This document shows, in pieces, positions 1-64,000 of a stretch of DNA of 64,000 bases (position 1 is the first letter of the stretch; each line of letters opens with the position of its first letter). Location: positions 1-64,000 of the forward strand of contig NZ_LGVW01000006.1 in the NCBI RefSeq assembly GCF_001263335.1, written 5' to 3'. The notes under the pieces were generated by a model. That model saw only the letters and a program-made list of their open reading frames with translations, ran no database searches and was not told where the DNA came from. This DNA comes from Dichelobacter nodosus. Lineage in GTDB: Bacteria; Pseudomonadota; Gammaproteobacteria; Cardiobacteriales; Cardiobacteriaceae. The translations under genes were made by a program, and so were the position numbers.

Positions 1-2
1 TA

Positions 3-113
3 GGCAATGATGAAAAATCATTTTGCAAAAAGCTTGACCGCTTAAAAGAAGAAATTACCAAAGAATATATTAAAAGAAGTAATGAAGAAACGCTCAAAAA
101 ATTCGGTAAATAA
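3..113 (+). CDS. C-terminal end of an unknown protein (5' end outside window)
   Basis: An open frame enters from the left edge and stops with TAA at 111-113, giving 36 residues rich in Lys and Glu with one Cys (FCKKLDRLKEEI). A hairpin terminator follows at 131. The Cys-Lys-x-Leu...Glu-Glu-Ile pattern resembles the later part of the broken lipoprotein at 699-1687 (LCYKIHETLEEIKEEV), so the two may be tandem paralogues. No function can be assigned from the fragment. Confidence 0.5.
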   Translation, partial: GNDEKSFCKKLDRLKEEITKEYIKRSNEETLKKFGK

Positions 114-130
114 CATCAATTAAATTAAAC

Positions 131-158
131 AGCTCTCGTTTTGAGGGCTTTTTATTTT
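131..158 (+). terminator. Rho-independent terminator
   Basis: A 7-bp stem AGCTCTC / GAGGGCT (one G-T pair) with a 5-nt loop is followed by TTTTATTTT. It lies 17 bases after the stop codon of the partial gene at the left edge and just before the ribosome binding site AAGGAG of the next ORF. Confidence 0.75.
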
Positions 159-169
159 AAGGAGCCAAA

Positions 170-448
170 ATGACTGAAACGATTCCTTATGAACGTCCCC
201 AGTTCCTCCATTGGGAAGCCAATCCCCACGTCTCGCGCGAAATCGGCGTCGCTAAAGCTGCCATCAAAGCCGGCGACGTGGTGCTTGCTACTGATGGCGT
301 CAATTTTGAAGTGCTTAAAGACGGCACTCCACCACCGTCCACCGGCGATGCGCCCAAAATCGGCTTTGCTTTGGAAGATGCGGCAGCCGGTGCGAAGTTC
401 GCGCTCGTCGTCCGCTTTGCCGTGATTGTCGTCATATTAAATTATTAA
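170..448 (+). CDS. Phage head-decoration protein D-like fragment
   Basis: A 92-residue ORF with a good ribosome binding site (AAGGAG, 159-164). It resembles bacteriophage lambda-type head decoration proteins: an N-terminal stretch ending in a Glu-Ala-Asn-Pro-His segment, then AGDVVLATDG, a proline-rich KDGTPPPSTG turn and a late GFALEDAAAGAK segment. The last residues turn into a hydrophobic run (VVILNY) and the DNA becomes very AT-rich right afterwards, so the gene probably lost its 3' end at a junction. No other phage genes lie nearby in the window, so this is a prophage relic or the edge of one. The base composition of the body (codons with GC-rich third positions) differs from the AT-rich flanks. 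Family assignment is by eye and moderate. Confidence 0.5.
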   Translation: MTETIPYERPQFLHWEANPHVSREIGVAKAAIKAGDVVLATDGVNFEVLKDGTPPPSTGDAPKIGFALEDAAAGAKFALVVRFAVIVVILNY

Positions 449-698
449 ACATCAATAAAATAATATATTAAATAATTAAATATAAATAACGCATCTATTC
501 GCTATATTTTTGCTGTTTTTCGTACTTCATAAAAAATTAAGTAGAAAATAATTTCTTATATTGATTTTTTCATTAATAAAAAGCCATTCGACCAACGGTT
601 GATATTTTAAATTCACATAATAAGCTATGAAATGAATTTACTTTGAATATATTACGATTAAATTTTAATGATAAATTAAATAATTATGGAGATTAAAG

Positions 699-1687
699 AT
701 GGTGAAATCACATCAATTAAGAAAAAAATTCTTTTTGTTCGGCTGTTGCGCCGCATTATTAACCGCCTGCGGTGAAAAAGAATACTATTACAAAAAACCA
801 GAAGAAGCGATTATCGTTGCCAAAAAATGCGTTACAGAATTGGCTTCTTTTGATACGCCGCTAACACGATTGAGAGAATTAAGAGACGATGAACACTGCG
901 AAAAATCATATTCTGCCCTTGTCGCTCGACAAGGTCTTGATGAAGTGAAATCCCTGCTGGAAAAAGATATCACGGAGATAAAAAAATATAACGGAAGAAT
1001 ATTGCCAACTGACGATTTATTTGGTGATAATTTCTGGTTAACCCTTGCTACCATGTGGTTAGGCGCGCGTACCCAATTGGAAAATGAGCAAAAATTCTTA
1101 AAAGAAATTATAGAAAAGCCATTTGCTCAAGCAATTACCGCATTAGAAAAGACCACTTCCTTGTGTAGATCTGGCTATCTTGGTTCGAATCACATAGATT
1201 TGGATTACATAGGAAAATCATGGGCTGATGCGGCACATAATAAATCATGCCAAGGCTTAAAAGAAGCGCATTATCAAATAGTTAGCAAACGTTTTCTCAT
1301 TTAGACCAAATATCTCAAACAGAAAAAATCGCGGCAGATCAAGACTTACTCGCCGCGCTGAAAACCTGCTCTATTACTGATATTTATCAAGAAATTTATG
1401 ATGATCCGCGCGTGACCGATTTATGCTACAAAATTCATGAAACCCTTGAAGAAATTAAAGAAGAAGTTCAAAAAGAAAAACTCATTACAGCCGTTGAAAA
1501 CACTTTGAACCTCATTGACGAAAAATGCGATGCGTCCGACGCTTCCATCAATGATGATAAATCCTATTTAATTCATTTAAAAGAATATTTACGCAAAGAA
1601 AATCATGAAATCCATTATGGACTTTTCTTCAAAAAAATAAGAAAAATTAAAGAAAAATGCATTGCCGCTGATAAACCTAAAAATTAA
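699..1687 (+). pseudogene. Frameshifted lipoprotein gene of unknown function
   Basis: The first frame (699-1304) gives a 201-residue protein with a lipoprotein signal peptide: charged start (VKSHQLRKK), hydrophobic core and lipobox LTAC followed by GEKEYYYKKP. The +2-shifted frame is open from about 1289 (TFSHLDQISQTEKIAADQDL...) through the GTG at 1412 to the stop at 1687, with the same Lys/Glu/Cys-rich style. Adding one A in the AAA run near 1286-1289 would join the frames into one protein of about 329 residues. This is seen directly; that it was once a single gene is inference. The 250 bases upstream are very AT-rich and hold the presumed promoter; a GGAG lies before the ATG at 699. Function unknown. 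A sequencing error would produce the same picture. Confidence 0.6.
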
Positions 1688-1774
1688 TGCCACACCTTTT
1701 TGAATTTGAAAAAATTCCGCGTAATCAAAATTGCTTAAAATCACAAATAACAATCCCAACAAGCTAAAAACCCA

Positions 1775-1796
1775 CGCCGTGATAGAATCCACGGCG
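1775..1796 (+). promoter_or_regulatory. hemG promoter: extended -10 inside an inverted repeat
   Basis: TGATAGAAT (1780-1788) fits an extended -10 element and lies about 33 bases before the hemG start. It sits between perfect 7-bp arms CGCCGTG (1775-1781) and CACGGCG (1790-1796), so the -10 falls in the loop of a potential hairpin or a dyad operator. The same TGATAGAAT string occurs before apt at 45871-45879. Confidence 0.45.
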
Positions 1797-1821
1797 CATA
1801 TTTGTTTGTTAAGGAAAAATC

Positions 1822-2352
1822 ATGAGTAAAATCGCCCTTTTTTATTCAACAACGGACGGGCACACCCTAAAAATTTGTCACTATATTCAAAGCGTTTTAT
1901 CAACAACCGAACAAATCAGCATCATACCCATTGCTCAAGCGCAAGAACGCGATCTCGCCGCCGCCGATAAAATCATCATTGGCGCCAGCATTCGCTACGG
2001 CAAACATCAAAAAGAACTCTATCAATTTATCAACCGCCATCTAACGCTGTTACAACAAAAACCCGCCGCGTTTTTTAGCATCAGCATCGTAGCGCGCAAA
2101 CCCAACCGCCAGCGCCCCGACAATAATCCTTATTTTAAACGCTTTTTATCAAAAAGCCCGTGGCAACCCAAATTAATCGGCATTTTCGCCGGCAAACTCG
2201 AAATGCCGCGCTACCGCTACCTCGATAAAATCATGATTCGACTGATCATGAAAATAGGAAAATCGCCGGTCAACAATCAAAGTTGCATTGAATTTACCAA
2301 TTGGGAACACGTGCGCCAATTTGCCGAAAAACTGCGGCAATTGGAACAATAA
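1822..2352 (+). CDS. hemG: Protoporphyrinogen IX dehydrogenase (quinone), HemG
   Basis: HemG is a flavodoxin-like membrane-associated enzyme that oxidises protoporphyrinogen IX to protoporphyrin IX and passes electrons to quinone, the penultimate step of haem synthesis. The 176-residue protein begins with the flavodoxin FMN loop (FYSTTDGHTLKI, residues 7-18) and carries the HemG hallmarks IIGASIRYGKHQ (about 52-63), SIVARKPNRQRP (about 91-102) and the basic PRYRYLDKIMIRLIMK segment (about 133-148), which belongs to the HemG-specific long insertion loop. Length matches the family. The start has AAGG 7 bases upstream. It stands alone on the plus strand, convergent with holC, whose stop lies 6 bases beyond. 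Confidence 0.93.
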   Translation: MSKIALFYSTTDGHTLKICHYIQSVLSTTEQISIIPIAQAQERDLAAADKIIIGASIRYGKHQKELYQFINRHLTLLQQKPAAFFSISIVARKPNRQRPDNNPYFKRFLSKSPWQPKLIGIFAGKLEMPRYRYLDKIMIRLIMKIGKSPVNNQSCIEFTNWEHVRQFAEKLRQLEQ

Positions 2353-2357
2353 TTTTG

Positions 2358-2783
2358 CTAAATAAAAACCGTCTCCGGCGTTATTCCGCGCGCACGATAA
2401 TGTTTAAAGCGGCGCCGCGTCACCGCCAAAACCGCCGGCGATTGATCAACGACTTCAAAAACGCGCTGGCAGCCCTGCGGAATATCCGGCAACTCATCAG
2501 CGCTTAAATTAATAAAAACATTCGTTTGCGCCGCGCGCTCCGGCGCAATCAATAACATCACCGCCGCGTGCGCCGCCAACGCATCATCACTCAACGCATG
2601 CGGAATAAAACTTTCCGCACGAAAAGACCACAAAAGCGCGTTCAACTGCGCCGCCATCGCCTCATCGGCACACAAAACCGCCGTATGCTGACGCGCCGCC
2701 ATCGCCTTTTCGCATAAACGGCACACAAAATGCAACCGCGCTGCTATCGTTTGGCTATTTAAAACATAAAACCGCGTCACCAT
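2358..2783 (-). CDS. holC: DNA polymerase III subunit chi
   Basis: HolC (chi) pairs with psi in the clamp loader of DNA polymerase III and contacts single-stranded DNA-binding protein. The 141-residue product shows the family pattern: TRFYVLNSQ at the start, RLCEKAMAARQHTAVLC (about 22-38), then ALLWSFRAESFIPHAL (about 48-63), the invariant Trp...SF(I/V)PH signature, and a C-terminal VVDQSP...RRRFKHYRARG. ATG at 2783 is chosen because the reading-frame extension upstream begins only at a TTG and the family starts here; GGGA lies 6-7 bases upstream. It follows oppDF with 14 bases between and may be read with the opp genes. Confidence 0.85.
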   Translation of the reverse strand: MVTRFYVLNSQTIAARLHFVCRLCEKAMAARQHTAVLCADEAMAAQLNALLWSFRAESFIPHALSDDALAAHAAVMLLIAPERAAQTNVFINLSADELPDIPQGCQRVFEVVDQSPAVLAVTRRRFKHYRARGITPETVFI

Positions 2784-2797
2784 AAAATTTCCCACAA

Positions 2798-4387
2798 TCA
2801 ATATAAAGCCGATGCCAACAAACGCTGGGTATACGGCATTTGCGGCGCCGAAAAAATCGCTTCGGTTGTGCCGCGCTCCACCACTTTTCCCCTTTGCAAC
2901 ACCAAAACCTGATGACTCAACGCGCGAATCATCGCCAAATCATGGCTGATAAATAAATAACTCAATCCATATTTACTTTGCAAATCGCGCAATAATTCTA
3001 ATATTTTCATTTGAATCACGCGATCCAAAGCCGATGTTGGTTCATCGAGCACGATAAATTTGGGTTGCAAAATCATCGCGCGCGCGATTGCAATCCGCTG
3101 TCTTTGTCCGCCGGAAAACGCGTGCGGATAACGCTGCATCATCTCCGCCGTCAAACCTACTTCTGCTAATGCTGCTGCCACCCGATCGCGGCGCGCTTTG
3201 GCTGATAATTCCGGCGCGTGCACGCGTAAACCCTCACCGACAATTTCCCCGACCGTCAACCGCGGCGACAATGAGCGCATCGGATCTTGAAAAACCACTT
3301 GCCGATCGGCTTTCAAACGCTGCCGTTCATCAGCGGTTAAATGCGCGATATTTTTTTCTAAAAAGAAAACATCACCGCGATACGGCACCATTTGCAACAA
3401 CGCTTTTCCCAAAGTCGTTTTGCCCGATCCCGATTCGCCAACAACGCCCAAAGTTGTCCCCGCCGGCAAAGTAAAAGAAACATCTTCCAGCGCACAAAAA
3501 CGCTGTTTTGAACACAAAAATTTCCGTTGCATAAAATCAACGCGCACGTGATGCGCTTGCACTAAAATCGTGCGCTCATTTTGAAGCGGCGCCGGCGCCG
3601 TTTGTGGCACGGCTTTAATTAAAATGCGCGTGTAATCCTGCTGCGGTTGGGTAAAAATTTGCGCTACCGTACCCGTTTCAACCAGTTTTCCCGCCTGCAT
3701 GACGTAAACGCGCTGCGCATAATGCCGCGCCAAATGTAAATCATGCGTAATCAATAAAACTGCCATCGATAATTCTTGTTGAAGTTGTTGTAATAAATAG
3801 AGAATTTCCGCTTGAATGGTCACGTCTAACGCGGTGGTTGGTTCATCGGCGATTAAAATATCAGGCTGATTAAGCAGCACCATCGCAATCATAATGCGTT
3901 GCAATTGACCGCCCGAACATTCATGCGGATAACGCCGCAGCATCATTTCCGGCGCATCGATTTTAACCCGCTGCAACAACGCAATAATTTTTTCGCGCGC
4001 CACTTTTTTAGCGAGCCGCGGTTGATGCGCGCGCACAGCTTCCGTCAATTGTGCGCCAATATTCATAAACGGATTTAACGCACTCATCGGTTCCTGAAAA
4101 ATCATACTGATACGCCGTCCGCGAATCGCGCGCAAATCCGGCTCCGAACACGTCAATAAATCCACGCCATCAAAAATAATGCGGCTATCGGGGGCATAAA
4201 TCGTTGTTTGCGGCGGCAATAAACGCAAAACCGATAACGCGGTCACCGATTTTCCCGATCCCGATTCACCAACTAATGCGCAAAATTCGCCGCGATCGAG
4301 ATGCAAAGATAATGCCTCAACGGCGCCATGACGCGTTTTATCATTTTGAAAATAAACGCTTAATTGTTCAATCGTTAACAGCGACAT
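2798..4387 (-). CDS. Oligopeptide ABC transporter ATPase, two fused ATPase domains (OppD-OppF / YejF type)
   Basis: This 529-residue cytoplasmic protein has two complete ABC ATPase domains and powers peptide uptake through OppBC. Domain 1: Walker A GESGSGKS (about 39-46), signature CSGGQLQR (about 157), Walker B ILIADEPTTALD (about 179). Domain 2: Walker A GESGSGKT (about 314), signature FSGGQRQR (about 428), Walker B FIVLDEPTSALD (about 448). Each domain ends in an oligopeptide-transporter style tail. E. coli Opp has separate OppD and OppF; a fused form occurs in YejF. The ATG at 4387 overlaps the oppC stop as TGATG, indicating translational coupling; an in-frame GTG lies one codon earlier. 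Confidence 0.92.
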   Translation of the reverse strand: MSLLTIEQLSVYFQNDKTRHGAVEALSLHLDRGEFCALVGESGSGKSVTALSVLRLLPPQTTIYAPDSRIIFDGVDLLTCSEPDLRAIRGRRISMIFQEPMSALNPFMNIGAQLTEAVRAHQPRLAKKVAREKIIALLQRVKIDAPEMMLRRYPHECSGGQLQRIMIAMVLLNQPDILIADEPTTALDVTIQAEILYLLQQLQQELSMAVLLITHDLHLARHYAQRVYVMQAGKLVETGTVAQIFTQPQQDYTRILIKAVPQTAPAPLQNERTILVQAHHVRVDFMQRKFLCSKQRFCALEDVSFTLPAGTTLGVVGESGSGKTTLGKALLQMVPYRGDVFFLEKNIAHLTADERQRLKADRQVVFQDPMRSLSPRLTVGEIVGEGLRVHAPELSAKARRDRVAAALAEVGLTAEMMQRYPHAFSGGQRQRIAIARAMILQPKFIVLDEPTSALDRVIQMKILELLRDLQSKYGLSYLFISHDLAMIRALSHQVLVLQRGKVVERGTTEAIFSAPQMPYTQRLLASALY

Positions 4388-5238
4388 CACGCTTCCTTCG
4401 GCGATAAAGCATCGCGCAAACCATCGCCGATAAAGTTAAAACACAATAACATCAGCGCCAAACTTAAAGCCGGAAAAACCAATAACCACGGCGCGCTTTC
4501 CATTTGTTTGGCGCCGTCGGCAATTAAAACGCCCAAACTCGTCATCGGTTCTTGCACGCCCAATCCCAAAAAGCTTAAAAAACTTTCGGTTAAAATCGAA
4601 AGCGGAATGGTCAGCGTCGCATAAACCACAACCGTTCCCAAAGTATTAGGCACAATATGACGCAACATAATCCGCAAAGGTGAAACGCCCAAAACTTCCG
4701 CCGCCTGCACAAATTCTTGCGCGCGTAAAGATAACGTTTGCCCGCGCACAATTCTTGCCATCGTCAGCCATTCCACCGCGCCGATGACGGCAAACATTAA
4801 ATAAATATTTCGTCCCAAAAAAACCATCAATAAAATCACAAAAAACATAAACGGCAACGCATATAAAACATCAACAAAACGCATCATCACGCTATCAATG
4901 CGCCCGCCCACGTAGCCCGCAATGACGCCGTAAGTAACGCCGATAATTAAACTAACCGCCGTGGCGCATAATCCCACTAAAAGCGAAACGCGCATGCCGT
5001 ACATCGTGCGCACAAATAAATCTCGACCGTTGCCGTCGGTGCCAAACCAATGTCCATTTTCTAGCGAGGGCGGCGTTAAAAATGCGTCCCAAAAAACCGC
5101 GTCGATGGTAAAAGGACGTATTTTTTCGCCCCAACACGCGCTTATCGTTAAAAAAACCAAAATCAATAATGCCAACAGCGCGATTTTATTACGACAAAAA
5201 CGCCGGCACGCGCGCCAATATAAGCTTTCCCGATTCAT
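4387..5238 (-). CDS. oppC: Oligopeptide ABC transporter permease OppC
   Basis: Inner-membrane permease of the peptide transporter, 283 residues with about six membrane segments. It matches OppC: GHWFGTDGNGRDLFVR (about 60-75), MRFVDVLYALPFMFFVILL, the EAA cytoplasmic loop for ATPase docking (ARIVRGQTLSLRAQEFVQAAEVLGVSP, about 155-181) and the ending FNFIGDGLRDALSPKEA. ATG at 5238 overlaps the oppB stop codon as ATGA, which favours it over the in-frame ATG nine codons upstream that would lie well inside oppB. Part of oppB-oppC-oppDF. Confidence 0.93.
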   Translation of the reverse strand: MNRESLYWRACRRFCRNKIALLALLILVFLTISACWGEKIRPFTIDAVFWDAFLTPPSLENGHWFGTDGNGRDLFVRTMYGMRVSLLVGLCATAVSLIIGVTYGVIAGYVGGRIDSVMMRFVDVLYALPFMFFVILLMVFLGRNIYLMFAVIGAVEWLTMARIVRGQTLSLRAQEFVQAAEVLGVSPLRIMLRHIVPNTLGTVVVYATLTIPLSILTESFLSFLGLGVQEPMTSLGVLIADGAKQMESAPWLLVFPALSLALMLLCFNFIGDGLRDALSPKEA

Positions 5239-6173
5239 TGCCATCTCACTTTGGGATTGAGCCATGCATATGCCAAATCAACCAATAAATTCAAAAAGAT
5301 CACTAAAGCGCCGTATAAAATCACCACGCCGAGCACTAAGGTGTAATCGCGGTTTAAAGCGCCGTTGACAAAATAGCGCCCGATGCCGGGAATGGCAAAA
5401 AGTTGTTCAATCACGATGGATCCCGTTAAAACGGACGCCAAAGCCGGCGCTAAATAACTGATAACGGGCATTAACGCCGGTTTTAAACAATGATGAACGA
5501 TAACTTGCCGTTCGGTTAATCCTTTGGCGCGCGCGGTTTTAATATGCGGTTCCTGCAAAACTTCTAACATCGAAGCCCGCATCAAACGCGCAATATAAGC
5601 CATTTGCGGCAATGCCAAAGTAATCGTTGGTAAAATCATCTGCCGCCAATGTTCGCCCCAACCGCTGGCAGGAACAATCGTCAAACCCCAATAAACAAAC
5701 GGCAAAACCGCACACACTAATAATAAAAGCGAACCCACCACAAAATTAGGCACGGTAATGCCAATCATCGCAATCCCCATTACGAAATAATCGCCGGCGC
5801 GTTTGTGATGAAGCGCGGCAAATATGCCGAAAAACGTGCCTAAAATCGTTGCCAACGTCATCGCCGCCGCGCCCAGTTTCATCGATACCGGAAAACCAAA
5901 GGCGATCAATTCGTTAACGCTGCGATCGGCGTATTGAAAAGAAGCGCCCAAATCCCCGCGCATCACGTGGCTTAAATAAATGAGATATTGCCGCCACAAC
6001 GGTTCATCTAAATGATACATCGCTTGCAAATTCGCTTGAATTTCCGGCGGTAAATTACGCTCTAAATCAAACGGCCCGCCCGGCGCTAAACGAATCATAA
6101 AAAACGCGAGCGTCACGATAACCAATAACGTTGGAACGGCAGTGCACAACCGCCGAAGCATATATCGAAACAT
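5235..6173 (-). CDS. oppB: Oligopeptide ABC transporter permease OppB
   Basis: Inner-membrane permease that pairs with OppC. 312 residues; the N-terminus MFRYMLRRLCTAVPTLLVIV is typical of OppB, followed by FFMIRLAPGGPFD (about 24-36), LGASFQYADRSV, and the EAA loop KTARAKGLTERQVIVHHCLKPA (about 211-232), with ...IEQLFAIPGIGRYFVNGALNRDY after it. It resembles OppB of enteric bacteria more than YejB. GAGG lies 7 bases before the ATG. First gene of the minus-strand opp operon, 194 bases from the divergent oppA start, so the two promoters share that interval. Confidence 0.93.
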   Translation of the reverse strand: MFRYMLRRLCTAVPTLLVIVTLAFFMIRLAPGGPFDLERNLPPEIQANLQAMYHLDEPLWRQYLIYLSHVMRGDLGASFQYADRSVNELIAFGFPVSMKLGAAAMTLATILGTFFGIFAALHHKRAGDYFVMGIAMIGITVPNFVVGSLLLLVCAVLPFVYWGLTIVPASGWGEHWRQMILPTITLALPQMAYIARLMRASMLEVLQEPHIKTARAKGLTERQVIVHHCLKPALMPVISYLAPALASVLTGSIVIEQLFAIPGIGRYFVNGALNRDYTLVLGVVILYGALVIFLNLLVDLAYAWLNPKVRWQ

Positions 6174-6367
6174 TTTTTCCTCAAAACGTCAGCGGCGCGG
6201 TTTATTTTGGTAAAACGGCGCCCAAAAAGGGCAAATGATAACGGAAAATAACGCAACTGGCAGTGTTCGTGTTCTTTTTTTCGCAAATGATGCGCGGCAA
6301 ATCGCTTGCGCTGTATCCCAGAACTGTTTAGGCTACAAAATCGCATTAATTATTGAAGGAAATTCTA

Positions 6368-7942
6368 ATGAAATATCGTTTTATGGTGACTTTATCTTTG
6401 CTTTTCGGCGCATTATCAAGCGCTTCTTTAAACGCGGAAACGCTGCGCCGCGCGATTGATGATGAACCGTCTTCTTTGGATCCTCAATTAGCGCAAGGTA
6501 TGCCGGAAATGCATATTTTGCGTGATATGTTTGTAGGGCTGGTGGACGAAGCGGCAGATGCTTCTTTAGTTGCAGGCGTGGCAGAACGTTGGGAAATCGC
6601 CGATGAAGGATTAACGTATCGCTTTTATTTGCGTGATAGCAAATGGTCTGACGGTTCGCCGGTAAGCGCTGATGATTTTGTTTATGCGTGGCGCCGCGCC
6701 GTTGATCCGGCTTTTGGTTCAAAATACGCGTTTTTTCTTTATCCCGTTAAAAATGCGCAAGCGATTAATGAAGGCAAATTGCCGGTTGATCAATTGGGCA
6801 TTGTGGCAAAAGACGATAAAACTTTGGTGGTCACTTTAGAACACCCAACGCCGTATTTTTTAGATATGTTGGTTAACGCGGTAGCGTATCCCGTTCCGAA
6901 AAAAACTGTAGAACAACATGGCGCCGCGTGGACGCGTCCAGAAAATATTGTGGTTAACGGCGCGTATCATTTAAAAGATTGGCAGCCGCAAGGTTTTTTG
7001 CGTTTGGAAAAATCGCCACTTTATTACGGCGCCGATAGCGTACGTTTAGATGAAGTGATTTATTATCCAACGCCCGATCAAAGCGCAGCGCTAAAACGTT
7101 ATCGCGCTGGCGAATTGGATTTAACTTCTGATGTGCCCAATGAACAAATGCCGTGGATTCGTGCGCATTTAAAAGATGAATTAAAAATTAATCCTTATTT
7201 GGGCGTTTTTTATTTTGGTTTTAATTTAACCAAAGCACCGTTTAAAGATAATCCGAAACTGCGCGCGGCACTTTCTTTAGCCGTTGACCGTGAGCCGATT
7301 GTGGAACACATTACCGCCGGCGGCGAAAAACCAGCGTTTCATTTCGTGGTGCCGCAAATTCAAGGTTATACGCCTTATATTCCAGCTGATGCGCAATTAA
7401 GCCGCGAGCAACGTTTGGAAAAAGCGCGCGCGTTATACGCGGAAGCTGGTTACAGCAAAGAAAATCCGCTGAAAATTGAATTGTTGTATAACACCAATGA
7501 AGTCAATAAAAAGATTTCGGTTGCCATTGCTGCAATGTGGCAATCGGCTTTGGGCGTGCAAACGCAATTGGTAAATAAAGAATGGAAAACGTATTTAATC
7601 GATCGCCGTAATTATGATACGCAAGTATTCCGCGGCACGTGGGTTGGCGATTATAACGATGCCAATACTTTTTTAGATTTATTTGTCAGCGGCGGCGGTT
7701 CTAATACGGTAGGTTTGGCAGATAAGGAATTCGATAAATTAATTGCGCAGGCGGCAGGCGAACAAGATCAAACCGCGCGCGCGTCGTTATTGCAACAGGC
7801 GGAAAGGCGTTTATTGGATAATTATAGTTTGATTCCGATTTATTTTTTCGTAAGCAAACATATGGTTAAACCTTATGTGCGCGGTTATCAAGAAAATGTG
7901 ATGGATCACTGGCATAGTAAATATTTATGGATTGAGCGTTAA
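6368..7942 (+). CDS. oppA: Periplasmic oligopeptide-binding protein OppA
   Basis: Solute-binding protein of family 5 that captures peptides in the periplasm for OppBC-DF. 524 residues with a clear signal peptide (MKYRFMVTLSLLFGALSSASLNA, cut before ETLRRAIDDEP). Family features: DEPSSLDPQLAQGMPEMHILRDMFVGL (about 32-58), LRDSKWSDGSPVSADDFVYAWRRAVDP (about 92-118), later FNLTKAPFKDNPKLRAALSLAVDRE and WVGDYNDANTFLDLF. ATG at 6368 is preceded by AAGGA at 6356-6360, so the earlier in-frame TTG is rejected. Unusually it is divergent from its permease genes, which leaves room for high separate expression of the binding protein. A strong hairpin follows. Confidence 0.95.
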   Translation: MKYRFMVTLSLLFGALSSASLNAETLRRAIDDEPSSLDPQLAQGMPEMHILRDMFVGLVDEAADASLVAGVAERWEIADEGLTYRFYLRDSKWSDGSPVSADDFVYAWRRAVDPAFGSKYAFFLYPVKNAQAINEGKLPVDQLGIVAKDDKTLVVTLEHPTPYFLDMLVNAVAYPVPKKTVEQHGAAWTRPENIVVNGAYHLKDWQPQGFLRLEKSPLYYGADSVRLDEVIYYPTPDQSAALKRYRAGELDLTSDVPNEQMPWIRAHLKDELKINPYLGVFYFGFNLTKAPFKDNPKLRAALSLAVDREPIVEHITAGGEKPAFHFVVPQIQGYTPYIPADAQLSREQRLEKARALYAEAGYSKENPLKIELLYNTNEVNKKISVAIAAMWQSALGVQTQLVNKEWKTYLIDRRNYDTQVFRGTWVGDYNDANTFLDLFVSGGGSNTVGLADKEFDKLIAQAAGEQDQTARASLLQQAERRLLDNYSLIPIYFFVSKHMVKPYVRGYQENVMDHWHSKYLWIER

Positions 7943-7945
7943 AAA

Positions 7946-7970
7946 AACGGCGGTATTCATTACCGCCGTT
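7946..7970. terminator. Bidirectional terminator between oppA and tatC
   Basis: Perfect 10-bp stem AACGGCGGTA / TACCGCCGTT with loop TTCAT, preceded by AAAAA and followed by AATCTTTTTC, so it can end transcripts from both sides. It overlaps the last bases of tatC. Confidence 0.85.
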
Positions 7971-8727
7971 AATCTTTTTCTGCCGATTGTTTTTGCAAAT
8001 ATTTTGCAAATATGATGCCGATTTCAAACAAAATTAACATGGGAACGGCGAGCAATGTTTGCGAAAAAACATCGGGCGGCGTGAGAAACATACCGATAGT
8101 AAACGCAATCAGCACGATATACGGACGCTGCCGCGTTAACGTTTCAATTTCAACAACGCCGAGGCGAATTAAAATCACTGTGATGATGGGCACTTCAAAA
8201 GTCACGCCAAATGCTAAAAAAATGGCAATGCTCAAACTTAAATAGCTGGTGATATCCGGCATAAAAGCCACACCTTCTAATTCAATGCCGCTGAAAAAAG
8301 TAAACATCAACGGCAAAATCACAAAGTAAGCAAATAAAACCCCGAGATAAAACAAAACCGTTGCCGAAATCACAATCGGCAGCATTAATCGCTTTTCATG
8401 CCGATACATCGCCGGCGCGATAAATCGCCAAATTTGATACAAAATCCACGGCATCGTCAGCAATAACGCCAAAAATAAACAAACTTTGATCGGCGTTAAA
8501 AAAATATCGATGGGCTGATAAGCAAGCATTTGTTGGTTTGGCAATAAATTGGATAATACCGGCCACGCAAATAATTGATAAATTTTGTGATTAAACGGTA
8601 AAAGCGCCACAAAAACAGCGACATATGCCACCAAAGCATGAATCACACAGCGGCGCAATTCAATTAAATGCTCCACCAAAGGCATTTCTTGATCGGTTAA
8701 TTCGTCGTCATCGTGCGGCGTCGTCAT
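7969..8727 (-). CDS. tatC: Sec-independent protein translocase TatC
   Basis: Multispanning core of the twin-arginine translocase, which recognises RR signal peptides and exports folded proteins. 252 residues from the ATG at 8727; it shows PLVEHLIELRRCVIHALVA (about 15-33), six membrane segments, RFIAPAMYRHEKRL with the conserved Phe/Pro/Glu region (about 102-115), and FGVTFEVPIITVILIRLGVV (about 165-184) with the conserved FExP. The start at 8727 sits 20 bases inside tatB and gives the conserved N-terminus; a longer frame without homology extends upstream. Last gene of tatABC. Confidence 0.94.
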   Translation of the reverse strand: MTTPHDDDELTDQEMPLVEHLIELRRCVIHALVAYVAVFVALLPFNHKIYQLFAWPVLSNLLPNQQMLAYQPIDIFLTPIKVCLFLALLLTMPWILYQIWRFIAPAMYRHEKRLMLPIVISATVLFYLGVLFAYFVILPLMFTFFSGIELEGVAFMPDITSYLSLSIAIFLAFGVTFEVPIITVILIRLGVVEIETLTRQRPYIVLIAFTIGMFLTPPDVFSQTLLAVPMLILFEIGIIFAKYLQKQSAEKD

Positions 8728-9142
8728 GATGATGCTCCGGTGAAGACGATTTATCGGCAGGTTCAATGCCGGTGTCGCGATAAGCTTCGGCGTCAGTTTG
8801 CACGCTGTGTGCCGCGGGCGGCGGTTCTTGATATGGCGGCTCATCAATCATTTTTAATAAATTTTTCCCGCCCTGCCGTAAATCATATTCCGCTTGCCAA
8901 ATGGATTGATTGAGTTGATCGACGTGTTTTTTTAACGGTTCATCAACATCTGACATCAATTTCCGCATTTCTTCCAAATCTAATTCACGCTCAATATCAG
9001 CGCGTACTGAAGAAATCGTGCGCCGCATTTTGCGCAACAATAACCCGAGCGTGCGCACGACTTCCGGCAGTCTCTTTGGACCAACCACAACAATGCCAAT
9101 AATGGCAACTAAAACTAATTCCCAAAAGCCAATTTCAAACAC
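8708..9142 (-). CDS. tatB: Twin-arginine translocase subunit TatB
   Basis: Single-pass membrane subunit that forms the receptor complex with TatC. The N-terminus MFEIGFWELVLVAIIGIVVVGP, with the conserved Glu8 and the Gly-Pro hinge at 21-22, is diagnostic of TatB, followed by the amphipathic helix KRLPEVVRTLGLLLRKMR and a charged tail ending in a His/Asp-rich stretch. 144 residues. Starts 2 bases after the tatA stop and overlaps tatC. Confidence 0.93.
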   Translation of the reverse strand: MFEIGFWELVLVAIIGIVVVGPKRLPEVVRTLGLLLRKMRRTISSVRADIERELDLEEMRKLMSDVDEPLKKHVDQLNQSIWQAEYDLRQGGKNLLKMIDEPPYQEPPPAAHSVQTDAEAYRDTGIEPADKSSSPEHHHDDAAR

Positions 9143-9144
9143 GG

Positions 9145-9360
9145 CTAACCTTTCGTTTTTTCTTTTTGCGTTGCCACAACTTCAATAACGGGCGGTTGTT
9201 GCTCTAATTTTTCCGGTTCTGTCGGTTCTTCTTTCATCGCTTCTTTAAAACCTTTAATTGCCGCGCCAACATCAGAACCCAAAGTCCGCAACCGTTTTCC
9301 GCCGAAAACAAGCACCGCAATAAAAAGCACAATCAATAATTGAACTGGACTGGCGCCCAT
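9145..9360 (-). CDS. tatA: Twin-arginine translocase subunit TatA
   Basis: Pore-forming subunit of the Tat system, 71 residues: one membrane helix ([16 protein letters not shown]), the [24 protein letters not shown] amphipathic helix with the conserved Phe-Gly, and an acidic/basic tail. GAGAGG lies before the ATG. First gene of the tatABC operon. Confidence 0.94.
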
Positions 9361-9421
9361 AATTTATTCCTCTCTTGAAAAAATTAAGATCTTATCTTAC
9401 TCGCATCAAAAAAACTTGCCC

Positions 9422-9456
9422 AAAAAAGAACCGCCCAACCATCAGTTGAGCGGTTC
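9422..9456 (-). terminator. Rho-independent terminator of ackA-pta
   Basis: On the minus strand GAACCGCTCAAC / GTTGGGCGGTTC form a 12-bp stem with one mismatch and end in TTTTTT. It lies 19 bases past the pta stop. Confidence 0.85.
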
Positions 9457-9474
9457 GTTTGAAAAGCGCAAAAA

Positions 9475-11532
9475 CTATTCAGCTAATGTTGCTTGAACGG
9501 CAGTCAGCGCAATGGTGTAAACAATATCTTCAATCAAAGCGCCGCGCGATAAATCGTTAACCGGTTTACGCATACCTTGCAATACGGGTCCCATAGAAAC
9601 GGCGTGCGCTGTGCGTTGCACCGCTTTATAAGTAGTATTTCCGGTATTTAAATCGGGGAAAACGAATACGGTTGCTTGTCCAGCAACGGGGCTGTTCGGC
9701 GCTTTAGCGCGACCTACTGAAGCCACTGACGCGGCGTCGTATTGCATTGGACCATCAACGATAATATCCGGACGCAATTCCCGCACTTTTGCCGTTGCGG
9801 CTTTAACTTTTTCTACGTCTTCACCTTGACCTGAATTACCGGTTGAATAAGAAATCATTGCCACTTTCGGTTCAATGCCAAAGGCTTTGGCAGTATCGTT
9901 TGATTGAATCGCAATTTGCGCCAAATCATCAACAGTTGGTTTGGGAACAATCGCGCAATCGCCGTACACCAAAACTTGTTCCGGCAAACACATGAAAAAG
10001 ACGGAAGAAACCATGCTCGCGCCTTTTGCCGTCTTAATTAATTGCAACGGCGGACGCATGGTATCGGCGGTGGTGTGTACTGCGCCAGAAACCAAACCAT
10101 CAACTTCGCCAGCTTCCAACATTAATGTGCCCAACATCACATTATTTTCTAATTGACTGCGGGCAGTAGCCTCGTCCATGCCTTTGTGTTTACGCAATTC
10201 CACCAAACGGGCAACGTATTGTTCGCGGGCTTGTTCCGGATCAATGATGGAGATGCCGTCGCCTAAAGTAACGCCTTGTTCGGCGGCAACTGCGTGCACG
10301 CGTTCTGGTTTAGCTAATAAAACACATTTTGCCATGCCGCGCGCCGCACATTGACTGGCAGCAACCACGGTTCTGGGTTCATCACCTTCAGGTAAAACGA
10401 TGGTTTTTTTCGCTGCAATCGCTTTTTGCACCACGTTATAACGGAATGCTGCGGGTGAAAGACGTTGTTCGTCGCCGCGCGCAACATAATTTTTAATCCA
10501 TTCTTTATTGAGGTGCTCAACAAAAAATGTGCGGATTTTTTCGATGCGTTCTTTATCATCTGCGGCGAGATGCGCATTAAATCCTTCCATCGCGCGAGTA
10601 CTTTCCCAACTGTCGCGTTTAATCCGCAACACCGGTAATTTTGATTTTTCTAACAATGGTTTACACAAACGCATAACCGCATCATCGCTGCGTTCTTCAC
10701 CGGTTAAAACCAAACACGCCAAATGCGTACCAGAAGCCACGGCGGTGGTTACTGCCATTAAAGTATCGTCACGGTCGGCAGGCGAAAAAACGCACACGCC
10801 GTCGCGCAAAACAGGAATCGCATTTTGCACGCTGCGCGCAAATAATACGTAGTCATAAATTCGGCGGCTGTTGATTTCGCCGGAAAATAATATTTCAGCG
10901 TCTAAATGACGTTGCAAATCGAGCACGCGCGGTGCGGCTAACTCTGCATTTTCAGAAATGGTGGCAAGTAAAGGTAATGCATCATTAAAGCAGCTGCTTT
11001 TTTGTAAACATTCTTGCGTTAAATTGCCTTCGCCGCCTACGCGATTGATGATGGCGCCTAATAAACGTCCGGCAAAATATTCGCCGGCAAAGCTCAAACG
11101 TCTTTCTAAACGATCGATACTTTCTACATCTGCGCTGCTCACAACGATAACGTCGGCGCCCAATGAACGCGCGATTTTTTGGTTGATTAAATGAGCATAC
11201 GGCGCGTTAGGCGTTTCCAATAATCCTTCCATCACAACGATATCGGCATCGGCTTTAGCGGCGACGAAATGTTGTAAGGCTTCTTCCATCAATTCATCGA
11301 TTTTCTGATTTTTTAAAGCTTGTTGAATGCGTTCTGGCGAAATGGATAACGCGCGATCGGTACAGGTTGCTGCAGAATTGCAAGCGCATGATGCCTCGCA
11401 AGCGCATTGCAAAACGGGTTTATGCAATGCCACTTTTACGCCTAATTTTTCAATAGCGTGACTCAATCCTAAAACGGAAGAAGTTAATCCCGCGCCACGA
11501 TGGGTTGCAACTAAAAGTATTGATTTTGTCAT
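9475..11532 (-). CDS. pta: Phosphate acetyltransferase
   Basis: Pta interconverts acetyl-CoA and acetyl phosphate and with AckA gives ATP from acetate formation. 685 residues in the long proteobacterial form: an N-terminal P-loop/dethiobiotin-synthetase-like domain (SILLVATHRGAGLTSSVLGL, about 4-23), a central DRTGG domain (about 210-320) and the C-terminal PTA catalytic domain (about 365-683) with EGDEPRTVVAASQCAARG, YSTGNSGQGEDVEKV and NTTYKAVQRTAHAVSMGP. A Cys-rich stretch (CACEASCACNSAATC, about 43-57) in the N-terminal domain is unusual and could bind metal or be redox active. Lies 10 bases after ackA with GGAGTCC before the start. Confidence 0.95.
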   Translation of the reverse strand: MTKSILLVATHRGAGLTSSVLGLSHAIEKLGVKVALHKPVLQCACEASCACNSAATCTDRALSISPERIQQALKNQKIDELMEEALQHFVAAKADADIVVMEGLLETPNAPYAHLINQKIARSLGADVIVVSSADVESIDRLERRLSFAGEYFAGRLLGAIINRVGGEGNLTQECLQKSSCFNDALPLLATISENAELAAPRVLDLQRHLDAEILFSGEINSRRIYDYVLFARSVQNAIPVLRDGVCVFSPADRDDTLMAVTTAVASGTHLACLVLTGEERSDDAVMRLCKPLLEKSKLPVLRIKRDSWESTRAMEGFNAHLAADDKERIEKIRTFFVEHLNKEWIKNYVARGDEQRLSPAAFRYNVVQKAIAAKKTIVLPEGDEPRTVVAASQCAARGMAKCVLLAKPERVHAVAAEQGVTLGDGISIIDPEQAREQYVARLVELRKHKGMDEATARSQLENNVMLGTLMLEAGEVDGLVSGAVHTTADTMRPPLQLIKTAKGASMVSSVFFMCLPEQVLVYGDCAIVPKPTVDDLAQIAIQSNDTAKAFGIEPKVAMISYSTGNSGQGEDVEKVKAATAKVRELRPDIIVDGPMQYDAASVASVGRAKAPNSPVAGQATVFVFPDLNTGNTTYKAVQRTAHAVSMGPVLQGMRKPVNDLSRGALIEDIVYTIALTAVQATLAE

Positions 11533-11542
11533 GATGGACTCC

Positions 11543-12727
11543 TTAGCGTGTCATGCCGCTTAATTGGGCGGTGTCGCGCGCGATCAATAATTCTTCGTTG
11601 GTCGGAATGACCCAAACCGGTTTACTGTTGGCGGTTGAAATTTTGCCTTGTTTACCGCGTGAGGTTTCTTCGTTGGCTTTTTTGTCTAATTCAAATCCTA
11701 AAAAGGCTAATTGTTCCATAGTGTTAGCGCGAACAAAGGCAGAATTTTCGCCGATGCCGCCGGTGAAGACTAAAGCGTCGCAGCCATTTAATGCCACCAT
11801 TTGTGCGGCAATATGTTTTGCCAAACGGTAACAATAAACTTCTAAAGCGCGAATGGCAGCTTCATTGCCTTCTGCCATGGCTTCTTCCAAACTGCGGCAA
11901 TCGTTGGAAATGCCAGAAAGTCCCAATAATCCTGATTTTTTCCACAAAATTTCATTCATTTCTGTGGCAGAAATGTGGAATTGTTTTTGTAAAATTTGAA
12001 TGATTGCCGGATCGATATCGCCGCAACGGGTGCCGTGCACAATACCTTCAAGTGGTGTTAATCCCATTGTAGTATCAACAGAATGTCCATCTTTGATTGC
12101 TGCCAATGAGCCGCCGTTTCCTAAATGACACACAACTGTGCGCGGATTTTTCAATCCGGTAACGCTTTCTAATTGAGAAGCGATGTAGCGGAATGAAGTG
12201 CCATGGAATCCGTAACGGCGGATATGGAATTCTTCATAAAATTTCCGTGGCAATGGGTATAAATAAGCTTTTTCCGGCATTTGTTGGTGAAATGCGGTAT
12301 CAAAAACGCCGACTTGTGGCAATTTAGGGAATACTTTTAACGCTGCTTCGATGCCAGTAATATTGGCAGGATTGTGTAACGGTGCGAGGCGAATGCATTC
12401 TGCAACTTTTTCGCGCACTTCATTATTAATTACAACGGATTCTTTAAAAAATTCACCGCCGTGCACCAAACGATGTCCAACTGCGGCAATTTTATCCATT
12501 AAATTTTTTGTTTTTAACGTTTCTACAATTAACTCTAAGGCTTGTGCATGCGTTCCCGGTTTAATTTCTTGCACCGCTTTCCCGCTTTCGTCCTTAACGG
12601 TTAATGAGCCAACATCGTGACCAAGGCGCTCTGCCGTTCCATTTAATAACACATCGCCGGAGGTGGGATTCATCACTGCAAATTTCAAACTAGAAGAACC
12701 ACAGTTCAAAACGAGTACAAATTGCAT
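11543..12727 (-). CDS. ackA: Acetate kinase
   Basis: AckA converts acetyl phosphate plus ADP to acetate plus ATP. 394 residues in the acetate/sugar kinase fold: N-terminal VLNCGSSSLKFAV (about 5-17), VGHRLVHGGEFF (about 82-93), FDTAFHQQMP (about 142), GFHGTSFRYI (about 172), HLGNGGSLAAIKDGHSVDTTMGLTPLEG (about 201) and FTGGIGENSAFVR (about 321). ATG at 12727 has AAAGGA 7 bases upstream; the eight extra upstream residues of the frame are not conserved. First gene of ackA-pta. Confidence 0.96.
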   Translation of the reverse strand: MQFVLVLNCGSSSLKFAVMNPTSGDVLLNGTAERLGHDVGSLTVKDESGKAVQEIKPGTHAQALELIVETLKTKNLMDKIAAVGHRLVHGGEFFKESVVINNEVREKVAECIRLAPLHNPANITGIEAALKVFPKLPQVGVFDTAFHQQMPEKAYLYPLPRKFYEEFHIRRYGFHGTSFRYIASQLESVTGLKNPRTVVCHLGNGGSLAAIKDGHSVDTTMGLTPLEGIVHGTRCGDIDPAIIQILQKQFHISATEMNEILWKKSGLLGLSGISNDCRSLEEAMAEGNEAAIRALEVYCYRLAKHIAAQMVALNGCDALVFTGGIGENSAFVRANTMEQLAFLGFELDKKANEETSRGKQGKISTANSKPVWVIPTNEELLIARDTAQLSGMTR

Positions 12728-12874
12728 ACAATTTTCCTTTGTTGCTGTCAAAAAATGTCAGCTAGTGTAGCAAAATCACCACTCGATCGCGTAACTAAAA
12801 TTTGCGGGTTTTATCTTTTTTCGTAAAATCATCTTGTTAACGGTCAAGATGTTGATATTTTTTATCATGACGTC

Positions 12875-12905
12875 AAAAAAAACGGCTGCCACCACAACAG
12901 CCGTT
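12875..12905 (-). terminator. Terminator of the RRM-protein gene
   Basis: AACGGCTG and CAGCCGTT pair over 8 bp with a 9-nt loop, and on the minus strand run into TTTTTT. It stands about 22 bases beyond the stop of the RNA-binding protein gene. Confidence 0.8.
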
Positions 12906-12926
12906 TCAACCTTCAATTCGGTTTTA

Positions 12927-13214
12927 TTAAAAATGCGAATTTGATCCTTTATCGCGACGGGGACGCATTTCGCGCGGACGCGCTTCATTAATTTTTAAAT
13001 TCCGTCCGCCCAAATCTTTATCATTTAAACTTTCAATGGCTTTTTTGGCTGCTTCCGCATCTGGCATTTCAACAAAACCAAATCCTTTTGAGCGACCACT
13101 GTCGCGGTCTTTAATGATACTGGCATTTTGAACATCGCCGAATTGAGAAAATGCATTACGCAGCTCATCTTCTGTTGTGCGATAAGATAAATTGCCTACG
13201 TAAATATTAGTCAT
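12927..13214 (-). CDS. Small RRM RNA-binding protein
   Basis: A 95-residue protein with one RNA-recognition motif: RNP2 IYVGNL (about 3-8) and RNP1 KGFGFVEM (about 42-49), then a short Arg/Lys-rich tail. Such single-RRM proteins bind single-stranded RNA and are often cold-induced in cyanobacteria and proteobacteria. ATG at 13214 has AAGGAA 8 bases upstream; a GTG one codon earlier is possible. About 260 bases of gene-free sequence lie upstream before the island repeat and probably form a long leader, as in cold-shock genes; that role is inference. Confidence 0.85.
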   Translation of the reverse strand: MTNIYVGNLSYRTTEDELRNAFSQFGDVQNASIIKDRDSGRSKGFGFVEMPDAEAAKKAIESLNDKDLGGRNLKINEARPREMRPRRDKGSNSHF

Positions 13215-13476
13215 CACTGATTCCTTACAAAAATACTACTGCGTCAGATTGTTCACACCCCGATATCCCAACGCAACAACATCGACAGTGATTTGCCCTC
13301 TAGCAAATAAGGTTTAACCGCTTGACTCGCCAATAGACTCAATTTTCAAGCAAACTTCTTCATTTTCTCAATGAGAAGCCAGTTTCACGCTGCCAACAAT
13401 AGTTATTTTTACTACTGAATCCGTTCAACTGTGTCATCGGCGGCACTATCACCGTTTATTTAAATAAAGTCAAGTA

Positions 13477-13498
13477 AATATTTTATCGCGTCATATTG
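13477..13498 (+). repeat. Left direct repeat of the island (putative attL)
   Basis: 22 bases identical to 20780-20801; the core is ATTTTATCGCGTCATATT. The match continues as one mismatch plus AGAA. It is the outermost point where base composition changes. Confidence 0.75.
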
Positions 13499-13689
13499 AA
13501 GAATGTACGGAAATCAAACAGTTGTTACCTGAATTCCTAAAAAAATAGCTTTTAAAAATGCTACAATTTCCGTCGTTTTTATCTGGGTATTTAGTCAAGG
13601 AAAAATGTAATTGCAAGGAGCATTTTTAAAATATTCTTCTATTACTTCGTTAGGATTCTTAAATCTTAATATTTCTTATATTATGACTT

Positions 13690-14290
13690 CTTTCAACATA
13701 ACCATTTTGCCATGGACTATATGGTAATGTTCGAACGCATGATCTATCTAATTTCTTAAGTGTTTTCTCAAATCTAGATTTTCTTGTTGTATCTGAGGGA
13801 TCGTTACAAAATTCTTTTCCATTGTCTGTCTGAATTTTTTTCTATTTTAAATCCCATTTTCTCTTCCAAGTTTTTTAAAAAATTTGATGTGGTATAGGTA
13901 CTACTTTCATTTATTAGAAGCATTACTCTTTTCTTGAATGGGCATCTATTGCTCTGTTATTTGGTAGTACCTTGAGTATTCGCTTAAAAAACCTATACCA
14001 TTGTTTGGAACACATTATTTAACATCTACTTGAATAAGTTGTCCGAGGTATGTGTAACGAATAGATTTTTTATATTTTTTCTTTTTGGGCTTATCGAGTC
14101 TTATCTAACGACACATTGAATCGTAAGTTCTTTCATAACCTAAATTGGTACATTTACGATAGACATGAGCAAATCTGTGCATGTAGGCAATTAACTTCGA
14201 TTCTTCCTTATGCTGATTTTGGTTTAGTTGATTTTTTATAAAAGATTCAATTGGTTTGATCGTATCTTTTTTCCAATAGCCTACACATTA
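13690..14290 (-). pseudogene. Degenerate DDE (rve-type) transposase
   Basis: Read on the minus strand in shifting frames, the region yields parts of an integrase-core transposase: KLIAYMHRFAHVYRK and GYERTYDSMCR near 14200-14110, RYTYLGQLIQVDVK near 14070-14030 (first catalytic Asp), TDNGKEFCNDPSDTT near 13840-13790 (second Asp) and RTLPYSPWQNGYVERSH near 13730-13690 (catalytic Glu). Stops and frameshifts interrupt it many times. The pattern belongs to the IS3/IS481-like rve group common in Firmicutes and Fusobacteria. It is inactive; boundaries are approximate and no terminal inverted repeats were identified. Confidence 0.75.
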
Positions 14291-14299
14291 TCTTATTTT

Positions 14300-14880
14300 A
14301 TGAGAGCCTCTTGTAGCTTCTACATTATCATTATATTTTATAGTATATTATGCCACTTTTTTACGATAACACATTATTTCTGTTACAATTTTAATTAAGA
14401 GAATTCCTCTGATGGCTTATTGTTTTTCACAAATTTACTACACTACGGCGCTCTCTTTTTTCTATCTTTTATGTAACAAATGTACTATCTCATAACTAAA
14501 CAGAGTTTTAGTATCTGCGTTAATACTTATTCAAGTAGCAACCCGTAAGCAAATAACCAAAAATTGACACAAAATATATCATCGAAATACTGTGGCAGTA
14601 CTGTCAATAAAATCATCTTTGAGTTAGCAAAAGCTTATGCGGTTGGAACAGAAAAAAATGATTAAAAAATAGTGATAAAATTTCTTTATCTACATTGCAT
14701 ATACAGCAATAATGTCTGGTTTCTTTGTAATGTTCGTTATAACTAAAAAGCAAGCCGATAATTAAAAGTAAATTATATAGCCAAAACAGTTGATTAATAT
14801 AAAACAAAGCGATTAAGAATAGAATCTTAGTCGCTTTTTGTTTGCAAAAATTTATAAAGAGAATTAAAAAATTTAAAAAA
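14300..14880. other. AT-rich island spacer without a convincing gene
   Basis: About 580 bases with only short frames. A 64-residue minus-strand frame at 14613-14807 has no conserved look and no good ribosome binding site. AAGCGATTAAG ... CTTAGTCGCTTTTT near 14809-14839 can form a hairpin followed by T residues and may end read-through before tetR. Probably eroded insertion-sequence DNA. Confidence 0.45.
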
Positions 14881-14883
14881 GGA

Positions 14884-14916
14884 TTGCTAGGTTAGGCTAA
14901 CTGATGTATAACATCA
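14884..14916 (+). promoter_or_regulatory. tetR-ABC promoter with overlapping palindromic operator
   Basis: TTGCTA (14884-14889) and TATAAC (14907-14912) are spaced by 17 bases, a standard sigma-70 geometry. The -10 box lies within the perfect palindrome TGATGTATAACATCA (14902-14916), and a second palindrome, GTTAGGCTAAC (14891-14901), lies between the boxes. Binding of the downstream TetR protein here would block its own operon. Confidence 0.7.
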
Positions 14917-14955
14917 ATATCGACGTCACCGTCGGTATGAATGGAGGTAGAAAAA

Positions 14956-15546
14956 ATGTGTGCTACAAAAAGACTTAGTGAAGCACAACGAAAAAGAGAA
15001 ATTATGAACGCGGCAGCAAAAGTAATTATTGATAAAGGCTTTGAAAAGACAACCATGGAAGAAATTATTGCGGGAACTACTTTATCAAAAGGGGGGGTCT
15101 ATCACTACTATGGAAATGTTATCGAGATTTTTAAAGATATCATGCTTTCCGGAATTGAATATAGAAACGAAATTATAAAAGAACATTTGAGCAAATCAAA
15201 AATAAATGTAACAAATGAATTTATGGCTAAAGAGCTTGTAACAAAGATGATTGATGATAATCATTACATGCCGCTTTATATTGAGTTTCTTATTGCCAAA
15301 AAGAGAAATCCGGAGCTGAAAAATCTCATGATACAGCTGCAAGAGCAGGCAAAAGAAAGCTTTAAAATACTTATGAGTCAAACTCCAAGATGGATATCTG
15401 ATGCTGACAGTTTTCAATTTATTACAAATTTTATCAACGCTATGATTTTGGGCTCTGATGTTTTAGAAGCTAGAGAAAATTTTGCCAAGAATAGGCATAT
15501 TTTAGAAAAAGTCCTTATCTGTATATTTGAAAATGCAAAGGAGTAA
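14956..15546 (+). CDS. TetR-family transcriptional regulator
   Basis: 196-residue repressor-type protein. The N-terminal helix-turn-helix (about 10-56) is typical: RKREIMNAAAKVIIDKGFEKTT, then MEEIIAGTTLSKGGVYHYYGN. The C-terminal ligand domain is helical and unassigned. ATG at 14956 is used because GGAGG lies 8 bases upstream; an ATG at 14941 has no such site. It heads an operon with two ABC half-transporters and probably controls it through the palindromes over its promoter, relieving repression when a transported or toxic ligand binds. Codon use is AT-rich and foreign to the chromosome. Confidence 0.88.
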   Translation: MCATKRLSEAQRKREIMNAAAKVIIDKGFEKTTMEEIIAGTTLSKGGVYHYYGNVIEIFKDIMLSGIEYRNEIIKEHLSKSKINVTNEFMAKELVTKMIDDNHYMPLYIEFLIAKKRNPELKNLMIQLQEQAKESFKILMSQTPRWISDADSFQFITNFINAMILGSDVLEARENFAKNRHILEKVLICIFENAKE

Positions 15547-15548
15547 AA

Positions 15549-17303
15549 ATGAATATATATAAAAAATTATTTTCCTATGTACCAGATGAAAAACCAATTG
15601 GATATTTAGCAATTATAGTATCTGGTATTTCAGCATTTCTTACGGTTTGTGGGTATTACTACATATATCTCTTTTTTTATGACGTAATGGTAAGCGGAAA
15701 TTTTGAAAATGCAAGTGCCAGTGCAATCAAAATTGTCATCTGTTTAACAGCAAGTGCCGTGTTATATATTCTATCAGGACTAGCCTCGCATAAGTTAGCT
15801 TTTAGACTTGAAACAAACTTGAGAAAAAGAGGCATTGACGGGTTGCTGGATTCCGGTTTTCGTTTTTTCGATTTAAATTCATCGGGATATATACGAAAAA
15901 CTATAGACGATAATGCTGCTAAAACTCATACAGCAGTTGCACATATGCTTCCGGATAACATGCAAGCATTTTTAGTGCCAATTTTTACCCTATTATTATC
16001 ATTTGTTATAAGTTTTCATGTGGGGATTGTTATCATTATCTTAACTATAGTCAGTGCTCTTATCTTGAAAGGCATGATGGGTAGTGGCGAGTTTATGAAG
16101 CTATACCAAGATTCTCTTGATAAGCTCAGTTGCGAAACTGTGGAATATATAAGGGGAATGCAGGTTGTAAAAATATATGGTAGCAAACTTAATTCATTCA
16201 AGGCATTTTATGAAGCTATTATGAATTATTCAAAATATGCATATGACTATTCGATTTCTTGTAAAAAACCGTATGTCATATATCAGCTTATATTTTTAGG
16301 CTTGATTGCAATTATCACAATTCCATTAAGCTTATTTTTATCTGACTTTAGCAATACTAAGATTTTAGCAGTAGAACTAATTATGATATTTTTTTTAAGT
16401 GGTGTGATGATGGTTTCATTTATGAAAATCATGTGGGCTAGTCAAAACATATTTTCTGCAAATTATGCAGTTGATAATTTAGAAGCACTATATAAAAAAA
16501 TGCAGGAAGATAAGCTTTTTTATGGTAAGAGAGAGCATTTCGATAACTCAAATATTGAATTTAACAATGTGAGTTTTTCTTATGGAGACAATAGAGTTTT
16601 GGAAAACTTGTCTTTTTCACTTCGTGAGAAAAAAACATATGCCTTGGTAGGACATTCCGGTTCGGGAAAATCAACTATTGCTAAGCTTCTATCAGGCTTT
16701 TATAAGGTGGATAGCGGAGTTATTGAGATAGGAGGTCATCCATTGCAAGAGTATACAAAAGAGGCAATTATTAAAAATATCTCATTTGTATTTCAAGATA
16801 GTAAACTATTCAAAAAAACTATATATGAAAATGTTGCTTTAGCGGATGAAAATGCAAAAAAAGAAGAGGTCATGGAGGCAATGAGTCTCGCAGGCTGTGA
16901 TGAAATCATATCTAAGCTCAAGGAAAAAGAAAATACTGTTATAGGTACTAAAGGTGTTTATCTATCAGGTGGCGAAAAGCAAAGAATTGCGATAGCAAGG
17001 GCAATACTTAAAAAATCACCAATTGTTATTATGGATGAAGCAAGTGCGTCTATTGATGCGGATAATGAATATAAATTACAAAAAGCTTTTAAAAATCTCA
17101 TGAAAGACAAGACGGTCATTGTGATTGCTCATAGAATGACAAGCATTAAAAATGTAGATGAAATTATTGTCTTAGAAAATGGAAAAATTATACAAAGAGG
17201 CAGCAATGAGGAGTTGAGAAAAAGACAAGGTTTATACAATAAACTTTTAAGTCTATACGAAGCTGCTAATGAGTGGAGGGTGTCAAATGAAGAATTATTA
17301 TAA
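15549..17303 (+). CDS. ABC transporter, fused membrane and ATPase domains (first half)
   Basis: 584-residue half-transporter of the exporter fold: six membrane segments in about residues 15-310, and an ATPase domain with Walker A VGHSGSGKS (about 371), Q-loop FVFQDSKLF, signature LSGGEKQR (about 474) and Walker B IVIMDEASASID (about 495). It starts 2 bases after tetR with AAAGGAG before it, and overlaps the second half-transporter, so the two very likely form a heterodimer. Similar TetR-linked pairs in Firmicutes include multidrug exporters and the IrtAB/YbtPQ-like group that imports siderophores in spite of the exporter fold; the substrate cannot be read from sequence. Confidence 0.88.
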   Translation: MNIYKKLFSYVPDEKPIGYLAIIVSGISAFLTVCGYYYIYLFFYDVMVSGNFENASASAIKIVICLTASAVLYILSGLASHKLAFRLETNLRKRGIDGLLDSGFRFFDLNSSGYIRKTIDDNAAKTHTAVAHMLPDNMQAFLVPIFTLLLSFVISFHVGIVIIILTIVSALILKGMMGSGEFMKLYQDSLDKLSCETVEYIRGMQVVKIYGSKLNSFKAFYEAIMNYSKYAYDYSISCKKPYVIYQLIFLGLIAIITIPLSLFLSDFSNTKILAVELIMIFFLSGVMMVSFMKIMWASQNIFSANYAVDNLEALYKKMQEDKLFYGKREHFDNSNIEFNNVSFSYGDNRVLENLSFSLREKKTYALVGHSGSGKSTIAKLLSGFYKVDSGVIEIGGHPLQEYTKEAIIKNISFVFQDSKLFKKTIYENVALADENAKKEEVMEAMSLAGCDEIISKLKEKENTVIGTKGVYLSGGEKQRIAIARAILKKSPIVIMDEASASIDADNEYKLQKAFKNLMKDKTVIVIAHRMTSIKNVDEIIVLENGKIIQRGSNEELRKRQGLYNKLLSLYEAANEWRVSNEELL

Positions 17304-19008
17304 GAAACGCTACTGCTTATCTGAGCAAGGAGCAAAGAATTTGACTAAAGCAACATATTTTTGCTTTATGACATACTTAATCAATTTAGCTCCCATGCTT
17401 ATTTTAATGGCTCTTTCAAATCAGCTTGTTTCAGGCAATGTAATAGATACTTGGAAATATATCATCGCTTCTTTACTAACTTTAATTGTGATGTATGTTT
17501 TTTTATCAAATGAATATGTGAGCTTGTATGAAGCTACTTACAAAGAATCAGCAGCATTAAGAAAATGGATAGCAGAGACTCTGGCTGACTTACCGATTGC
17601 ATATTTTTCCAAGCATAATCTATCTGATTTATCGCAGACTATAATGTCTGATGTGGAAGCAATTGAACACGCCATGAGTCATTCGGTACCTAAGGTAATT
17701 GGGATGTGGCTATTTTTTCCACTCATGGGTCTTGCGATGCTTATTGGCAACTTCAAACTGGGCTTAGCTGCAATTATTCCGACACTTCTAAGTTTTGCTG
17801 TTTTACCACTTGCTCAGAAAAAGGAAGTGTCTGAATATAGTAATTATTTTAATGTATTAAGAGATAATTCAGAAATGTTTCAAGAGACCATAGAGTTGCA
17901 ACAAGAAATCAGTAGTTTTAATCAATCTGCAAAAGTGAAAAAGGCTTTATATGAAAAAATGGAAGAAAGCGAGAAGATACACTTTAAAGTTGAATTTGTT
18001 TCAATGGCTATTTTAGCTGTATCTACGCTTTTTTCTTACATCAGTGTTGCTGTAGTTATAGCTGTAGGAATCAACTTGCTTATCAATGGTGAAATAAGCC
18101 TAATATATCTAATCGGCTATATTATCGGAGCAATTAAAGTAAAAGAACTCTTCGATATTTCTAAAGAGGGAACAATAGAAATGTTTTATATAGAGCCTGC
18201 TGTAAGGCGGATTAAAGAAATAAGCAGTGCATTTATTCAAGAGGGAGAAAGTGCAAGTTTTAATAATTACGACATAGAATTTAAAAATGTATCCTTTTCT
18301 TACGATGAGAGTAAAGAGGTTTTAAAGGATGTAAGTTTTACAGCGAAACAAGGTGAGGTTACTGCTCTTGTTGGGGCATCAGGGTCTGGCAAAACTTCTA
18401 TATTAAGGCTGATATCAAAACTTTATGACTATGGCACAGGTAGCATCTTAATTGGTGGAAAGGATATAAAAAATATATCTACAGACTCGTTGTTTGCAAA
18501 AGTATCTATAGTTTTTCAGGATGTAACTTTGTTTAATACAAGTATTCGTGAGAATATCCGCCTAGGAAAAGAAACGGCTACTGATGAAGAAGTCAAAAGA
18601 GCAGCAAAGCTTGCTAATTGTATGGATTTTATCGAAAAACTTCCTGAAGGTTTTGATACGCCAATTGGAGAAAATGGAGCAGAACTTTCAGGTGGAGAAA
18701 GACAAAGATTATCTATCGCAAGGGCATTTTTAAAGGATGCACCCATATTAATACTGGATGAAATTTCCGCTAGTTTGGACGTCGACAATGAGAAAAAAAT
18801 TCAAGATAGCTTGAATACGTTAATCAAGGATAAGACAGTTATTATTATTTCCCACAGACTAAAATCCATTGAAAATGTTGATAAGATAGTCGTGATTGAT
18901 GATGGCTTGGTTGAGGCGACTGGAACACATGAAGAATTAAAAGAAACGTCAAAGATATATAAAAATTTAATCCAAAAATCAAAATTAGCCGAAGAATTCA
19001 GCTATTAG
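17287..19008 (+). CDS. ABC transporter, fused membrane and ATPase domains (second half)
   Basis: 573-residue partner of the preceding half-transporter. Membrane domain in about residues 20-300; ATPase domain with Walker A VGASGSGKT (about 364), FVFQDVTLFN-like Q-loop (IVFQDVTLF), signature LSGGERQR (about 467) and Walker B ILILDEISASLD (about 488). ATG at 17287 has GGAGG 9 bases upstream and overlaps the first ABC gene by 17 bases, pointing to coupled translation. Both ATP sites look intact in motif terms, so neither half is obviously degenerate. Directly downstream is the ruined start of another gene. Confidence 0.88.
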   Translation: MKNYYKKRYCLSEQGAKNLTKATYFCFMTYLINLAPMLILMALSNQLVSGNVIDTWKYIIASLLTLIVMYVFLSNEYVSLYEATYKESAALRKWIAETLADLPIAYFSKHNLSDLSQTIMSDVEAIEHAMSHSVPKVIGMWLFFPLMGLAMLIGNFKLGLAAIIPTLLSFAVLPLAQKKEVSEYSNYFNVLRDNSEMFQETIELQQEISSFNQSAKVKKALYEKMEESEKIHFKVEFVSMAILAVSTLFSYISVAVVIAVGINLLINGEISLIYLIGYIIGAIKVKELFDISKEGTIEMFYIEPAVRRIKEISSAFIQEGESASFNNYDIEFKNVSFSYDESKEVLKDVSFTAKQGEVTALVGASGSGKTSILRLISKLYDYGTGSILIGGKDIKNISTDSLFAKVSIVFQDVTLFNTSIRENIRLGKETATDEEVKRAAKLANCMDFIEKLPEGFDTPIGENGAELSGGERQRLSIARAFLKDAPILILDEISASLDVDNEKKIQDSLNTLIKDKTVIIISHRLKSIENVDKIVVIDDGLVEATGTHEELKETSKIYKNLIQKSKLAEEFSY

Positions 19009-19018
19009 GAGTAATAAA

Positions 19019-19125
19019 ATAAAATTAAAGGTTTAGTAACCATCGGTATATTTGCTGTCATCTATTTTATGGAGATATTCAGTGATGGCAAAAGTTCAAG
19101 ATTTATTTCTCTCATGCAATATTAA
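19019..19125 (+). pseudogene. Relic of an ECF-type S-component gene (MptD/Trep_Strep-like start)
   Basis: After GGAG (19008-19011) the DNA reads AT-AAA-ATT-AAA..., giving KIKGLVTIGIFAVIYF and later FISLMQY before a stop. This strongly resembles the first membrane helix of MptD/Trep_Strep-family S components of energy-coupling factor transporters. One G seems to be missing from the ATG start, and the frame ends after about 35 codons, so the gene is dead and truncated. Family assignment rests on the short segment and is inference. Confidence 0.45.
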
Positions 19126-19196
19126 AAAAATATCCCTGTGAAGTTATTTTTTATTTTGGTTTATAGACAACGAAATGATTTTTATAATTTGTTCAA

Positions 19197-19228
19197 AATA
19201 AAAGGCCACTTGAAAGTAGCCTTTTATT
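19197..19228. terminator. Bidirectional terminator between the ABC cluster and tpl
   Basis: AATAAAAGGCCACT and AGTAGCCTTTTATT pair over 14 positions with one mismatch and a TGAA loop. It serves the plus-strand cluster and the minus-strand phenol-lyase gene, whose stop lies 38 bases away. Confidence 0.8.
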
Positions 19229-19265
19229 CAGTTGGTGAAGTTTTTTAATAGTTTGATTAAGACGA

Positions 19266-20722
<1,457 letters not shown>

Positions 20723-20779
20723 CATACAAATGATAAAAAAAATAATAATACAAATAATATAAAAGTCCAGCATTTTCAC

Positions 20780-20801
20780 AATATTTTATCGCGTCATATT
20801 G
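20780..20801 (+). repeat. Right direct repeat of the island (putative attR)
   Basis: Identical over 22 bases to 13477-13498. It ends 19 bases before the last base of ubiB, so the insertion left ubiB intact. Confidence 0.75.
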
Positions 20802-20820
20802 GAGAAACAGCGCAGCACAA

Positions 20821-22401
20821 TCAGGCACAAAATAAAAAATAAATGCCCAATCCGCCTACCAAAAACAATAATAAAAATTGCCATAATGCCGTAATCGTCA
20901 CTGTCAATGCCAAAGCCGTTGCCACGATTAATAATAAAGCGCCCGCAATCGTATTTGATGAAGATTTAACCTCGGGTTGATTAATTTTTTGTTCCAAATA
21001 ACGATAAGTTAAAAACGGCAATTTGGGCAACGTATTCGTATAATCAAGAGCGTTGCGATGCATATTCTTCCACTGCGTCCGCGGTGAAATCTTTTGCGCC
21101 AACCATTTTTCTAAAATCGGTTTTGCCGTCGTCCATAAATCCAAATCTGGATACAACCGCCTGCCTAATCCTTCGATATTAAATAAGGTTTTTTGTAACA
21201 AAACCAATTGCGGTTGAATTTTAACGTCAAAATGCCGCACCGTTTGAAACAAATTAAATAAAAACGCGCCGAATGAAATCTCTTTGATGCGTTTACCAAA
21301 AATCGGCTCGGAAACTTTACGAATCGCCGCTTCTAAATCCGTAATTCGCGTATCCGGCGCCACCCAACCCGAATCAAGATGCAATTGCGCCACGCGACGA
21401 TAATCGCGATTAAAAAACGCTAAAAAATTCTCGGCTAAATAATGCTGATCTTCCGGCGTTAAACTGCCCATAATGCCGAAATCGATCGCGCAATATTTGG
21501 GATTTTCCGGATCAGAAATATCCACAAAAATATTGCCGGGGTGCATATCGGCATGAAAAAAACTGTCGCGAAAAACCTGCGTAAAAAAAATTTCCACGCC
21601 GCGCTCTGCCAAAACTTTTTTATTCACGCCGGCAGCATTCATCGCCGCTTCATCGGAAATATTAACGTAAAAAATCCGTTCCTGAACCATCATCTGCGGG
21701 CGGCAAAATTGCCAATAAACCTGCGGCACGTGCAAAATCGTTGAATCGGCAAAATTGGCTTTTACGTGGCTGGCGCTCGCCGCTTCATTTAATAAATCCA
21801 ATTCACTGCGCATTGATAATTCAAATTCCCGCACAATTTCAACCAAACGCAACCGCCGCGATTGACGGCTCATATTCACCAAATGCGCTAAAAAATACAT
21901 TAACGCAATATCTTGTTTTACTTTATCTTCAATATCAGGACGCAAAACTTTCACTACCACTTGCGATCCATCATGCAAAACCGCCGCGTGCACCTGCGCC
22001 ACGGAAGCCGACGCCAAAGCTTTAGGATCAAATTGCGCAAAAACCGCTTCCAGCGGCATTTTTAGCGATGTTTCAATCACTTTTTGCGCAATTTCGCCTG
22101 AAAATGGCGGCACTTGATCTTGTAATTTACTTAATTCAACGCTGATATCGGCGGCGATTAAATCGGGACGCGTTGACAAAGTTTGTCCCAGTTTCACAAA
22201 AATCGGCCCTAATTTTTCTAAACTCAAACGCAGCCGCACCGCCAACGATAAATCTTCCGGCAAACGCCGATAATGCGCGGGGTGTATATATTTCATCAAC
22301 GATAAATAGCGCCAAATTCCTTGTTTAGGCAACGATTCATCTAAACGGTAATACAAAATCACCGCAATGATTTCATAACAACGTTTAAGCGTTGCGATCA
22401 T
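20821..22401 (-). CDS. ubiB: Ubiquinone biosynthesis regulatory kinase-like protein UbiB
   Basis: Atypical ABC1/ADCK-type kinase-fold ATPase of the inner membrane needed for ubiquinone synthesis. 526 residues; features are the KxGQ motif in EKLGPIFVKLGQTLSTRPDL (about 62-81), ASASVAQVHAA (Ala-rich nucleotide loop, about 129), VVKVLRP with the catalytic Lys (about 148), HADMHPGNIF (about 286), AIDFGIMG (about 305) and two C-terminal membrane helices (about 475-522). The start overlaps ubiJ by 17 bases. Last gene of the rsmE-to-ubiB operon; the island begins just beyond it. Confidence 0.95.
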   Translation of the reverse strand: MIATLKRCYEIIAVILYYRLDESLPKQGIWRYLSLMKYIHPAHYRRLPEDLSLAVRLRLSLEKLGPIFVKLGQTLSTRPDLIAADISVELSKLQDQVPPFSGEIAQKVIETSLKMPLEAVFAQFDPKALASASVAQVHAAVLHDGSQVVVKVLRPDIEDKVKQDIALMYFLAHLVNMSRQSRRLRLVEIVREFELSMRSELDLLNEAASASHVKANFADSTILHVPQVYWQFCRPQMMVQERIFYVNISDEAAMNAAGVNKKVLAERGVEIFFTQVFRDSFFHADMHPGNIFVDISDPENPKYCAIDFGIMGSLTPEDQHYLAENFLAFFNRDYRRVAQLHLDSGWVAPDTRITDLEAAIRKVSEPIFGKRIKEISFGAFLFNLFQTVRHFDVKIQPQLVLLQKTLFNIEGLGRRLYPDLDLWTTAKPILEKWLAQKISPRTQWKNMHRNALDYTNTLPKLPFLTYRYLEQKINQPEVKSSSNTIAGALLLIVATALALTVTITALWQFLLLFLVGGLGIYFLFCA

Positions 22402-22996
22402 ATCCGGCTTCCAAATGCGTCAAACGCGCTTCTAATTCGGCGATTTTTTGCTCCAATTGCGCAAGTTCTGCAACAAAAATATCAAATTGTGTCTTTGAAA
22501 CGTAATTACCTGTTTCTTCATTAAAAAAACGACGAATTTCGGCTTCGATATTTTGGCGCTGTTCTTCGCCAAACCGTTGTAAACGTTCCAAAGCGTCCGT
22601 TAATAACGCGCCGGCTTTTTCGCCGAAACGTTCGGATAATAATTTCCGAAAATCGAGCGTTAACGCCGATAAAACCTGTTGCAATGCTTGTGCAGCGTGC
22701 AAATCGCCTTCAATATATAATTTATCGTGTTTATTGACTTTTCCCGTGCGAAATAATTGCAAAAACGCGCTAAATGTACCCGTTAAACGCACATCTGCCG
22801 TTGTCATATCGCCATCAACAATCACAAATCGCGCCTGACGAATTTCAAATAACCACGGATTTGGCAAATGTTCCAAACGCAAAGCAATACGATATCCCTC
22901 TAAAACGGCTAATTTTTCCGCAGCATTGGGATCGAGTTGCAAAGCTTGATTAATCGCTTCTTCAAAAAAAGCCGCGGTAAAAAGTTCATTAAGCAT
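22385..22996 (-). CDS. ubiJ: Ubiquinone biosynthesis accessory factor UbiJ
   Basis: 203-residue SCP2-domain protein. UbiJ scaffolds the soluble ubiquinone-synthesis complex and binds the lipid intermediates in its hydrophobic SCP2 pocket (about residues 20-115). The C-terminal third (about 165-197) is a Leu/Glu-rich coiled coil. Position between ubiE and ubiB is the standard proteobacterial order and supports the call. A GGAG lies before the ATG. Confidence 0.9.
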   Translation of the reverse strand: MLNELFTAAFFEEAINQALQLDPNAAEKLAVLEGYRIALRLEHLPNPWLFEIRQARFVIVDGDMTTADVRLTGTFSAFLQLFRTGKVNKHDKLYIEGDLHAAQALQQVLSALTLDFRKLLSERFGEKAGALLTDALERLQRFGEEQRQNIEAEIRRFFNEETGNYVSKTQFDIFVAELAQLEQKIAELEARLTHLEAGYDRNA

Positions 22997-23009
22997 TATT
23001 GCTCCTTAG

Positions 23010-23771
23010 TTAATACGGCTTAAAACCTTGATGAATCGCTACCATGCCGTTCATCAAATTTTGATATTCACAAGAAACAAATCCCGCAGCAGCAAACATA
23101 TTTTTGAGCTCTTCTTGCGTTGGCATCATGCGAATCGATTCGGCTAAATATTGATAACTTTCCCGATCGCCTACGATCATGCCGCCCAAACGTGGCAAAA
23201 CATTAAACGAATACCAATCATATGTTTTGCGCAACAATCGGGAGCGCATATGAGAAAATTCCAATATAAAAACGCGACCGTTGGGTTTTAACACCCGCGC
23301 CATTTCATTGAGCGCTTGTTGTTGATGAGTGACATTGCGCAAACCAAACGCCATCGTAATCAAATCCACCGATTCATCGGCAAATGGCAAATGTTCGGCG
23401 TCAGCCAAAACAAAAGTGACGTTTTGCAAAAATCCGGCTTCAATTAAATGCACTTTGCCGCGTTCAAGCATCGATTGATTAATATCGGAAACGATTAACT
23501 GCCCCGTCATCGTGCCGCCGCGACTCATTTTTTTACCCAAACGCCGCGCAATATCGCCCGTTCCAGAAGCCAAATCTAAAACCGTTTCCCCCGCGCGCAC
23601 ATCGCATTGCCACACAAACCAATCTTTCCAAAAACGATGAATGCCCAAACTCATCACATCATTCATCAAATCATATTTGCCCGAAACCGAATCAAATACG
23701 GCGCCAACTCTGGCGTTTTTTTCATATTCATCAATCGTTTGATAACCAAAATGCGTGGTTTTTTTCTCCAT
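23010..23771 (-). CDS. ubiE: Demethylmenaquinone/2-methoxy-benzoquinol methyltransferase UbiE
   Basis: SAM-dependent C-methyltransferase of ubiquinone and menaquinone synthesis. 253 residues: THFGYQTIDEYEKNARVGAVF, YDLMNDVMSLGIHRFWKDW (about 35-53), SAM loop VLDLASGTGDIARRL (about 64-78), ADAEHLPFADESVDLITMAFGLRNV (about 119-143) and FILEFSHMRS. The minus strand has GGGAG, a stop TAA overlapping one ATG, and a second ATG one codon later; the second (23771) has the better 5-base spacing. Confidence 0.95.
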   Translation of the reverse strand: MEKKTTHFGYQTIDEYEKNARVGAVFDSVSGKYDLMNDVMSLGIHRFWKDWFVWQCDVRAGETVLDLASGTGDIARRLGKKMSRGGTMTGQLIVSDINQSMLERGKVHLIEAGFLQNVTFVLADAEHLPFADESVDLITMAFGLRNVTHQQQALNEMARVLKPNGRVFILEFSHMRSRLLRKTYDWYSFNVLPRLGGMIVGDRESYQYLAESIRMMPTQEELKNMFAAAGFVSCEYQNLMNGMVAIHQGFKPY

Positions 23772-23773
23772 CA

Positions 23774-24121
23774 TTACTCCCGTGATAATTCTTGATCGTT
23801 TAAAGCGTGTAAATAACGTTGCCAATATTGTTCGTGGTGCTGCGCCAAATCATAAAGCACTTCCCAACTATAAATTCCGCTGCGGTGACCGTCGCTAAAA
23901 TGCAAACAAACGGCATAATGTCCCACTGGTTTTATCGCCGTAATGCGTACCGATTTTTTTCCAGCAATTGTTTTCCAATCGCCGCCGTGCCCGCGCACTT
24001 CTGCTGACGGCGAACAGACGCGCAAATATTCTGCAGACAATTCATAAACGTGTTCGGAAAACGTCAGCGTTAACATATCGCGCGCCGACGATAAACGAAT
24101 TTCTGAAGGTACTGGATTCAT
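23774..24121 (-). CDS. DUF971 (gamma-butyrobetaine hydroxylase N-terminal-like) protein
   Basis: 115-residue cytoplasmic protein with the DUF971 pattern: SEIRLSSARDMLTLTFSEHVYELSAEYLRVCSPSAEVRGHGG (about 6-47), then AIKPVGHYAVCLHFSDGHRSGIYSWEVLYDLA. The GHxSGIYSW segment is the family signature. It is often found next to ubiE; function is not established, with proposed links to Fe-S or quinone metabolism. The ATG at 24121 overlaps the upstream stop as ATGA, and its own stop overlaps the ubiE start. Confidence 0.88.
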   Translation of the reverse strand: MNPVPSEIRLSSARDMLTLTFSEHVYELSAEYLRVCSPSAEVRGHGGDWKTIAGKKSVRITAIKPVGHYAVCLHFSDGHRSGIYSWEVLYDLAQHHEQYWQRYLHALNDQELSRE

Positions 24122-24777
24122 AATTGTGCACACACCTCGCGGTGATGAGTAATAATTTTATGAACATTTGCCGCTAAATCTTCCGGAACGGGCGTTTGAT
24201 GTTCGTTCAACAATAACACGCGCGCTCCAGCTGCCACCGCCGCCCGCGCGCCCGTTACCGAATCTTCAATCACTAATAACTGCTCCGGCGCCACGCCTAA
24301 AAAAGCGCTCGCCCGTTCGTAAGGTTCGGGGTGCGGTTTAGCGTTGACCACATTATCCAACGTAATCACCACCGAAAAATAACTCAATAAATCGCGGCGA
24401 CTGCGGCTAACATCTGCCAATAAATTATCCAAAGAATCATTAGTCACCAGCGCCAACGGATAACCTTGTGCATATAAAGATTCAATCAAACTTTCTACGC
24501 CATCAATAAAATCCAATCCTTCTTCTTCAATAATGCGATCGCGTTCTGCTAACCAATATTCTTTTAGAAACGTTGCAACATTCATGCGTTCGCCCAAAAT
24601 GTTTTGCAAAACGCGGCGAATGGTATGCAAATCGCCGCCGATAAAAGAATGTTTCACCGCATCATCGATCGTTAAATTGAGTTGCTCTAAAGCCAGCGTC
24701 AGCGACCGTTGATAAATGCGTTCAGAATCAAAGATGACGCCGTCTTTATCAAAAGCAACCGCTTCAATTGTGCTCAT
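24118..24777 (-). CDS. HAD-family phosphatase (beta-phosphoglucomutase-like)
   Basis: 219-residue HAD hydrolase: motif I FDKDGVIFDSE (nucleophile Asp9 and Asp11), cap helix 20-85, motif II LVTNDSLDN (about 108), motif III AKPHPEPYERA and motif IV VIEDSVTGARAA (about 168). This arrangement is that of phosphatases such as YniC/Gph-like or beta-phosphoglucomutase-like enzymes; the substrate is unknown. Overlaps murB as ATGA, so it is translationally coupled within the operon. Confidence 0.85.
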   Translation of the reverse strand: MSTIEAVAFDKDGVIFDSERIYQRSLTLALEQLNLTIDDAVKHSFIGGDLHTIRRVLQNILGERMNVATFLKEYWLAERDRIIEEEGLDFIDGVESLIESLYAQGYPLALVTNDSLDNLLADVSRSRRDLLSYFSVVITLDNVVNAKPHPEPYERASAFLGVAPEQLLVIEDSVTGARAAVAAGARVLLLNEHQTPVPEDLAANVHKIITHHREVCAQL

Positions 24778-25766
24778 CGTTCTTCTCCCACAATCACCGG
24801 CTCAATCGTCAACGAAATATCAAAAGCGCTATACACTTCATTTTGCACGCGGCGCGCAAACGCCAAAATTTCCGCGCCCGTCGCGCTGCCTTTATTAACC
24901 AAAATCAAAGCATGCCGTTCATAAATGCCGACCGCGCCCTCATAAACTCCTTTTAAACCACAATGTTCAATTAACCACGCCGCCGGAATTTTCACCTGCT
25001 GCCCGTGACATTCAAAAATCGGCATATCGGGATAACGGCGTTGCAATTTGTGCGCTTGTTTAGCGCTGATGATTGGATTATGAAAAAAACTGCCGGCGTT
25101 GGGTAATTTTTTCGGTTGCGGCAATTTATCCCAACGAGTCGTAGTAACGGCTTGATAAACGTCTTTCGGGGTGTTTAACGTGGCGCGCATACTCGGCAAT
25201 GGCGCGTAATTAAGATGCAATTCCCCTTGTTTTTTCAATAAAAGTCGCACGGCAACGATGACATAATGCGCCCAATCCTGTTTAAAACGGCTGTCGCGAT
25301 ATGCTAAAGCGCAATCTTGCCCGCAAACGGTTAAAAACTCTTGCCGCTGTCGATCGTAGACTTCCACCGCCGCTAATACATCAGCACATTGACGTCCATA
25401 AGCGCCAATATTTTGCACGGGCGCGGCGCCAATACAGCCGGGAATTGCCGCTAAATTTTCCAAACCAAACCAACCGTTTTCACAACAAAAACAAACAACG
25501 TCATTCCAACGTTCGCCCGCCGCCGCCCGCACAATCACATGGCTGGGCGTTTCAGCAAAAACGCTGATGCCCCGCCAACACGGGTGAATAATGCGTTGCG
25601 CGATTTCGCCAACAAACAGCGTATTACTGCCGCCGCCTAAAATATAATCATCGCTCGTGCTCGCTTTTAATTCTTCGGGTTCTTGCAAAAGTAACAATGT
25701 TTTTGCTTGCGATTGCGCTGCCAAAGTGTGCCAGTCTCGTAAATCAATATTGCTTAAAACTTGCAT
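24774..25766 (-). CDS. murB: UDP-N-acetylenolpyruvoylglucosamine reductase MurB
   Basis: FAD enzyme that reduces UDP-GlcNAc-enolpyruvate to UDP-MurNAc for peptidoglycan. 330 residues, the long type I form: YILGGGSNTLFV (about 40-51), LENLAAIPGCIGAAPVQNIGAYGRQ (about 105-129), YRDSRFKQ (about 155), NAGSFFHNP with the catalytic Ser (about 225) and the final Glu in SLTIEPVIVG. ATG at 25766 forms TGATG with the pilR stop; a TTG one codon earlier is disfavoured. Confidence 0.95.
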   Translation of the reverse strand: MQVLSNIDLRDWHTLAAQSQAKTLLLLQEPEELKASTSDDYILGGGSNTLFVGEIAQRIIHPCWRGISVFAETPSHVIVRAAAGERWNDVVCFCCENGWFGLENLAAIPGCIGAAPVQNIGAYGRQCADVLAAVEVYDRQRQEFLTVCGQDCALAYRDSRFKQDWAHYVIVAVRLLLKKQGELHLNYAPLPSMRATLNTPKDVYQAVTTTRWDKLPQPKKLPNAGSFFHNPIISAKQAHKLQRRYPDMPIFECHGQQVKIPAAWLIEHCGLKGVYEGAVGIYERHALILVNKGSATGAEILAFARRVQNEVYSAFDISLTIEPVIVGEER

Positions 25767-27352
25767 CAATCAATTCCTAATTTTTTTAATTTACAACGCA
25801 TTGCCCGAAAACTAATGCCCAAAGATTCGGCGGCTTTCGTTTTATTGTTGCCGTTTTCTTTTAAGGCTTTAATCAACAATTTGCGCTCCATTTCTTGCAT
25901 AAACCCTTCGAGATCGTCGGGCATTTCCTGCGCTTTTTCATCTGATTTATGTACGCGTTCGGAAGATTTTTGAATCGTTGGCGGCGGCGTTTGAGATGAA
26001 GGCGCCGTTGTTTGCTTTGTTTGTTCATCGTGAAATTGGAAAGAAAACGCGTTGAGCGGCGGCGGATTATTGCTAACGTAGCCAATATTATTTTGAAAAC
26101 CGCCATCGTTATTTTCGTTGGGTTCCGTTTCTTTATTAGATTTCGTTTCAATGCCGAAAAAGATATCCTCTTCCTCATTGGTTGCCGCCGGTTTCATCGC
26201 CGCTTGCAATGCAAGATTAAGATGAATATCTTCGGCTTCAATTTGTTCTCCGTCCATAAAAGTCAGCGCGCGCTCCAAAATGTTTTCCAATTCGCGCACA
26301 TTGCCCGGAAAAGCATAAGAATTTAATTTATTAAGCGCTTCATCGGTTAATTTCGCTAACGGATAACCGCGTTGTTCGGCTAATTTTTTTAACAAAAAAT
26401 CTGTCAATATATTGACATCGCCCGTGCGATCGCGCAGCGGCGGCATCGTTAATGCAACAACGTTTAAACGGTAATACAAGTCCTCGCGAAATTCGCCCAA
26501 TTGCACTTTTTCTGCCAAATTATCGTGCGTTGCCGAAATAATGCGCACGTCAACCTTTTCCTCTTTATCGCCGCCAATCGGACGCACCGCCCGCTCTTGA
26601 ATCGCGCGCAACAATTTTACTTGCATCGATAACGGCAAATCTGCAACTTCATCTAAAAAAAGCGTACCGCCATTTGCAGCAACAAATAACCCATCCGTAT
26701 CTTGATTAGCGCCGGTAAATGAACCTTTTTTATAACCAAAAAATTCACTTTCCACTAAATTTTCCGGAATTGCACCGCAGTTAACGGCAATAAAAGCGCC
26801 GTCGGCGCGGTTACTTTGTTCGTGAATTGACCGCGCGGCAACTTCTTTTCCCGTACCCGATTCGCCGTGAATAAATACCGGCGCTTGCGACCGCGCGACT
26901 TTTGCAATCAATGCCCGCACTTTTTCCATCACCGGTGCCTCGCCGATTAATGCCGTTTTTCGCGGTTCCCCGTTATCTTTTTTATTTTTAGGTTGACTGC
27001 TTAACGCTGAACGGCAAATTGTGCGTAACTGTTTCAATTCAAAAGGTTTATTAATAAAATCAAAAGCGCCGATTTTCAACGCCCGAATTGCCATATCCAT
27101 ATTGCCGTGCGCCGTTATCATGCATACGGGCGTATTGGGATATTGTTTTTGAATATGGGCGAGCAGATCGAGACCGTCGCCATCAGGCAAACGCACATCA
27201 CAAAAAACAACGTCAAAACGATTTTCTTTTAATAATTTAATCGCCGTTTTAACATTAAAAGCGCTTTTAAATTCAATATATTGTCCCATTAATGCCATTT
27301 CAATTAATTCGCAGATATCTTTTTCATCATCAACAACTAACGCGTGATTCAT
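25766..27352 (-). CDS. pilR: Sigma-54-dependent response regulator PilR (NtrC type)
   Basis: Activator of type IV pilin transcription. 528 residues: receiver domain 1-115 with phospho-acceptor Asp52 (CDVRLPDGDG) and Lys near 104; AAA+ sigma-54 interaction domain about 138-365 with Walker A GESGTGKE, GSFTGA loop contacting sigma-54, and Walker B GGTLFLDEVADLP; C-terminal Fis-type helix-turn-helix (NNKTKAAESLGISFRAMRCKLKKLGI). A long low-complexity linker (about 385-480; Asn/Glu/Pro/Gln-rich) separates AAA+ from DNA-binding domains and is longer than usual. Follows pilS by 3 bases. Confidence 0.9.
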   Translation of the reverse strand: MNHALVVDDEKDICELIEMALMGQYIEFKSAFNVKTAIKLLKENRFDVVFCDVRLPDGDGLDLLAHIQKQYPNTPVCMITAHGNMDMAIRALKIGAFDFINKPFELKQLRTICRSALSSQPKNKKDNGEPRKTALIGEAPVMEKVRALIAKVARSQAPVFIHGESGTGKEVAARSIHEQSNRADGAFIAVNCGAIPENLVESEFFGYKKGSFTGANQDTDGLFVAANGGTLFLDEVADLPLSMQVKLLRAIQERAVRPIGGDKEEKVDVRIISATHDNLAEKVQLGEFREDLYYRLNVVALTMPPLRDRTGDVNILTDFLLKKLAEQRGYPLAKLTDEALNKLNSYAFPGNVRELENILERALTFMDGEQIEAEDIHLNLALQAAMKPAATNEEEDIFFGIETKSNKETEPNENNDGGFQNNIGYVSNNPPPLNAFSFQFHDEQTKQTTAPSSQTPPPTIQKSSERVHKSDEKAQEMPDDLEGFMQEMERKLLIKALKENGNNKTKAAESLGISFRAMRCKLKKLGID

Positions 27353-27355
27353 GTT

Positions 27356-29101
27356 CTATCCCCCTGATGCAGATGATTCAATTAATTGATAACGTTCCAT
27401 CGTAATCCGAAAACAGGCGCCGCCTTCTTCTCGATCAACGTATTCTATTTTGGCTTGATTTGCTAAACACATTTCGCGTACTAAAAATAAACCTAACCCC
27501 GTTCCTTGCTGTTTCGAAAAAAACGGTTCGAAAATACGATCTTGATCGTCTTCGGCAATGCCTAAACCGTTATCGCAAATGTCTAAATACAAAAAATGAC
27601 CGCTGGTGGCAAAATGCGCTTTTAAAGTAATTTCAACATCTTGCCGACCGCTATGGGCAACGGCATTGAGCATTAAATTATGCAAAATTTGCCGCAGATG
27701 TTCCCGGTCAAAATAAATGCTGTACGCCGCCGCGGCGCTCATATCCGTTCTAATTGGAATTGATTCTAAAGCATCGTAACTGCTGGCGTCTTCAATAACT
27801 TCATGAATGAATTGATTTAATTTGATGAGTTGCATGGTTGCCGTTTTTTGGCTAAACATGCTTAAAATGTTGTCGATAATCACATTCATTCTTTGCCCGT
27901 TATTCGTAATCTTTTCAGCAAGATATAAAATCATCGTATCTTGCGTTTGCTCTTTGATGAGTTCATTAGCGCTTAATACCGAACCCAACGGATTACGAAT
28001 TTCGTGCGCAATACTGGCGGTTAAACGCCCCAGCGCCGCTAAACGATTTTCTCTAACTTTTTGAAAACTATGCCGCATATCTTCAAACGATAACATAATC
28101 AGCGGCACGTACGTTTTCATGCGCACAAAAGAAAACTCTACGCTGTAATCCACTCCTTTGATTTGAAAAGGCGTATGGTCATTTTCTTTAATGCGTTCCC
28201 AACGCGCTTGCCGTTGAATAAGTTCCGAACTTAAACTTTGTAATTGTGTTGGCGGCGGCATTTCTGATGGTAAATCAAATAATAAGCGCGCTTGATGGTT
28301 CATTGAAATAATTTCTCCAACCAAATTCACCACCACTAACGCCGTTTGCATTTCAGAAAAAACGGTGTCATTGAGTTCATGCAATTGATTAGCAGAAATC
28401 GTTTGAATCCACGCTTGAATTTTATTTTCCCGCGCCTGCGTGGCTAAATAACCCACCATAATGACTAAAATAAAAATCGCCGATGACAAAATCGATGTCG
28501 TTTGAAAAAGTTGCATATTTTCCAAACTATTTTGGTAAAAAATGGTTAATTTGTGTCCCAAACTGATCGGATTACCTGCCGCGGTGTCGTGCGTCACCCG
28601 CCACAATCCCACCAAAAATAATAAAGAAAGATAAGTGACGAACGAAAAAACAATGCTTTGCCGAAAAGATAAAGTCAATATCGAAAGTAATAAAGTTGTC
28701 ACATAACTAACCGAGAGAAAATCCCAATTTAATTCAGGTTGCAGCTGCCAAAAAAACAACTGCAAAATCAACGCTTCAGCAATGGCGTTGGCGAGAATAA
28801 TTACCGAGCTGACTTCATCTTTGAGCGCATAAAGCGTTAAAAGTCCCATCACGACGATATAAATCAGCCCGACGATCAACACCGATTCCGGAATATTGCC
28901 TTTCAATGCGATTTGTTTACCCAAAAAAGTGGGCGAACAAAACATTAAAACCACAACGAATAAAATTCGACAAACGTTAAAAACCAGCATCAAATTTTGC
29001 CGCGTTTCCATGCTGCGCGCTTGCCCTAATGCGCGTAATTTAATGGTATTGTTGAGCGGAATCATCTGCCGCATGGGCGTTTGTCGTTGTTGCATACGCA
29101 T
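27356..29101 (-). CDS. pilS: Sensor histidine kinase PilS
   Basis: Membrane sensor that phosphorylates PilR. 581 residues: six membrane segments in about 35-225, a PAS-like region (about 240-350), the H-box IAHEIRNPLGSVLSANELI (about 362-380), N-box HNLMLNAVAHSG (about 484-495), G1 DICDNGLGIAEDDQDRIFEPFF and G2 KQQGTGLGLFLVREM. ATG at 29101 overlaps the rsmE stop as ATGA; an upstream extension of the frame lies wholly inside rsmE and is rejected. In pseudomonads PilS senses pilin levels in the membrane; that is established there, inferred here. Confidence 0.9.
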   Translation of the reverse strand: MRMQQRQTPMRQMIPLNNTIKLRALGQARSMETRQNLMLVFNVCRILFVVVLMFCSPTFLGKQIALKGNIPESVLIVGLIYIVVMGLLTLYALKDEVSSVIILANAIAEALILQLFFWQLQPELNWDFLSVSYVTTLLLSILTLSFRQSIVFSFVTYLSLLFLVGLWRVTHDTAAGNPISLGHKLTIFYQNSLENMQLFQTTSILSSAIFILVIMVGYLATQARENKIQAWIQTISANQLHELNDTVFSEMQTALVVVNLVGEIISMNHQARLLFDLPSEMPPPTQLQSLSSELIQRQARWERIKENDHTPFQIKGVDYSVEFSFVRMKTYVPLIMLSFEDMRHSFQKVRENRLAALGRLTASIAHEIRNPLGSVLSANELIKEQTQDTMILYLAEKITNNGQRMNVIIDNILSMFSQKTATMQLIKLNQFIHEVIEDASSYDALESIPIRTDMSAAAAYSIYFDREHLRQILHNLMLNAVAHSGRQDVEITLKAHFATSGHFLYLDICDNGLGIAEDDQDRIFEPFFSKQQGTGLGLFLVREMCLANQAKIEYVDREEGGACFRITMERYQLIESSASGG

Positions 29102-29823
29102 CACAACGCCCCCAGTAATAATTGTGCTTTTACAACGGCAACCACGGAAGCCGTATCCGCGCGCAAAATGCGCGAACCAAAACAATGCGTTTTCCAGCCC
29201 ATATGAACCGCACTTTGCACTTCATCTTCGCTAAATCCGCCTTCCGGTCCCACCATTAATGCAATTGATGATGGCATTTCTTTTATCGCCGGCGTGGTTT
29301 CATCGTGAGGGCTCAAAATCCATTTCTCGTCTGCAATCGTTTTTAGCGCGTCAATAAAATTCATCGGCAACGATAATAACGGCCACTCCGCCCGTCCGCA
29401 TTGCAACGCGCTCGCTTGTAAAATGCCTTGCCAATGTTCATATTTAGAAGTTAACCGATCGCCTTCAATACGGCGTTCACTGCGTTCCGTATTCATGGGA
29501 ATCACGCGGCGCACGCCGAGCTCTACGCTTTTTTGCAAAACCCAATCCATCGGTTCACCTTTTAAAAGCGCCGGCAATAAAATCACTTCTGTTTTGGGGC
29601 GCGTACTATGTTCACTGCGGCTATAAACGCGCACTAAAGTTTGTTTGCGATCGATGCAGGTTATTTCGCCGTGATAAAAATAACCATCGCCACAAATCAC
29701 ATCTACCGCATCATTTTCACGCAGCCGCAATACTTTCAGCGCGTGATGATGGGAAACATCGCTTAACGCGACCGCTTCCCCTACTGCTGGCTGACCTTCG
29801 CAAAGCAGTCGAATATCACGCAT
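29101..29823 (-). CDS. rsmE: 16S rRNA m3U1498 methyltransferase RsmE
   Basis: Methylates N3 of U1498 in 16S rRNA with SAM. 240 residues in the SPOUT knot fold: N-terminal PUA-like domain (about 1-70, SHHHALKVLRLRENDAV), then LLPALLKGEPMDWVLQKSVELGV (about 82-104), TERSERR, LMVGPEGGFSEDEV (about 188-201) and FGSRILRADTA (about 214-224), the knot that binds SAM. GAGGA lies 8 bases before the ATG. First gene of the nine-gene operon that ends with ubiB. Confidence 0.95.
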   Translation of the reverse strand: MRDIRLLCEGQPAVGEAVALSDVSHHHALKVLRLRENDAVDVICGDGYFYHGEITCIDRKQTLVRVYSRSEHSTRPKTEVILLPALLKGEPMDWVLQKSVELGVRRVIPMNTERSERRIEGDRLTSKYEHWQGILQASALQCGRAEWPLLSLPMNFIDALKTIADEKWILSPHDETTPAIKEMPSSIALMVGPEGGFSEDEVQSAVHMGWKTHCFGSRILRADTASVVAVVKAQLLLGAL

Positions 29824-29981
29824 AAAAAATCCTCATAAAAAATAAGATTAAAGTGGTACGATTTTCGCCTCGTTTAAAAACAACGGTTAACATAAATTCC
29901 CGTAGCCCCATTTTTAAAATCAAAATGATCCTTTATTTGCTTTGAATTGTACCATTTCCTTATCAGAAAAAAGGGGTATAT

Positions 29982-30764
29982 ATGACAAAAATTGGCAGTT
30001 GGAACGTCAATTCTCTCAACGTACGAAAAAATCAAGTTATTGATTATTTTAAAAATAATGATTTAGATATTTTAGGACTTCAAGAACTCAAGCAAGAAGA
30101 TGCCGCTATCGATAAAAAAGCGTTTCTCGATGCCGGTTGGTATTTAGAAACGTTTGGGCAAAAAACCTATAACGGCGTGGCGCTACTTAGCAAAACGCCG
30201 CCAGAAAACGTGGTGCGCGGCATTCCCGATTATCACGATCCCGCCGCGCGCGCCATTGCTGCCAGTTATGGAGCGATGCGCGTCTTAAATCTTTATGTGC
30301 CTAACGGTAAAGCCGTTTTTGATGAAAAATTTCACTATAAACTCGAATGGCTGCAACACGTTCAACGTTATATTGCGCATTTATGCGCGCATTATCCGCA
30401 TCTGGTGGTGATCGGTGATTTTAATATTGCACCGACGGATCGTGATGTTTTTGACCCGAGACAATTCCAAGAAAAATTGCTGTGTTCTGATGCCGAACGC
30501 CGCGCTTTACACGCACTTTTTGCTTTGGGATTGCGCGACAGTTTCCGCGAAATGCACCCCGAAAAAACGCAATTTTCGTGGTGGGATTATCGTTATAACG
30601 CGTGGCAACGCAATTTGGGATTGCGCATTGATTTAGTTTTAATCTCTTCTAAATTGCGTCTTATCGCCGCCGATATTGATACGCAAACCCGACAAAATGA
30701 ACGACCATCAGATCATAGTGTTGTTTGGGCGCAGGTGGAAAATCCATCTGGCGAGTCTGCATGA
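29982..30764 (+). CDS. xthA: Exodeoxyribonuclease III (AP endonuclease)
   Basis: Mg-dependent base-excision repair nuclease that cuts at abasic sites and digests 3' ends. 260 residues of the EEP fold: SWNVNSLNVRK (about 6-16), LGLQELKQEDA with the metal-binding Glu (about 32), NGVALLSKTPPE, LNLYVPNG (about 102), VVIGDFNIAPTDRDV (catalytic Asp/Asn, about 147), FSWWDYR (about 203), RIDLVLIS and PSDHSVVWA with the catalytic His. AAAAGGGG precedes the ATG at spacing 8. Single gene with a divergent neighbour rsmE. Confidence 0.93.
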   Translation: MTKIGSWNVNSLNVRKNQVIDYFKNNDLDILGLQELKQEDAAIDKKAFLDAGWYLETFGQKTYNGVALLSKTPPENVVRGIPDYHDPAARAIAASYGAMRVLNLYVPNGKAVFDEKFHYKLEWLQHVQRYIAHLCAHYPHLVVIGDFNIAPTDRDVFDPRQFQEKLLCSDAERRALHALFALGLRDSFREMHPEKTQFSWWDYRYNAWQRNLGLRIDLVLISSKLRLIAADIDTQTRQNERPSDHSVVWAQVENPSGESA

Positions 30765-30771
30765 AAAACAG

Positions 30772-30799
30772 TTGAAAATAGCCAAACAATGATTAATAT
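30772..30799 (+). promoter_or_regulatory. Promoter of the acidic-protein gene
   Basis: TTGAAA (30772-30777) and TAATAT (30794-30799) with 16 bases between, about 80 bases before the start codon. Together with a strong GGAGG and a good terminator this marks a separate transcription unit. Confidence 0.55.
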
Positions 30800-30878
30800 A
30801 CGCTTTCCATGATCAACGAGAAAATGAGTTCATTATCTCATTGAAATCAAATATGTTTTTAAAACGGAGGCAAAAATC

Positions 30879-31148
30879 ATGGCACACGAAGACGATTACG
30901 AAGAAGACGATTTCTCTTACAACGACGAAGATCAAGAATATGATGATGAAATCGATGAAGACGATTACGACGATGAAGCGTCTTATGATGATTTCGATCA
31001 TGAATATGATGACGACGAAACCGACGAAGACGCAGATTGGCATGATGGCTATGAACGTGACGGCGAAGACGGCTGGTTCTATGATGATGACGATAGCGAC
31101 GACGATTACGACGATGATGGCTTTGATGATTACGACGACGAAGAATAA
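30879..31148 (+). CDS. Extremely acidic Asp/Tyr-rich small protein, unknown
   Basis: 89 residues, of which 39 are Asp and 15 Glu (61 percent acidic), with no Lys, one Arg, ten Tyr, four Phe and two Trp. The sequence is repetitive (DDYD, DDFD, EYDD units) and should be disordered and very negatively charged; there is no signal peptide or membrane segment, so it is probably cytoplasmic. Reality is supported by a strong GGAGG 8 bases before ATG, a consensus-like promoter and a canonical terminator. DNA- or RNA-mimic, cation buffer and chaperone-like roles are possible; none is shown. No known family is recognised with confidence. Confidence 0.75.
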   Translation: MAHEDDYEEDDFSYNDEDQEYDDEIDEDDYDDEASYDDFDHEYDDDETDEDADWHDGYERDGEDGWFYDDDDSDDDYDDDGFDDYDDEE

Positions 31149-31172
31149 TATTTTTTAAGCAAATATTATCGC

Positions 31173-31199
31173 GCCGTAGTGTTCGCTACGGCTTTTTTC
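31173..31199 (+). terminator. Rho-independent terminator after the acidic-protein gene
   Basis: GCCGTAG / CTACGGC, 7-bp perfect stem with a TGTTCG loop followed by TTTTTT. Confidence 0.9.
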
Positions 31200-31315
31200 T
31201 TTTCTGCTTTTGCCTTTTCCCCAATCCACTACTGATTAAGAAAACTGACAAATAAACCGTCCGCTGCTATGATTTTGCCGATAACAGCGATTTGCTGTAG
31301 TTACTAGGAGTACTT

Positions 31316-32644
31316 ATGATTCAAACTGTATTACCACAATCAACCTTTGCCAAACGTCGTGAACAATTATTTTCACGTTTGCCAGAGGGGGCTGTTGTCA
31401 TCTTATATTCTGGGGATTTGGTCATGAGAAATCGTGGCACTGAATACCCTTTCCGTCCCGATAGCTATTTTTGGTATTTCACAGGTTTTCCAGAACCAGA
31501 AACCACCGCGATTTTATGCCGTAAAGCCGGAAAAGTGCACTACACTTTATTCTGCGCCAACCGCGATCCCAGTCGCGAAATTTGGACGGGAAAAATTGTC
31601 GGACAAGAAGGTGCCGTCAGCGATTATGGTGCTGATGAAGCCTATCCTTTAACAGAAAAACATCGTATCACCGGTTTGTTAGCAGCAAGCCATCATATTT
31701 ACGCTGTTTTAGGAGAAAAAGCTGAACACGATCAAGAAGTCATGCAATTTATCCGCAGCGCAAACCAATTAGCAGGCAAAGCAGGCACTGAAATTGAAGA
31801 TCTCAAAGATCTCCGCCGTATTGCTGGCGAAATGCGCATGTTTAAATCCATTGAGGAACAAAATCTGTTGCATGAAGCCGGACGCATCACGGCTGCCGGT
31901 CACCGTGCAGCAATGCGTGCTGCTCAAGCAGGCGCTTATGAATATACCGCGCAAGCGGCGATGGAAGCAGAATTTCGCCGTTATCACGGTTGCCATTGGT
32001 CATTCCCGAGCATTATCGCTGCCGGTAGTAACGCCTGTTGTTTGCATTATGAAATCAATAACGCCCCACTGCGCAGCGGTGATTTAGTGTTATTTGACAC
32101 CGGCGCGGAATATGCCGGTTACGCCGGCGATATCAGCCGCACGATTCCAATTAACGGCAAATTTACCCGTAACCAACAAGCGTTATATGAAGTGGTTTTA
32201 AACGCACAACTCAACGCCATTCATTCCGCCCGCGCCGGCATTACGCATGACGAATTACACCGTCAAGCCAGTATCGATTTAATGCAAGGCATTTTTGATT
32301 TGGGCATTGTTGATGGCGGCGATGCGGCAGAATGGGTTGATAGCGGCAAAGTAAAACGTTTTTATCCGCACAGCACCGGACATTGGCTGGGATTAGATGT
32401 GCATGATGTAGGCGCTTATTATGTCAACGGTCAATCGCGTACATATCAACCCGATATGGTTATCACCATTGAACCAGGTTTATATTTACAACCTGATGAT
32501 TTGGGTATTGATGAATCTTGGCGTGGTATCGGCATTCGCATTGAAGACGATATCATCATCACCAAAGGCGATCCTGAAATCACCACCAGCGATGCGCCAA
32601 AAACCGTTCGCGAAATCGAAGAATTTTTAAGCGGTCGTGAATAA
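31316..32644 (+). CDS. pepP: Xaa-Pro aminopeptidase (PepP)
   Basis: Cytoplasmic aminopeptidase P that removes the N-terminal residue ahead of proline. 442 residues: N-terminal creatinase-like domain 1-170 (RNRGTEYPFRPDSYFWYFTGFPEPE) and pita-bread domain with the two-metal ligands in LFDTGAEYAGYAGDISRT (two Asp, about 260-277), HSTGHWLGLDVHDVG (His, about 348-362), ITIEPGLY (Glu, about 384) and GIRIEDDI (Glu, about 405). AGGAG precedes the ATG. Fits peptide use together with the Opp transporter. Confidence 0.95.
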   Translation: MIQTVLPQSTFAKRREQLFSRLPEGAVVILYSGDLVMRNRGTEYPFRPDSYFWYFTGFPEPETTAILCRKAGKVHYTLFCANRDPSREIWTGKIVGQEGAVSDYGADEAYPLTEKHRITGLLAASHHIYAVLGEKAEHDQEVMQFIRSANQLAGKAGTEIEDLKDLRRIAGEMRMFKSIEEQNLLHEAGRITAAGHRAAMRAAQAGAYEYTAQAAMEAEFRRYHGCHWSFPSIIAAGSNACCLHYEINNAPLRSGDLVLFDTGAEYAGYAGDISRTIPINGKFTRNQQALYEVVLNAQLNAIHSARAGITHDELHRQASIDLMQGIFDLGIVDGGDAAEWVDSGKVKRFYPHSTGHWLGLDVHDVGAYYVNGQSRTYQPDMVITIEPGLYLQPDDLGIDESWRGIGIRIEDDIIITKGDPEITTSDAPKTVREIEEFLSGRE

Positions 32645-32663
32645 AAACAAAAAGTCACAAAAA

Positions 32664-32691
32664 AAACTGGTCATTAATGACCAGTTTTTTT
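32664..32691. terminator. Bidirectional terminator between pepP and ffh
   Basis: ACTGGTCATTAATGACCAGT is a perfect 20-base palindrome flanked by A and T runs, so it can stop both convergent transcripts. Confidence 0.9.
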
Positions 32692-32717
32692 GCGCGCCAC
32701 TTTGCGATTTATAAAGA

Positions 32718-34076
32718 TTATTTAAACGGCAAAGATCCCATTGGAACATTGCCTTGATTACGTAAAGACCGCGCCCAACCGCTGTTTTTAAATTTTTTCA
32801 TTTGTTTTTGCATTTCGCGGAATTGTTTGAGCAAACGATTGATTTCGGGCACATCTAAACCGCAGCCCGCGGCAATGCGGCGTTTGCGCGAACCTTTGAT
32901 GATGTCAGGATTACGCCGTTCTTCCAAAGTCATCGATAAAATGATGGCTTCTTGTTGCCGGATTTTTTTCGGTGATAAATGTTCGTTTTTAATATGACTG
33001 GGCAATGAACCGAGTCCAGGGAATTTTTCGAGCATTTTATCGAGGTCAATTTGCTGAATTTGATGCAATTGTTCACGAAAATCCTCTAAATCAAAACTTT
33101 TGCCGCGAATCATTTTTTTGGCAAGCCGGCGGGCATTTTTTTCATCAACTTGATGCTCTAAATCCTCGATCATGCCCAAAATATCGCCCATTCCGAGAAT
33201 GCGCGAAGCAATGCGGTCAGGGTGAAACGCTTCCAAAGCGTCGGTTTTTTCGCCGATACCCAAAAACTTAATCGGTTTTCCCGTGATATGACGAATTGAT
33301 AACGCCGCCCCACCGCGCGCATCGCCATCAACTTTCGACAAAATAATCCCCGTTAACGGCAAGGCATCGTGAAACGCTTTTGCCGTATTTGCGGCATCTT
33401 GTCCAGTCATCGCATCAACGACGAACAATGTTTCAATTGGTTGCAAACATTGATGCAATAATTTGATTTCATTCATTAATTGCTCATCAACGTGCATGCG
33501 TCCCGCGGTATCAACAATTAAAACATCAAAAAATTGTTTTTGCGCAAAATCTAAAGCGCGGTTGGCGATATCTTGCGGCGCTTCTTGTTCGTGCGAGAGA
33601 ATGAAGGTGGCATTAATTTGTTCGGCTAAAGTTTGCAATTGTTTGATCGCTGCCGGACGATAAATATCCACAGAAACCAGCGCCACTTTTTTCTTTTCGT
33701 TCATCAATCGCCGCGCTAATTTCGCCGCGGAAGTGGTTTTACCAGAACCTTGCAATCCAGCCAGCAAAATGACCGCCGGCGGTTGAGTGGCAAGATTAAG
33801 CGCGTCATTTTGTTCCCCCATAATGCGGGTTAATTCCGCTTGCACGATTTTCAAAAAAGCTTGATCGGGCGAAAGTTTTTGCCCAACTTCTTGACCAATT
33901 GCAGCTTCTTTAATCGTTTCGGTGACTTCTTTCACCACGGGCAACGCAACGTCAGCTTCAATCAATGCCATGCGCACTTCACGCAAAGCATTTTCAATAT
34001 TTTCTTCACTGATACGGCTTTGTCCGCGTAATTTTTTAAAAGTAGCCTGTAGGCGATCGCTTAAATTATCAAACAT
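32718..34076 (-). CDS. ffh: Signal recognition particle protein Ffh
   Basis: GTPase subunit of the bacterial SRP; binds 4.5S RNA and hydrophobic signal sequences and delivers ribosomes to FtsY. 452 residues: N domain (1-90), G domain with LAGLQGSGKTTSAAKLA (about 105-121), VDIYRPAAIKQL, DTAGRMHVDEQLM (about 190), SKVDGDARGGAALS (about 247) and a methionine-rich M domain (about 330-452) with RKRRIAAGCG for RNA binding. ATG at 34076; the frame extends 14 codons upstream without conservation. Divergent from ypjD-corB, the usual proteobacterial arrangement. Confidence 0.95.
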   Translation of the reverse strand: MFDNLSDRLQATFKKLRGQSRISEENIENALREVRMALIEADVALPVVKEVTETIKEAAIGQEVGQKLSPDQAFLKIVQAELTRIMGEQNDALNLATQPPAVILLAGLQGSGKTTSAAKLARRLMNEKKKVALVSVDIYRPAAIKQLQTLAEQINATFILSHEQEAPQDIANRALDFAQKQFFDVLIVDTAGRMHVDEQLMNEIKLLHQCLQPIETLFVVDAMTGQDAANTAKAFHDALPLTGIILSKVDGDARGGAALSIRHITGKPIKFLGIGEKTDALEAFHPDRIASRILGMGDILGMIEDLEHQVDEKNARRLAKKMIRGKSFDLEDFREQLHQIQQIDLDKMLEKFPGLGSLPSHIKNEHLSPKKIRQQEAIILSMTLEERRNPDIIKGSRKRRIAAGCGLDVPEINRLLKQFREMQKQMKKFKNSGWARSLRNQGNVPMGSLPFK

Positions 34077-34171
34077 GATTATTCCTGATTTTTCTCTGTG
34101 ATAGCGGCTTGCATTCAATGCAAGATTTCATTCGTGTATTATAACGTTTTGTTTTATTTTTAGGGGCTGTT

Positions 34172-34951
34172 ATGGGGCTTTGGCTGCCGCTGATGGTGGT
34201 AAGTCTATATCTTGGAATGAGCGCGGCTTTTTGGCGTCTACGTCAACAAAAAATGAATCCGTTTTGGGCGGTGTTGTTGCTCGTTTTTATTTGCCAAATG
34301 CACGCCGTATTATTATTAACATCGCTGACGAATCCATCAGCGCATCTCATCAATTTATCCCCTTTTAACGTTCTTTCCATCGCCGCGTGGCTGTTGACGT
34401 GTTGCAGTTTATTGTGTTTGTGGCAACCGCAAATGGCCTTGGTGGGCGTTATCATCGGTGCGATTAACGCAATTTTGGTAACTCTTGCCAGTTTTGCCGG
34501 CAATCATGAAGTGCTGAGTCTCAACGAAAAAGGCGTTATTGGACACATTTTTATCTCAACTGCCGCCGGCAGCGTTTTAACGATTGCCTGCCTCCACAGC
34601 GTTTTTTATTGGTATTTATTTCACCGCTTAAAACAGAAAAAACTTAAAAATATCAATATGGCATCGCTTTCCCAACTCGAACGCATGACGATCATCTTCA
34701 TCATGTTGGGCTGGTTATTGCTATTATTTTCTTTATTCACCGGCTGGCTTTATGTAGACGGACTTTTTGCCGCCCATTTATGGCAAAACACGCTATTAAC
34801 CCTCGCATCTTTTGCCGTTTTAAGCTATTTATTACACGCTTATTTTTGGCAAAACCGCGGCGGACTTTGGCTCGTGCGGTGGTTATTTTTTGCTTACGGG
34901 TTACTTCTTACCGGCTACGTGTCGCGTACAATGATGATGAATTTATCCTAA
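34172..34951 (+). CDS. ypjD: CcsA/YpjD-family inner membrane protein
   Basis: 259-residue membrane protein with about eight helices. It has the cytochrome c assembly (CcsA/ResC) family layout, with a conserved His-bearing loop (GHIFISTAAGSVLTIACLHSVFYW, about 124-147) and a later FSLFTGWLYVDGLF segment. YpjD homologues sit beside ffh in many gammaproteobacteria; the role is unproved and a haem-handling function is inferred only from the family. Starts 96 bases from divergent ffh and runs into corB. Confidence 0.82.
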   Translation: MGLWLPLMVVSLYLGMSAAFWRLRQQKMNPFWAVLLLVFICQMHAVLLLTSLTNPSAHLINLSPFNVLSIAAWLLTCCSLLCLWQPQMALVGVIIGAINAILVTLASFAGNHEVLSLNEKGVIGHIFISTAAGSVLTIACLHSVFYWYLFHRLKQKKLKNINMASLSQLERMTIIFIMLGWLLLLFSLFTGWLYVDGLFAAHLWQNTLLTLASFAVLSYLLHAYFWQNRGGLWLVRWLFFAYGLLLTGYVSRTMMMNLS

Positions 34952-34967
34952 AAAAGGTCAGGAAAAC

Positions 34968-36257
34968 GTGGAATCTCTCCCGCTTGGAGCGTTACTTTTT
35001 ATTTTAATATTGTGTTTATTGGCATCGGCATTTTTCTCCGCCGCCGAAACCGCGATGATGTCGCTGAATCGTTATAAATTGAAACATTTAGTTGATGAAG
35101 GCAATATCGCTGCCAAACGCGTGGCGCGGCTGTTGCGCAAAACCGATCGGCTGCTTGCCACCATTCTTTTGGGCAATAATTTTGTCAATATTCTTGCTAC
35201 CTCAATCGGCACCATGATTGGATTGCGTTTGCTCGGCGATTTAGGCGTTTTGCTTGCCACCGTCATTTTGACCGTGATGATTTTATTATTTTCTGAAATC
35301 TCTCCAAAAACGCTCGCCGCGCTTTATCCAGAGCAAATTGCGCTCCCCGTTGCCCGCGCTATGCAAAGCATTGTTTGGTTTTTTTCACCGATGGTGTGGT
35401 TATTAAATAAATTAGTCGCCGCGATTTTTAAACCGTTTGGCATTGATGCCAACCACAAAAAAGAAGATACCTTGAGCACGGAAGAACTTAAAACCGTGGT
35501 GTTAAGTTCCTCTACTTCAACCAATTCTCCCGAACGGCAAGATATGATTTTGGGCATTTTAGAATTAGAGGATATGTCCGTTGATGAAGCGATGGTGCCG
35601 CGTAATGAATTAGAAGGCATTGATTTAAATGACAATTGGGACGAAATCATCACACAAATTACCAACTCTCGCCACGGGCGTTTGGTTGCCTACCGCGATA
35701 ATATCGATCAAGTTTTGGGCATGTTGCATTTGCGCGACGTCATCGGGCTGTATCATCAAAACCGTTTGCAACCTGAAGCATTGTTAGAAATTTTGCGCCC
35801 CTGCGTTTTCGTGCCTGAAGGAACGCCACTGCGCCGGCAATTATTAAATTTTCAAATGCAAAGAACCCGTAGCGGTTTAGTGATTGATGAATACGGCGAT
35901 ATTCAAGGACTCATTACGTTAGAAGATATTTTGATTCATATCGTCGGCAATATCGCTTCTGAAAGTGAAGAAGAGGAAGTGCCGGAAATCATCAAACGAC
36001 AAGCGCAGATTTTTGATGTAGACGGCGGCATCAGTTTGCGGTCATTAAATCGAGAATTAGGATTAAAATTGCCGCTCGACGGCCCTAATACTTTATCGGG
36101 GCTGATTATCGAACGTTTGGGCACGTTTCCCGAAACCGGAACCGAATTGCATTTTTCCGATTGCATCGTGCGCGTGAAACAATTTGCAGAAGGCGTGGTC
36201 AGTGAAGCGGAAGTTGAAGTTTTGCCGCCGCAAAATACAGATGATGACGAGTCATAA
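34968..36257 (+). CDS. CNNM/CorB-type transporter with CBS domains (YfjD family)
   Basis: 429-residue HlyC/CorC-family membrane protein linked to Mg/Co handling. Order: CNNM membrane domain (about 5-145) with SAFFSAAETAMMSLNRYKLKHL and LLGNNFVNILATSIGT; two CBS domains (about 205-330) with MVPRNELEGIDL and DEYGDIQGLITLEDIL; and a CorC_HlyC C-terminal domain (about 345-420). The start is GTG at 34968 with CAGGA upstream; no ATG fits. Second gene of ypjD-corB beside ffh, matching E. coli ypjD-yfjD. Confidence 0.9.
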   Translation: MESLPLGALLFILILCLLASAFFSAAETAMMSLNRYKLKHLVDEGNIAAKRVARLLRKTDRLLATILLGNNFVNILATSIGTMIGLRLLGDLGVLLATVILTVMILLFSEISPKTLAALYPEQIALPVARAMQSIVWFFSPMVWLLNKLVAAIFKPFGIDANHKKEDTLSTEELKTVVLSSSTSTNSPERQDMILGILELEDMSVDEAMVPRNELEGIDLNDNWDEIITQITNSRHGRLVAYRDNIDQVLGMLHLRDVIGLYHQNRLQPEALLEILRPCVFVPEGTPLRRQLLNFQMQRTRSGLVIDEYGDIQGLITLEDILIHIVGNIASESEEEEVPEIIKRQAQIFDVDGGISLRSLNRELGLKLPLDGPNTLSGLIIERLGTFPETGTELHFSDCIVRVKQFAEGVVSEAEVEVLPPQNTDDDES

Positions 36258-36268
36258 AGGAAAAAATA

Positions 36269-37111
36269 ATGTGGTTAGGTTTATTTTTACTGATCCTTTT
36301 TCCTTTTTTAGCGTATGCCGTCGCGCGCACGATTTGGTATTGTCAATACGACCAACGCGATCCCGATAGCAACGATTTACCGCAGCAAAGCCATTTTATC
36401 GTGCTCGCCTCTTTATATTTGGGCATCGGCATGGTGTTAAGCATTCCTTTGATTGTGCAATGGCATCGCGATCATCAGTTGCGCGTAACGCTTTTAGAAC
36501 AACCGCTTATCGTATTGATGGCAAAATATCAACCGCAGCTATATCAAAATCTGCTCAATGCCATTCGCCAAAACGCGCGGCAAAACACGCAAAACGATCA
36601 AGAAATAGTGCTCAAATCGATTTTAAAACTCCGCGAGCAATGGTTTCGTGAAGTGCCTTATGCTTCTACTGAAGCGATTACCCGCTTTATTCGTTATCGT
36701 TATGATGAAGCCGCTTTGCTCGGTAAACAGGATCAAAAACTCTGCGCGTTATTAGATCAGCGTTCTTTAGATAATTTGGCAAGTTCTCACGGCGAATTTA
36801 TGCTGACGAATTCCGGCATTGTTAAAGAAGCCATGCGTTTGGTTTTTTCAACTGCCGATCCGCGCCGGCGATTGAGTTATGTTGAACAACGCTATGCCGC
36901 CAAACAATCGCGTTTAATTCATGAGCAACTCGCCAAAACCTTTCAAATCAACGAAAGCAGCGTGATTGCGCCGCAAAATGAAGCTTATATGCAGCAAAGT
37001 TGCCGTTATCAACAAGCTTATTATTTAGCACTGCTGGATTATACCGATCAAAATATGGAAAAAATTGTTCGTTGGTCAATGATTTATCGAGAACAACAAT
37101 CCGTTAATTAA
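36269..37111 (+). CDS. Unknown membrane protein with two N-terminal helices
   Basis: 280 residues. Two hydrophobic helices (about 2-22 and 43-65) are joined by a short polar loop, then a long Gln/Arg-rich mostly helical soluble part. No known motif is visible. It begins 11 bases after corB with AAGGAAAAA before the ATG, so it is probably the third gene of that operon. The end overlaps the convergent DUF192 gene by 8 bases. The soluble part, if the N-terminus is cytoplasmic, lies in the cytoplasm. Function not assigned. Confidence 0.7.
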   Translation: MWLGLFLLILFPFLAYAVARTIWYCQYDQRDPDSNDLPQQSHFIVLASLYLGIGMVLSIPLIVQWHRDHQLRVTLLEQPLIVLMAKYQPQLYQNLLNAIRQNARQNTQNDQEIVLKSILKLREQWFREVPYASTEAITRFIRYRYDEAALLGKQDQKLCALLDQRSLDNLASSHGEFMLTNSGIVKEAMRLVFSTADPRRRLSYVEQRYAAKQSRLIHEQLAKTFQINESSVIAPQNEAYMQQSCRYQQAYYLALLDYTDQNMEKIVRWSMIYREQQSVN

Positions 37112-37529
37112 TAAAATAAACTTCTTTCAACGCCGCGCGCGTATAACCCGCGTAAAATTTTGGACGCGTTTCCAAAACAAAAGCGCTCGGCGCCGCAGAC
37201 GCATAAAAAGGACACCGATCAACCCAACACGGCGCTGCTAAATGCGCATTAATCAACCGCCCGCTTTGATCATAAAACCCAATATGCAACGGAATCAGCG
37301 TGTGATACATCCAAAAAGTCGCGCGTTCTTCCCGCGGCAAAATAAATAACATGCCCTGCCAAGGCGGCAACCAAACGCGAAACATTAAACCGCGTTCGCG
37401 CGTCTCCGGCGTCATCGCAACCTCTAATAAATAAAGCGTATCATCGGAAAAAGTAGCAATTGCTCGCGGTTGAGCTGTCAACCCACTTGCCCATAAACAC
37501 AAAAACAATAACCAGCTGCGTTTTATCAT
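37104..37529 (-). CDS. DUF192 exported protein
   Basis: 141 residues with a signal peptide (KRSWLLFLCLWASGLTAQ) and a DUF192 domain: VAMTPETRERGLMFR (about 36-50), QGMLFILPREERATFWMYHTLIPLHIGFYDQSGRLI (about 57-92), with the conserved MLF and FWM(K/Y) blocks. The family is secreted or periplasmic with unknown function. ATG at 37529 gives the signal peptide directly; the 16-residue upstream extension overlaps dusB. Downstream of dusB on the same strand with a short gap. Confidence 0.83.
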   Translation of the reverse strand: MIKRSWLLFLCLWASGLTAQPRAIATFSDDTLYLLEVAMTPETRERGLMFRVWLPPWQGMLFILPREERATFWMYHTLIPLHIGFYDQSGRLINAHLAAPCWVDRCPFYASAAPSAFVLETRPKFYAGYTRAALKEVYFIN

Positions 37530-37551
37530 TTTATTATTCAATTTCAATGGA

Positions 37552-38508
37552 TTAATTGACAACTGCCTGCGCAACAATCGCTAATTGTGCTGCTAAATCG
37601 GTTGCGGTATTAATTTCCTGCCGCCAAAAATCATAACGCGGCATCGGCGCTAAATACCAATGCAAATGTTTTCGCGCAATCAGCAATCCCTGCCGTTGAT
37701 ATAACTGATGCAATGCTGAAATATGTTCACTAATCACCGCGCGCCGCGAAATCGCCGGCAGCGCAAAATCACAATCCAAAGCGCAACGCATATGCGCTAA
37801 TAACCACGGATTGCCGCACGCCGCCCGTCCAATCATCACGCCATCAAAACCAAATTGTTGAATTAAATCTTGCGCTTGCGCAGTGGTCGTAATATCACCG
37901 TTTACAATAATCGGCAACGAGGTTTGCGCTTTAACGCGTCCAATTTCATCATAGTGCGCCGTGCCATTAAAACGCTGCGCGCGCGTTCTGCCGTGCACCG
38001 TTAACGCCGCAACTCCCGTGTTTTCTGCGATTTTAGCAACGGTTTCAATCGTCATTGTTTGTTCATTAAAACCAAGGCGCGTTTTCAAAGTAACCGGAAT
38101 GGATACCACGCGCGTTACCTGCGCCAAAATTTTTTCTACTTGCGGCAAATCCGATAACAACGCCGATCCGGCATTTTGTTTTCCCACTTTTTTCGCCGGA
38201 CAACCCATATTGATATCGATAACATCGCAGCCCAGCGCCTGCATTACTTGCGCCGTTTCCGCCATTAAATACGGATCGCCGCCAACTAATTGCACGATTT
38301 TCGGGAAACGCGCATCGTCATCAAATTGCAATCGTAACTGACTTTCGGGCATCGCAAGAAATTGCGGGCGCGCGTCCACCATTTCCGCAATCGTGTAATG
38401 ACTGCCAAAACGTTGGCATAAACTCCGATACGGTAAATCGCTAATTCCCGCCATCGGCGCGAGCAATACCACGGGTTTTGAATAATGAAAACGCCCGAGC
38501 GTCAGCAT
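37552..38508 (-). CDS. dusB: tRNA-dihydrouridine synthase B
   Basis: FMN enzyme that reduces uridine to dihydrouridine in the tRNA D-loop. 318 residues: LAPMAGISDLPYRSLCQRFG (about 16-35), QLVGGDPYLMAE, DINMGCPAKKVGKQNAGSALL with the catalytic Cys (about 97-117), LTVHGRTRAQRFNGTAHYD and GDITT...GFDGVMIGRAACGNPW (about 200-232). It follows prmA directly; dusB is usually paired with fis, which is absent here. Confidence 0.93.
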   Translation of the reverse strand: MLTLGRFHYSKPVVLLAPMAGISDLPYRSLCQRFGSHYTIAEMVDARPQFLAMPESQLRLQFDDDARFPKIVQLVGGDPYLMAETAQVMQALGCDVIDINMGCPAKKVGKQNAGSALLSDLPQVEKILAQVTRVVSIPVTLKTRLGFNEQTMTIETVAKIAENTGVAALTVHGRTRAQRFNGTAHYDEIGRVKAQTSLPIIVNGDITTTAQAQDLIQQFGFDGVMIGRAACGNPWLLAHMRCALDCDFALPAISRRAVISEHISALHQLYQRQGLLIARKHLHWYLAPMPRYDFWRQEINTATDLAAQLAIVAQAVVN

Positions 38509-39393
38509 TTAAAGACTCGTCAGCCGCAGCAAAATCCAACCCGCGCGGCAATTAATCCGCTCAATGCGGTAATGATCTTGATACGCTTGCTCGAGTTTTT
38601 GTTGTTGCCGTTCTAATAATCCCGAAAAGATCATCACGCTTTGCGCGTGCAAATGTTTTTCAAATTGCGCCCGCAAAGCACATAACGGTTCTAATAAAAT
38701 ATTTGCCACTAATAAATCAACCGCCGGCGCCAGATCAGGTTGTTCACACAAAAATATTTTTTCTGCTACTTGATTTTTTTGCGCATTTTCATAACTGGCG
38801 GTTAATGCTTGCGGATCAATATCGGTTTGATAAACGGCTTTGGCGCCCATCATCGCCGCGGCGATGCCCAAAATGCCGGAACCGCAGCCGTAATCGTAAA
38901 CTGTTTTACCGTGTAACGCCGCGTGATTGACGAGATAATGCAAACACATTGCCGTTGATGGGTGCGTGCCCGTGCCAAAAGCGAGCCCCGGATCGAGGCG
39001 TAATACTTTGGCATCGTGTTCTTCAATGACGTGCTCGCTTGCTGCCACCCAAAAATGATTGCCAAAGGCAATCGGTTGAAAATGTTCCAACCACGCGCGC
39101 GTCCAATCGCTTTCTGGAAGCAAATGTTGCGCAATGGGATAATCTTCACCTAATGCTTGCATTAATAATTCAATAACGGCGTTGGGATCGGTATCCAGCG
39201 GAAAAAGTCCGGTAACGCCGGTTTTTGACCACATCGGCGTGGTGCCAATTTCGGGTTCAAAAATTTCTTCTTCGTTAGCTGCTTGATAAGTAACGGCAAC
39301 GGCGCCCGCGCATTCCAACGCAGTTTCTAACAATAAAACGTCATCATCGTTATCAGCGATGAGCGTCAGTTCTAACCAATGCCGTTGTGTCAT
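38509..39393 (-). CDS. prmA: Ribosomal protein L11 methyltransferase PrmA
   Basis: SAM-dependent methylation of ribosomal protein L11. 294 residues: N-terminal substrate-recognition domain ([31 protein letters not shown]), then [23 protein letters not shown] (about 147-169), SAM loop [20 protein letters not shown] (about 180-199), and [12 protein letters not shown] with the NPPY-like NILLEPL (about 241). ATG at 39393 overlaps the accC stop as ATGA; the neighbouring order accB-accC-prmA-dusB is typical. Confidence 0.94.
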
Positions 39394-40733
39394 GCCAAAC
39401 CCAATTTGTGTTCTAAATAGTGAATATCCATGCCGCCTTCGCAAATGCGTTCGTCTTCTAATAATTCGCGATGCAAAGCGATATTGGTTTTAATGCCTTC
39501 AACGCCCATTTCTGATAACGCCATACGCATGCGCGACAAGGCAATATCTCGATTTTCGCCCCAAGCAATCAATTTTCCAATCATGGAATCATAATGCGGC
39601 GGCACTACGTAACCATTATATAAATACGATTCAACGCGAACGCCTAAACCACCGGGCGCGTGAAAATCAGTAATTTTTCCAGGAGACGGAATAAAGGTTT
39701 TGGGATCTTCAGCGTTAATCCGACATTCAATGGCATGCCCCGAAACCACGATATCTTTTTGTTTAAAAGAAAGCGGTAATCCAGATGCGATGCGAATTTG
39801 TTCGCGCACAATATCAACGCCGGTAATCATTTCAGTAATGGGGTGTTCTACTTGCACCCGCGTATTCATTTCAATGAAATAAAATTGCCCGTTTTCATAG
39901 AGAAATTCAAAAGTACCCGCGCCGAGATAACCGATGCGTTTGCACGCGTCAGTACAAATTTTGCCGATGATTTCGCGTTGTTTTGCGGTAATTTGCGGCG
40001 CCGGCGCTTCTTCCATCACTTTTTGATGGCGACGTTGCAAAGAGCAATCACGTTCGGCTAAATGAATGGCATTGCCGTGGCTATCAGCGAGCACTTGAAT
40101 TTCCACGTGGCGCGGTTTTTCCAAGTATTTTTCCATATAAACCATATCGTTACCAAAAGCTTGTTTGGCTTCGGTTTTGGTTAATTTAACGGCATCGATT
40201 AATTCCGCATCTTTATGCACCACGCGCATACCGCGTCCGCCACCGCCGCCTGCCGCTTTAATAATGACGGGATAACCAATTTGATGCGCCATTGCCAGAA
40301 TTTTTTCTGCATCGTTTCCGAGCGCGCCACCAGAACCGGGTACGCACGGAATGCCTGCGGCTTTCATCGCTTTAATCGCTTCGACTTTATCGCCCATCAT
40401 GCGAATGGTGTCAGGACGCGGGCCGATAAAAACAAATCCCGATTGCGAAACGCGTTCAGCAAAATCAGCGTTTTCTGATAAAAAACCGTAACCAGGGTGA
40501 ATGGCGTCGGCGTTTGTCACTTCCGCTGCCGCAATAATTGCCGGCATATTTAAATAACTTTCGCTTGAAGGCGCCGGACCAATGCATACTGATTCATCGG
40601 CGAGTTTAACGTGCATTAAATTGGCATCGGGTTTGGAGTGAACAGCAACCGTTTCAATCCCCATTTGCCGACAGGCGCGCAAAATGCGCAACGCAATTTC
40701 GCCGCGATTTGCAATCAATACTTTTTTAAACAT
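39390..40733 (-). CDS. accC: Biotin carboxylase subunit of acetyl-CoA carboxylase
   Basis: ATP-dependent carboxylation of biotin on AccB, the first step of malonyl-CoA formation. 447 residues: [18 protein letters not shown] (about 4-21), ATP-grasp glycine loop [12 protein letters not shown] (about 159-170), [23 protein letters not shown] (about 209-231), [24 protein letters not shown] (about 286-309) and INAEDP (about 338). ATG at 40733; the longer frame upstream enters accB-proximal sequence and is not conserved. 10 bases after accB. Confidence 0.96.
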
Positions 40734-40743
40734 TAGCGCCGTC

Positions 40744-41208
40744 CTATTCAAGTATGAATAACGCTTGGTCGTATTCAACGGGCTGACCGTTTTCCACCAA
40801 AATTTCTTTTACTTTGCCGCCAAATTCTGCCTCAATGCGATTAAACATTTTCATGGCTTCAATGATGCATACGGTATCGCCGATGTTAATTTCTTGACCG
40901 ATGCTGACAAAATCAGCGGTATCAGGAGAAGAAGCCGCATAAAAAGTGCCCACCATGGGCGAACGAATCACTTTGCCCGCCGGCGCCGGCGCGGCAACGG
41001 GAATGTGTTCACTTTCACTTGTTGGCGCGGCAATGCTGGCAGCGTGCAGCGCGGGGGTGACTTGATATTGCGCGGGCATAAACGGCATGGGCGGTTGAGA
41101 ACCGTAACGGCTGATTTTTACCGCTTCTTCGCCTTCGGTAATTTCCAGTTCAGCAACATTTGATTCTTCGAGTAATTCAATGAGTTTTTTAATTTTACGG
41201 ATATCCAT
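40744..41208 (-). CDS. accB: Biotin carboxyl carrier protein of acetyl-CoA carboxylase
   Basis: 154-residue carrier. N-terminal [34 protein letters not shown] region, Ala/Pro-rich linker (about 40-77), and the biotinyl domain with biotin attached at the Lys of [12 protein letters not shown] (about 116-127). Final DQALFILE is typical. Operon accB-accC-prmA; aroQ is just upstream with 24 bases between, the standard aroQ-accB-accC order. Confidence 0.96.
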
Positions 41209-41232
41209 AAAGTTTTTCTCCGGTTTAAACGG

Positions 41233-41676
41233 TTATTTGGCTGTGAGATGTTGATGCGCAGCGAGAACCGCAAGTTCGTAGCCAATTGCGCCCAATCCCG
41301 AAATGGTACCCACCGCGATATCGCTAAAATAGGAATGCTGGCGAAAAAGTTCGCGCTGGTAGATATTAGATAAATGCACTTCAATGCAGGGAATTTCCAC
41401 CGCTAAAAGGCTGTCGCGCAATGCGATGCTGGTATGCGTAAAAGCGGCGGGATTAAAAATAATAAAATCAACTTGATAATGTCCAGCCTGTTGAATTAAA
41501 TCAATTAATATTCCTTCGTGGTTATGCTGAAAAAATTCGAGCTGATGCCCGAGTTCTTCCGCTAAAGCACGACAACGTATTTCAATTTCTGCTAACGTTT
41601 TTTGTCCGTAGATTTCGGGTTCGCGCGTGCCTAATAAATTCAGATTAGGGCCATTGAGAACCAATATTTGAGCCAT
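41233..41676 (-). CDS. aroQ: Type II 3-dehydroquinate dehydratase
   Basis: Shikimate-pathway enzyme that dehydrates 3-dehydroquinate. 147 residues: [21 protein letters not shown] with the catalytic Arg/Tyr lid (about 4-24), [14 protein letters not shown] (about 48), [17 protein letters not shown] (about 72) and [38 protein letters not shown] (about 97), including catalytic His. In many orthologues the stretch is NAGAYTHTSIAL; here it reads [12 protein letters not shown] at 41676; the 14-residue upstream part of the frame is unsupported. Confidence 0.94.
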
Positions 41677-41825
41677 ATTATTGAGAATTCCATTTATTTT
41701 TGATGTTGGGTGCAGCAATACGCTAAAGAAAGCTGGGCATTATACCTGAAGTCATTAAAGACGCATTATTCCATTTACTGATAACGTTGGGTTTATTGCC
41801 CTCATTTTAGGGGATATTTCTTCCT

Positions 41826-43652
41826 TTATTTTTTATCTGCAAACTGATTTAACGCACGCGCAAACGTTTCCGCATTTGTCGTGCCAATCACCGTATATAT
41901 TGCCTCATCAATCGTTCCGCCGGCAGGAAAAAATAATACCGCGGGCGGCCCGATAAGCGAGAAATGATTTAATATCCGCTGATAATCAGCGTTTGACTCA
42001 CTCATATCCACCTTTAATAAACGATAGGCAGATAAAGACGAAGTAAATTGCGGATTTTGCCAAATCGTGCGTTCCCAATGACGGCAGGAAGCGCACCAAT
42101 CGGCATAAAAATCAAGAATTACGGGTTGTTTGCTCGTTTTGATTTCAGTTTCGATTGCGGCAAGCGTTGTGACTTTTTGAAAAACGGCGCCGGTTTTTTC
42201 CTCATCGAAACGAGCGTCCATATTATCAACGCACTGTACCGTGGCGGCAATTGCCAGCGCAAAAAAAACTTTAGCGCCCAATAAACGCATAAAAGATGCG
42301 TTTTCCGATTGAGCCGTTAATAACGTGCTGATAATCAATAAATAAAGCGCCCACAATCCCCATTGATAAGCCGTTGGCAAAATCCGCGCGAATAACCAAA
42401 CGGCAATGGCTAACATCATCAGCGCCAACAAACGTTTAATAATCAGCATCCAATTGCCCGCTTTCGGCATAAAACGGCGAAAAACGCTGGCAAATAAAAA
42501 TAATGGCAAACCCATGCCTAATCCCAAACAAAATAATGCCAACGCGCCTTTAAAAGGCGTGGTTTGCGTGGTGTATAACAATAAAGCAGTTAAAACCGGC
42601 GTGGCACAAGGGCTAACGACCAAAACCGATAACGCGCCCAATACGATGGCGCCCAAAAAAGATCCGCGGGTTTGTTTTTGCGAAAAACGATCCACCCAAT
42701 GCTGCATACGTTGCGGTGCGGAAAGCGTTAAAACGTCAAATAAAGACAACGACAACAGCAAGAAAATCGCCGATGCGATCGCGGCAACCAACGGTTTTTG
42801 CAACACAACTTGCAAGTTAATTTGAAATAAACCAAAAACGGCGCCCAATAATGCCATCGTCGATGCCATCGCTAATACGTAAGCCGTAATTAATAATTGT
42901 CCGCGCGCAAAAGAAGCATTTTTGCCGACCACAAAACTGGTCACAATTGGAATCATGGGATAAACGCAGGCGGTGCCGCTCAAGCTGATGCCCAATAAAA
43001 TTAACCACGGCAAATAAAACCAATATCGATCATGCAATCGTTGGGCAACGGTTTTTGGCGCTGTCGCTTGTTCTGATGGCGATTTAACGCGTGCAGTTTC
43101 CGATGAAACCGATTGATTTTCTTCGGTATTTTTTAAAATAACGTGATTCTGCGGCAAAGTAATCGGATTAAAAGCGCCAACGGCAGTATTTTTTTTGAAA
43201 AACGGAAAAGCTTCGGCGATATCCGTATCAACCGCCAAAGCTTGCGGATCAATTTTCCACGTCTCCGGCGGATAACAAATCACATTTTCTTGGCAACCTT
43301 GCGCGTGCAAAGAAAATGGCGTTAATTCGTCAGGATTTTGAATCTGAATAACGGCGGGGTGCGCCTGATCAAAAATATCAACGCGCCCAAAATAAGGATC
43401 ATGAATTTGCGCGCTGGCGCCGTATTGCACGCGCGCTTGCGGAAAAGCCGCGAGTTCGGGCTGAATTTTATCGCGATATAAATAATAACCGGCAGGAACA
43501 TCAATGCGAATGGTGAGGATATGATTATCGGCGCTTTGCTCGGCGCTGATAATGGGTTTAAAAACGTCTTTAAAAGGTAAGGCAGTTTGGGCACTGATGG
43601 TTGTTATCCAAAAAAAGACCCATAAACAGCAAAAACGGGATAAATAAGCCAT
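41826..43652 (-). CDS. dsbD: Thiol:disulfide interchange protein DsbD
   Basis: Carries electrons from cytoplasmic thioredoxin across the inner membrane to periplasmic DsbC/DsbG and cytochrome c partners. 608 residues: signal peptide (about 1-21), N-terminal alpha domain with the Cys pair in QGCQENVICYPP (about 115-126), eight-helix beta domain with its Cys in SGTACVYPMIPIVTSF (about 222) and VVSPCATPVL (about 345), and a C-terminal thioredoxin domain with YADWCASCRHWE (about 519). All three redox pairs are present. The minus-strand start has AGGAG... close upstream (TTTAAAATAGAAG then ATG; GAAG is the only purine run). Single gene. Confidence 0.95.
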   Translation of the reverse strand: MAYLSRFCCLWVFFWITTISAQTALPFKDVFKPIISAEQSADNHILTIRIDVPAGYYLYRDKIQPELAAFPQARVQYGASAQIHDPYFGRVDIFDQAHPAVIQIQNPDELTPFSLHAQGCQENVICYPPETWKIDPQALAVDTDIAEAFPFFKKNTAVGAFNPITLPQNHVILKNTEENQSVSSETARVKSPSEQATAPKTVAQRLHDRYWFYLPWLILLGISLSGTACVYPMIPIVTSFVVGKNASFARGQLLITAYVLAMASTMALLGAVFGLFQINLQVVLQKPLVAAIASAIFLLLSLSLFDVLTLSAPQRMQHWVDRFSQKQTRGSFLGAIVLGALSVLVVSPCATPVLTALLLYTTQTTPFKGALALFCLGLGMGLPLFLFASVFRRFMPKAGNWMLIIKRLLALMMLAIAVWLFARILPTAYQWGLWALYLLIISTLLTAQSENASFMRLLGAKVFFALAIAATVQCVDNMDARFDEEKTGAVFQKVTTLAAIETEIKTSKQPVILDFYADWCASCRHWERTIWQNPQFTSSLSAYRLLKVDMSESNADYQRILNHFSLIGPPAVLFFPAGGTIDEAIYTVIGTTNAETFARALNQFADKK

Positions 43653-43975
43653 GGAACTCTTCTATTTTAAAGGAGGAGTTAGCATAAAATAGAACAAATC
43701 GCTTGTCATGCGTCATGCCGATAAGCGGAATTCAACCGCCGCGCAAAAATAAAAATAAGTTTTTAGTGTTCAAATGGTTAATTGTCTTTATTACATAACA
43801 ACATCATTTTAGTAATGATAAAGTTTCCCATTTAAAAACTGCGGTTAAATTGTGAAAAAAACAGCGCCCTTTTTCACGGCGCAATAAAAAAACGGCAAAG
43901 CCATAAAAAACTTATCCGTTTCTCTTTGAATAAAAAAGCAATTCCCCGACCGCGGCGGACGGGGTTTTATGCCAA
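43653..43975. other. Intergenic region between dsbD and rpmE2
   Basis: 323 bases without a gene. It holds a GC-rich dyad after rpmE2 at 43944-43964 and a weaker hairpin GCGCC/GGCGC at 43864-43882 that on the minus strand runs into TTTTTTT, plus the AT-rich promoter region of dsbD. Nothing else stands out. Confidence 0.5.
43944..43964 (-). terminator. Probable terminator hairpin after rpmE2
   Basis: CCCCGACCGC and GCGGACGGGG form a strong stem with one A-A mismatch. On the minus strand a TTTTTT run starts 6 bases later rather than directly, so function as an intrinsic terminator is likely but not textbook. Confidence 0.5.
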
Positions 43976-44224
43976 TTAGTTTTTCTTGCCGTATTTACGA
44001 CGGAAGCGGTCAACGCGTCCAGCGGTATCAACGATATTTTGTTTTCCAGTATAGAACGGGTGTGATTTGCTGCTAACATCAATGCGCACTAACGGATATT
44101 CGTTGCCGTCTTCCCATTGAATGGTTTCTTTGGTTTCAACGGTAGAACGGGTCAAAATTTTAAATTCGGCGCTGGCGTCATAAAAAACAACCGGACGATA
44201 TGCAGGGTGAATATCTTTTTTCAT
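43976..44224 (-). CDS. rpmE2: 50S ribosomal protein L31 type B (zinc-independent)
   Basis: 82-residue L31 paralogue of the B type: [29 protein letters not shown], then [26 protein letters not shown] and the basic tail FRRKYGKK. It has no cysteines, so it cannot bind zinc; in other bacteria such forms replace the zinc L31 under zinc limitation. GGAG lies 6 bases before ATG 44224. It is the only L31 gene in this window. Confidence 0.93.
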
Positions 44225-44307
44225 AAAAAGCTCCAACAGATTAAGGAATTGAAAAGCGCGCTATTCTAGCGACAACCCTCATTTTGCGCAAGCAAGCGCT
44301 TGAAAAA

Positions 44308-45012
44308 TTAAGCGGGTTCGAGCAATTGCCGAACGGCATAACCAGCCATCATGATGCCGAATAACGCGGGAAGATAAGAAATGGTGCCATTTGCGCGTTC
44401 TTGTTCTTCTGAAACCGTTTTCTGCCGACGCAATTCGTCCGAAAAAACTACGGGATAATGTAAATTGCCGCCCAATTTTTTCATTTTTTGCCGCAATGCA
44501 CGCGCCAACGGGCAAACGGTAGTTTGATCTAAATAAGTCGTTTTAACGCGGGTGACGTCCCAACAATTGCCCGCACCCAAAGCCGAAATCACCGGAATAT
44601 TTTGTTCTTGCGCGGTTTTAACCAAAACAGCTTTACTCGTAAGCGAATCGATACAATCCAACACATAATCCACTTTCGTTTCAGAACATAATTCAGCCAC
44701 GTTATCCGATTGAATAAAAACATCTTTTACGATTACTGCCACATCGGGCGAAATATCATGAATGCGCGCCTGCATCACTGCCGTTTTTTTGCGTCCCAAC
44801 GTTGAATGCAAAGCGAGCAACTGCCGATTTAAATTTGAAACGGTAACGCAATCATAATCAACCAAAATTAACCGCCCCACGCCGCTGCGGGCAATGGCTT
44901 CTGCAGCAAAACCACCCACGCCGCCCAAACCTGCAATCATTACCGTTTTCGCGCGCAAAGTCGCAAGTCCTTGAGTACCAATTAATAATTGTGTTCGCGC
45001 GTGCATTATCAT
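44308..45012 (-). CDS. tcdA: tRNA threonylcarbamoyladenosine dehydratase TcdA
   Basis: E1-like ATPase that cyclises t6A37 to ct6A in tRNA. 234 residues: QLLIGTQGLATLRAKTVMIAGLGGVGGFAAEAIARSGVG (about 6-44, nucleotide loop), LVDYDCVTVSNLNRQLLAL (about 48-66), VLDCIDSLTSKA (about 116), GAGNCWDVTRVKTTYLDQT and CPLARALRQKMKKLGG. ATG at 45012 forms TGATG with the tatD stop. Two-gene operon tatD-tcdA. Confidence 0.92.
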   Translation of the reverse strand: MIMHARTQLLIGTQGLATLRAKTVMIAGLGGVGGFAAEAIARSGVGRLILVDYDCVTVSNLNRQLLALHSTLGRKKTAVMQARIHDISPDVAVIVKDVFIQSDNVAELCSETKVDYVLDCIDSLTSKAVLVKTAQEQNIPVISALGAGNCWDVTRVKTTYLDQTTVCPLARALRQKMKKLGGNLHYPVVFSDELRRQKTVSEEQERANGTISYLPALFGIMMAGYAVRQLLEPA

Positions 45013-45770
45013 CAATAAAATTCCTCGTAACGCTGACAGGGAAAAAAGGCGATTGTATTACGATAACTTTCCGCGGCAACGGTTTTAATATTGCAGCCGC
45101 GCAAAGTTGCCACGGTTTGTGCAATTTCAATTAAACGCGTTGGTTGATTTTTTTGCCCTTGATAACCACAAAGCGGTTGATACGGCGCATCGGTTTCCAA
45201 ACAATAACGATCATCAGGAAGCGCGGCGATTTGTCGGCGCAAACGTTGCGCGCGCGGATAGGTACAACTGCCGCCGATTCCAATCATGCCGTTTAATGCG
45301 AAAATTTTTGCTAATTGCTGATCGGAGCCGCTAAAACTGTGCACGATAAATTTAACGTTTGGAAATTGTGCCAAAATGTGTAACACCGCTTCCAAAGCTT
45401 TGCGCGCATGAATGAGTAGCGGTACATCATAGTGTAACGCGAGCTGAATTTGCGCGAGAAAAACGGCTTTTTGCTGTTCGGAGGCGACTGCCGCGCTGTA
45501 ATCCAAACCGCATTCGCCAATGGCAATGCAGGAATGCGTTTTTAACCATTGTATTAATGCCGTTAAATCGTCATTTGATGCGTAAAACGGGTGCAAACCG
45601 TACGCGGGATAAAAAAATGCATTTTGCGCGAACGTGGCAATCGGCAACCATGTTTGTTTGCTGCTCGCCGGCAATATGATTTTAGCGATGCCGGCTTTTT
45701 GCGCCGCGGTTAATTGGTTTTCCGGTTGATTAAGTTCATAAAAATGACAATGAGTGTCGATCAATTGCAT
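45012..45770 (-). CDS. tatD: TatD-family metal-dependent deoxyribonuclease
   Basis: 252-residue TIM-barrel hydrolase: DTHCHFYEL (metal His-x-His, about 5-13), GLHPFYA (about 56), IGECGLDYS with metal Glu (about 83), PLLIHARKA (about 115), FIVHSFSGS (about 139) and CLETDAPYQPLCG (about 191). The protein could be TatD or the close relative YjjV/YcfH; the exact paralogue is uncertain, so the symbol is for the family. Upstream of tcdA with overlapping codons. Confidence 0.85.
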   Translation of the reverse strand: MQLIDTHCHFYELNQPENQLTAAQKAGIAKIILPASSKQTWLPIATFAQNAFFYPAYGLHPFYASNDDLTALIQWLKTHSCIAIGECGLDYSAAVASEQQKAVFLAQIQLALHYDVPLLIHARKALEAVLHILAQFPNVKFIVHSFSGSDQQLAKIFALNGMIGIGGSCTYPRAQRLRRQIAALPDDRYCLETDAPYQPLCGYQGQKNQPTRLIEIAQTVATLRGCNIKTVAAESYRNTIAFFPCQRYEEFY

Positions 45771-45910
45771 TGCAGTTTCCTAGAAAGAGACTTTCAATAT
45801 AAAAGAATATGCGCGGCATTCGTTAACAAAAAATAAAATAACGCGCACAAAGATAAATTATTAAACGCGGTGATAGAATCACGATTTTAATGATCGAAGG
45901 AGTGATGAAC

Positions 45911-46429
45911 ATGGACTGGAAAAATCTCATTATTAATATTCCCGATTATCCTAAAGCCGGCATTAATTTTAAGGATATTACGCCGCTGCTTGCTAACGGT
46001 GCGGGTTTTAAAGCAGCAATTGAAGAAATGGCGATGATTTGCGAGCGCCAAAATGCGATTCCCGATGTGCTTGCTTGTCCGGAAGCGCGCGGTTTTATTT
46101 TTGCTGCAGCTTTGGCGCATCGTTTAGGAATCGGATTTATTCCGCTGCGTAAACCGCATAAATTGCCGCGGGAAGTCGCGCACATTAATTATGGTTTGGA
46201 ATACGGCGAAGATTGTTTGGAAGTGCATAAACAAGACATTAAAAAAGGCATGCGCATTATGATGGTTGACGACGTTTTGGCAACCGGCGGCACGATGCAC
46301 GCGTGTATGAATTTACTGCAATCTTTGGGCGCGGAAATTATCGGCGCGATGTTTTTACTCGAATTGACGGCATTAAAAGGACGCGAAAAGTTGGGAACGG
46401 CTGCCGTGTATTCTTTAATTCAAGATTAA
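45911..46429 (+). CDS. apt: Adenine phosphoribosyltransferase
   Basis: Salvages adenine with PRPP to AMP. 172 residues: IPDYPKAGINFKDITPLL (about 9-26), CPEARGFIFAAALAHRLGIGFIPLRKPHKLP (about 57-87) and PRPP loop MMVDDVLATGGTMHA (about 117-131). The ATG at 45911 is favoured because AAGGAG ends 8 bases upstream; ATGs at 45905 or 45890 sit too close or inside the site. An extended -10 (TGATAGAAT) is at 45871-45879. Confidence 0.93.
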   Translation: MDWKNLIINIPDYPKAGINFKDITPLLANGAGFKAAIEEMAMICERQNAIPDVLACPEARGFIFAAALAHRLGIGFIPLRKPHKLPREVAHINYGLEYGEDCLEVHKQDIKKGMRIMMVDDVLATGGTMHACMNLLQSLGAEIIGAMFLLELTALKGREKLGTAAVYSLIQD

Positions 46430-46482
46430 TTTTTGGGCAAACGCGTTATCCAGCAAATATTTTTTCATCAATACCAATAAGA

Positions 46483-46506
46483 AGCAGCTGAATAAAGCTG
46501 CTTTTT
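46483..46506 (+). terminator. Terminator after apt
   Basis: AGCAGCT / AGCTGCT with a GAATAA loop and TTTTT, 54 bases past the apt stop. Confidence 0.8.
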
Positions 46507-46524
46507 CAACTGACAAACGTGATA

Positions 46525-46554
46525 TTACTTTGTCGTGTTGTACGGTGCTATACT
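46525..46554 (+). promoter_or_regulatory. Promoter of the thioredoxin-permease pair
   Basis: TGCTATACT (46546-46554) is an extended -10; TTACTT (46525-46530) could serve as a weak -35 at 18 bases. It lies about 137 bases before the thioredoxin ATG, leaving a leader that could hold regulation; no further signal was recognised. Confidence 0.4.
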
Positions 46555-46690
46555 TCGGTGGGCGATCTCCATAAATTGACTTTAAACATTGTAACGATAT
46601 GAAATTGCTCGAAAAATGGCTAAATATGTTGTTGCCCATTTTATGGAAATCGTGATGCATTTGTGTTTGAAAATATTGAGGTTGATACGA

Positions 46691-46921
46691 ATGAAAATTC
46701 AAATTTTAGGAACGGGTTGTTCAAAATGCGTAAAAACACACGAAATCGTAAAAAAAGCAGTGGCGCAATTGGGTATTGATGCCACGATTGAAAAAGTGGA
46801 AGACGTCATGGAAATTATGAAATACAACGCAATATCCACGCCAGCAGTAGCCGTTAATGGTGAAGTAAAAATCAAAGGTAGAATACCTTCTGAACAGGAA
46901 ATTGTAGATTTATTAAAGTAG
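46691..46921 (+). CDS. Small thioredoxin-fold protein (redox-active disulfide protein 2 type)
   Basis: 76-residue thioredoxin-like protein with active site GTGCSKCVK (Cys10 and Cys13) near its start, then ATIEKVEDVMEIMKYNAISTPAVAVNGEVKIKG with the cis-Pro TPAV. Members of this family sit next to UPF0718 permeases, as here with a 9-base gap, and form one unit. It is predicted to hand electrons or thiols to the permease or its cargo; that is inference. ATG at 46691 follows GAGG. The earlier in-frame ATG at 46616 is not needed. Confidence 0.85.
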   Translation: MKIQILGTGCSKCVKTHEIVKKAVAQLGIDATIEKVEDVMEIMKYNAISTPAVAVNGEVKIKGRIPSEQEIVDLLK

Positions 46922-46930
46922 TTTGAGTTT

Positions 46931-47899
46931 ATGATTAAAAATTTTGCCGATTGGCTTGTTTACAGTGTTTTAGGCATGGGTTTTGAAAGTCATTGGGGCA
47001 AAGCCGTTAATTTTTTCTTCTACGATACGATTAAAATTTTGATCCTGTTATTCAGCATCAGTATTTTAATGGGGATCATTAATTCATATGTTCCTGTTGA
47101 TCGAATGAGGCGTTACTTAGCAACGCATAAAATGTATGGGCTTGACTATTTCATCGCGTCATTTCTAGGGTTGGTAACGCCGTTTTGCTCTTGTTCATCG
47201 GTTCCCCTTTTTATTGGTTTTGTAAAAGGTGGATTACCACTGGGAATAACGCTGACTTTTCTTATCAGTTCTCCGCTTGTTAGCGAAATCGCTATTGCTA
47301 TGTTTTGGGGAACATTCGGCTGGAAAGTAGCGTTAATTTATACTTTTTCCGGATTTATATTGAGTATTGTTGCGGGGGGCATTCTTGGAAAAATGAATTT
47401 GGAACCCTATTTGAGCGATTGGGCAAAACAAGCAGTGTACGAAAAACAACTTCCTCATGCAGAAACTGATACCTTTGTAACTCCATTTCGTCAACGCATT
47501 ATTCCCATTATTCGTGAAGCATGGAGTATTGTTGGCGGAGTGCTCATTTATGTCATTATCGGAATTGCTATTGGCGCTATTATGCACGGCTTCATCCCAA
47601 CGGGTTTTTTCGAAGCTTATATTTCTGAAAAAACTTGGTACGCTGTGCCACTTTCCGTTTTTGCTGGAGTTCCGATGTATGCCAACGCTGCAGGCGTAGT
47701 TCCAATTATGCAAGTTTTAGTAGAAAAAGGGATTCCATTTGGTACTGCGCTTTCGTTTATGATGGCAGTCATTGCTTTATCCATACCGGAAGCTACGATG
47801 CTCAAAAAAGTTATGACTTGGCGTCTGATAGGAATATTTTTCGGGGTCACAACGCTGTGCATCATCCTTTCGGGATATTTATTCAACTGGATTTTTTGA
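46931..47899 (+). CDS. UPF0718 (DUF318)/ArsP-type permease
   Basis: 322-residue membrane protein with about eight helices. Signature TPFCSCSSVPLFIGFVKGGLPLGITLTFLISSPLVSE (about 77-113) with the Cys-Ser-Cys motif, and the second half-repeat GVPMYANAAGVVPIMQVLVEKGIPFGTALSFMMAV (about 238-272), which form the inverted repeats of this family. ArsP members export organoarsenicals; other members handle unknown metals or metalloids. The Cys-Ser-Cys fits thiophilic cargo. Operon with the preceding thioredoxin. Context (redox protein plus permease, no ArsR nearby) does not settle the substrate. Confidence 0.85.
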   Translation: MIKNFADWLVYSVLGMGFESHWGKAVNFFFYDTIKILILLFSISILMGIINSYVPVDRMRRYLATHKMYGLDYFIASFLGLVTPFCSCSSVPLFIGFVKGGLPLGITLTFLISSPLVSEIAIAMFWGTFGWKVALIYTFSGFILSIVAGGILGKMNLEPYLSDWAKQAVYEKQLPHAETDTFVTPFRQRIIPIIREAWSIVGGVLIYVIIGIAIGAIMHGFIPTGFFEAYISEKTWYAVPLSVFAGVPMYANAAGVVPIMQVLVEKGIPFGTALSFMMAVIALSIPEATMLKKVMTWRLIGIFFGVTTLCIILSGYLFNWIF

Positions 47900-47916
47900 C
47901 ACTCTGAATTGCCTTC

Positions 47917-47946
47917 ACACCCCACAACTGGTGGGGTGTATCTTTT
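47917..47946 (+). terminator. Terminator after the permease
   Basis: ACACCCCAC / GTGGGGTGT, perfect 9-bp stem with loop AACTG, followed by ATCTTTTT. Confidence 0.9.
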
Positions 47947-47957
47947 TAAATAAAGAA

Positions 47958-48140
47958 ATGATAACGATGAACGATAATCTCAACGCAGATTTTGGTCTCA
48001 AAATAAAAAAATAACCTATCAATTCAACGAAAATAGTGCGGCTGCTCAATGAAAACATTACCGATATTGAGTGTGGGTGTTATGTCGTGCACGCTACTGA
48101 AGCAGTCATCAACGATCTATCGCGTATTGCTCACGATTAA
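47958..48140 (+). pseudogene. Small ORF interrupted by an in-frame stop, unknown
   Basis: From ATG at 47958 (or 47967) the frame reads MNDNLNADFGLKIKK, then TAA at 48012-48014, and continues in the same frame as PINSTKIVRLLNENITDIE, CGCYVVHATEAVINDLSRIAHD to TAA at 48138-48140. The second part looks coding, with a CGC cysteine pair. It follows the permease terminator. A degraded small gene, perhaps once linked to the thioredoxin-permease pair; no family recognised. Confidence 0.4.
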
Positions 48141-48343
48141 AAATCATCAATTAAAAATTGCTGGGTAACAGTCATTTCAGTTATTTGCAAAATATGCTAC
48201 CGCTGCCCAAACCGTCAGAATATTAATTGTTCAATTAAATTTGATTGATCGTTCTTTTATTGCGATACGGTGATATAAAATGCTAAATCCAAACAGTATC
48301 AGAATATCAGCGGAACATATGCTCCAAAAACCACTTATAAAAA

Positions 48344-48377
48344 AACCGCTTGCGACACTTAATGAACACAAACGGTT
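48344..48377 (-). terminator. Terminator after the tRNA cluster
   Basis: On the minus strand AACCGTTTGTG pairs with CGCAAGCGGTT over 11 bp (with G-T pairs) and runs into TTTTTT. It lies 8 bases past the last tRNA. Confidence 0.75.
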
Positions 48378-48384
48378 GAAATCA

Positions 48385-48461
48385 TGGCGGAATGGACGAG
48401 ACTCGAACCCGCGACCCCCTGCGTGACAGGCAGGTATTCTAACCAGCTGAACTACCACTCC
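48385..48461 (-). tRNA. tRNA-Asp (GTC), copy 2
   Basis: 77 nt with CCA encoded, acceptor GGAGTGG / CCATTCC, D-loop AGTTCAGCTGGTTAGA and anticodon loop CTGTCAC (GUC). It differs from the next copy by one T-stem base (TCTCG against TCCCG), which makes a G-U pair here. Last of three tRNAs read Val-Asp-Asp. Confidence 0.95.
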
Positions 48462-48513
48462 AAAAATTGAGGCATAAAAAAATACCTGACTAAATCAAGT
48501 ATTGAGAAAAAAT

Positions 48514-48590
48514 TGGCGGAATGGACGGGACTCGAACCCGCGACCCCCTGCGTGACAGGCAGGTATTCTAACCAGCTGAACTACCACTCC
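48514..48590 (-). tRNA. tRNA-Asp (GTC), copy 1
   Basis: 77 nt with CCA encoded; same cloverleaf as the downstream copy, T-arm GTTCGAGTCCC. Anticodon GUC. Separated from tRNA-Val by 4 bases and from the second Asp copy by 52 bases. Confidence 0.96.
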
Positions 48591-48594
48591 GCAC

Positions 48595-48670
48595 TGGTGG
48601 ATGCTATAGGACTCGAACCTATGACCCACGCCTTGTAAGGGCGTTGCTCTACCAACTGAGCTAAGCATCC
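48595..48670 (-). tRNA. tRNA-Val (TAC)
   Basis: 76 nt with CCA encoded: acceptor GGATGCT / AGCATCC, D-arm AGCTCAGTTGGTAGAGC, anticodon stem-loop ACGCC-CTTACAA-GGCGT (anticodon UAC), T-loop GGTTCGAGTCC. First gene of the Val-Asp-Asp tRNA operon. Confidence 0.96.
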
Positions 48671-48783
48671 AATTATCATGAATCGAGATGGCGCATTATA
48701 ATGATTTTCTCCGCGGCGGCAAGTTTTTCTCTAAAAATAAAGTCCATTTTCAATCATCTTATTGTTTTATCATTATTTAAATT

Positions 48784-50358
48784 TTAAAAAAAAGTGGATA
48801 AACCTGTTAAACGTTGCGTGGGTGTTTGCATGGCTTTTAATAAAATTGCCGGCGTCGTCTCAAGCAATAATTGTTTTTTTGCCCGCGTAATGCCCGTATA
48901 AACTAATTCCCGCGTCAAACCTTCTTCCTGTTTATCCAACAATAACGCTACCTGCTCAAATTCCGACCCCTGTGCTTTATGAATCGTTAACGCATAAGCA
49001 AAATCCAAATCATCCGATTTTAAAAACAATAACGGCACAGCGAAATCTTCACGAAAATAAACCAACATCTGTCCCCGCTCATCGGCAAGACAAATGCCAA
49101 TATCGCCATTAAAAACGCCGTGCGCATAATTATTGCGCGTCACCATCACCGGAGCGCCCTGATAAAAAGCGCGTTTTCCGTTAACGCCCATCTGCGCTAA
49201 ATGCCGCTTTTTCATCTGCTCATTCACCGCCGCCGTTCCGTACGCACCATAACGTGTTTTCGTTAAAATACGATAATTATCAAACTGTTGTAATAAAACA
49301 TCAACCGCCGCGCCCGCCGCCACCTTTGCCACATAATCGCGATATGGTTCATATAAACGATCATAATTCGGGCGCCGCGCCAACGGTGATAAAGCAATAT
49401 CTTCGTGCTCTAACGCCGCGGTTAACGCCGTTTGCGATGCATTTTGTGTGCACCGCGCCAAAATCCCAATGCCCGATGTTTGATGAAAACGCCGTGATTC
49501 TTGTAACGTCACCACATGATGATTTAACGCTGATTGTTGCGCCAAATCATGCAACACCGCGCCCGCCTCCACCGCGGCTAATTGCTGCGCATCGCCTAAT
49601 AAAATGATGCGGGTATGCGGCGCCAGCGCTTGAAACAATTGCGCGGCTAATTCTAGCGACAGCATCGAAGCTTCATCGATAATCACCACGTCATACGGTA
49701 AAAAATAATGTTCGTGATAACGCGCCGTTCCCGTGTTATCCACGCCCAATAAACGATGCACCGTCTGCGCGGTGGTAAGTTGCGTCGGACGCGTTAATTG
49801 CGCCGTTATAAAAGCCTGATGCAACGCGATTTCCAAACGTTGAGCCGCTTTTCCCGTTGGCGCGGCTAATGCAATTGTTAAATCGGGATCTCGTGCCAAT
49901 AAAGCGGCAACGATTCTCGCCACGGTAAACGTTTTTCCCGTACCCGGCCCGCCATTAATAATGCTTAATTGCCGCGTCAATCCCATTTTAAGCGCTTGCT
50001 TTTGTTCGGCATTTAAACCGTCATCAAATGAATTATGTTCCAAAATAGAATCGTCGGCGGCATTTAATTTTTTTTGAATGCAACTCGCCAAACGCCACTC
50101 CTGAAACCACAGCCGATAAAGCCATAAAAAAGTACCATCACTAACCAACGGCGCCACCGCGCCCTTTTTTGCCGCATCTGCCGTTACAATTAACGCGCCG
50201 TCGGCAATCGCATTTTCTGCGGCAACTACCGTATTTCCGGCAGCGATTGCCGTCATCACGCGTTCAAAATGAGGCACAAAATTTTCCGAACAACCGCCCG
50301 CCCTTTGTGCTAAAAACGCGCCGATAAAATGATTTTTGTCCGTATCATTGATTGGCAT
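48784..50358 (-). CDS. recD: Exodeoxyribonuclease V alpha subunit RecD
   Basis: 5'-3' helicase of the RecBCD recombination complex. 524 residues: N-terminal RecB-binding region, then SF1 motifs INGGPGTGKTFTVARIVAALL (motif I, about 136-156), LAAPTGKAAQRLE (Ia), VVIIDEASMLSLEL (II), ILLGDAQQLAAVEAG (III), ESRRF, and the C-terminal YALTIHKAQGSEF (V) and VYTGITRAKKQLLLE (VI). ATG at 50358 has AAGGAAAG upstream; the longer frame toward 50442 is leader sequence. recB and recC are not beside it, so this is a detached recD locus. Confidence 0.92.
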   Translation of the reverse strand: MPINDTDKNHFIGAFLAQRAGGCSENFVPHFERVMTAIAAGNTVVAAENAIADGALIVTADAAKKGAVAPLVSDGTFLWLYRLWFQEWRLASCIQKKLNAADDSILEHNSFDDGLNAEQKQALKMGLTRQLSIINGGPGTGKTFTVARIVAALLARDPDLTIALAAPTGKAAQRLEIALHQAFITAQLTRPTQLTTAQTVHRLLGVDNTGTARYHEHYFLPYDVVIIDEASMLSLELAAQLFQALAPHTRIILLGDAQQLAAVEAGAVLHDLAQQSALNHHVVTLQESRRFHQTSGIGILARCTQNASQTALTAALEHEDIALSPLARRPNYDRLYEPYRDYVAKVAAGAAVDVLLQQFDNYRILTKTRYGAYGTAAVNEQMKKRHLAQMGVNGKRAFYQGAPVMVTRNNYAHGVFNGDIGICLADERGQMLVYFREDFAVPLLFLKSDDLDFAYALTIHKAQGSEFEQVALLLDKQEEGLTRELVYTGITRAKKQLLLETTPAILLKAMQTPTQRLTGLSTFF

Positions 50359-50510
50359 GATGCTTTCCTTTTTCTTATTTTCATTTTTAAAACGCTTTTG
50401 ATGGCTGATTTTAACGATCAGCAAAAAATTTGGATTCCACACATAGAATCGTAGATAATTCTACGAGGAATAACGACGGCTTTTGAAGCCAGATGATTCC
50501 AAAAACTCGT

Positions 50511-50542
50511 CACGATTTTTTTCGTGCACGATTTTTTTCGTG
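50511..50542. repeat. Tandem pair of 16-bp hairpin units
   Basis: CACGATTTTTTTCGTG occurs twice in direct succession (50511-50526 and 50527-50542). Each unit is itself an inverted repeat CACGA/TCGTG. It lies 35 bases upstream of the entericidin start in the recD-entericidin promoter interval and could be a pair of operator sites or a slippage duplication. Confidence 0.8.
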
Positions 50543-50576
50543 CACACAATAAATAATTCACATCCGGAGAAATTTA

Positions 50577-50735
50577 ATGAAATTAAAAGCGATGTTTGCT
50601 TGTCTTTTAGGAATGTTCGTATTGGTTGGCTGCAATACCGTTGGCGGCTTTGGTAAAGACGTACAAAAAGCCGGTCAAGGCGTTTCTCACGCGGCAGATA
50701 AAGCCAGCCATGAAATCAAAAAAGCCGTGAAATAA
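50577..50735 (+). CDS. Entericidin EcnA/B-family small lipoprotein
   Basis: 52-residue lipoprotein too short for common gene-length cut-offs. Signal MKLKAMFACLLGMFVLVGC with the lipidated Cys19, then NTVGGFGKDVQKAGQGVSHAADKASHEIKKAVK, the entericidin pattern (CNTxxGxGxDxxxxG...I..A). GGAG lies 9 bases upstream and a terminator follows at once. Entericidins are envelope lipoproteins tied to stress and programmed lysis in enterics; that role is not shown here. Monocistronic. Confidence 0.88.
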   Translation: MKLKAMFACLLGMFVLVGCNTVGGFGKDVQKAGQGVSHAADKASHEIKKAVK

Positions 50736-50750
50736 TCCGCGGAAAATTGA

Positions 50751-50778
50751 AAACGCTGCCGTTGGGCAGCGTTTTTTT
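50751..50778 (+). terminator. Terminator after entericidin
   Basis: AAACGCTGCC / GGCAGCGTTT with loop GTTG and TTTTT. It may also stop the convergent lipoprotein transcript. Confidence 0.9.
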
Positions 50779-50782
50779 ATGC

Positions 50783-51562
50783 TTATTTCTTTTTAGCGCT
50801 GGTTTTATTTTTCTTAACCGCTGGTTTTTTATTCACGGGCGCCGGCGTTTTTTTACTCGCCTTTTTCTTAGCGGCTTTGTTTTGCGGTGTTTTTTGAGTT
50901 ACCGGTTTTTTGGCTGCCGATTTTTTCACCGTTTTATTTTTTGCCGCCTTTTTAGCGACCGCTTTTTTACTATTTTGCGCAACTTTGCTTTTTGCTGAAG
51001 CTTTTTTATGTGCAACTACCGATTTTTTCGCGTCTTTTTTCGTTGATGCCACGCGCGGCGATTGAGAAACTGTTTTTTCGGATTTTTTTGCCACCGGCGT
51101 CGTCAAATCAATCATGGCGACCGGTTCCGTATCGATTTCGCCCTCACGAAACATTACTTTCCACGTATCGTTTTGTGCGACCAAATTCAACGTCACATCG
51201 TAAGAATAACTATCATGCAGCGGACGCACAAAAGTGACCGTTGCCGGAATCACCGCGCGATTTGCGTCTTCATCATATAAACGCCGATGCAACAAAATCC
51301 GATCCACGCCGCCGGCTTCTTTAATCAATTGTTGAAATTCGGTGAAATCGGCAACAATTTGTTGTTCATTTTGTCCCGTTAAATCAACGTATTGCACCGC
51401 TTTTTTTACATCGCCATTTAAAGATTCTTTTAAAAAAATCTGCGCCACTTCTTCAGCACTTTTCTGATGCGCCGCCTCAACAAGCGCGTTTTTTTCATTG
51501 AAATCCCAATGACACGCCGGCAAACACAAAAACAGCGCGGATAAAAATAATACTTTTTTCAT
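50783..51562 (-). CDS. Lipoprotein with DUF4878-like domain and lysine/alanine-rich tail
   Basis: 259 residues. Lipoprotein signal MKKVLFLSALFLCLPAC (Cys17). Residues about 30-145 look like a DUF4878/NTF2-like domain (AEEVAQIFLKESLNGDVKKAVQYV, and DTWKVMFREGEI near its end). From about 158 to the end there are roughly 36 Lys in 100 residues in KKA, AKK and KKTP units, like histone H1 or the AlgP/H1-like tails. A surface-anchored or periplasmic polycation may bind peptidoglycan, LPS or DNA; this is inference. Located opposite the entericidin gene. No paralogue was seen in the window. Confidence 0.8.
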   Translation of the reverse strand: MKKVLFLSALFLCLPACHWDFNEKNALVEAAHQKSAEEVAQIFLKESLNGDVKKAVQYVDLTGQNEQQIVADFTEFQQLIKEAGGVDRILLHRRLYDEDANRAVIPATVTFVRPLHDSYSYDVTLNLVAQNDTWKVMFREGEIDTEPVAMIDLTTPVAKKSEKTVSQSPRVASTKKDAKKSVVAHKKASAKSKVAQNSKKAVAKKAAKNKTVKKSAAKKPVTQKTPQNKAAKKKASKKTPAPVNKKPAVKKNKTSAKKK

Positions 51563-51768
51563 AAAAAACCTTTGGGTACCATCAACCCAATAGATGATTG
51601 TTCGCGGTTACTGTAACACGATTTTTCCCTAAAACTGCGATTGTTTCGCGTCATCATTTTCTCAAATGAGATGAACGTTTTACGGCTTATGTTGCGAAAT
51701 TGCGCGAAACTCTCGAAAATAGTCGCCTTTTGAACAAAATATTCCTTTCTACAAACGATGGAGTCGTT

Positions 51769-52794
51769 ATGAGTTGGTTTGATAATTTAATGCCTTCACG
51801 CATTAAAACCAGAAGAAAAAATCAGCAAATTCCCGATGGTTTATGGCAAAAATGCAGCGGCTGTCAGGAAATTTTGTATTCCCAAGATTTGGAATATAAC
51901 TTACAAGTCTGCCCAAAATGTGGTCATCATTTGCACATTTCCGCGCGCAATTACTTACAAGAAATTTTCGACAAAAACGGCGAACTTTTCGAAATCGGCG
52001 CCGCGTTGCGTTCCAATGATTTCTTAAAATTCAAAGATTTAAAACGTTATAAAGACCGATTAACACAAGCGCAAAAAACAACGGGAGAAACGGAAGCCCT
52101 TTTGGCAATGGCAGGCACTTTATACGGTCAACCGCTGACCGCCGCCGCATTTGATTTTGATTTTATGGGCGGATCGATGGGATCGGTTGTGGGGGAACGT
52201 TTTGTGCGCGCCGTAGAACACGCTATTGCGCATTTAACGCCTTTTGTGTGTTTTGTCACCAGCGGCGGCGCGCGTATGCAAGAAGGTTTAACGTCTTTAA
52301 TGCAAATGGCAAAAACAGCAGCCGCGTTAACGCAATTAAGCCAAGCAAAACTGCCTTATATCACCGTGTTAACGAATCCAACGATGGGCGGCGTTTCGGC
52401 ATCGCTGGCAATGTTGGGTGACATTATTATTGCCGAACCTGATGCTTTAATTGGTTTTGCCGGCCCTCGCGTTATTGCGCAAACGGTGCGCGAAACGTTG
52501 CCCGAAGGTTTTCAAAAAAGCGAGTTTTTGTTGGAAAAAGGGGCAATCGATATGATTGTTGACCGGCGCGATATGCGCGCGGAATTGGCTTTATTGTTGG
52601 CAATGTTGGGCAAAAAAGAAATGCCGTTTATCTCAGAAAATGAAAGCGAAACTTTGCCCGCCGAACTTGAAGATACCGATGAATCAACATCAGAAGCACC
52701 AGAAAACGGCGCGCCGCAAACCGAAGTAACGGAAACCGAAAATAATGATGAACCCGCTGCCGATGAAAACGTTTCCGAGGTAGAAAAATCATGA
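51769..52794 (+). CDS. accD: Acetyl-CoA carboxylase carboxyltransferase subunit beta
   Basis: Transfers CO2 from biotin to acetyl-CoA with AccA. 341 residues: N-terminal zinc ribbon [33 protein letters not shown] (about 28-60; four Cys), then crotonase-fold core with [21 protein letters not shown] (about 126-146), [10 protein letters not shown] and [16 protein letters not shown] (about 205-220), [11 protein letters not shown] and [14 protein letters not shown] Glu-rich acidic tail of about 50 residues (about 287-341) is longer than in E. coli. ATG at 51769 has GGAG 7 bases upstream. Heads accD-folC-dedD-cvpA. Confidence 0.95.
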
Positions 52795-54059
52795 GCGAGC
52801 TGCCGCGCAAACGCAATCTATCCGAATGGCTTGCTTGGCAAGAAAACGCGCACCCTAAAACGTGGGATTTAGGTTTGGAGCGCATCGGACGCGTTTGGCA
52901 ACAATTGGGCGCGCCCAAAATCGCCGAACACATCATTACCGTTGCCGGCACGAACGGCAAAGGATCGTGCGTGGCGTGGGTAGAAGCGATTTGTTTGGCG
53001 CACGGCATTTCAGTTGCCAGTTTTACCTCCCCGCATGTCATCGATTACCGCGAACGTATTCGTTTTAATGATCACATGGTCAGAGAAACCGAATTGTGCG
53101 CCGCTTTTGAAGCAATCGATCGCGCGCGCGGCACTATCACGTTGACTTTTTTCGAATGGTCGGCGCTCGCGGCGTTTTATTTGATGGCACAACGTCCACC
53201 GCACATTGCCGTTTTAGAAGTGGGTTTGGGCGGACGATTAGACGCGGTGAATTTATTAGATGCTGATGCCGTGATTTTTAGCCGCATTGGTTTGGATCAT
53301 ACGGATTGGCTCGGCGATCACATCGATAAAATCGCCGCCGAAAAAGCCGGCGTTTTGCGAGCAAAACAATGGGTGGCGATGGCAGCCGAACAACCAACAA
53401 ACGTTTTAGCTGATGCCGTTAAACGTATGCAGGCGCAGCTATGCCCTTATCGCGTGGAATCGCAAAACGATCGTTTTCATATTCAATGGGCGCATTATCA
53501 TTTTGATTTGCCGTTGCCAACGCTGTTGCGCGGTGAGCATCAATTGTGCCATTGTGCGGCGGCGGCGGTGATTTTGGCACATTGGTTTGATTTAAAACCA
53601 GAATTAATGCAACGCGCGGTAAAAGAAGCGCATAATTTCGCGCGTTTGATGGTTAAAAATACCCGTCCGCGGATCGTTATCGACGTGGCGCATAATGCCG
53701 ACAGTGCAGAAATATTGGCGCATTTTTTAACTACGCTGGACGCGCCCGAACGGTTTTTATTCGTCTGCGGCATGTTACGCGATAAAGATCACGACGCTAT
53801 TTTCAAACAGTTACAATCGCTTGCGCAGCATTGGTTTTTAGGTGGACTTACGGGCGCGCGCGGAACCGATGCGCCAACGCTGGCAATGCATGCCTTAGCG
53901 GCAGGTATTCCTGAAAACGCCATCACCACTTGTCCCGATGTGATTCAAGCATTTCGGGCAGCGCAACAAAAAGCCCACGCGCAAGATACTCAAGATACTA
54001 TCGTTGTGATGGGTTCTTTTCATACGGTACAGCAGATTTTATCGGCGGAGAAATTATAG
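52791..54059 (+). CDS. folC: Folylpolyglutamate/dihydrofolate synthase
   Basis: Adds L-Glu to dihydropteroate and to folates with ATP. 422 residues of the Mur ligase family: [17 protein letters not shown] (ATP loop, about 50-66), [18 protein letters not shown] (about 76-93), [30 protein letters not shown] (about 140), [22 protein letters not shown] (about 164) and [13 protein letters not shown] (about 291). Start overlaps accD as ATGA. Typical accD-folC pairing. Confidence 0.94.
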
Positions 54060-54064
54060 AAATT

Positions 54065-54670
54065 ATGAATAATCAATGGATTGCACGCATTTTAGGCGTT
54101 TTATTTTTAGCGGTATTTATGGTGGTATTTTTTCAATTGTGGTTTTCACCGCCCGTTCCGCCACAATTACAACCGCAACCTGAACCCCAACAAACCGCCG
54201 CAGAACACGAATCTGACACCACCGCGCCGTTAATCGATCCACAAAACGGCAGCGCCACAATTACGCTGACTTCTTTGGAAACCAGCGAAATGTCAGAACG
54301 CACAACGGCGCCTGAAGAAGCAGCGCCAAAACTCGTCAATCAAAATGCGCCACAACAAAATCAACCGATGAATACGCCGGCGGCAACAAAAACGGCAGAA
54401 ACAATAGCAACAACATCGGAACCAACCGCCGCCCGCGAATCAGCGCAAAAAATATGGATTCAAGCGGGATCTTTTGGTAGTCCGGAAAATGCGCAGCGCC
54501 GTATGCAAGAAATCAAAAAAGCAGGATTGGCGACGGAAATGGAAACGGTATCCGTGCAAGGAAAAACTTATCACCGCGTCTATATTGGACCGGTGCGCGG
54601 CGGCGATGTTGACGGTTTACTGAATCGTTTGTCGGTCATGGGTATTAATGGACGAGCAGTTTCACGATAA
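54065..54670 (+). CDS. dedD: SPOR-domain protein DedD
   Basis: Septal-ring protein that binds denuded glycan strands. 201 residues: N-terminal membrane helix (ILGVLFLAVFMVVFFQLWF, about 8-26), long Pro/Gln/Thr-rich periplasmic linker (about 28-125) and C-terminal SPOR domain (about 130-201; IQAGSFGSPENAQRRMQEIKK, then TYHRVYIGPVRGG). Start ATG at 54065, 5 bases after folC. Position accD-folC-dedD-cvpA is that of E. coli. Confidence 0.92.
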   Translation: MNNQWIARILGVLFLAVFMVVFFQLWFSPPVPPQLQPQPEPQQTAAEHESDTTAPLIDPQNGSATITLTSLETSEMSERTTAPEEAAPKLVNQNAPQQNQPMNTPAATKTAETIATTSEPTAARESAQKIWIQAGSFGSPENAQRRMQEIKKAGLATEMETVSVQGKTYHRVYIGPVRGGDVDGLLNRLSVMGINGRAVSR

Positions 54671-54682
54671 AAGGAGCAGAGA

Positions 54683-55396
54683 ATGCAATTTCTACAAGGC
54701 ATGAATGGTATGGATTTAATTTTGGGAGGCATTTTGCTTTTTTCCGCGCTGGTTGGCATCAGCCGCGGTTTAATCAAAGAATTGCTATCACTGGTGGCGT
54801 GGACGGCTTCAATATGGGTTGCTTACCATTTCGCTGAACCAGTGGCAACAAATTATGTGCAACAAATTATTTCCGACCGTTTAATCAGCTACGTTGCCGC
54901 TTTTGGCGGATTATTTTTTCTTTCATTATTCGCCGTAGGATTGCTTAATATTTTGCTGTCGTCTTTGCTCGATTTTGTGGGTTTGACGGGGTTTGACCGT
55001 TTATTAGGCGTTTTGTTTGGTTTGGCGCGCGGGGCAATTATTTGTTCGTTAATCGTATTTTTCGGCGTTTTCGTGCCGGCGTTAACCAAAGAAAAATTTT
55101 GGCAAGAATCAACGCTCGTGCCGCATTTTATTAAATTAGCCGATTGGGGCGTGAGCAAATTGCCCGCTAATATCCGCGCATTAATTGATATTGAAAATAA
55201 TCCGGATACCGTGGGCGTCATTCCCAAAAGAAATGAAAATGATATTTTTCACCCGTCAAATCGCACCGAACGCCTCGAAAAAGCTTTGGATCTGCAATTA
55301 GAATCTTTGGATTCTGATCCCGCCGAGCAACAAAGTAAAAAACAAAATGATTTATCGCTGGAATCGATGGAAGCGTATCCTGAAGAAAGCGAATAA
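54683..55396 (+). CDS. cvpA: CvpA-family inner membrane protein
   Basis: 237 residues with four membrane helices in 1-130: MDLILGGILLFSALVGISRGLIKELLSLVAWTASIWVAYHFA (about 10-51) is the CvpA signature, and GFDRLLGVLFGLARGAIICSL (about 102-122) follows. Role in colicin V export and envelope stress in enterics; molecular activity unknown. The tail (about 170-237) is charged and Glu/Ser-rich, longer than in E. coli. AAGGAG precedes ATG. purF, the usual next gene, is absent here. Confidence 0.9.
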   Translation: MQFLQGMNGMDLILGGILLFSALVGISRGLIKELLSLVAWTASIWVAYHFAEPVATNYVQQIISDRLISYVAAFGGLFFLSLFAVGLLNILLSSLLDFVGLTGFDRLLGVLFGLARGAIICSLIVFFGVFVPALTKEKFWQESTLVPHFIKLADWGVSKLPANIRALIDIENNPDTVGVIPKRNENDIFHPSNRTERLEKALDLQLESLDSDPAEQQSKKQNDLSLESMEAYPEESE

Positions 55397-55432
55397 AATC
55401 AATCACCTTTCTTTTTAAAAAAGGAGTTTTTT

Positions 55433-55624
55433 ATGCATCGTCACCTCATCACCATTTTATTTGCGTTAGGATTTTTAAACGCCTGCGATCAGGCAGAACA
55501 AAAAACCGCGCAAGACAATATTTTGCTGAAAAAACAAGAGGAAACCGTTCACAAAGCCGAAAAAGCGCTCAACAGCGGTTTAGATCAACAAAATGCCGCT
55601 TTAGAATCGGCGGGAGAACAATAA
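55433..55624 (+). CDS. Small predicted lipoprotein
   Basis: 63 residues: signal MHRHLITILFALGFLNAC with lipobox LNAC (Cys18), then a polar Gln/Lys/Glu-rich helix (KKQEETVHKAEKALNSGLDQQNAALESAGEQ) likely to be a single amphipathic or coiled-coil segment. AAGGAG precedes ATG. Its stop overlaps the yajL start as TAATG, so the two are coupled. Function unknown. Confidence 0.75.
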   Translation: MHRHLITILFALGFLNACDQAEQKTAQDNILLKKQEETVHKAEKALNSGLDQQNAALESAGEQ

Positions 55625-56160
55625 TGCCGCAAGTTTATCTCTTTTTAATCAACGGCTTTGAAGAAATCGAAGCGCTGGCAACCGTTGATATTTTGCGCCG
55701 CGCGGCAATCAACGTGGCAACCGTTTCTTTGCAAGAAGATTTAACCGTCACCGGCGCGCACGGCATCGCCGTTACTGCAGATTGTTTGCTGGCAGATATT
55801 GACGACGGCGCCGAATTATTCGTTATTCCTGGCGGCACCACCGCTTTTAACGGTCACGCTGCATTTAAAAACCAATTGATGCAGCACGCCAATCGCGGCA
55901 AAACAATTGCGGCAATTTGCGCCGCGCCCATGGTTTTGGGCAATTTGGGATTATTACGCGGCAAAAAAGCCACGTGTTATCCCAGTTTTGAGTGCTATTT
56001 AGACGGCGCACAGGTGCAAACGTCCGCAGTCGTTGTTGATGGCAACATCATCACCGCGCGCGGGCCGGCTTGTGCTTTTGATTTTGCTTTGCAATTAGTG
56101 GAGCATTTGGCAGGAAAAGCAACGCGGCAAAAAGTTGCCGCCAGCATGTTGCTGGTTTAA
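55624..56160 (+). CDS. yajL: DJ-1/PfpI family protein, YajL-like
   Basis: 178-residue DJ-1 superfamily protein: NGFEEIEALATVDILRRA with conserved Glu (about 10-27), LFVIPGGTTA (about 67) and the nucleophile elbow AAICAAPMVLG with the catalytic Cys (about 104), plus KATCYPSFE. YajL/DJ-1 are linked to oxidative stress and proposed protein deglycase or chaperone activity, which is debated. A terminator follows. Coupled to the upstream small lipoprotein. Confidence 0.9.
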   Translation: MPQVYLFLINGFEEIEALATVDILRRAAINVATVSLQEDLTVTGAHGIAVTADCLLADIDDGAELFVIPGGTTAFNGHAAFKNQLMQHANRGKTIAAICAAPMVLGNLGLLRGKKATCYPSFECYLDGAQVQTSAVVVDGNIITARGPACAFDFALQLVEHLAGKATRQKVAASMLLV

Positions 56161-56171
56161 CGACAAAACGG

Positions 56172-56203
56172 AAAAAGGCAGCAAAATCGCTGCCTTTTTT
56201 ATT
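56172..56203. terminator. Bidirectional terminator between yajL and rapZ
   Basis: AAAAAGGCAGC / GCTGCCTTTTTT with loop AAAATC; runs of A and T on both sides serve both convergent genes. Confidence 0.9.
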
Positions 56204-56209
56204 TTAAAT

Positions 56210-57055
56210 TCAATTTTTTTCAATATCGCGGTGCTCGATATGCAAATCGGGAAAATCTTGCCGCAAAATGGCGCCCACTGATTCGGCAATAAAAACGCTG
56301 CGATGTTGTCCGCCCGTGCAACCAATCGCGATATTAAGGTAAGCGCGGTTATTTTGTCCGGTGAAATAAGACAACCAATGTTGTAAATAATGCGCGGTTT
56401 CTTGGGCGAATTGCCTCGGTTCGGCGAATTGTTCCAACCAATCGATAATCGGTTGTTCCTTGCCGTTAAATGCGCGCAAACGCGCTTCCCAATAAGGATT
56501 GGGTAAAAAACGCACGTCAAACACAAAATCCGCGTTCACCGGAATGCCGTGTTTAAAACCAAACGATTGCAGCGTGATTAATAAATGCGGCGCCGTGGTA
56601 TTGAGCAATTGCATCAATTGCTGCCGCAAATCGGCGGCGCGGTAATTGCTGGTATCAATAAGCATGTCGGCGATATTATTTAAAGAACCGAGTAATTTCC
56701 GTTCTTTTTCAATCGCTTCAATAATTTGTTCGCTGCCGAAATTGCGCAACGGGTGCGGTCGGCGGCTTTCGCTAAAACGGCGCGCTAAAACGTTTGTTTG
56801 CGCGTTGAGAAATAAAATTTGAATGCGCGTTACGCTTTTCATCGTTTGCAATTTATCAGATAACGCGCTGATATCTTGCGCATTACGAGCATCGATGGCA
56901 ACGGCGACCGGTTGCGCGTGATGTTGGGCAAAATCGCGTACAAAAGCGTCCAACAAAATCAGCGGTAAATTATCCACGCAGTAATAACCCAAATCTTCCA
57001 AAGTATGCAGCGCCACACTTTTTCCCGCTCCCGACATGCCCGTGACAATTAACAT
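56210..57055 (-). CDS. rapZ: RNase adapter protein RapZ
   Basis: P-loop protein that guides RNase E to GlmZ-type sRNA to control glucosamine-6-phosphate synthesis in E. coli. About 281 residues: Walker A VTGMSGAGKSVALHTLEDLGYYCVDNLP (about 4-31), Walker B region and DARN...; C-terminal conserved GCTGGQHRSVFIAE (about 246-259). Two ATGs abut; the second (57055) has the better spacing from GGAG, the first is at 57058. It stands alone here rather than with rpoN/ptsN as in E. coli, and no glmZ is visible. Confidence 0.93.
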   Translation of the reverse strand: MLIVTGMSGAGKSVALHTLEDLGYYCVDNLPLILLDAFVRDFAQHHAQPVAVAIDARNAQDISALSDKLQTMKSVTRIQILFLNAQTNVLARRFSESRRPHPLRNFGSEQIIEAIEKERKLLGSLNNIADMLIDTSNYRAADLRQQLMQLLNTTAPHLLITLQSFGFKHGIPVNADFVFDVRFLPNPYWEARLRAFNGKEQPIIDWLEQFAEPRQFAQETAHYLQHWLSYFTGQNNRAYLNIAIGCTGGQHRSVFIAESVGAILRQDFPDLHIEHRDIEKN

Positions 57056-57160
57056 CATGTGCTCCTTTTTTCGCTTTAGCCGTTTCTATTTTAAGCGATT
57101 TTTTACCCGTGCCGATGGCAAACAGCGCAAAAAACCGCGCACGTTACCGCAAAAATAAAA

Positions 57161-57182
57161 AACCGACTGCAAAAGCCGGTTT
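57161..57182 (-). terminator. Terminator after ettA
   Basis: AACCG and CGGTT arms with inner CT/AG pairs enclose a short loop, one mismatch; on the minus strand TTTTTT follows. Confidence 0.75.
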
Positions 57183-57203
57183 TTTTTGATGATAAAAACG
57201 TTT

Positions 57204-58865
57204 TTAAATGCGTTTATATTTAATTCGGTGCGGTTGATCAGCAGCTTCTCCCAAACGCCGACGCCGATCAACTTCATATTCGCTGTATGTTCCTGAAAAA
57301 AAGAACGTTTGTGAATCGCCTTCAAACGCCAAAATATGCGTTGCCACCCGATCTAAAAACCAGCGATCGTGGGAAATAATTAACGCGCTGCCGGCAAAAG
57401 AAAGAATAGCGTTTTCCAAAGCGCGCAAAGTTTCCACGTCTAAATCGTTGGTGGGTTCGTCTAACAACAAAACGTTGCCGCCGCTTTTTAACAATTTTGC
57501 CAAATGCAAACGATTACGCTCGCCGCCGGATAAATCGCCAACGCGTTTTTGTTGATCCGTTCCTTTAAAATTAAAGCGCCCCAAATATGCGCGGCTGGGA
57601 ATCGTATAATTGCCGACGGTAATCATATCCAAACCATCTGAAACGGCTTCCCAAACGGTTTTTTGCGCGTCCAAACCATCGCGCATTTGATCAACGTATG
57701 CCAGTTGCACGGTTTCGCCGAGTTCAATCGTTCCGGCATCGGGCGTGTCGCGTCCGGTAATCAAATGAAACAATGTGGATTTACCCGCGCCATTTGCGCC
57801 AATAATGCCAACCACCGCCCCCGCCGGCACTTGAAAACTCAAATGTTCATATAACATTTTGTGTTCAAAACTTTTCGCCACATCATTAACGATGATGACT
57901 TTGTCGCCCAAACGATCGCCAACGGGAATATAAATTTCCTGCGTTTCTGCGCGTTGCTGGAATTCTTTGCTGGATAATTCTTCAAAACGATTGAGGCGCG
58001 CTTTATTTTTACTTTGTCGTCCTTTGGCATTGCTGCGCACCCATTCCAATTCTTCTTTTAATGCGCGGCGGTGCGCGGATTCTTGTTTTTCTTCAATCGC
58101 TAAACGTTTTTCTTTTTGTTCCAACCAAGAAGAATAATTGCCCTGCCACGGAATACCTTGCCCGCGGTCGAGTTCTAAAATCCAGCCGGCAACGTTATCT
58201 AAAAAATAACGGTCGTGCGTTACTGCTACCACGGTGCCGGGAAAATCATGGAGATAATGCTCCAGCCACGCGATCGATTCCGCATCTAAATGGTTGGTTG
58301 GTTCGTCTAATAACAACATATCCGGTTGCGATAATAATAAACGGCATAACGCCACGCGCCGCCGTTCACCGCCGGATAAGGTTGCCACTTTTTGTTCCCA
58401 CGGCGGCAAACGCAACGCATCAGCGGCAATATCCATGCGCAACGCGTGATCATGACCGCCGCCAGCTGCCAAACGATTTTCCAATTCGGCTTGTTTTGCT
58501 GCTAGCGCTTCAAAATCAGCATCGGGATCGGCATATGCCGCATAAACGGCATCTAATTCCGCTTGAACGTCTTGCAGCGCGCTCATCGCTTCTTCCACCA
58601 CGGCGCGCACGGTTTTTTCCGGATCGAGTTGCGGTTCCTGCGGTAAATAACCAATTTTAATATTGGGCTGCGGACGCGCTTCGCCCAAAATATCGGTATC
58701 GACGCCTGCCATAATGCGTAACAAAGTTGATTTACCCGCGCCGTTTAAGCCCAAAATGCCGATTTTGGCGCCCGGAAAAAAAGATAATGAAATATCTTTC
58801 AAAATGTATTTATTCGGCGGCACCACTTTGCCAACCTGATTCATCGTAAAAACGTATTGACTCAT
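57204..58865 (-). CDS. ettA: Energy-dependent translational throttle protein EttA (ABC-F)
   Basis: Cytoplasmic ABC-F ATPase that binds the ribosomal E site and gates elongation by energy state. 553 residues: ABC1 with GLNGAGKS (about 39) and LSGGERRR (about 164), an arm insertion, the linker with RSNAKGRQSKNKARLNRFEEL (about 275-295), ABC2 with GANGAGKS (about 355), LSGGERNR (about 449) and LLLDEPTNDLD. No membrane part. Length and motifs fit EttA rather than Uup/YbiT. Confidence 0.94.
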   Translation of the reverse strand: MSQYVFTMNQVGKVVPPNKYILKDISLSFFPGAKIGILGLNGAGKSTLLRIMAGVDTDILGEARPQPNIKIGYLPQEPQLDPEKTVRAVVEEAMSALQDVQAELDAVYAAYADPDADFEALAAKQAELENRLAAGGGHDHALRMDIAADALRLPPWEQKVATLSGGERRRVALCRLLLSQPDMLLLDEPTNHLDAESIAWLEHYLHDFPGTVVAVTHDRYFLDNVAGWILELDRGQGIPWQGNYSSWLEQKEKRLAIEEKQESAHRRALKEELEWVRSNAKGRQSKNKARLNRFEELSSKEFQQRAETQEIYIPVGDRLGDKVIIVNDVAKSFEHKMLYEHLSFQVPAGAVVGIIGANGAGKSTLFHLITGRDTPDAGTIELGETVQLAYVDQMRDGLDAQKTVWEAVSDGLDMITVGNYTIPSRAYLGRFNFKGTDQQKRVGDLSGGERNRLHLAKLLKSGGNVLLLDEPTNDLDVETLRALENAILSFAGSALIISHDRWFLDRVATHILAFEGDSQTFFFSGTYSEYEVDRRRRLGEAADQPHRIKYKRI

Positions 58866-59081
58866 CTTTGTTTTCTGTACTCAAAAAATAGGTGAATGAG
58901 AATAATCCATCAGCGCGCTGATGAATCGCGATTTAAAAACGCGGCAATCATATCATTTTTATGCAGAAATACTGCGCTTGCCCGCAGTAACGCCATTCTT
59001 TAGGCGCACAACACGCAAATCAACAAACCGCTTTTGCGCTTTTGCTTTATAATCACCGCGCCTTGTTTTATTTTTCATAAC

Positions 59082-59945
59082 ATGTTGTCATTATCAAAAA
59101 AAATTTCTGCATATATCCGCCTGATGCGCTTAGATAAACCCGTCGGCACCTTGCTTTTAATGTGGAACAGTTTATGGGGACTGTGGCTGGCAGGAAACGG
59201 CAAACCGCCGGCAAAAATCGCGCTCATTCTTTTGCTCGGCACATGGTCAATGCGCAGCGCCGGCTGCGTTATCAACGATTTAGCCGATCGCCACATCGAT
59301 GGTTTTGTTAAACGCACGCGCTACCGCCCGCTCGCCGCGGGTGAATTATCGGTTTTTGAAGCCGTTTTAATCAGCATCTTATTATTTTTATTTAGTTTTT
59401 ATTTGGTATTACAACTCAACCGCCCCTCGCTACTCGTTGCCGTCGGCAGCGCGCTCACCGTTTTTTTGTATCCCTTTTGCAAACGCTTTCTTCCCGCGCC
59501 GCAAGCCGTTTTAGGCATTGCATTTGCCAGCGCCATTTTACTTGCCCACACCGCCATCTTGGGCAAAATCACTTTAGCCGGCGGACTCATGTTTTTGGGC
59601 GGCGCCTTTTGGGCATTGGTTTATGACACTTACTACGCCTTAGTCGATCGCGACGATGATCTACCGTTAAAACTCCATTCAACCGCTATTCTCGCGCGCG
59701 GCTGCGAACGGCGTTTTATTGCGCTGATGGCGGCTTTGATGCTTTTGTGTTTGATTTTAAGCGGCGTTGCCGGCGGACGCGGCAGTTGGTATTATCTCGG
59801 GCTTTTGAGCGCGGCGCTGCTGATGGCGCAAGAATTGTATATGATTCGCGGCTTTAATCGCGCCCGTTGCTTTGCGGCATTTCATCATAATAACTGGGTG
59901 GGCGCGGCGATTTGGGCAGGACTGGTGCTCGATTTTTTACCCTAA
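59082..59945 (+). CDS. ubiA: 4-hydroxybenzoate polyprenyltransferase UbiA
   Basis: Membrane enzyme that prenylates 4-hydroxybenzoate, the first committed ubiquinone step. 287 residues, about nine helices: YIRLMRLDKPVGTLLLMWNSLWGLWLA (about 11-37), first Asp-rich motif NDLADRHIDGFVKRTRYRPLAAG (about 65-87), and second motif DTYYALVDRDDDLPL (about 182-196), both needed for Mg-prenyl diphosphate. ATG at 59082 gives the conserved start; no clear ribosome binding site is present. A TATAAT at 59048-59053 is a likely -10. Followed 6 bases later by clcA. Confidence 0.93.
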   Translation: MLSLSKKISAYIRLMRLDKPVGTLLLMWNSLWGLWLAGNGKPPAKIALILLLGTWSMRSAGCVINDLADRHIDGFVKRTRYRPLAAGELSVFEAVLISILLFLFSFYLVLQLNRPSLLVAVGSALTVFLYPFCKRFLPAPQAVLGIAFASAILLAHTAILGKITLAGGLMFLGGAFWALVYDTYYALVDRDDDLPLKLHSTAILARGCERRFIALMAALMLLCLILSGVAGGRGSWYYLGLLSAALLMAQELYMIRGFNRARCFAAFHHNNWVGAAIWAGLVLDFLP

Positions 59946-59951
59946 TTATTA

Positions 59952-61238
59952 ATGACCATGAATTGGATACCACAACCGCGGCAACTTGTTTGCCGTTTTT
60001 ATCGTTTTTGTTTACGGATTATTTTTCTTGCCGGTGGCGCTTTTGTCGTTACCTTAACTATTTTAAGTTTTGCTTTTGCCGCGCGCTGGGCAACCAATAC
60101 ACATCGCTGGTTGATCGCGCAAAATCCTTATATCAGCGCGGTTTTATTACCTTTTGGTTTGGTCGCGATTTTATATTTAACCAAACATTTTGCACCACAA
60201 ACTGCCGGCAGCGGCGTGCCGCAAGTCATCGCTAGCATTCATCAGCCCGAACGCAGCGCCCTTTTTCTCGCCCACACCACCTTGCTTAAAATTCCGCTCA
60301 CAGCTTTGGGCATGCTTTGTGGCGCGTCCATCGGTCGGCAAGGTCCTTCCATTCATGTTGGCGCGGCGGTGATGTTTGCGTGGCACCGACTTTGGCATTC
60401 CAAACTGATTTCCGAACAACAATGCTTACTCATCGGCGCGGGCTGCGGTTTAGCCACGGCTTTTAACGCACCACTTGCTGGCATCGTTTTTATTTTAGAA
60501 GAACTCGGACGCGCAAAAACGCTGCGCTGGCGACAATTAGAATGCGTTTTTTTAACGATTACGTTGGCGGCAGGATTTTATGGCTTTTTCATTGATTTTG
60601 CGCCGTATTTTCCCCAATTTTCCGCCGCAAAAATAATTGATAACGCTTTTTTCGGCGCGCTGGTTTGTGCATTAGTCTGTGGCGTTGGCGGTGGATTATT
60701 TGCTTTGGTTTTAGGACGCGGCAAAAATTTTTTATTCCCCGAATCGTGGCGCGCGTTTTTCTGCCGTCACCCTTATTTTTGGGCATTTTTTTGCGGCGTC
60801 GTTTTAACTGTTTTAGGACTTTTTTATCAGGGGCAAACGTACGGCAGCGGCGAATTTTTAATTCCGCAACTGTTAACTCCCGAATATGATGATGCGCCTA
60901 CTTTAGCGCTGGGAAAATGGCTTGCCAGCGTAGTGAGTTATTGGGTTGGCATCGCCGGCGGGATTTTTGTGCCGTGTTTATCAACCGGCGCCGTCATCGG
61001 AAAAACGTTGGCACAAATCGGGCAAATCACCGCGGCGGCGCCGTGGATTTTATGCGGTATGGCAGCATTTTTAGCCGCTGCCACTCAATCGCCTTTAACC
61101 GCGGCGGTGGTGGTGATGGAAATGACGGGTTGCCCCGCTAATTTTGTCTATTTATTACCCAGTTGTCTTGTTGCTAATTTGATTTCGCGGCGCATATTTC
61201 CCGTTCCGTTTTATCATTTTTGCGCCGCGCGTTTGTGA
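59952..61238 (+). CDS. CLC-family chloride channel/transporter with Gln at the gating-glutamate position
   Basis: 428-residue CLC protein with about 16 helices. Filter motifs: GSGVP (about 79-83), GRQGPSIHVG (about 128-137) where the usual GREGP has glutamate, and GGIFVPCLSTGA (about 337-348). The internal proton-path glutamate is kept (FILEELG, about 180). CAA at 60339-60341 encodes Gln130. In the E. coli exchanger the Glu148Gln change abolishes proton coupling and leaves a chloride-only pathway, so this protein may be an uncoupled channel; that is inference from the family. Starts 6 bases after ubiA and probably shares its transcript. Confidence 0.9.
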   Translation: MTMNWIPQPRQLVCRFYRFCLRIIFLAGGAFVVTLTILSFAFAARWATNTHRWLIAQNPYISAVLLPFGLVAILYLTKHFAPQTAGSGVPQVIASIHQPERSALFLAHTTLLKIPLTALGMLCGASIGRQGPSIHVGAAVMFAWHRLWHSKLISEQQCLLIGAGCGLATAFNAPLAGIVFILEELGRAKTLRWRQLECVFLTITLAAGFYGFFIDFAPYFPQFSAAKIIDNAFFGALVCALVCGVGGGLFALVLGRGKNFLFPESWRAFFCRHPYFWAFFCGVVLTVLGLFYQGQTYGSGEFLIPQLLTPEYDDAPTLALGKWLASVVSYWVGIAGGIFVPCLSTGAVIGKTLAQIGQITAAAPWILCGMAAFLAAATQSPLTAAVVVMEMTGCPANFVYLLPSCLVANLISRRIFPVPFYHFCAARL

Positions 61239-61244
61239 TGTTGT

Positions 61245-61709
61245 TTAAAAAACTTGTTCCCATTTATTGCGATGTGCCAGCAAATAACGCGCGATTTCTT
61301 GCGCACCGGAAAGCGAATGATTGGCAGCAAAACCGCATTGTTCCTCGCAACACGCCGGCACGGCTTCCGCCGCTAAAATATCGTTGAGCGTGGTTTCTAA
61401 TAAATGCAGCATCACTTGATAATCCGGTTCGTTGAGCAAACTAATATAAAAACCAGTTTGGCAACCCATCGGGCTGATATCTAAAATTTTATCGCTATGA
61501 TTGCGCATTAATTCTGCGAGTAAATGTTCTAAAGAATGCAAAGCCGGCATCAGCATTTGCTCGCGATTAGGTTGGCAAACGCGGATATCGTATTTATAAA
61601 TAACATCGCCGTGGCTGCCGATTTTTTTATCCGCGAGGCGCACGTACGGCGCTTTTACCGCGTTATGATCCAAATTAAAACTGGCAACATTCATGTGTTT
61701 TCTTTCCAT
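61245..61709 (-). CDS. luxS: S-ribosylhomocysteine lyase LuxS
   Basis: Cleaves S-ribosylhomocysteine to homocysteine and DPD, the AI-2 precursor. 154 residues: [25 protein letters not shown], metal ligands in [12 protein letters not shown] (HxxEH, about 55-66), [12 protein letters not shown] with the catalytic Cys (about 79-90) and the second metal Cys in [12 protein letters not shown] (about 122). The NVxSFNLDHxxVKAPYVR form resembles LuxS of Firmicutes more than that of enterics. ATG at 61709 has AAGGA 6 bases upstream; MNVASF (61694) is an alternative start. Confidence 0.94.
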
Positions 61710-61815
61710 TGACATTCCTTTTTTCAAAACGAAAAGTTTATGTGACTGCTCGGGTATAATACTGAACTTTTTCGCAAGCGCGGAACGTCTTTTATCAATT
61801 AACTATTGAGCGATC

Positions 61816-63120
61816 ATGAGCACGAATCCTATTGAATTACTTTCTCCTGCCGGTTCTTTAAAAACCATGCGTTATGCCTTTGCCTACGGCGCTGATGCCG
61901 TTTATGCCGGCGCCGCGCGTTATTCTTTACGCATGCGTGGCAATGAATTTAACGATGAACATCTTCAAACGGGCATCGCCGAAGCGCACGCCAGCGGCAA
62001 AAAGTTTTATTTAACCGTCAACACCATGCCGCATAATTACAAATTGCAAACGGCACTGCGCGATTTGTCGCCCGTTTTATCCGCAAAACCAGATGCTTGT
62101 ATTATGTCTGACGCGGGACTCATTATGCTGGTGCGCGAAGCTTTCCCCGATTTGCCGATTCATTTATCAGTGCAAGCCAACAGCATGAATTGGGCGAGCG
62201 TACAATTTTGGCAAAAAAACGGCATTAGCCGCATTATTTTGTCGCGGGAATTATCTTTGGACGAAATCAAAGAAATCCGCCAACGTTGTCCAGATATTGA
62301 ATTAGAAGTTTTTATTCACGGCGCTTTGTGTATTGCGTATTCGGGACGCTGTTTATTGTCGGGATATTTTAATAATCGCGATCCCAATCAAGGCGTCTGC
62401 ACGAATGCCTGCCGTTGGCGCTATCAAACGCATGAAAGCCGCGAGGAAACGGCAGGCGATTTTGTGCCCGTTTTAGAAAAACCGAAATCTCATGCCGAAC
62501 GCACATATTTTTTAGAAGAAGAAAACCGCCGCGGCGAATATATGGAAATCAACGAAGACGAACAAGGCACTTACATTTTAAATAGCCGTGATTTGCGCGC
62601 CATTGAACACGTTCGCGCGCTCGTTGAAATCGGCGTGGATTGTTTGAAAATCGAAGGACGCACAAAATCGTTTTACTACGCCGCGCGCACCGCGCAAATT
62701 TATCGTCAAGCCATCGATGATGCCTTAGCCGGCAAAGATTTTAATCCACAATTAAGCCGCGATTTAGACGGTTTAGCCAATCGCGGTTATACCGATGGCT
62801 TTTTTGTGCGCCGCAATATTAATGCTCAACAAAATTATGAAACCGGTTCCTCAAATGCTGCCACACAACAATTTGTCGGTGAAATTATTGATTTTGATCC
62901 AGTAACGGGACTGGCAACGGTTGAAGCAAAAAATTATCTGCAAACCGGCGATAAAGTAGCTTTAATTACGCCAGAAGGAAATCGTGATTTGGTTTTGGGG
63001 ACTTTGTTTGACGTAAAAACGGGTGAAATCGTGCCGGCGGCAAAAGGCAGCGGTTGGATCGTAAAAACGGATTTAGGCGCCATTTCCAGTTTAGCGCTGC
63101 TTGCAAAATATCTTGCATAA
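61816..63120 (+). CDS. trhP: tRNA 5-hydroxyuridine modification protein TrhP (YegQ), peptidase U32 family
   Basis: 434 residues. ELLSPAGSLKTMRYAFAYGADAVYAGAARYSLRMR (about 8-42), QANSMNWASVQFW (about 116), EVFIHGALCIAYSGRCLLSGYFNNRDPNQGVCTNACRWRY (about 171-210) with the family signature and its Cys residues, and CLKIEGRTKSFYYAA. In E. coli TrhP hydroxylates U34 of certain tRNAs with prephenate. Ortholog length matches the long YegQ form with its C-terminal beta-barrel. Divergent from luxS. Confidence 0.9.
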   Translation: MSTNPIELLSPAGSLKTMRYAFAYGADAVYAGAARYSLRMRGNEFNDEHLQTGIAEAHASGKKFYLTVNTMPHNYKLQTALRDLSPVLSAKPDACIMSDAGLIMLVREAFPDLPIHLSVQANSMNWASVQFWQKNGISRIILSRELSLDEIKEIRQRCPDIELEVFIHGALCIAYSGRCLLSGYFNNRDPNQGVCTNACRWRYQTHESREETAGDFVPVLEKPKSHAERTYFLEEENRRGEYMEINEDEQGTYILNSRDLRAIEHVRALVEIGVDCLKIEGRTKSFYYAARTAQIYRQAIDDALAGKDFNPQLSRDLDGLANRGYTDGFFVRRNINAQQNYETGSSNAATQQFVGEIIDFDPVTGLATVEAKNYLQTGDKVALITPEGNRDLVLGTLFDVKTGEIVPAAKGSGWIVKTDLGAISSLALLAKYLA

Positions 63121-63147
63121 AAAAGCACGACGCAACCAATTGAATTA

Positions 63148-63172
63148 ATGACTGCTTTGGCAGTCATTTTTT
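63148..63172 (+). terminator. Terminator after trhP
   Basis: ATGACTGC / GCAGTCAT with loop TTTG and TTTTTTT. Confidence 0.9.
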
Positions 63173-63228
63173 TAACGGTGGCAAAAATAAAAAGATTGCC
63201 GTCACTAAAAATCGTTTTTCATAAAAAA

Positions 63229-63248
63229 GTGACTGCCGCGGCAGTCAC
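63229..63248 (-). terminator. Terminator after the asparaginase gene
   Basis: GTGACTGCCGCGGCAGTCAC is a perfect 20-base palindrome, followed on the minus strand by TTTTTT. It shares the GACTGCC arm with the trhP terminator 60 bases away. Confidence 0.9.
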
Positions 63249-63275
63249 TCAAAAGCGAATTTTTTTATGATTGAT

Positions 63276-64000
63276 TTACTGAAAACGCGCGCGAATTGCT
63301 GCTAAATCGTCGCCGTTTGCCAAAGCAAGCATCAATAAAATCCGTGCTTTTTGTGCATTTAAAAAGCCGCTGCCAATGCCTTCATCTTCAGCAATGGAAA
63401 CGTATCCTTGACCTGTGCGAGAAGCGCGCACCACAGGAAAACCTTCAGCAGTCAACGCTTTAACGCGTTCTAATAACTTAGTAGACAACATGCCGGCACC
63501 AGTTGCATCGATAACGACGCCGCGCGCACCGCGCTCAACGGCAGCATCTAATAAATCAGCATCAGCATCTTGATAGCCAAAAATAATATCGACGCGCGGC
63601 AATTCTTTATATTGACTCACATCAAAATTTGCCGCATTCATCGGCTGCTGCGGTTGATAATAAAAATGCGGGGTTAATCCCACCATCAATCCTAAATATC
63701 CTGATTCCACAGATTTAAACGCATCGGGCGCGTTGGCGTGGTTTTTACTGATGTAATAACCAGAACCGATGCGGTCGTTCATCACCATCATCACGCCGCG
63801 ATTGTGCGCCTCTTTGGCAACTGCAAGCGCTGATGCTTGCAATAAGTTCATCGCACCATCAGCGCTGATTGCCGTTGCCGGACGCATCGCGCCAACGATT
63901 ACGATCGGTTTTTCGGTTTTCGTGGTTAATGATAAAAAGAACGCGGTTTCTTCTAAAGTATCGGTTCCGTGCGTAATCACGGCGCCGTCAGTACCGCCTG
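63276..64000 (-). CDS. L-asparaginase, 3' part (start beyond window)
   Basis: Amidohydrolase that converts asparagine to aspartate and ammonia. The frame is open to the right edge; the visible part is about 240 residues and begins with GGTDGAVITHGTDTLEETAFFL, holding the second catalytic Thr and Asp (THGTDT). Then IVGAMRPATAISADGAMNLLQAS, VMMVMNDRI and DATGAGMLSTKLL follow. The arrangement fits the type II (AnsB) form that is often secreted; its signal peptide would lie outside the window. The last residues are IRARFQ. Confidence 0.88.
   Translation of the reverse strand, partial: GGTDGAVITHGTDTLEETAFFLSLTTKTEKPIVIVGAMRPATAISADGAMNLLQASALAVAKEAHNRGVMMVMNDRIGSGYYISKNHANAPDAFKSVESGYLGLMVGLTPHFYYQPQQPMNAANFDVSQYKELPRVDIIFGYQDADADLLDAAVERGARGVVIDATGAGMLSTKLLERVKALTAEGFPVVRASRTGQGYVSIAEDEGIGSGFLNAQKARILLMLALANGDDLAAIRARFQ

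Follow-up and report, generated by a model that had tools for sequence, protein, structure and literature searches.

A CLC protein of Dichelobacter nodosus with glutamine at the external gating position: a putative proton-uncoupled chloride pathway of convergent origin

The conversion of CLC exchangers into channels is a long-standing question, and CLCs from bacteria are generally regarded as antiporters. In a stretch of 64,000 nucleotides from the sheep-footrot bacterium Dichelobacter nodosus (the window), a CLC gene encodes glutamine where the external gating glutamate (Gluex, CLC-ec1 E148) is expected. Is this an isolated defect in one gene, or does it mark a bacterial CLC that moves chloride without protons?

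An intact CLC gene without the gating glutamate

The window's ORF list and translation give an intact reading frame that opens with ATG at 59952 and ends with its stop codon at 61238, and the product is a full-length member of the CLC superfamily. The Pfam domain Voltage_CLC (PF00654) covers residues 70-413 with an E-value of 1.7e-71, phmmer against PDB chains identifies the protein as a CLC, and a Foldseek search with the AlphaFold2 (AF2) model (pLDDT 87.6, pTM 0.89) returned CLC-ec1-like structures for all matches, with TM about 0.8. The CLC signature motifs GSGxP, GxxGP and GxFxP appear as GSGVP, GRQGP and GIFVP. The protein is the sole CLC match over cut-off in the 1.45 Mb D. nodosus genome (100% complete), and against the ClcA equivalog NF003640 it scored 143.9 bits, below the curated cut-off of 350 bits. 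The two PCR primers for the D. nodosus MLST locus dtdA (PMC5876313) each have an exact match in the genome, correctly oriented and about 500 bp apart, which identifies the species.

In the phmmer alignment Gln130 is paired with the Q148 engineered into 4kk8, an E148Q structure, so the GRQGP motif with its CAA codon, reported in a preliminary description, is borne out by both sequence and alignment. The external gating glutamate of antiporters (GREGP) is lacking, and the inner proton glutamate (Gluin, E203), common among antiporters and not universal, is present as Glu184. The equivalents of S107, R147, F190, F199, E202, E203, F357 and Y445 of CLC-ec1 are all present, and the protein does not look decayed because these pore residues are kept. 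That description also held that GSGVP, GIFVP and the inner glutamate remain; all three are indeed there, but the two motifs depart from the norm of their subfamily, GSGIP and GIF(A/S/T)P, and these departures co-occur with loss of Gluex. Coordinates are collected in Table 1.

Table 1. Features of the CLC gene and its upstream neighbour, in window coordinates
Feature	Positions	Strand	Basis or remark
CLC-family anion transport protein, 428 aa	59952..61238	+	ORF, Pfam, AF2 model, PDB matches
GSGVP motif	60207-60221		
Ser87, CLC-ec1 S107 (anion-coordinating Ser)	60210..60212	+	kept
Val89 in GSGVP, CLC-ec1 I109 position	60216..60218	+	Ile in 149/149 Glu-type members
GRQGP motif, usual GREGP	60333..60347	+	GGT CGG CAA GGT CCT
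Gln130 (CAA), Gluex, CLC-ec1 E148	60339..60341	+	sequence, alignment
Phe171, CLC-ec1 F190 (Pheex)	60462..60464	+	kept; alignment; role PMC7274781
Glu183-Glu184, CLC-ec1 E202 and E203 (Gluin, inner proton glutamate)	60498..60503	+	kept
GIFVP motif	60960-60974		
Phe339, CLC-ec1 F357 (Phecen)	60966..60968	+	kept; alignment
Val340 in GIFVP, CLC-ec1 A358 position	60969..60971	+	Gly/Val in 0/149 Glu-type members
Tyr421, CLC-ec1 Y445 (inner gate Tyr)	61212..61214	+	kept
UbiA-like prenyltransferase ORF, named by eye	59034..59945	+	ends 6 bp before CLC start

Co-transcription of the UbiA-like frame with the CLC gene is possible, and a LuxS-like frame, also named by eye, is convergent with the CLC gene. 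The UbiA-like frame is not found beside the CLC gene in Pasteurella, where that gene is flanked by ribosomal-protein genes on one side and a Dus-like gene on the other, or in the nearest genome of the same family. Comparison of the gene neighbourhoods of the members with Gln at Gluex revealed no consistent shared partner.

Occurrence and separate origins of Gln at Gluex

Profile searching placed the protein in a distinct proteobacterial CLC subfamily. The profile was built from 16 members and the window CLC, members were gathered by searching class, family and phylum genome samples, and the profile score separates members (at least 328 bits) from other CLCs (at most 202 bits). The closest relatives, at 44-46% identity, come from another genus of the same family (L003, L004) and from Pasteurella (L025-L027), and all carry GREGP. 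Of the 172 distinct subfamily members, 149 have Glu at Gluex, 17 have Gln, 4 have Gly and 2 have Phe. The 17 Gln proteins are the window CLC, one member of family f145 (L062) and a clade in family f111, where the Gln motif was present in 16 of the 401 genomes searched and 15 of these matches, from 9 genera, were confirmed as subfamily members. The preliminary description had proposed an alignment with CLC subfamilies to look for a clade with fixed Gln. Family f111 has such a clade, Gln being invariant across 15 distinct sequences that are 56-97% identical and encoded mostly by CAG, by CAA in others; constancy of the residue despite this synonymous codon turnover argues for selection and against drift or error.

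Several candidates were set aside during the census. The sixteenth f111 match (L208, in G748) was not recovered as a subfamily member and was not counted, and a second motif match in G254 (L151) is not a member either. Matches to a CAR codon motif in G237, G111, G204, G226 and G243 lie in a context unlike CLC, and their number is about that expected from control matches. A Shinella sequence from a near-identity plasmid search is Glu-type, as are the best plasmid matches (Comamonas, Variovorax, pIJB1 and pEST4011). The members on the catabolic plasmids pIJB1 and pEST4011 (L221 and L224; 5621-6952) lie near muconate cycloisomerase-family genes and possibly export chloride during dechlorination. 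Other members are unusual in their own right. L006 and L148 read GVFAP/GIFAP at the Gluex motif, with Phe at the gating position, which resembles the second-repeat GxFxP motif. L146 and L147, on a long branch, carry Gly at both Gluex and Gluin and GGGVP in place of GSGIP, and are thus CLCs without either proton glutamate and without the anion-coordinating Ser. L123 and L126 each contain one TAA within the matched stretch, and therefore may be truncated or frameshifted at one end.

The phylogeny was inferred with IQ-TREE from 64 rows, with the Gluex and Ec109 (CLC-ec1 I109) columns left out. The window CLC groups with Pasteurella and same-family sequences, all Glu (support 100/100), L062 groups with relatives from its own family that have Glu (99/93), and Glu sequences surround the f111 Gln clade (100/100). 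A single clade of all Gln rows was rejected (AU p=1.2e-5), and parsimony needs seven changes of Gluex. Gln at Gluex therefore arose at least three times, in the window lineage, in the f145 member and in the f111 clade, and the D. nodosus residue is a separate, convergent case. The window protein has a branch length of 1.46, against 0.1-0.4 for its relatives.

Residues that change with Gluex

Two further pore positions differ between members with and without Gluex. Every one of the 149 Glu members has Ile at Ec109, whereas 20 of the 23 others do not (Val 16, Pro 3, Ala 1). Ec358 (CLC-ec1 A358), part of the backbone that lines the CLC-ec1 anion path, is Gly or Val in none of the 149 Glu members, where Ala, Ser, Thr or Met is found, and in 18 of the 23 others. 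The window CLC has all three departures, Gln130 together with Val at Ec109 and Val at Ec358; L062 has Gln without either co-change.

In a scan of well-conserved columns, Ec109 was, after Gluex itself, the column departing in the largest number of lineages that lost Gluex (5 of 8 representatives, two of which, L006 and L148, the tree joins together). Its lineage count is 4 where the f111 representative L217 was merged with L164, and 5 unmerged. All five Ec109 changes fall within subtrees lacking Gluex, which make up 24% of tree length; the corresponding branch-length figure, 0.0008, is rough and was obtained after the fact. With no more than about four informative pairs, a sign test on independent pairs did not reach significance (median p=0.125). 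The patterns at Ec109 and Ec358 were noticed in the same data used to test them, and involve few lineages.

Gluin is kept in 17 of 17 Gln members, and no association of its change with that of Gluex was found among subfamily members. In the window CLC, Gluin is thus left with no evident partner. Nine f111 members (L185, L187, L189, L191, L192, L193, L198, L199 and L200) have lost Gluin (E to Q, once K) and kept Gluex, the mirror image of the change in the window CLC.

Proposed mechanism, alternatives and known systems

The CLC-ec1 mutant E148Q has Cl- bound at its external site, and H+ pumping assays have used it as the uncoupled example; its passive Cl- transport runs at about 300/s, against 2200/s for the wild type, with no H+ pumping (PMC7253180). 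The preliminary analogy with the E. coli protein, in which the same change uncouples protons and leaves chloride flow, agrees with these data, but the flow is slow. By analogy, replacement of the external proton-transfer and gating carboxylate by its neutral isostere Gln would leave no side chain that can ionise, move into the anion pathway and carry a proton, and Cl-/H+ exchange would be lost. Passive Cl- flow, of the kind expected of a uniporter or a slow channel, would follow, with the inner Tyr/Ser gate still setting a limit. In a simulated triple Gln mutant of CLC-ec1, turning of Gluin away from the bulky F199 and I109 admits interior water (PMC7253180), so a smaller residue at I109 could ease the inner path. 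Val at Ec109 and Ec358 may thus be an adjustment of the pore and of the inner water and proton path after coupling was lost.

Because Gln has three origins and usually comes with two other pore changes, the likely product is a proton-free chloride pathway. We consider the window CLC to be probably a natural proton-uncoupled Cl- uniporter or channel, reached convergently, and give this reading, which leans on CLC-ec1 mutants, a probability of roughly 0.7. The 'real bacterial chloride channel' of the preliminary description is a possible label: in CLC-ec1 the change to Gln by itself yields an uncoupled conductance that is slow, and the window CLC retains the inner Tyr gate. By the same mutant data, E148Q is slower than the wild type and is not channel-like. 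Retention of Gluin in all Gln members would also be odd if the proton path were useless, and CLC-ec1 data suggest that Gluin acts partly indirectly (PMC7253180).

The long branch of the window protein makes relaxed selection possible, with Gln130 an early step of decay in a reduced, 1.45 Mb genome and of no adaptive meaning there. This is unlikely, since the reading frame is intact and full-length, the other catalytic and pore residues are all kept, the predicted fold is of high confidence and the triple signature is that of a clade in which Gln is conserved. The same signature bears on a sequencing or assembly error, conceivable in a draft genome of 36 contigs where CAA and GAA differ by one base. 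Val89 and Val340 match the signature of Gluex-less lineages and need separate changes, and with two such further departures in the same gene a read error is scarcely credible.

Proton coupling might instead be maintained by way of a different residue or along a water wire, leaving an antiporter. The invariant inner Glu (17/17) fits this, as does the ability of CLC homologues to pump H+ without a titratable Gluin, by which proton routes can differ (PMC7253180). Yet no new acidic residue lies in or beside GRQGP, E148Q abolishes H+ pumping in CLC-ec1, and loss of Gluex is accompanied by change at Ec109, which borders the inner water path; maintained coupling is accordingly a distinctly improbable account. 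The preliminary description also entertained a different ion, and without Gluex the external site, which Ec358, itself changed, adjoins, could have a different selectivity. GSGxP with its Ser is kept, however, the CLC-F motif is absent, an Rfam scan of 58800-62000 gave no riboswitch and no other match, and no fluoride or nitrate gene neighbours were noticed. On sequence grounds the protein would thus not be assigned to CLC-F, which is marked by a non-Ser selectivity motif and a fluoride riboswitch, and a switch to fluoride, nitrate or another ion is very improbable.

More tentatively, and at somewhat less than even odds, the subfamily may have turned proton-coupled antiporters into Cl- channels or uniporters on about seven occasions, including the three that led to Gln, by a recurrent recipe in which Gluex is neutralised, Ec109 shrunk and Ec358 changed to Gly or Val. 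On that reading the Gln proteins of f111 would form a lasting group of natural chloride channels in bacteria, and the D. nodosus protein would be a convergent example. One view sees CLC channels as 'broken' transporters (Miller 2006, cited in PMC7253180), and the repeated loss of Gluex, sometimes with Glu-type sisters close by, provides natural before/after pairs. The co-changing positions Ec109 and Ec358 suggest specific mutations that could be added to E148Q in CLC-ec1. Such proteins would also reveal the physiological job of proton-free chloride flow in a bacterium; an electrical shunt and chloride or osmotic balance are possible roles, offered as guesses.

Gln at Gluex is the classical laboratory mutant, and its structures in CLC-ec1 (E. 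coli ClcA; PDB 1OTU, 4KK8 and 6V2J) share the fold of the window CLC (TM about 0.8), the position of the Gln, and the inner Glu, Ser and Tyr, 6V2J having the inner Glu mutated as well. They are engineered and keep I109 and A358, whereas the window CLC is natural and only 22-23% identical. Among the open-access papers searched, no earlier description of a natural bacterial Gln-type CLC class was found. Natural loss of Gluex is already known in the mammalian channels ClC-Ka and ClC-Kb, whose voltage gating is weak (PMC5362633); these are far relatives, eukaryotic and in need of barttin, and carry Val, not Gln. CLC-F fluoride/proton antiporters belong to the same superfamily, but have other selectivity motifs and keep Gluex. 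The Glu-type relatives from Pasteurella and the other genus of the same family share subfamily and length with the window CLC, but carry GSGIP, GREGP and GIFTP and are predicted to be ordinary antiporters.
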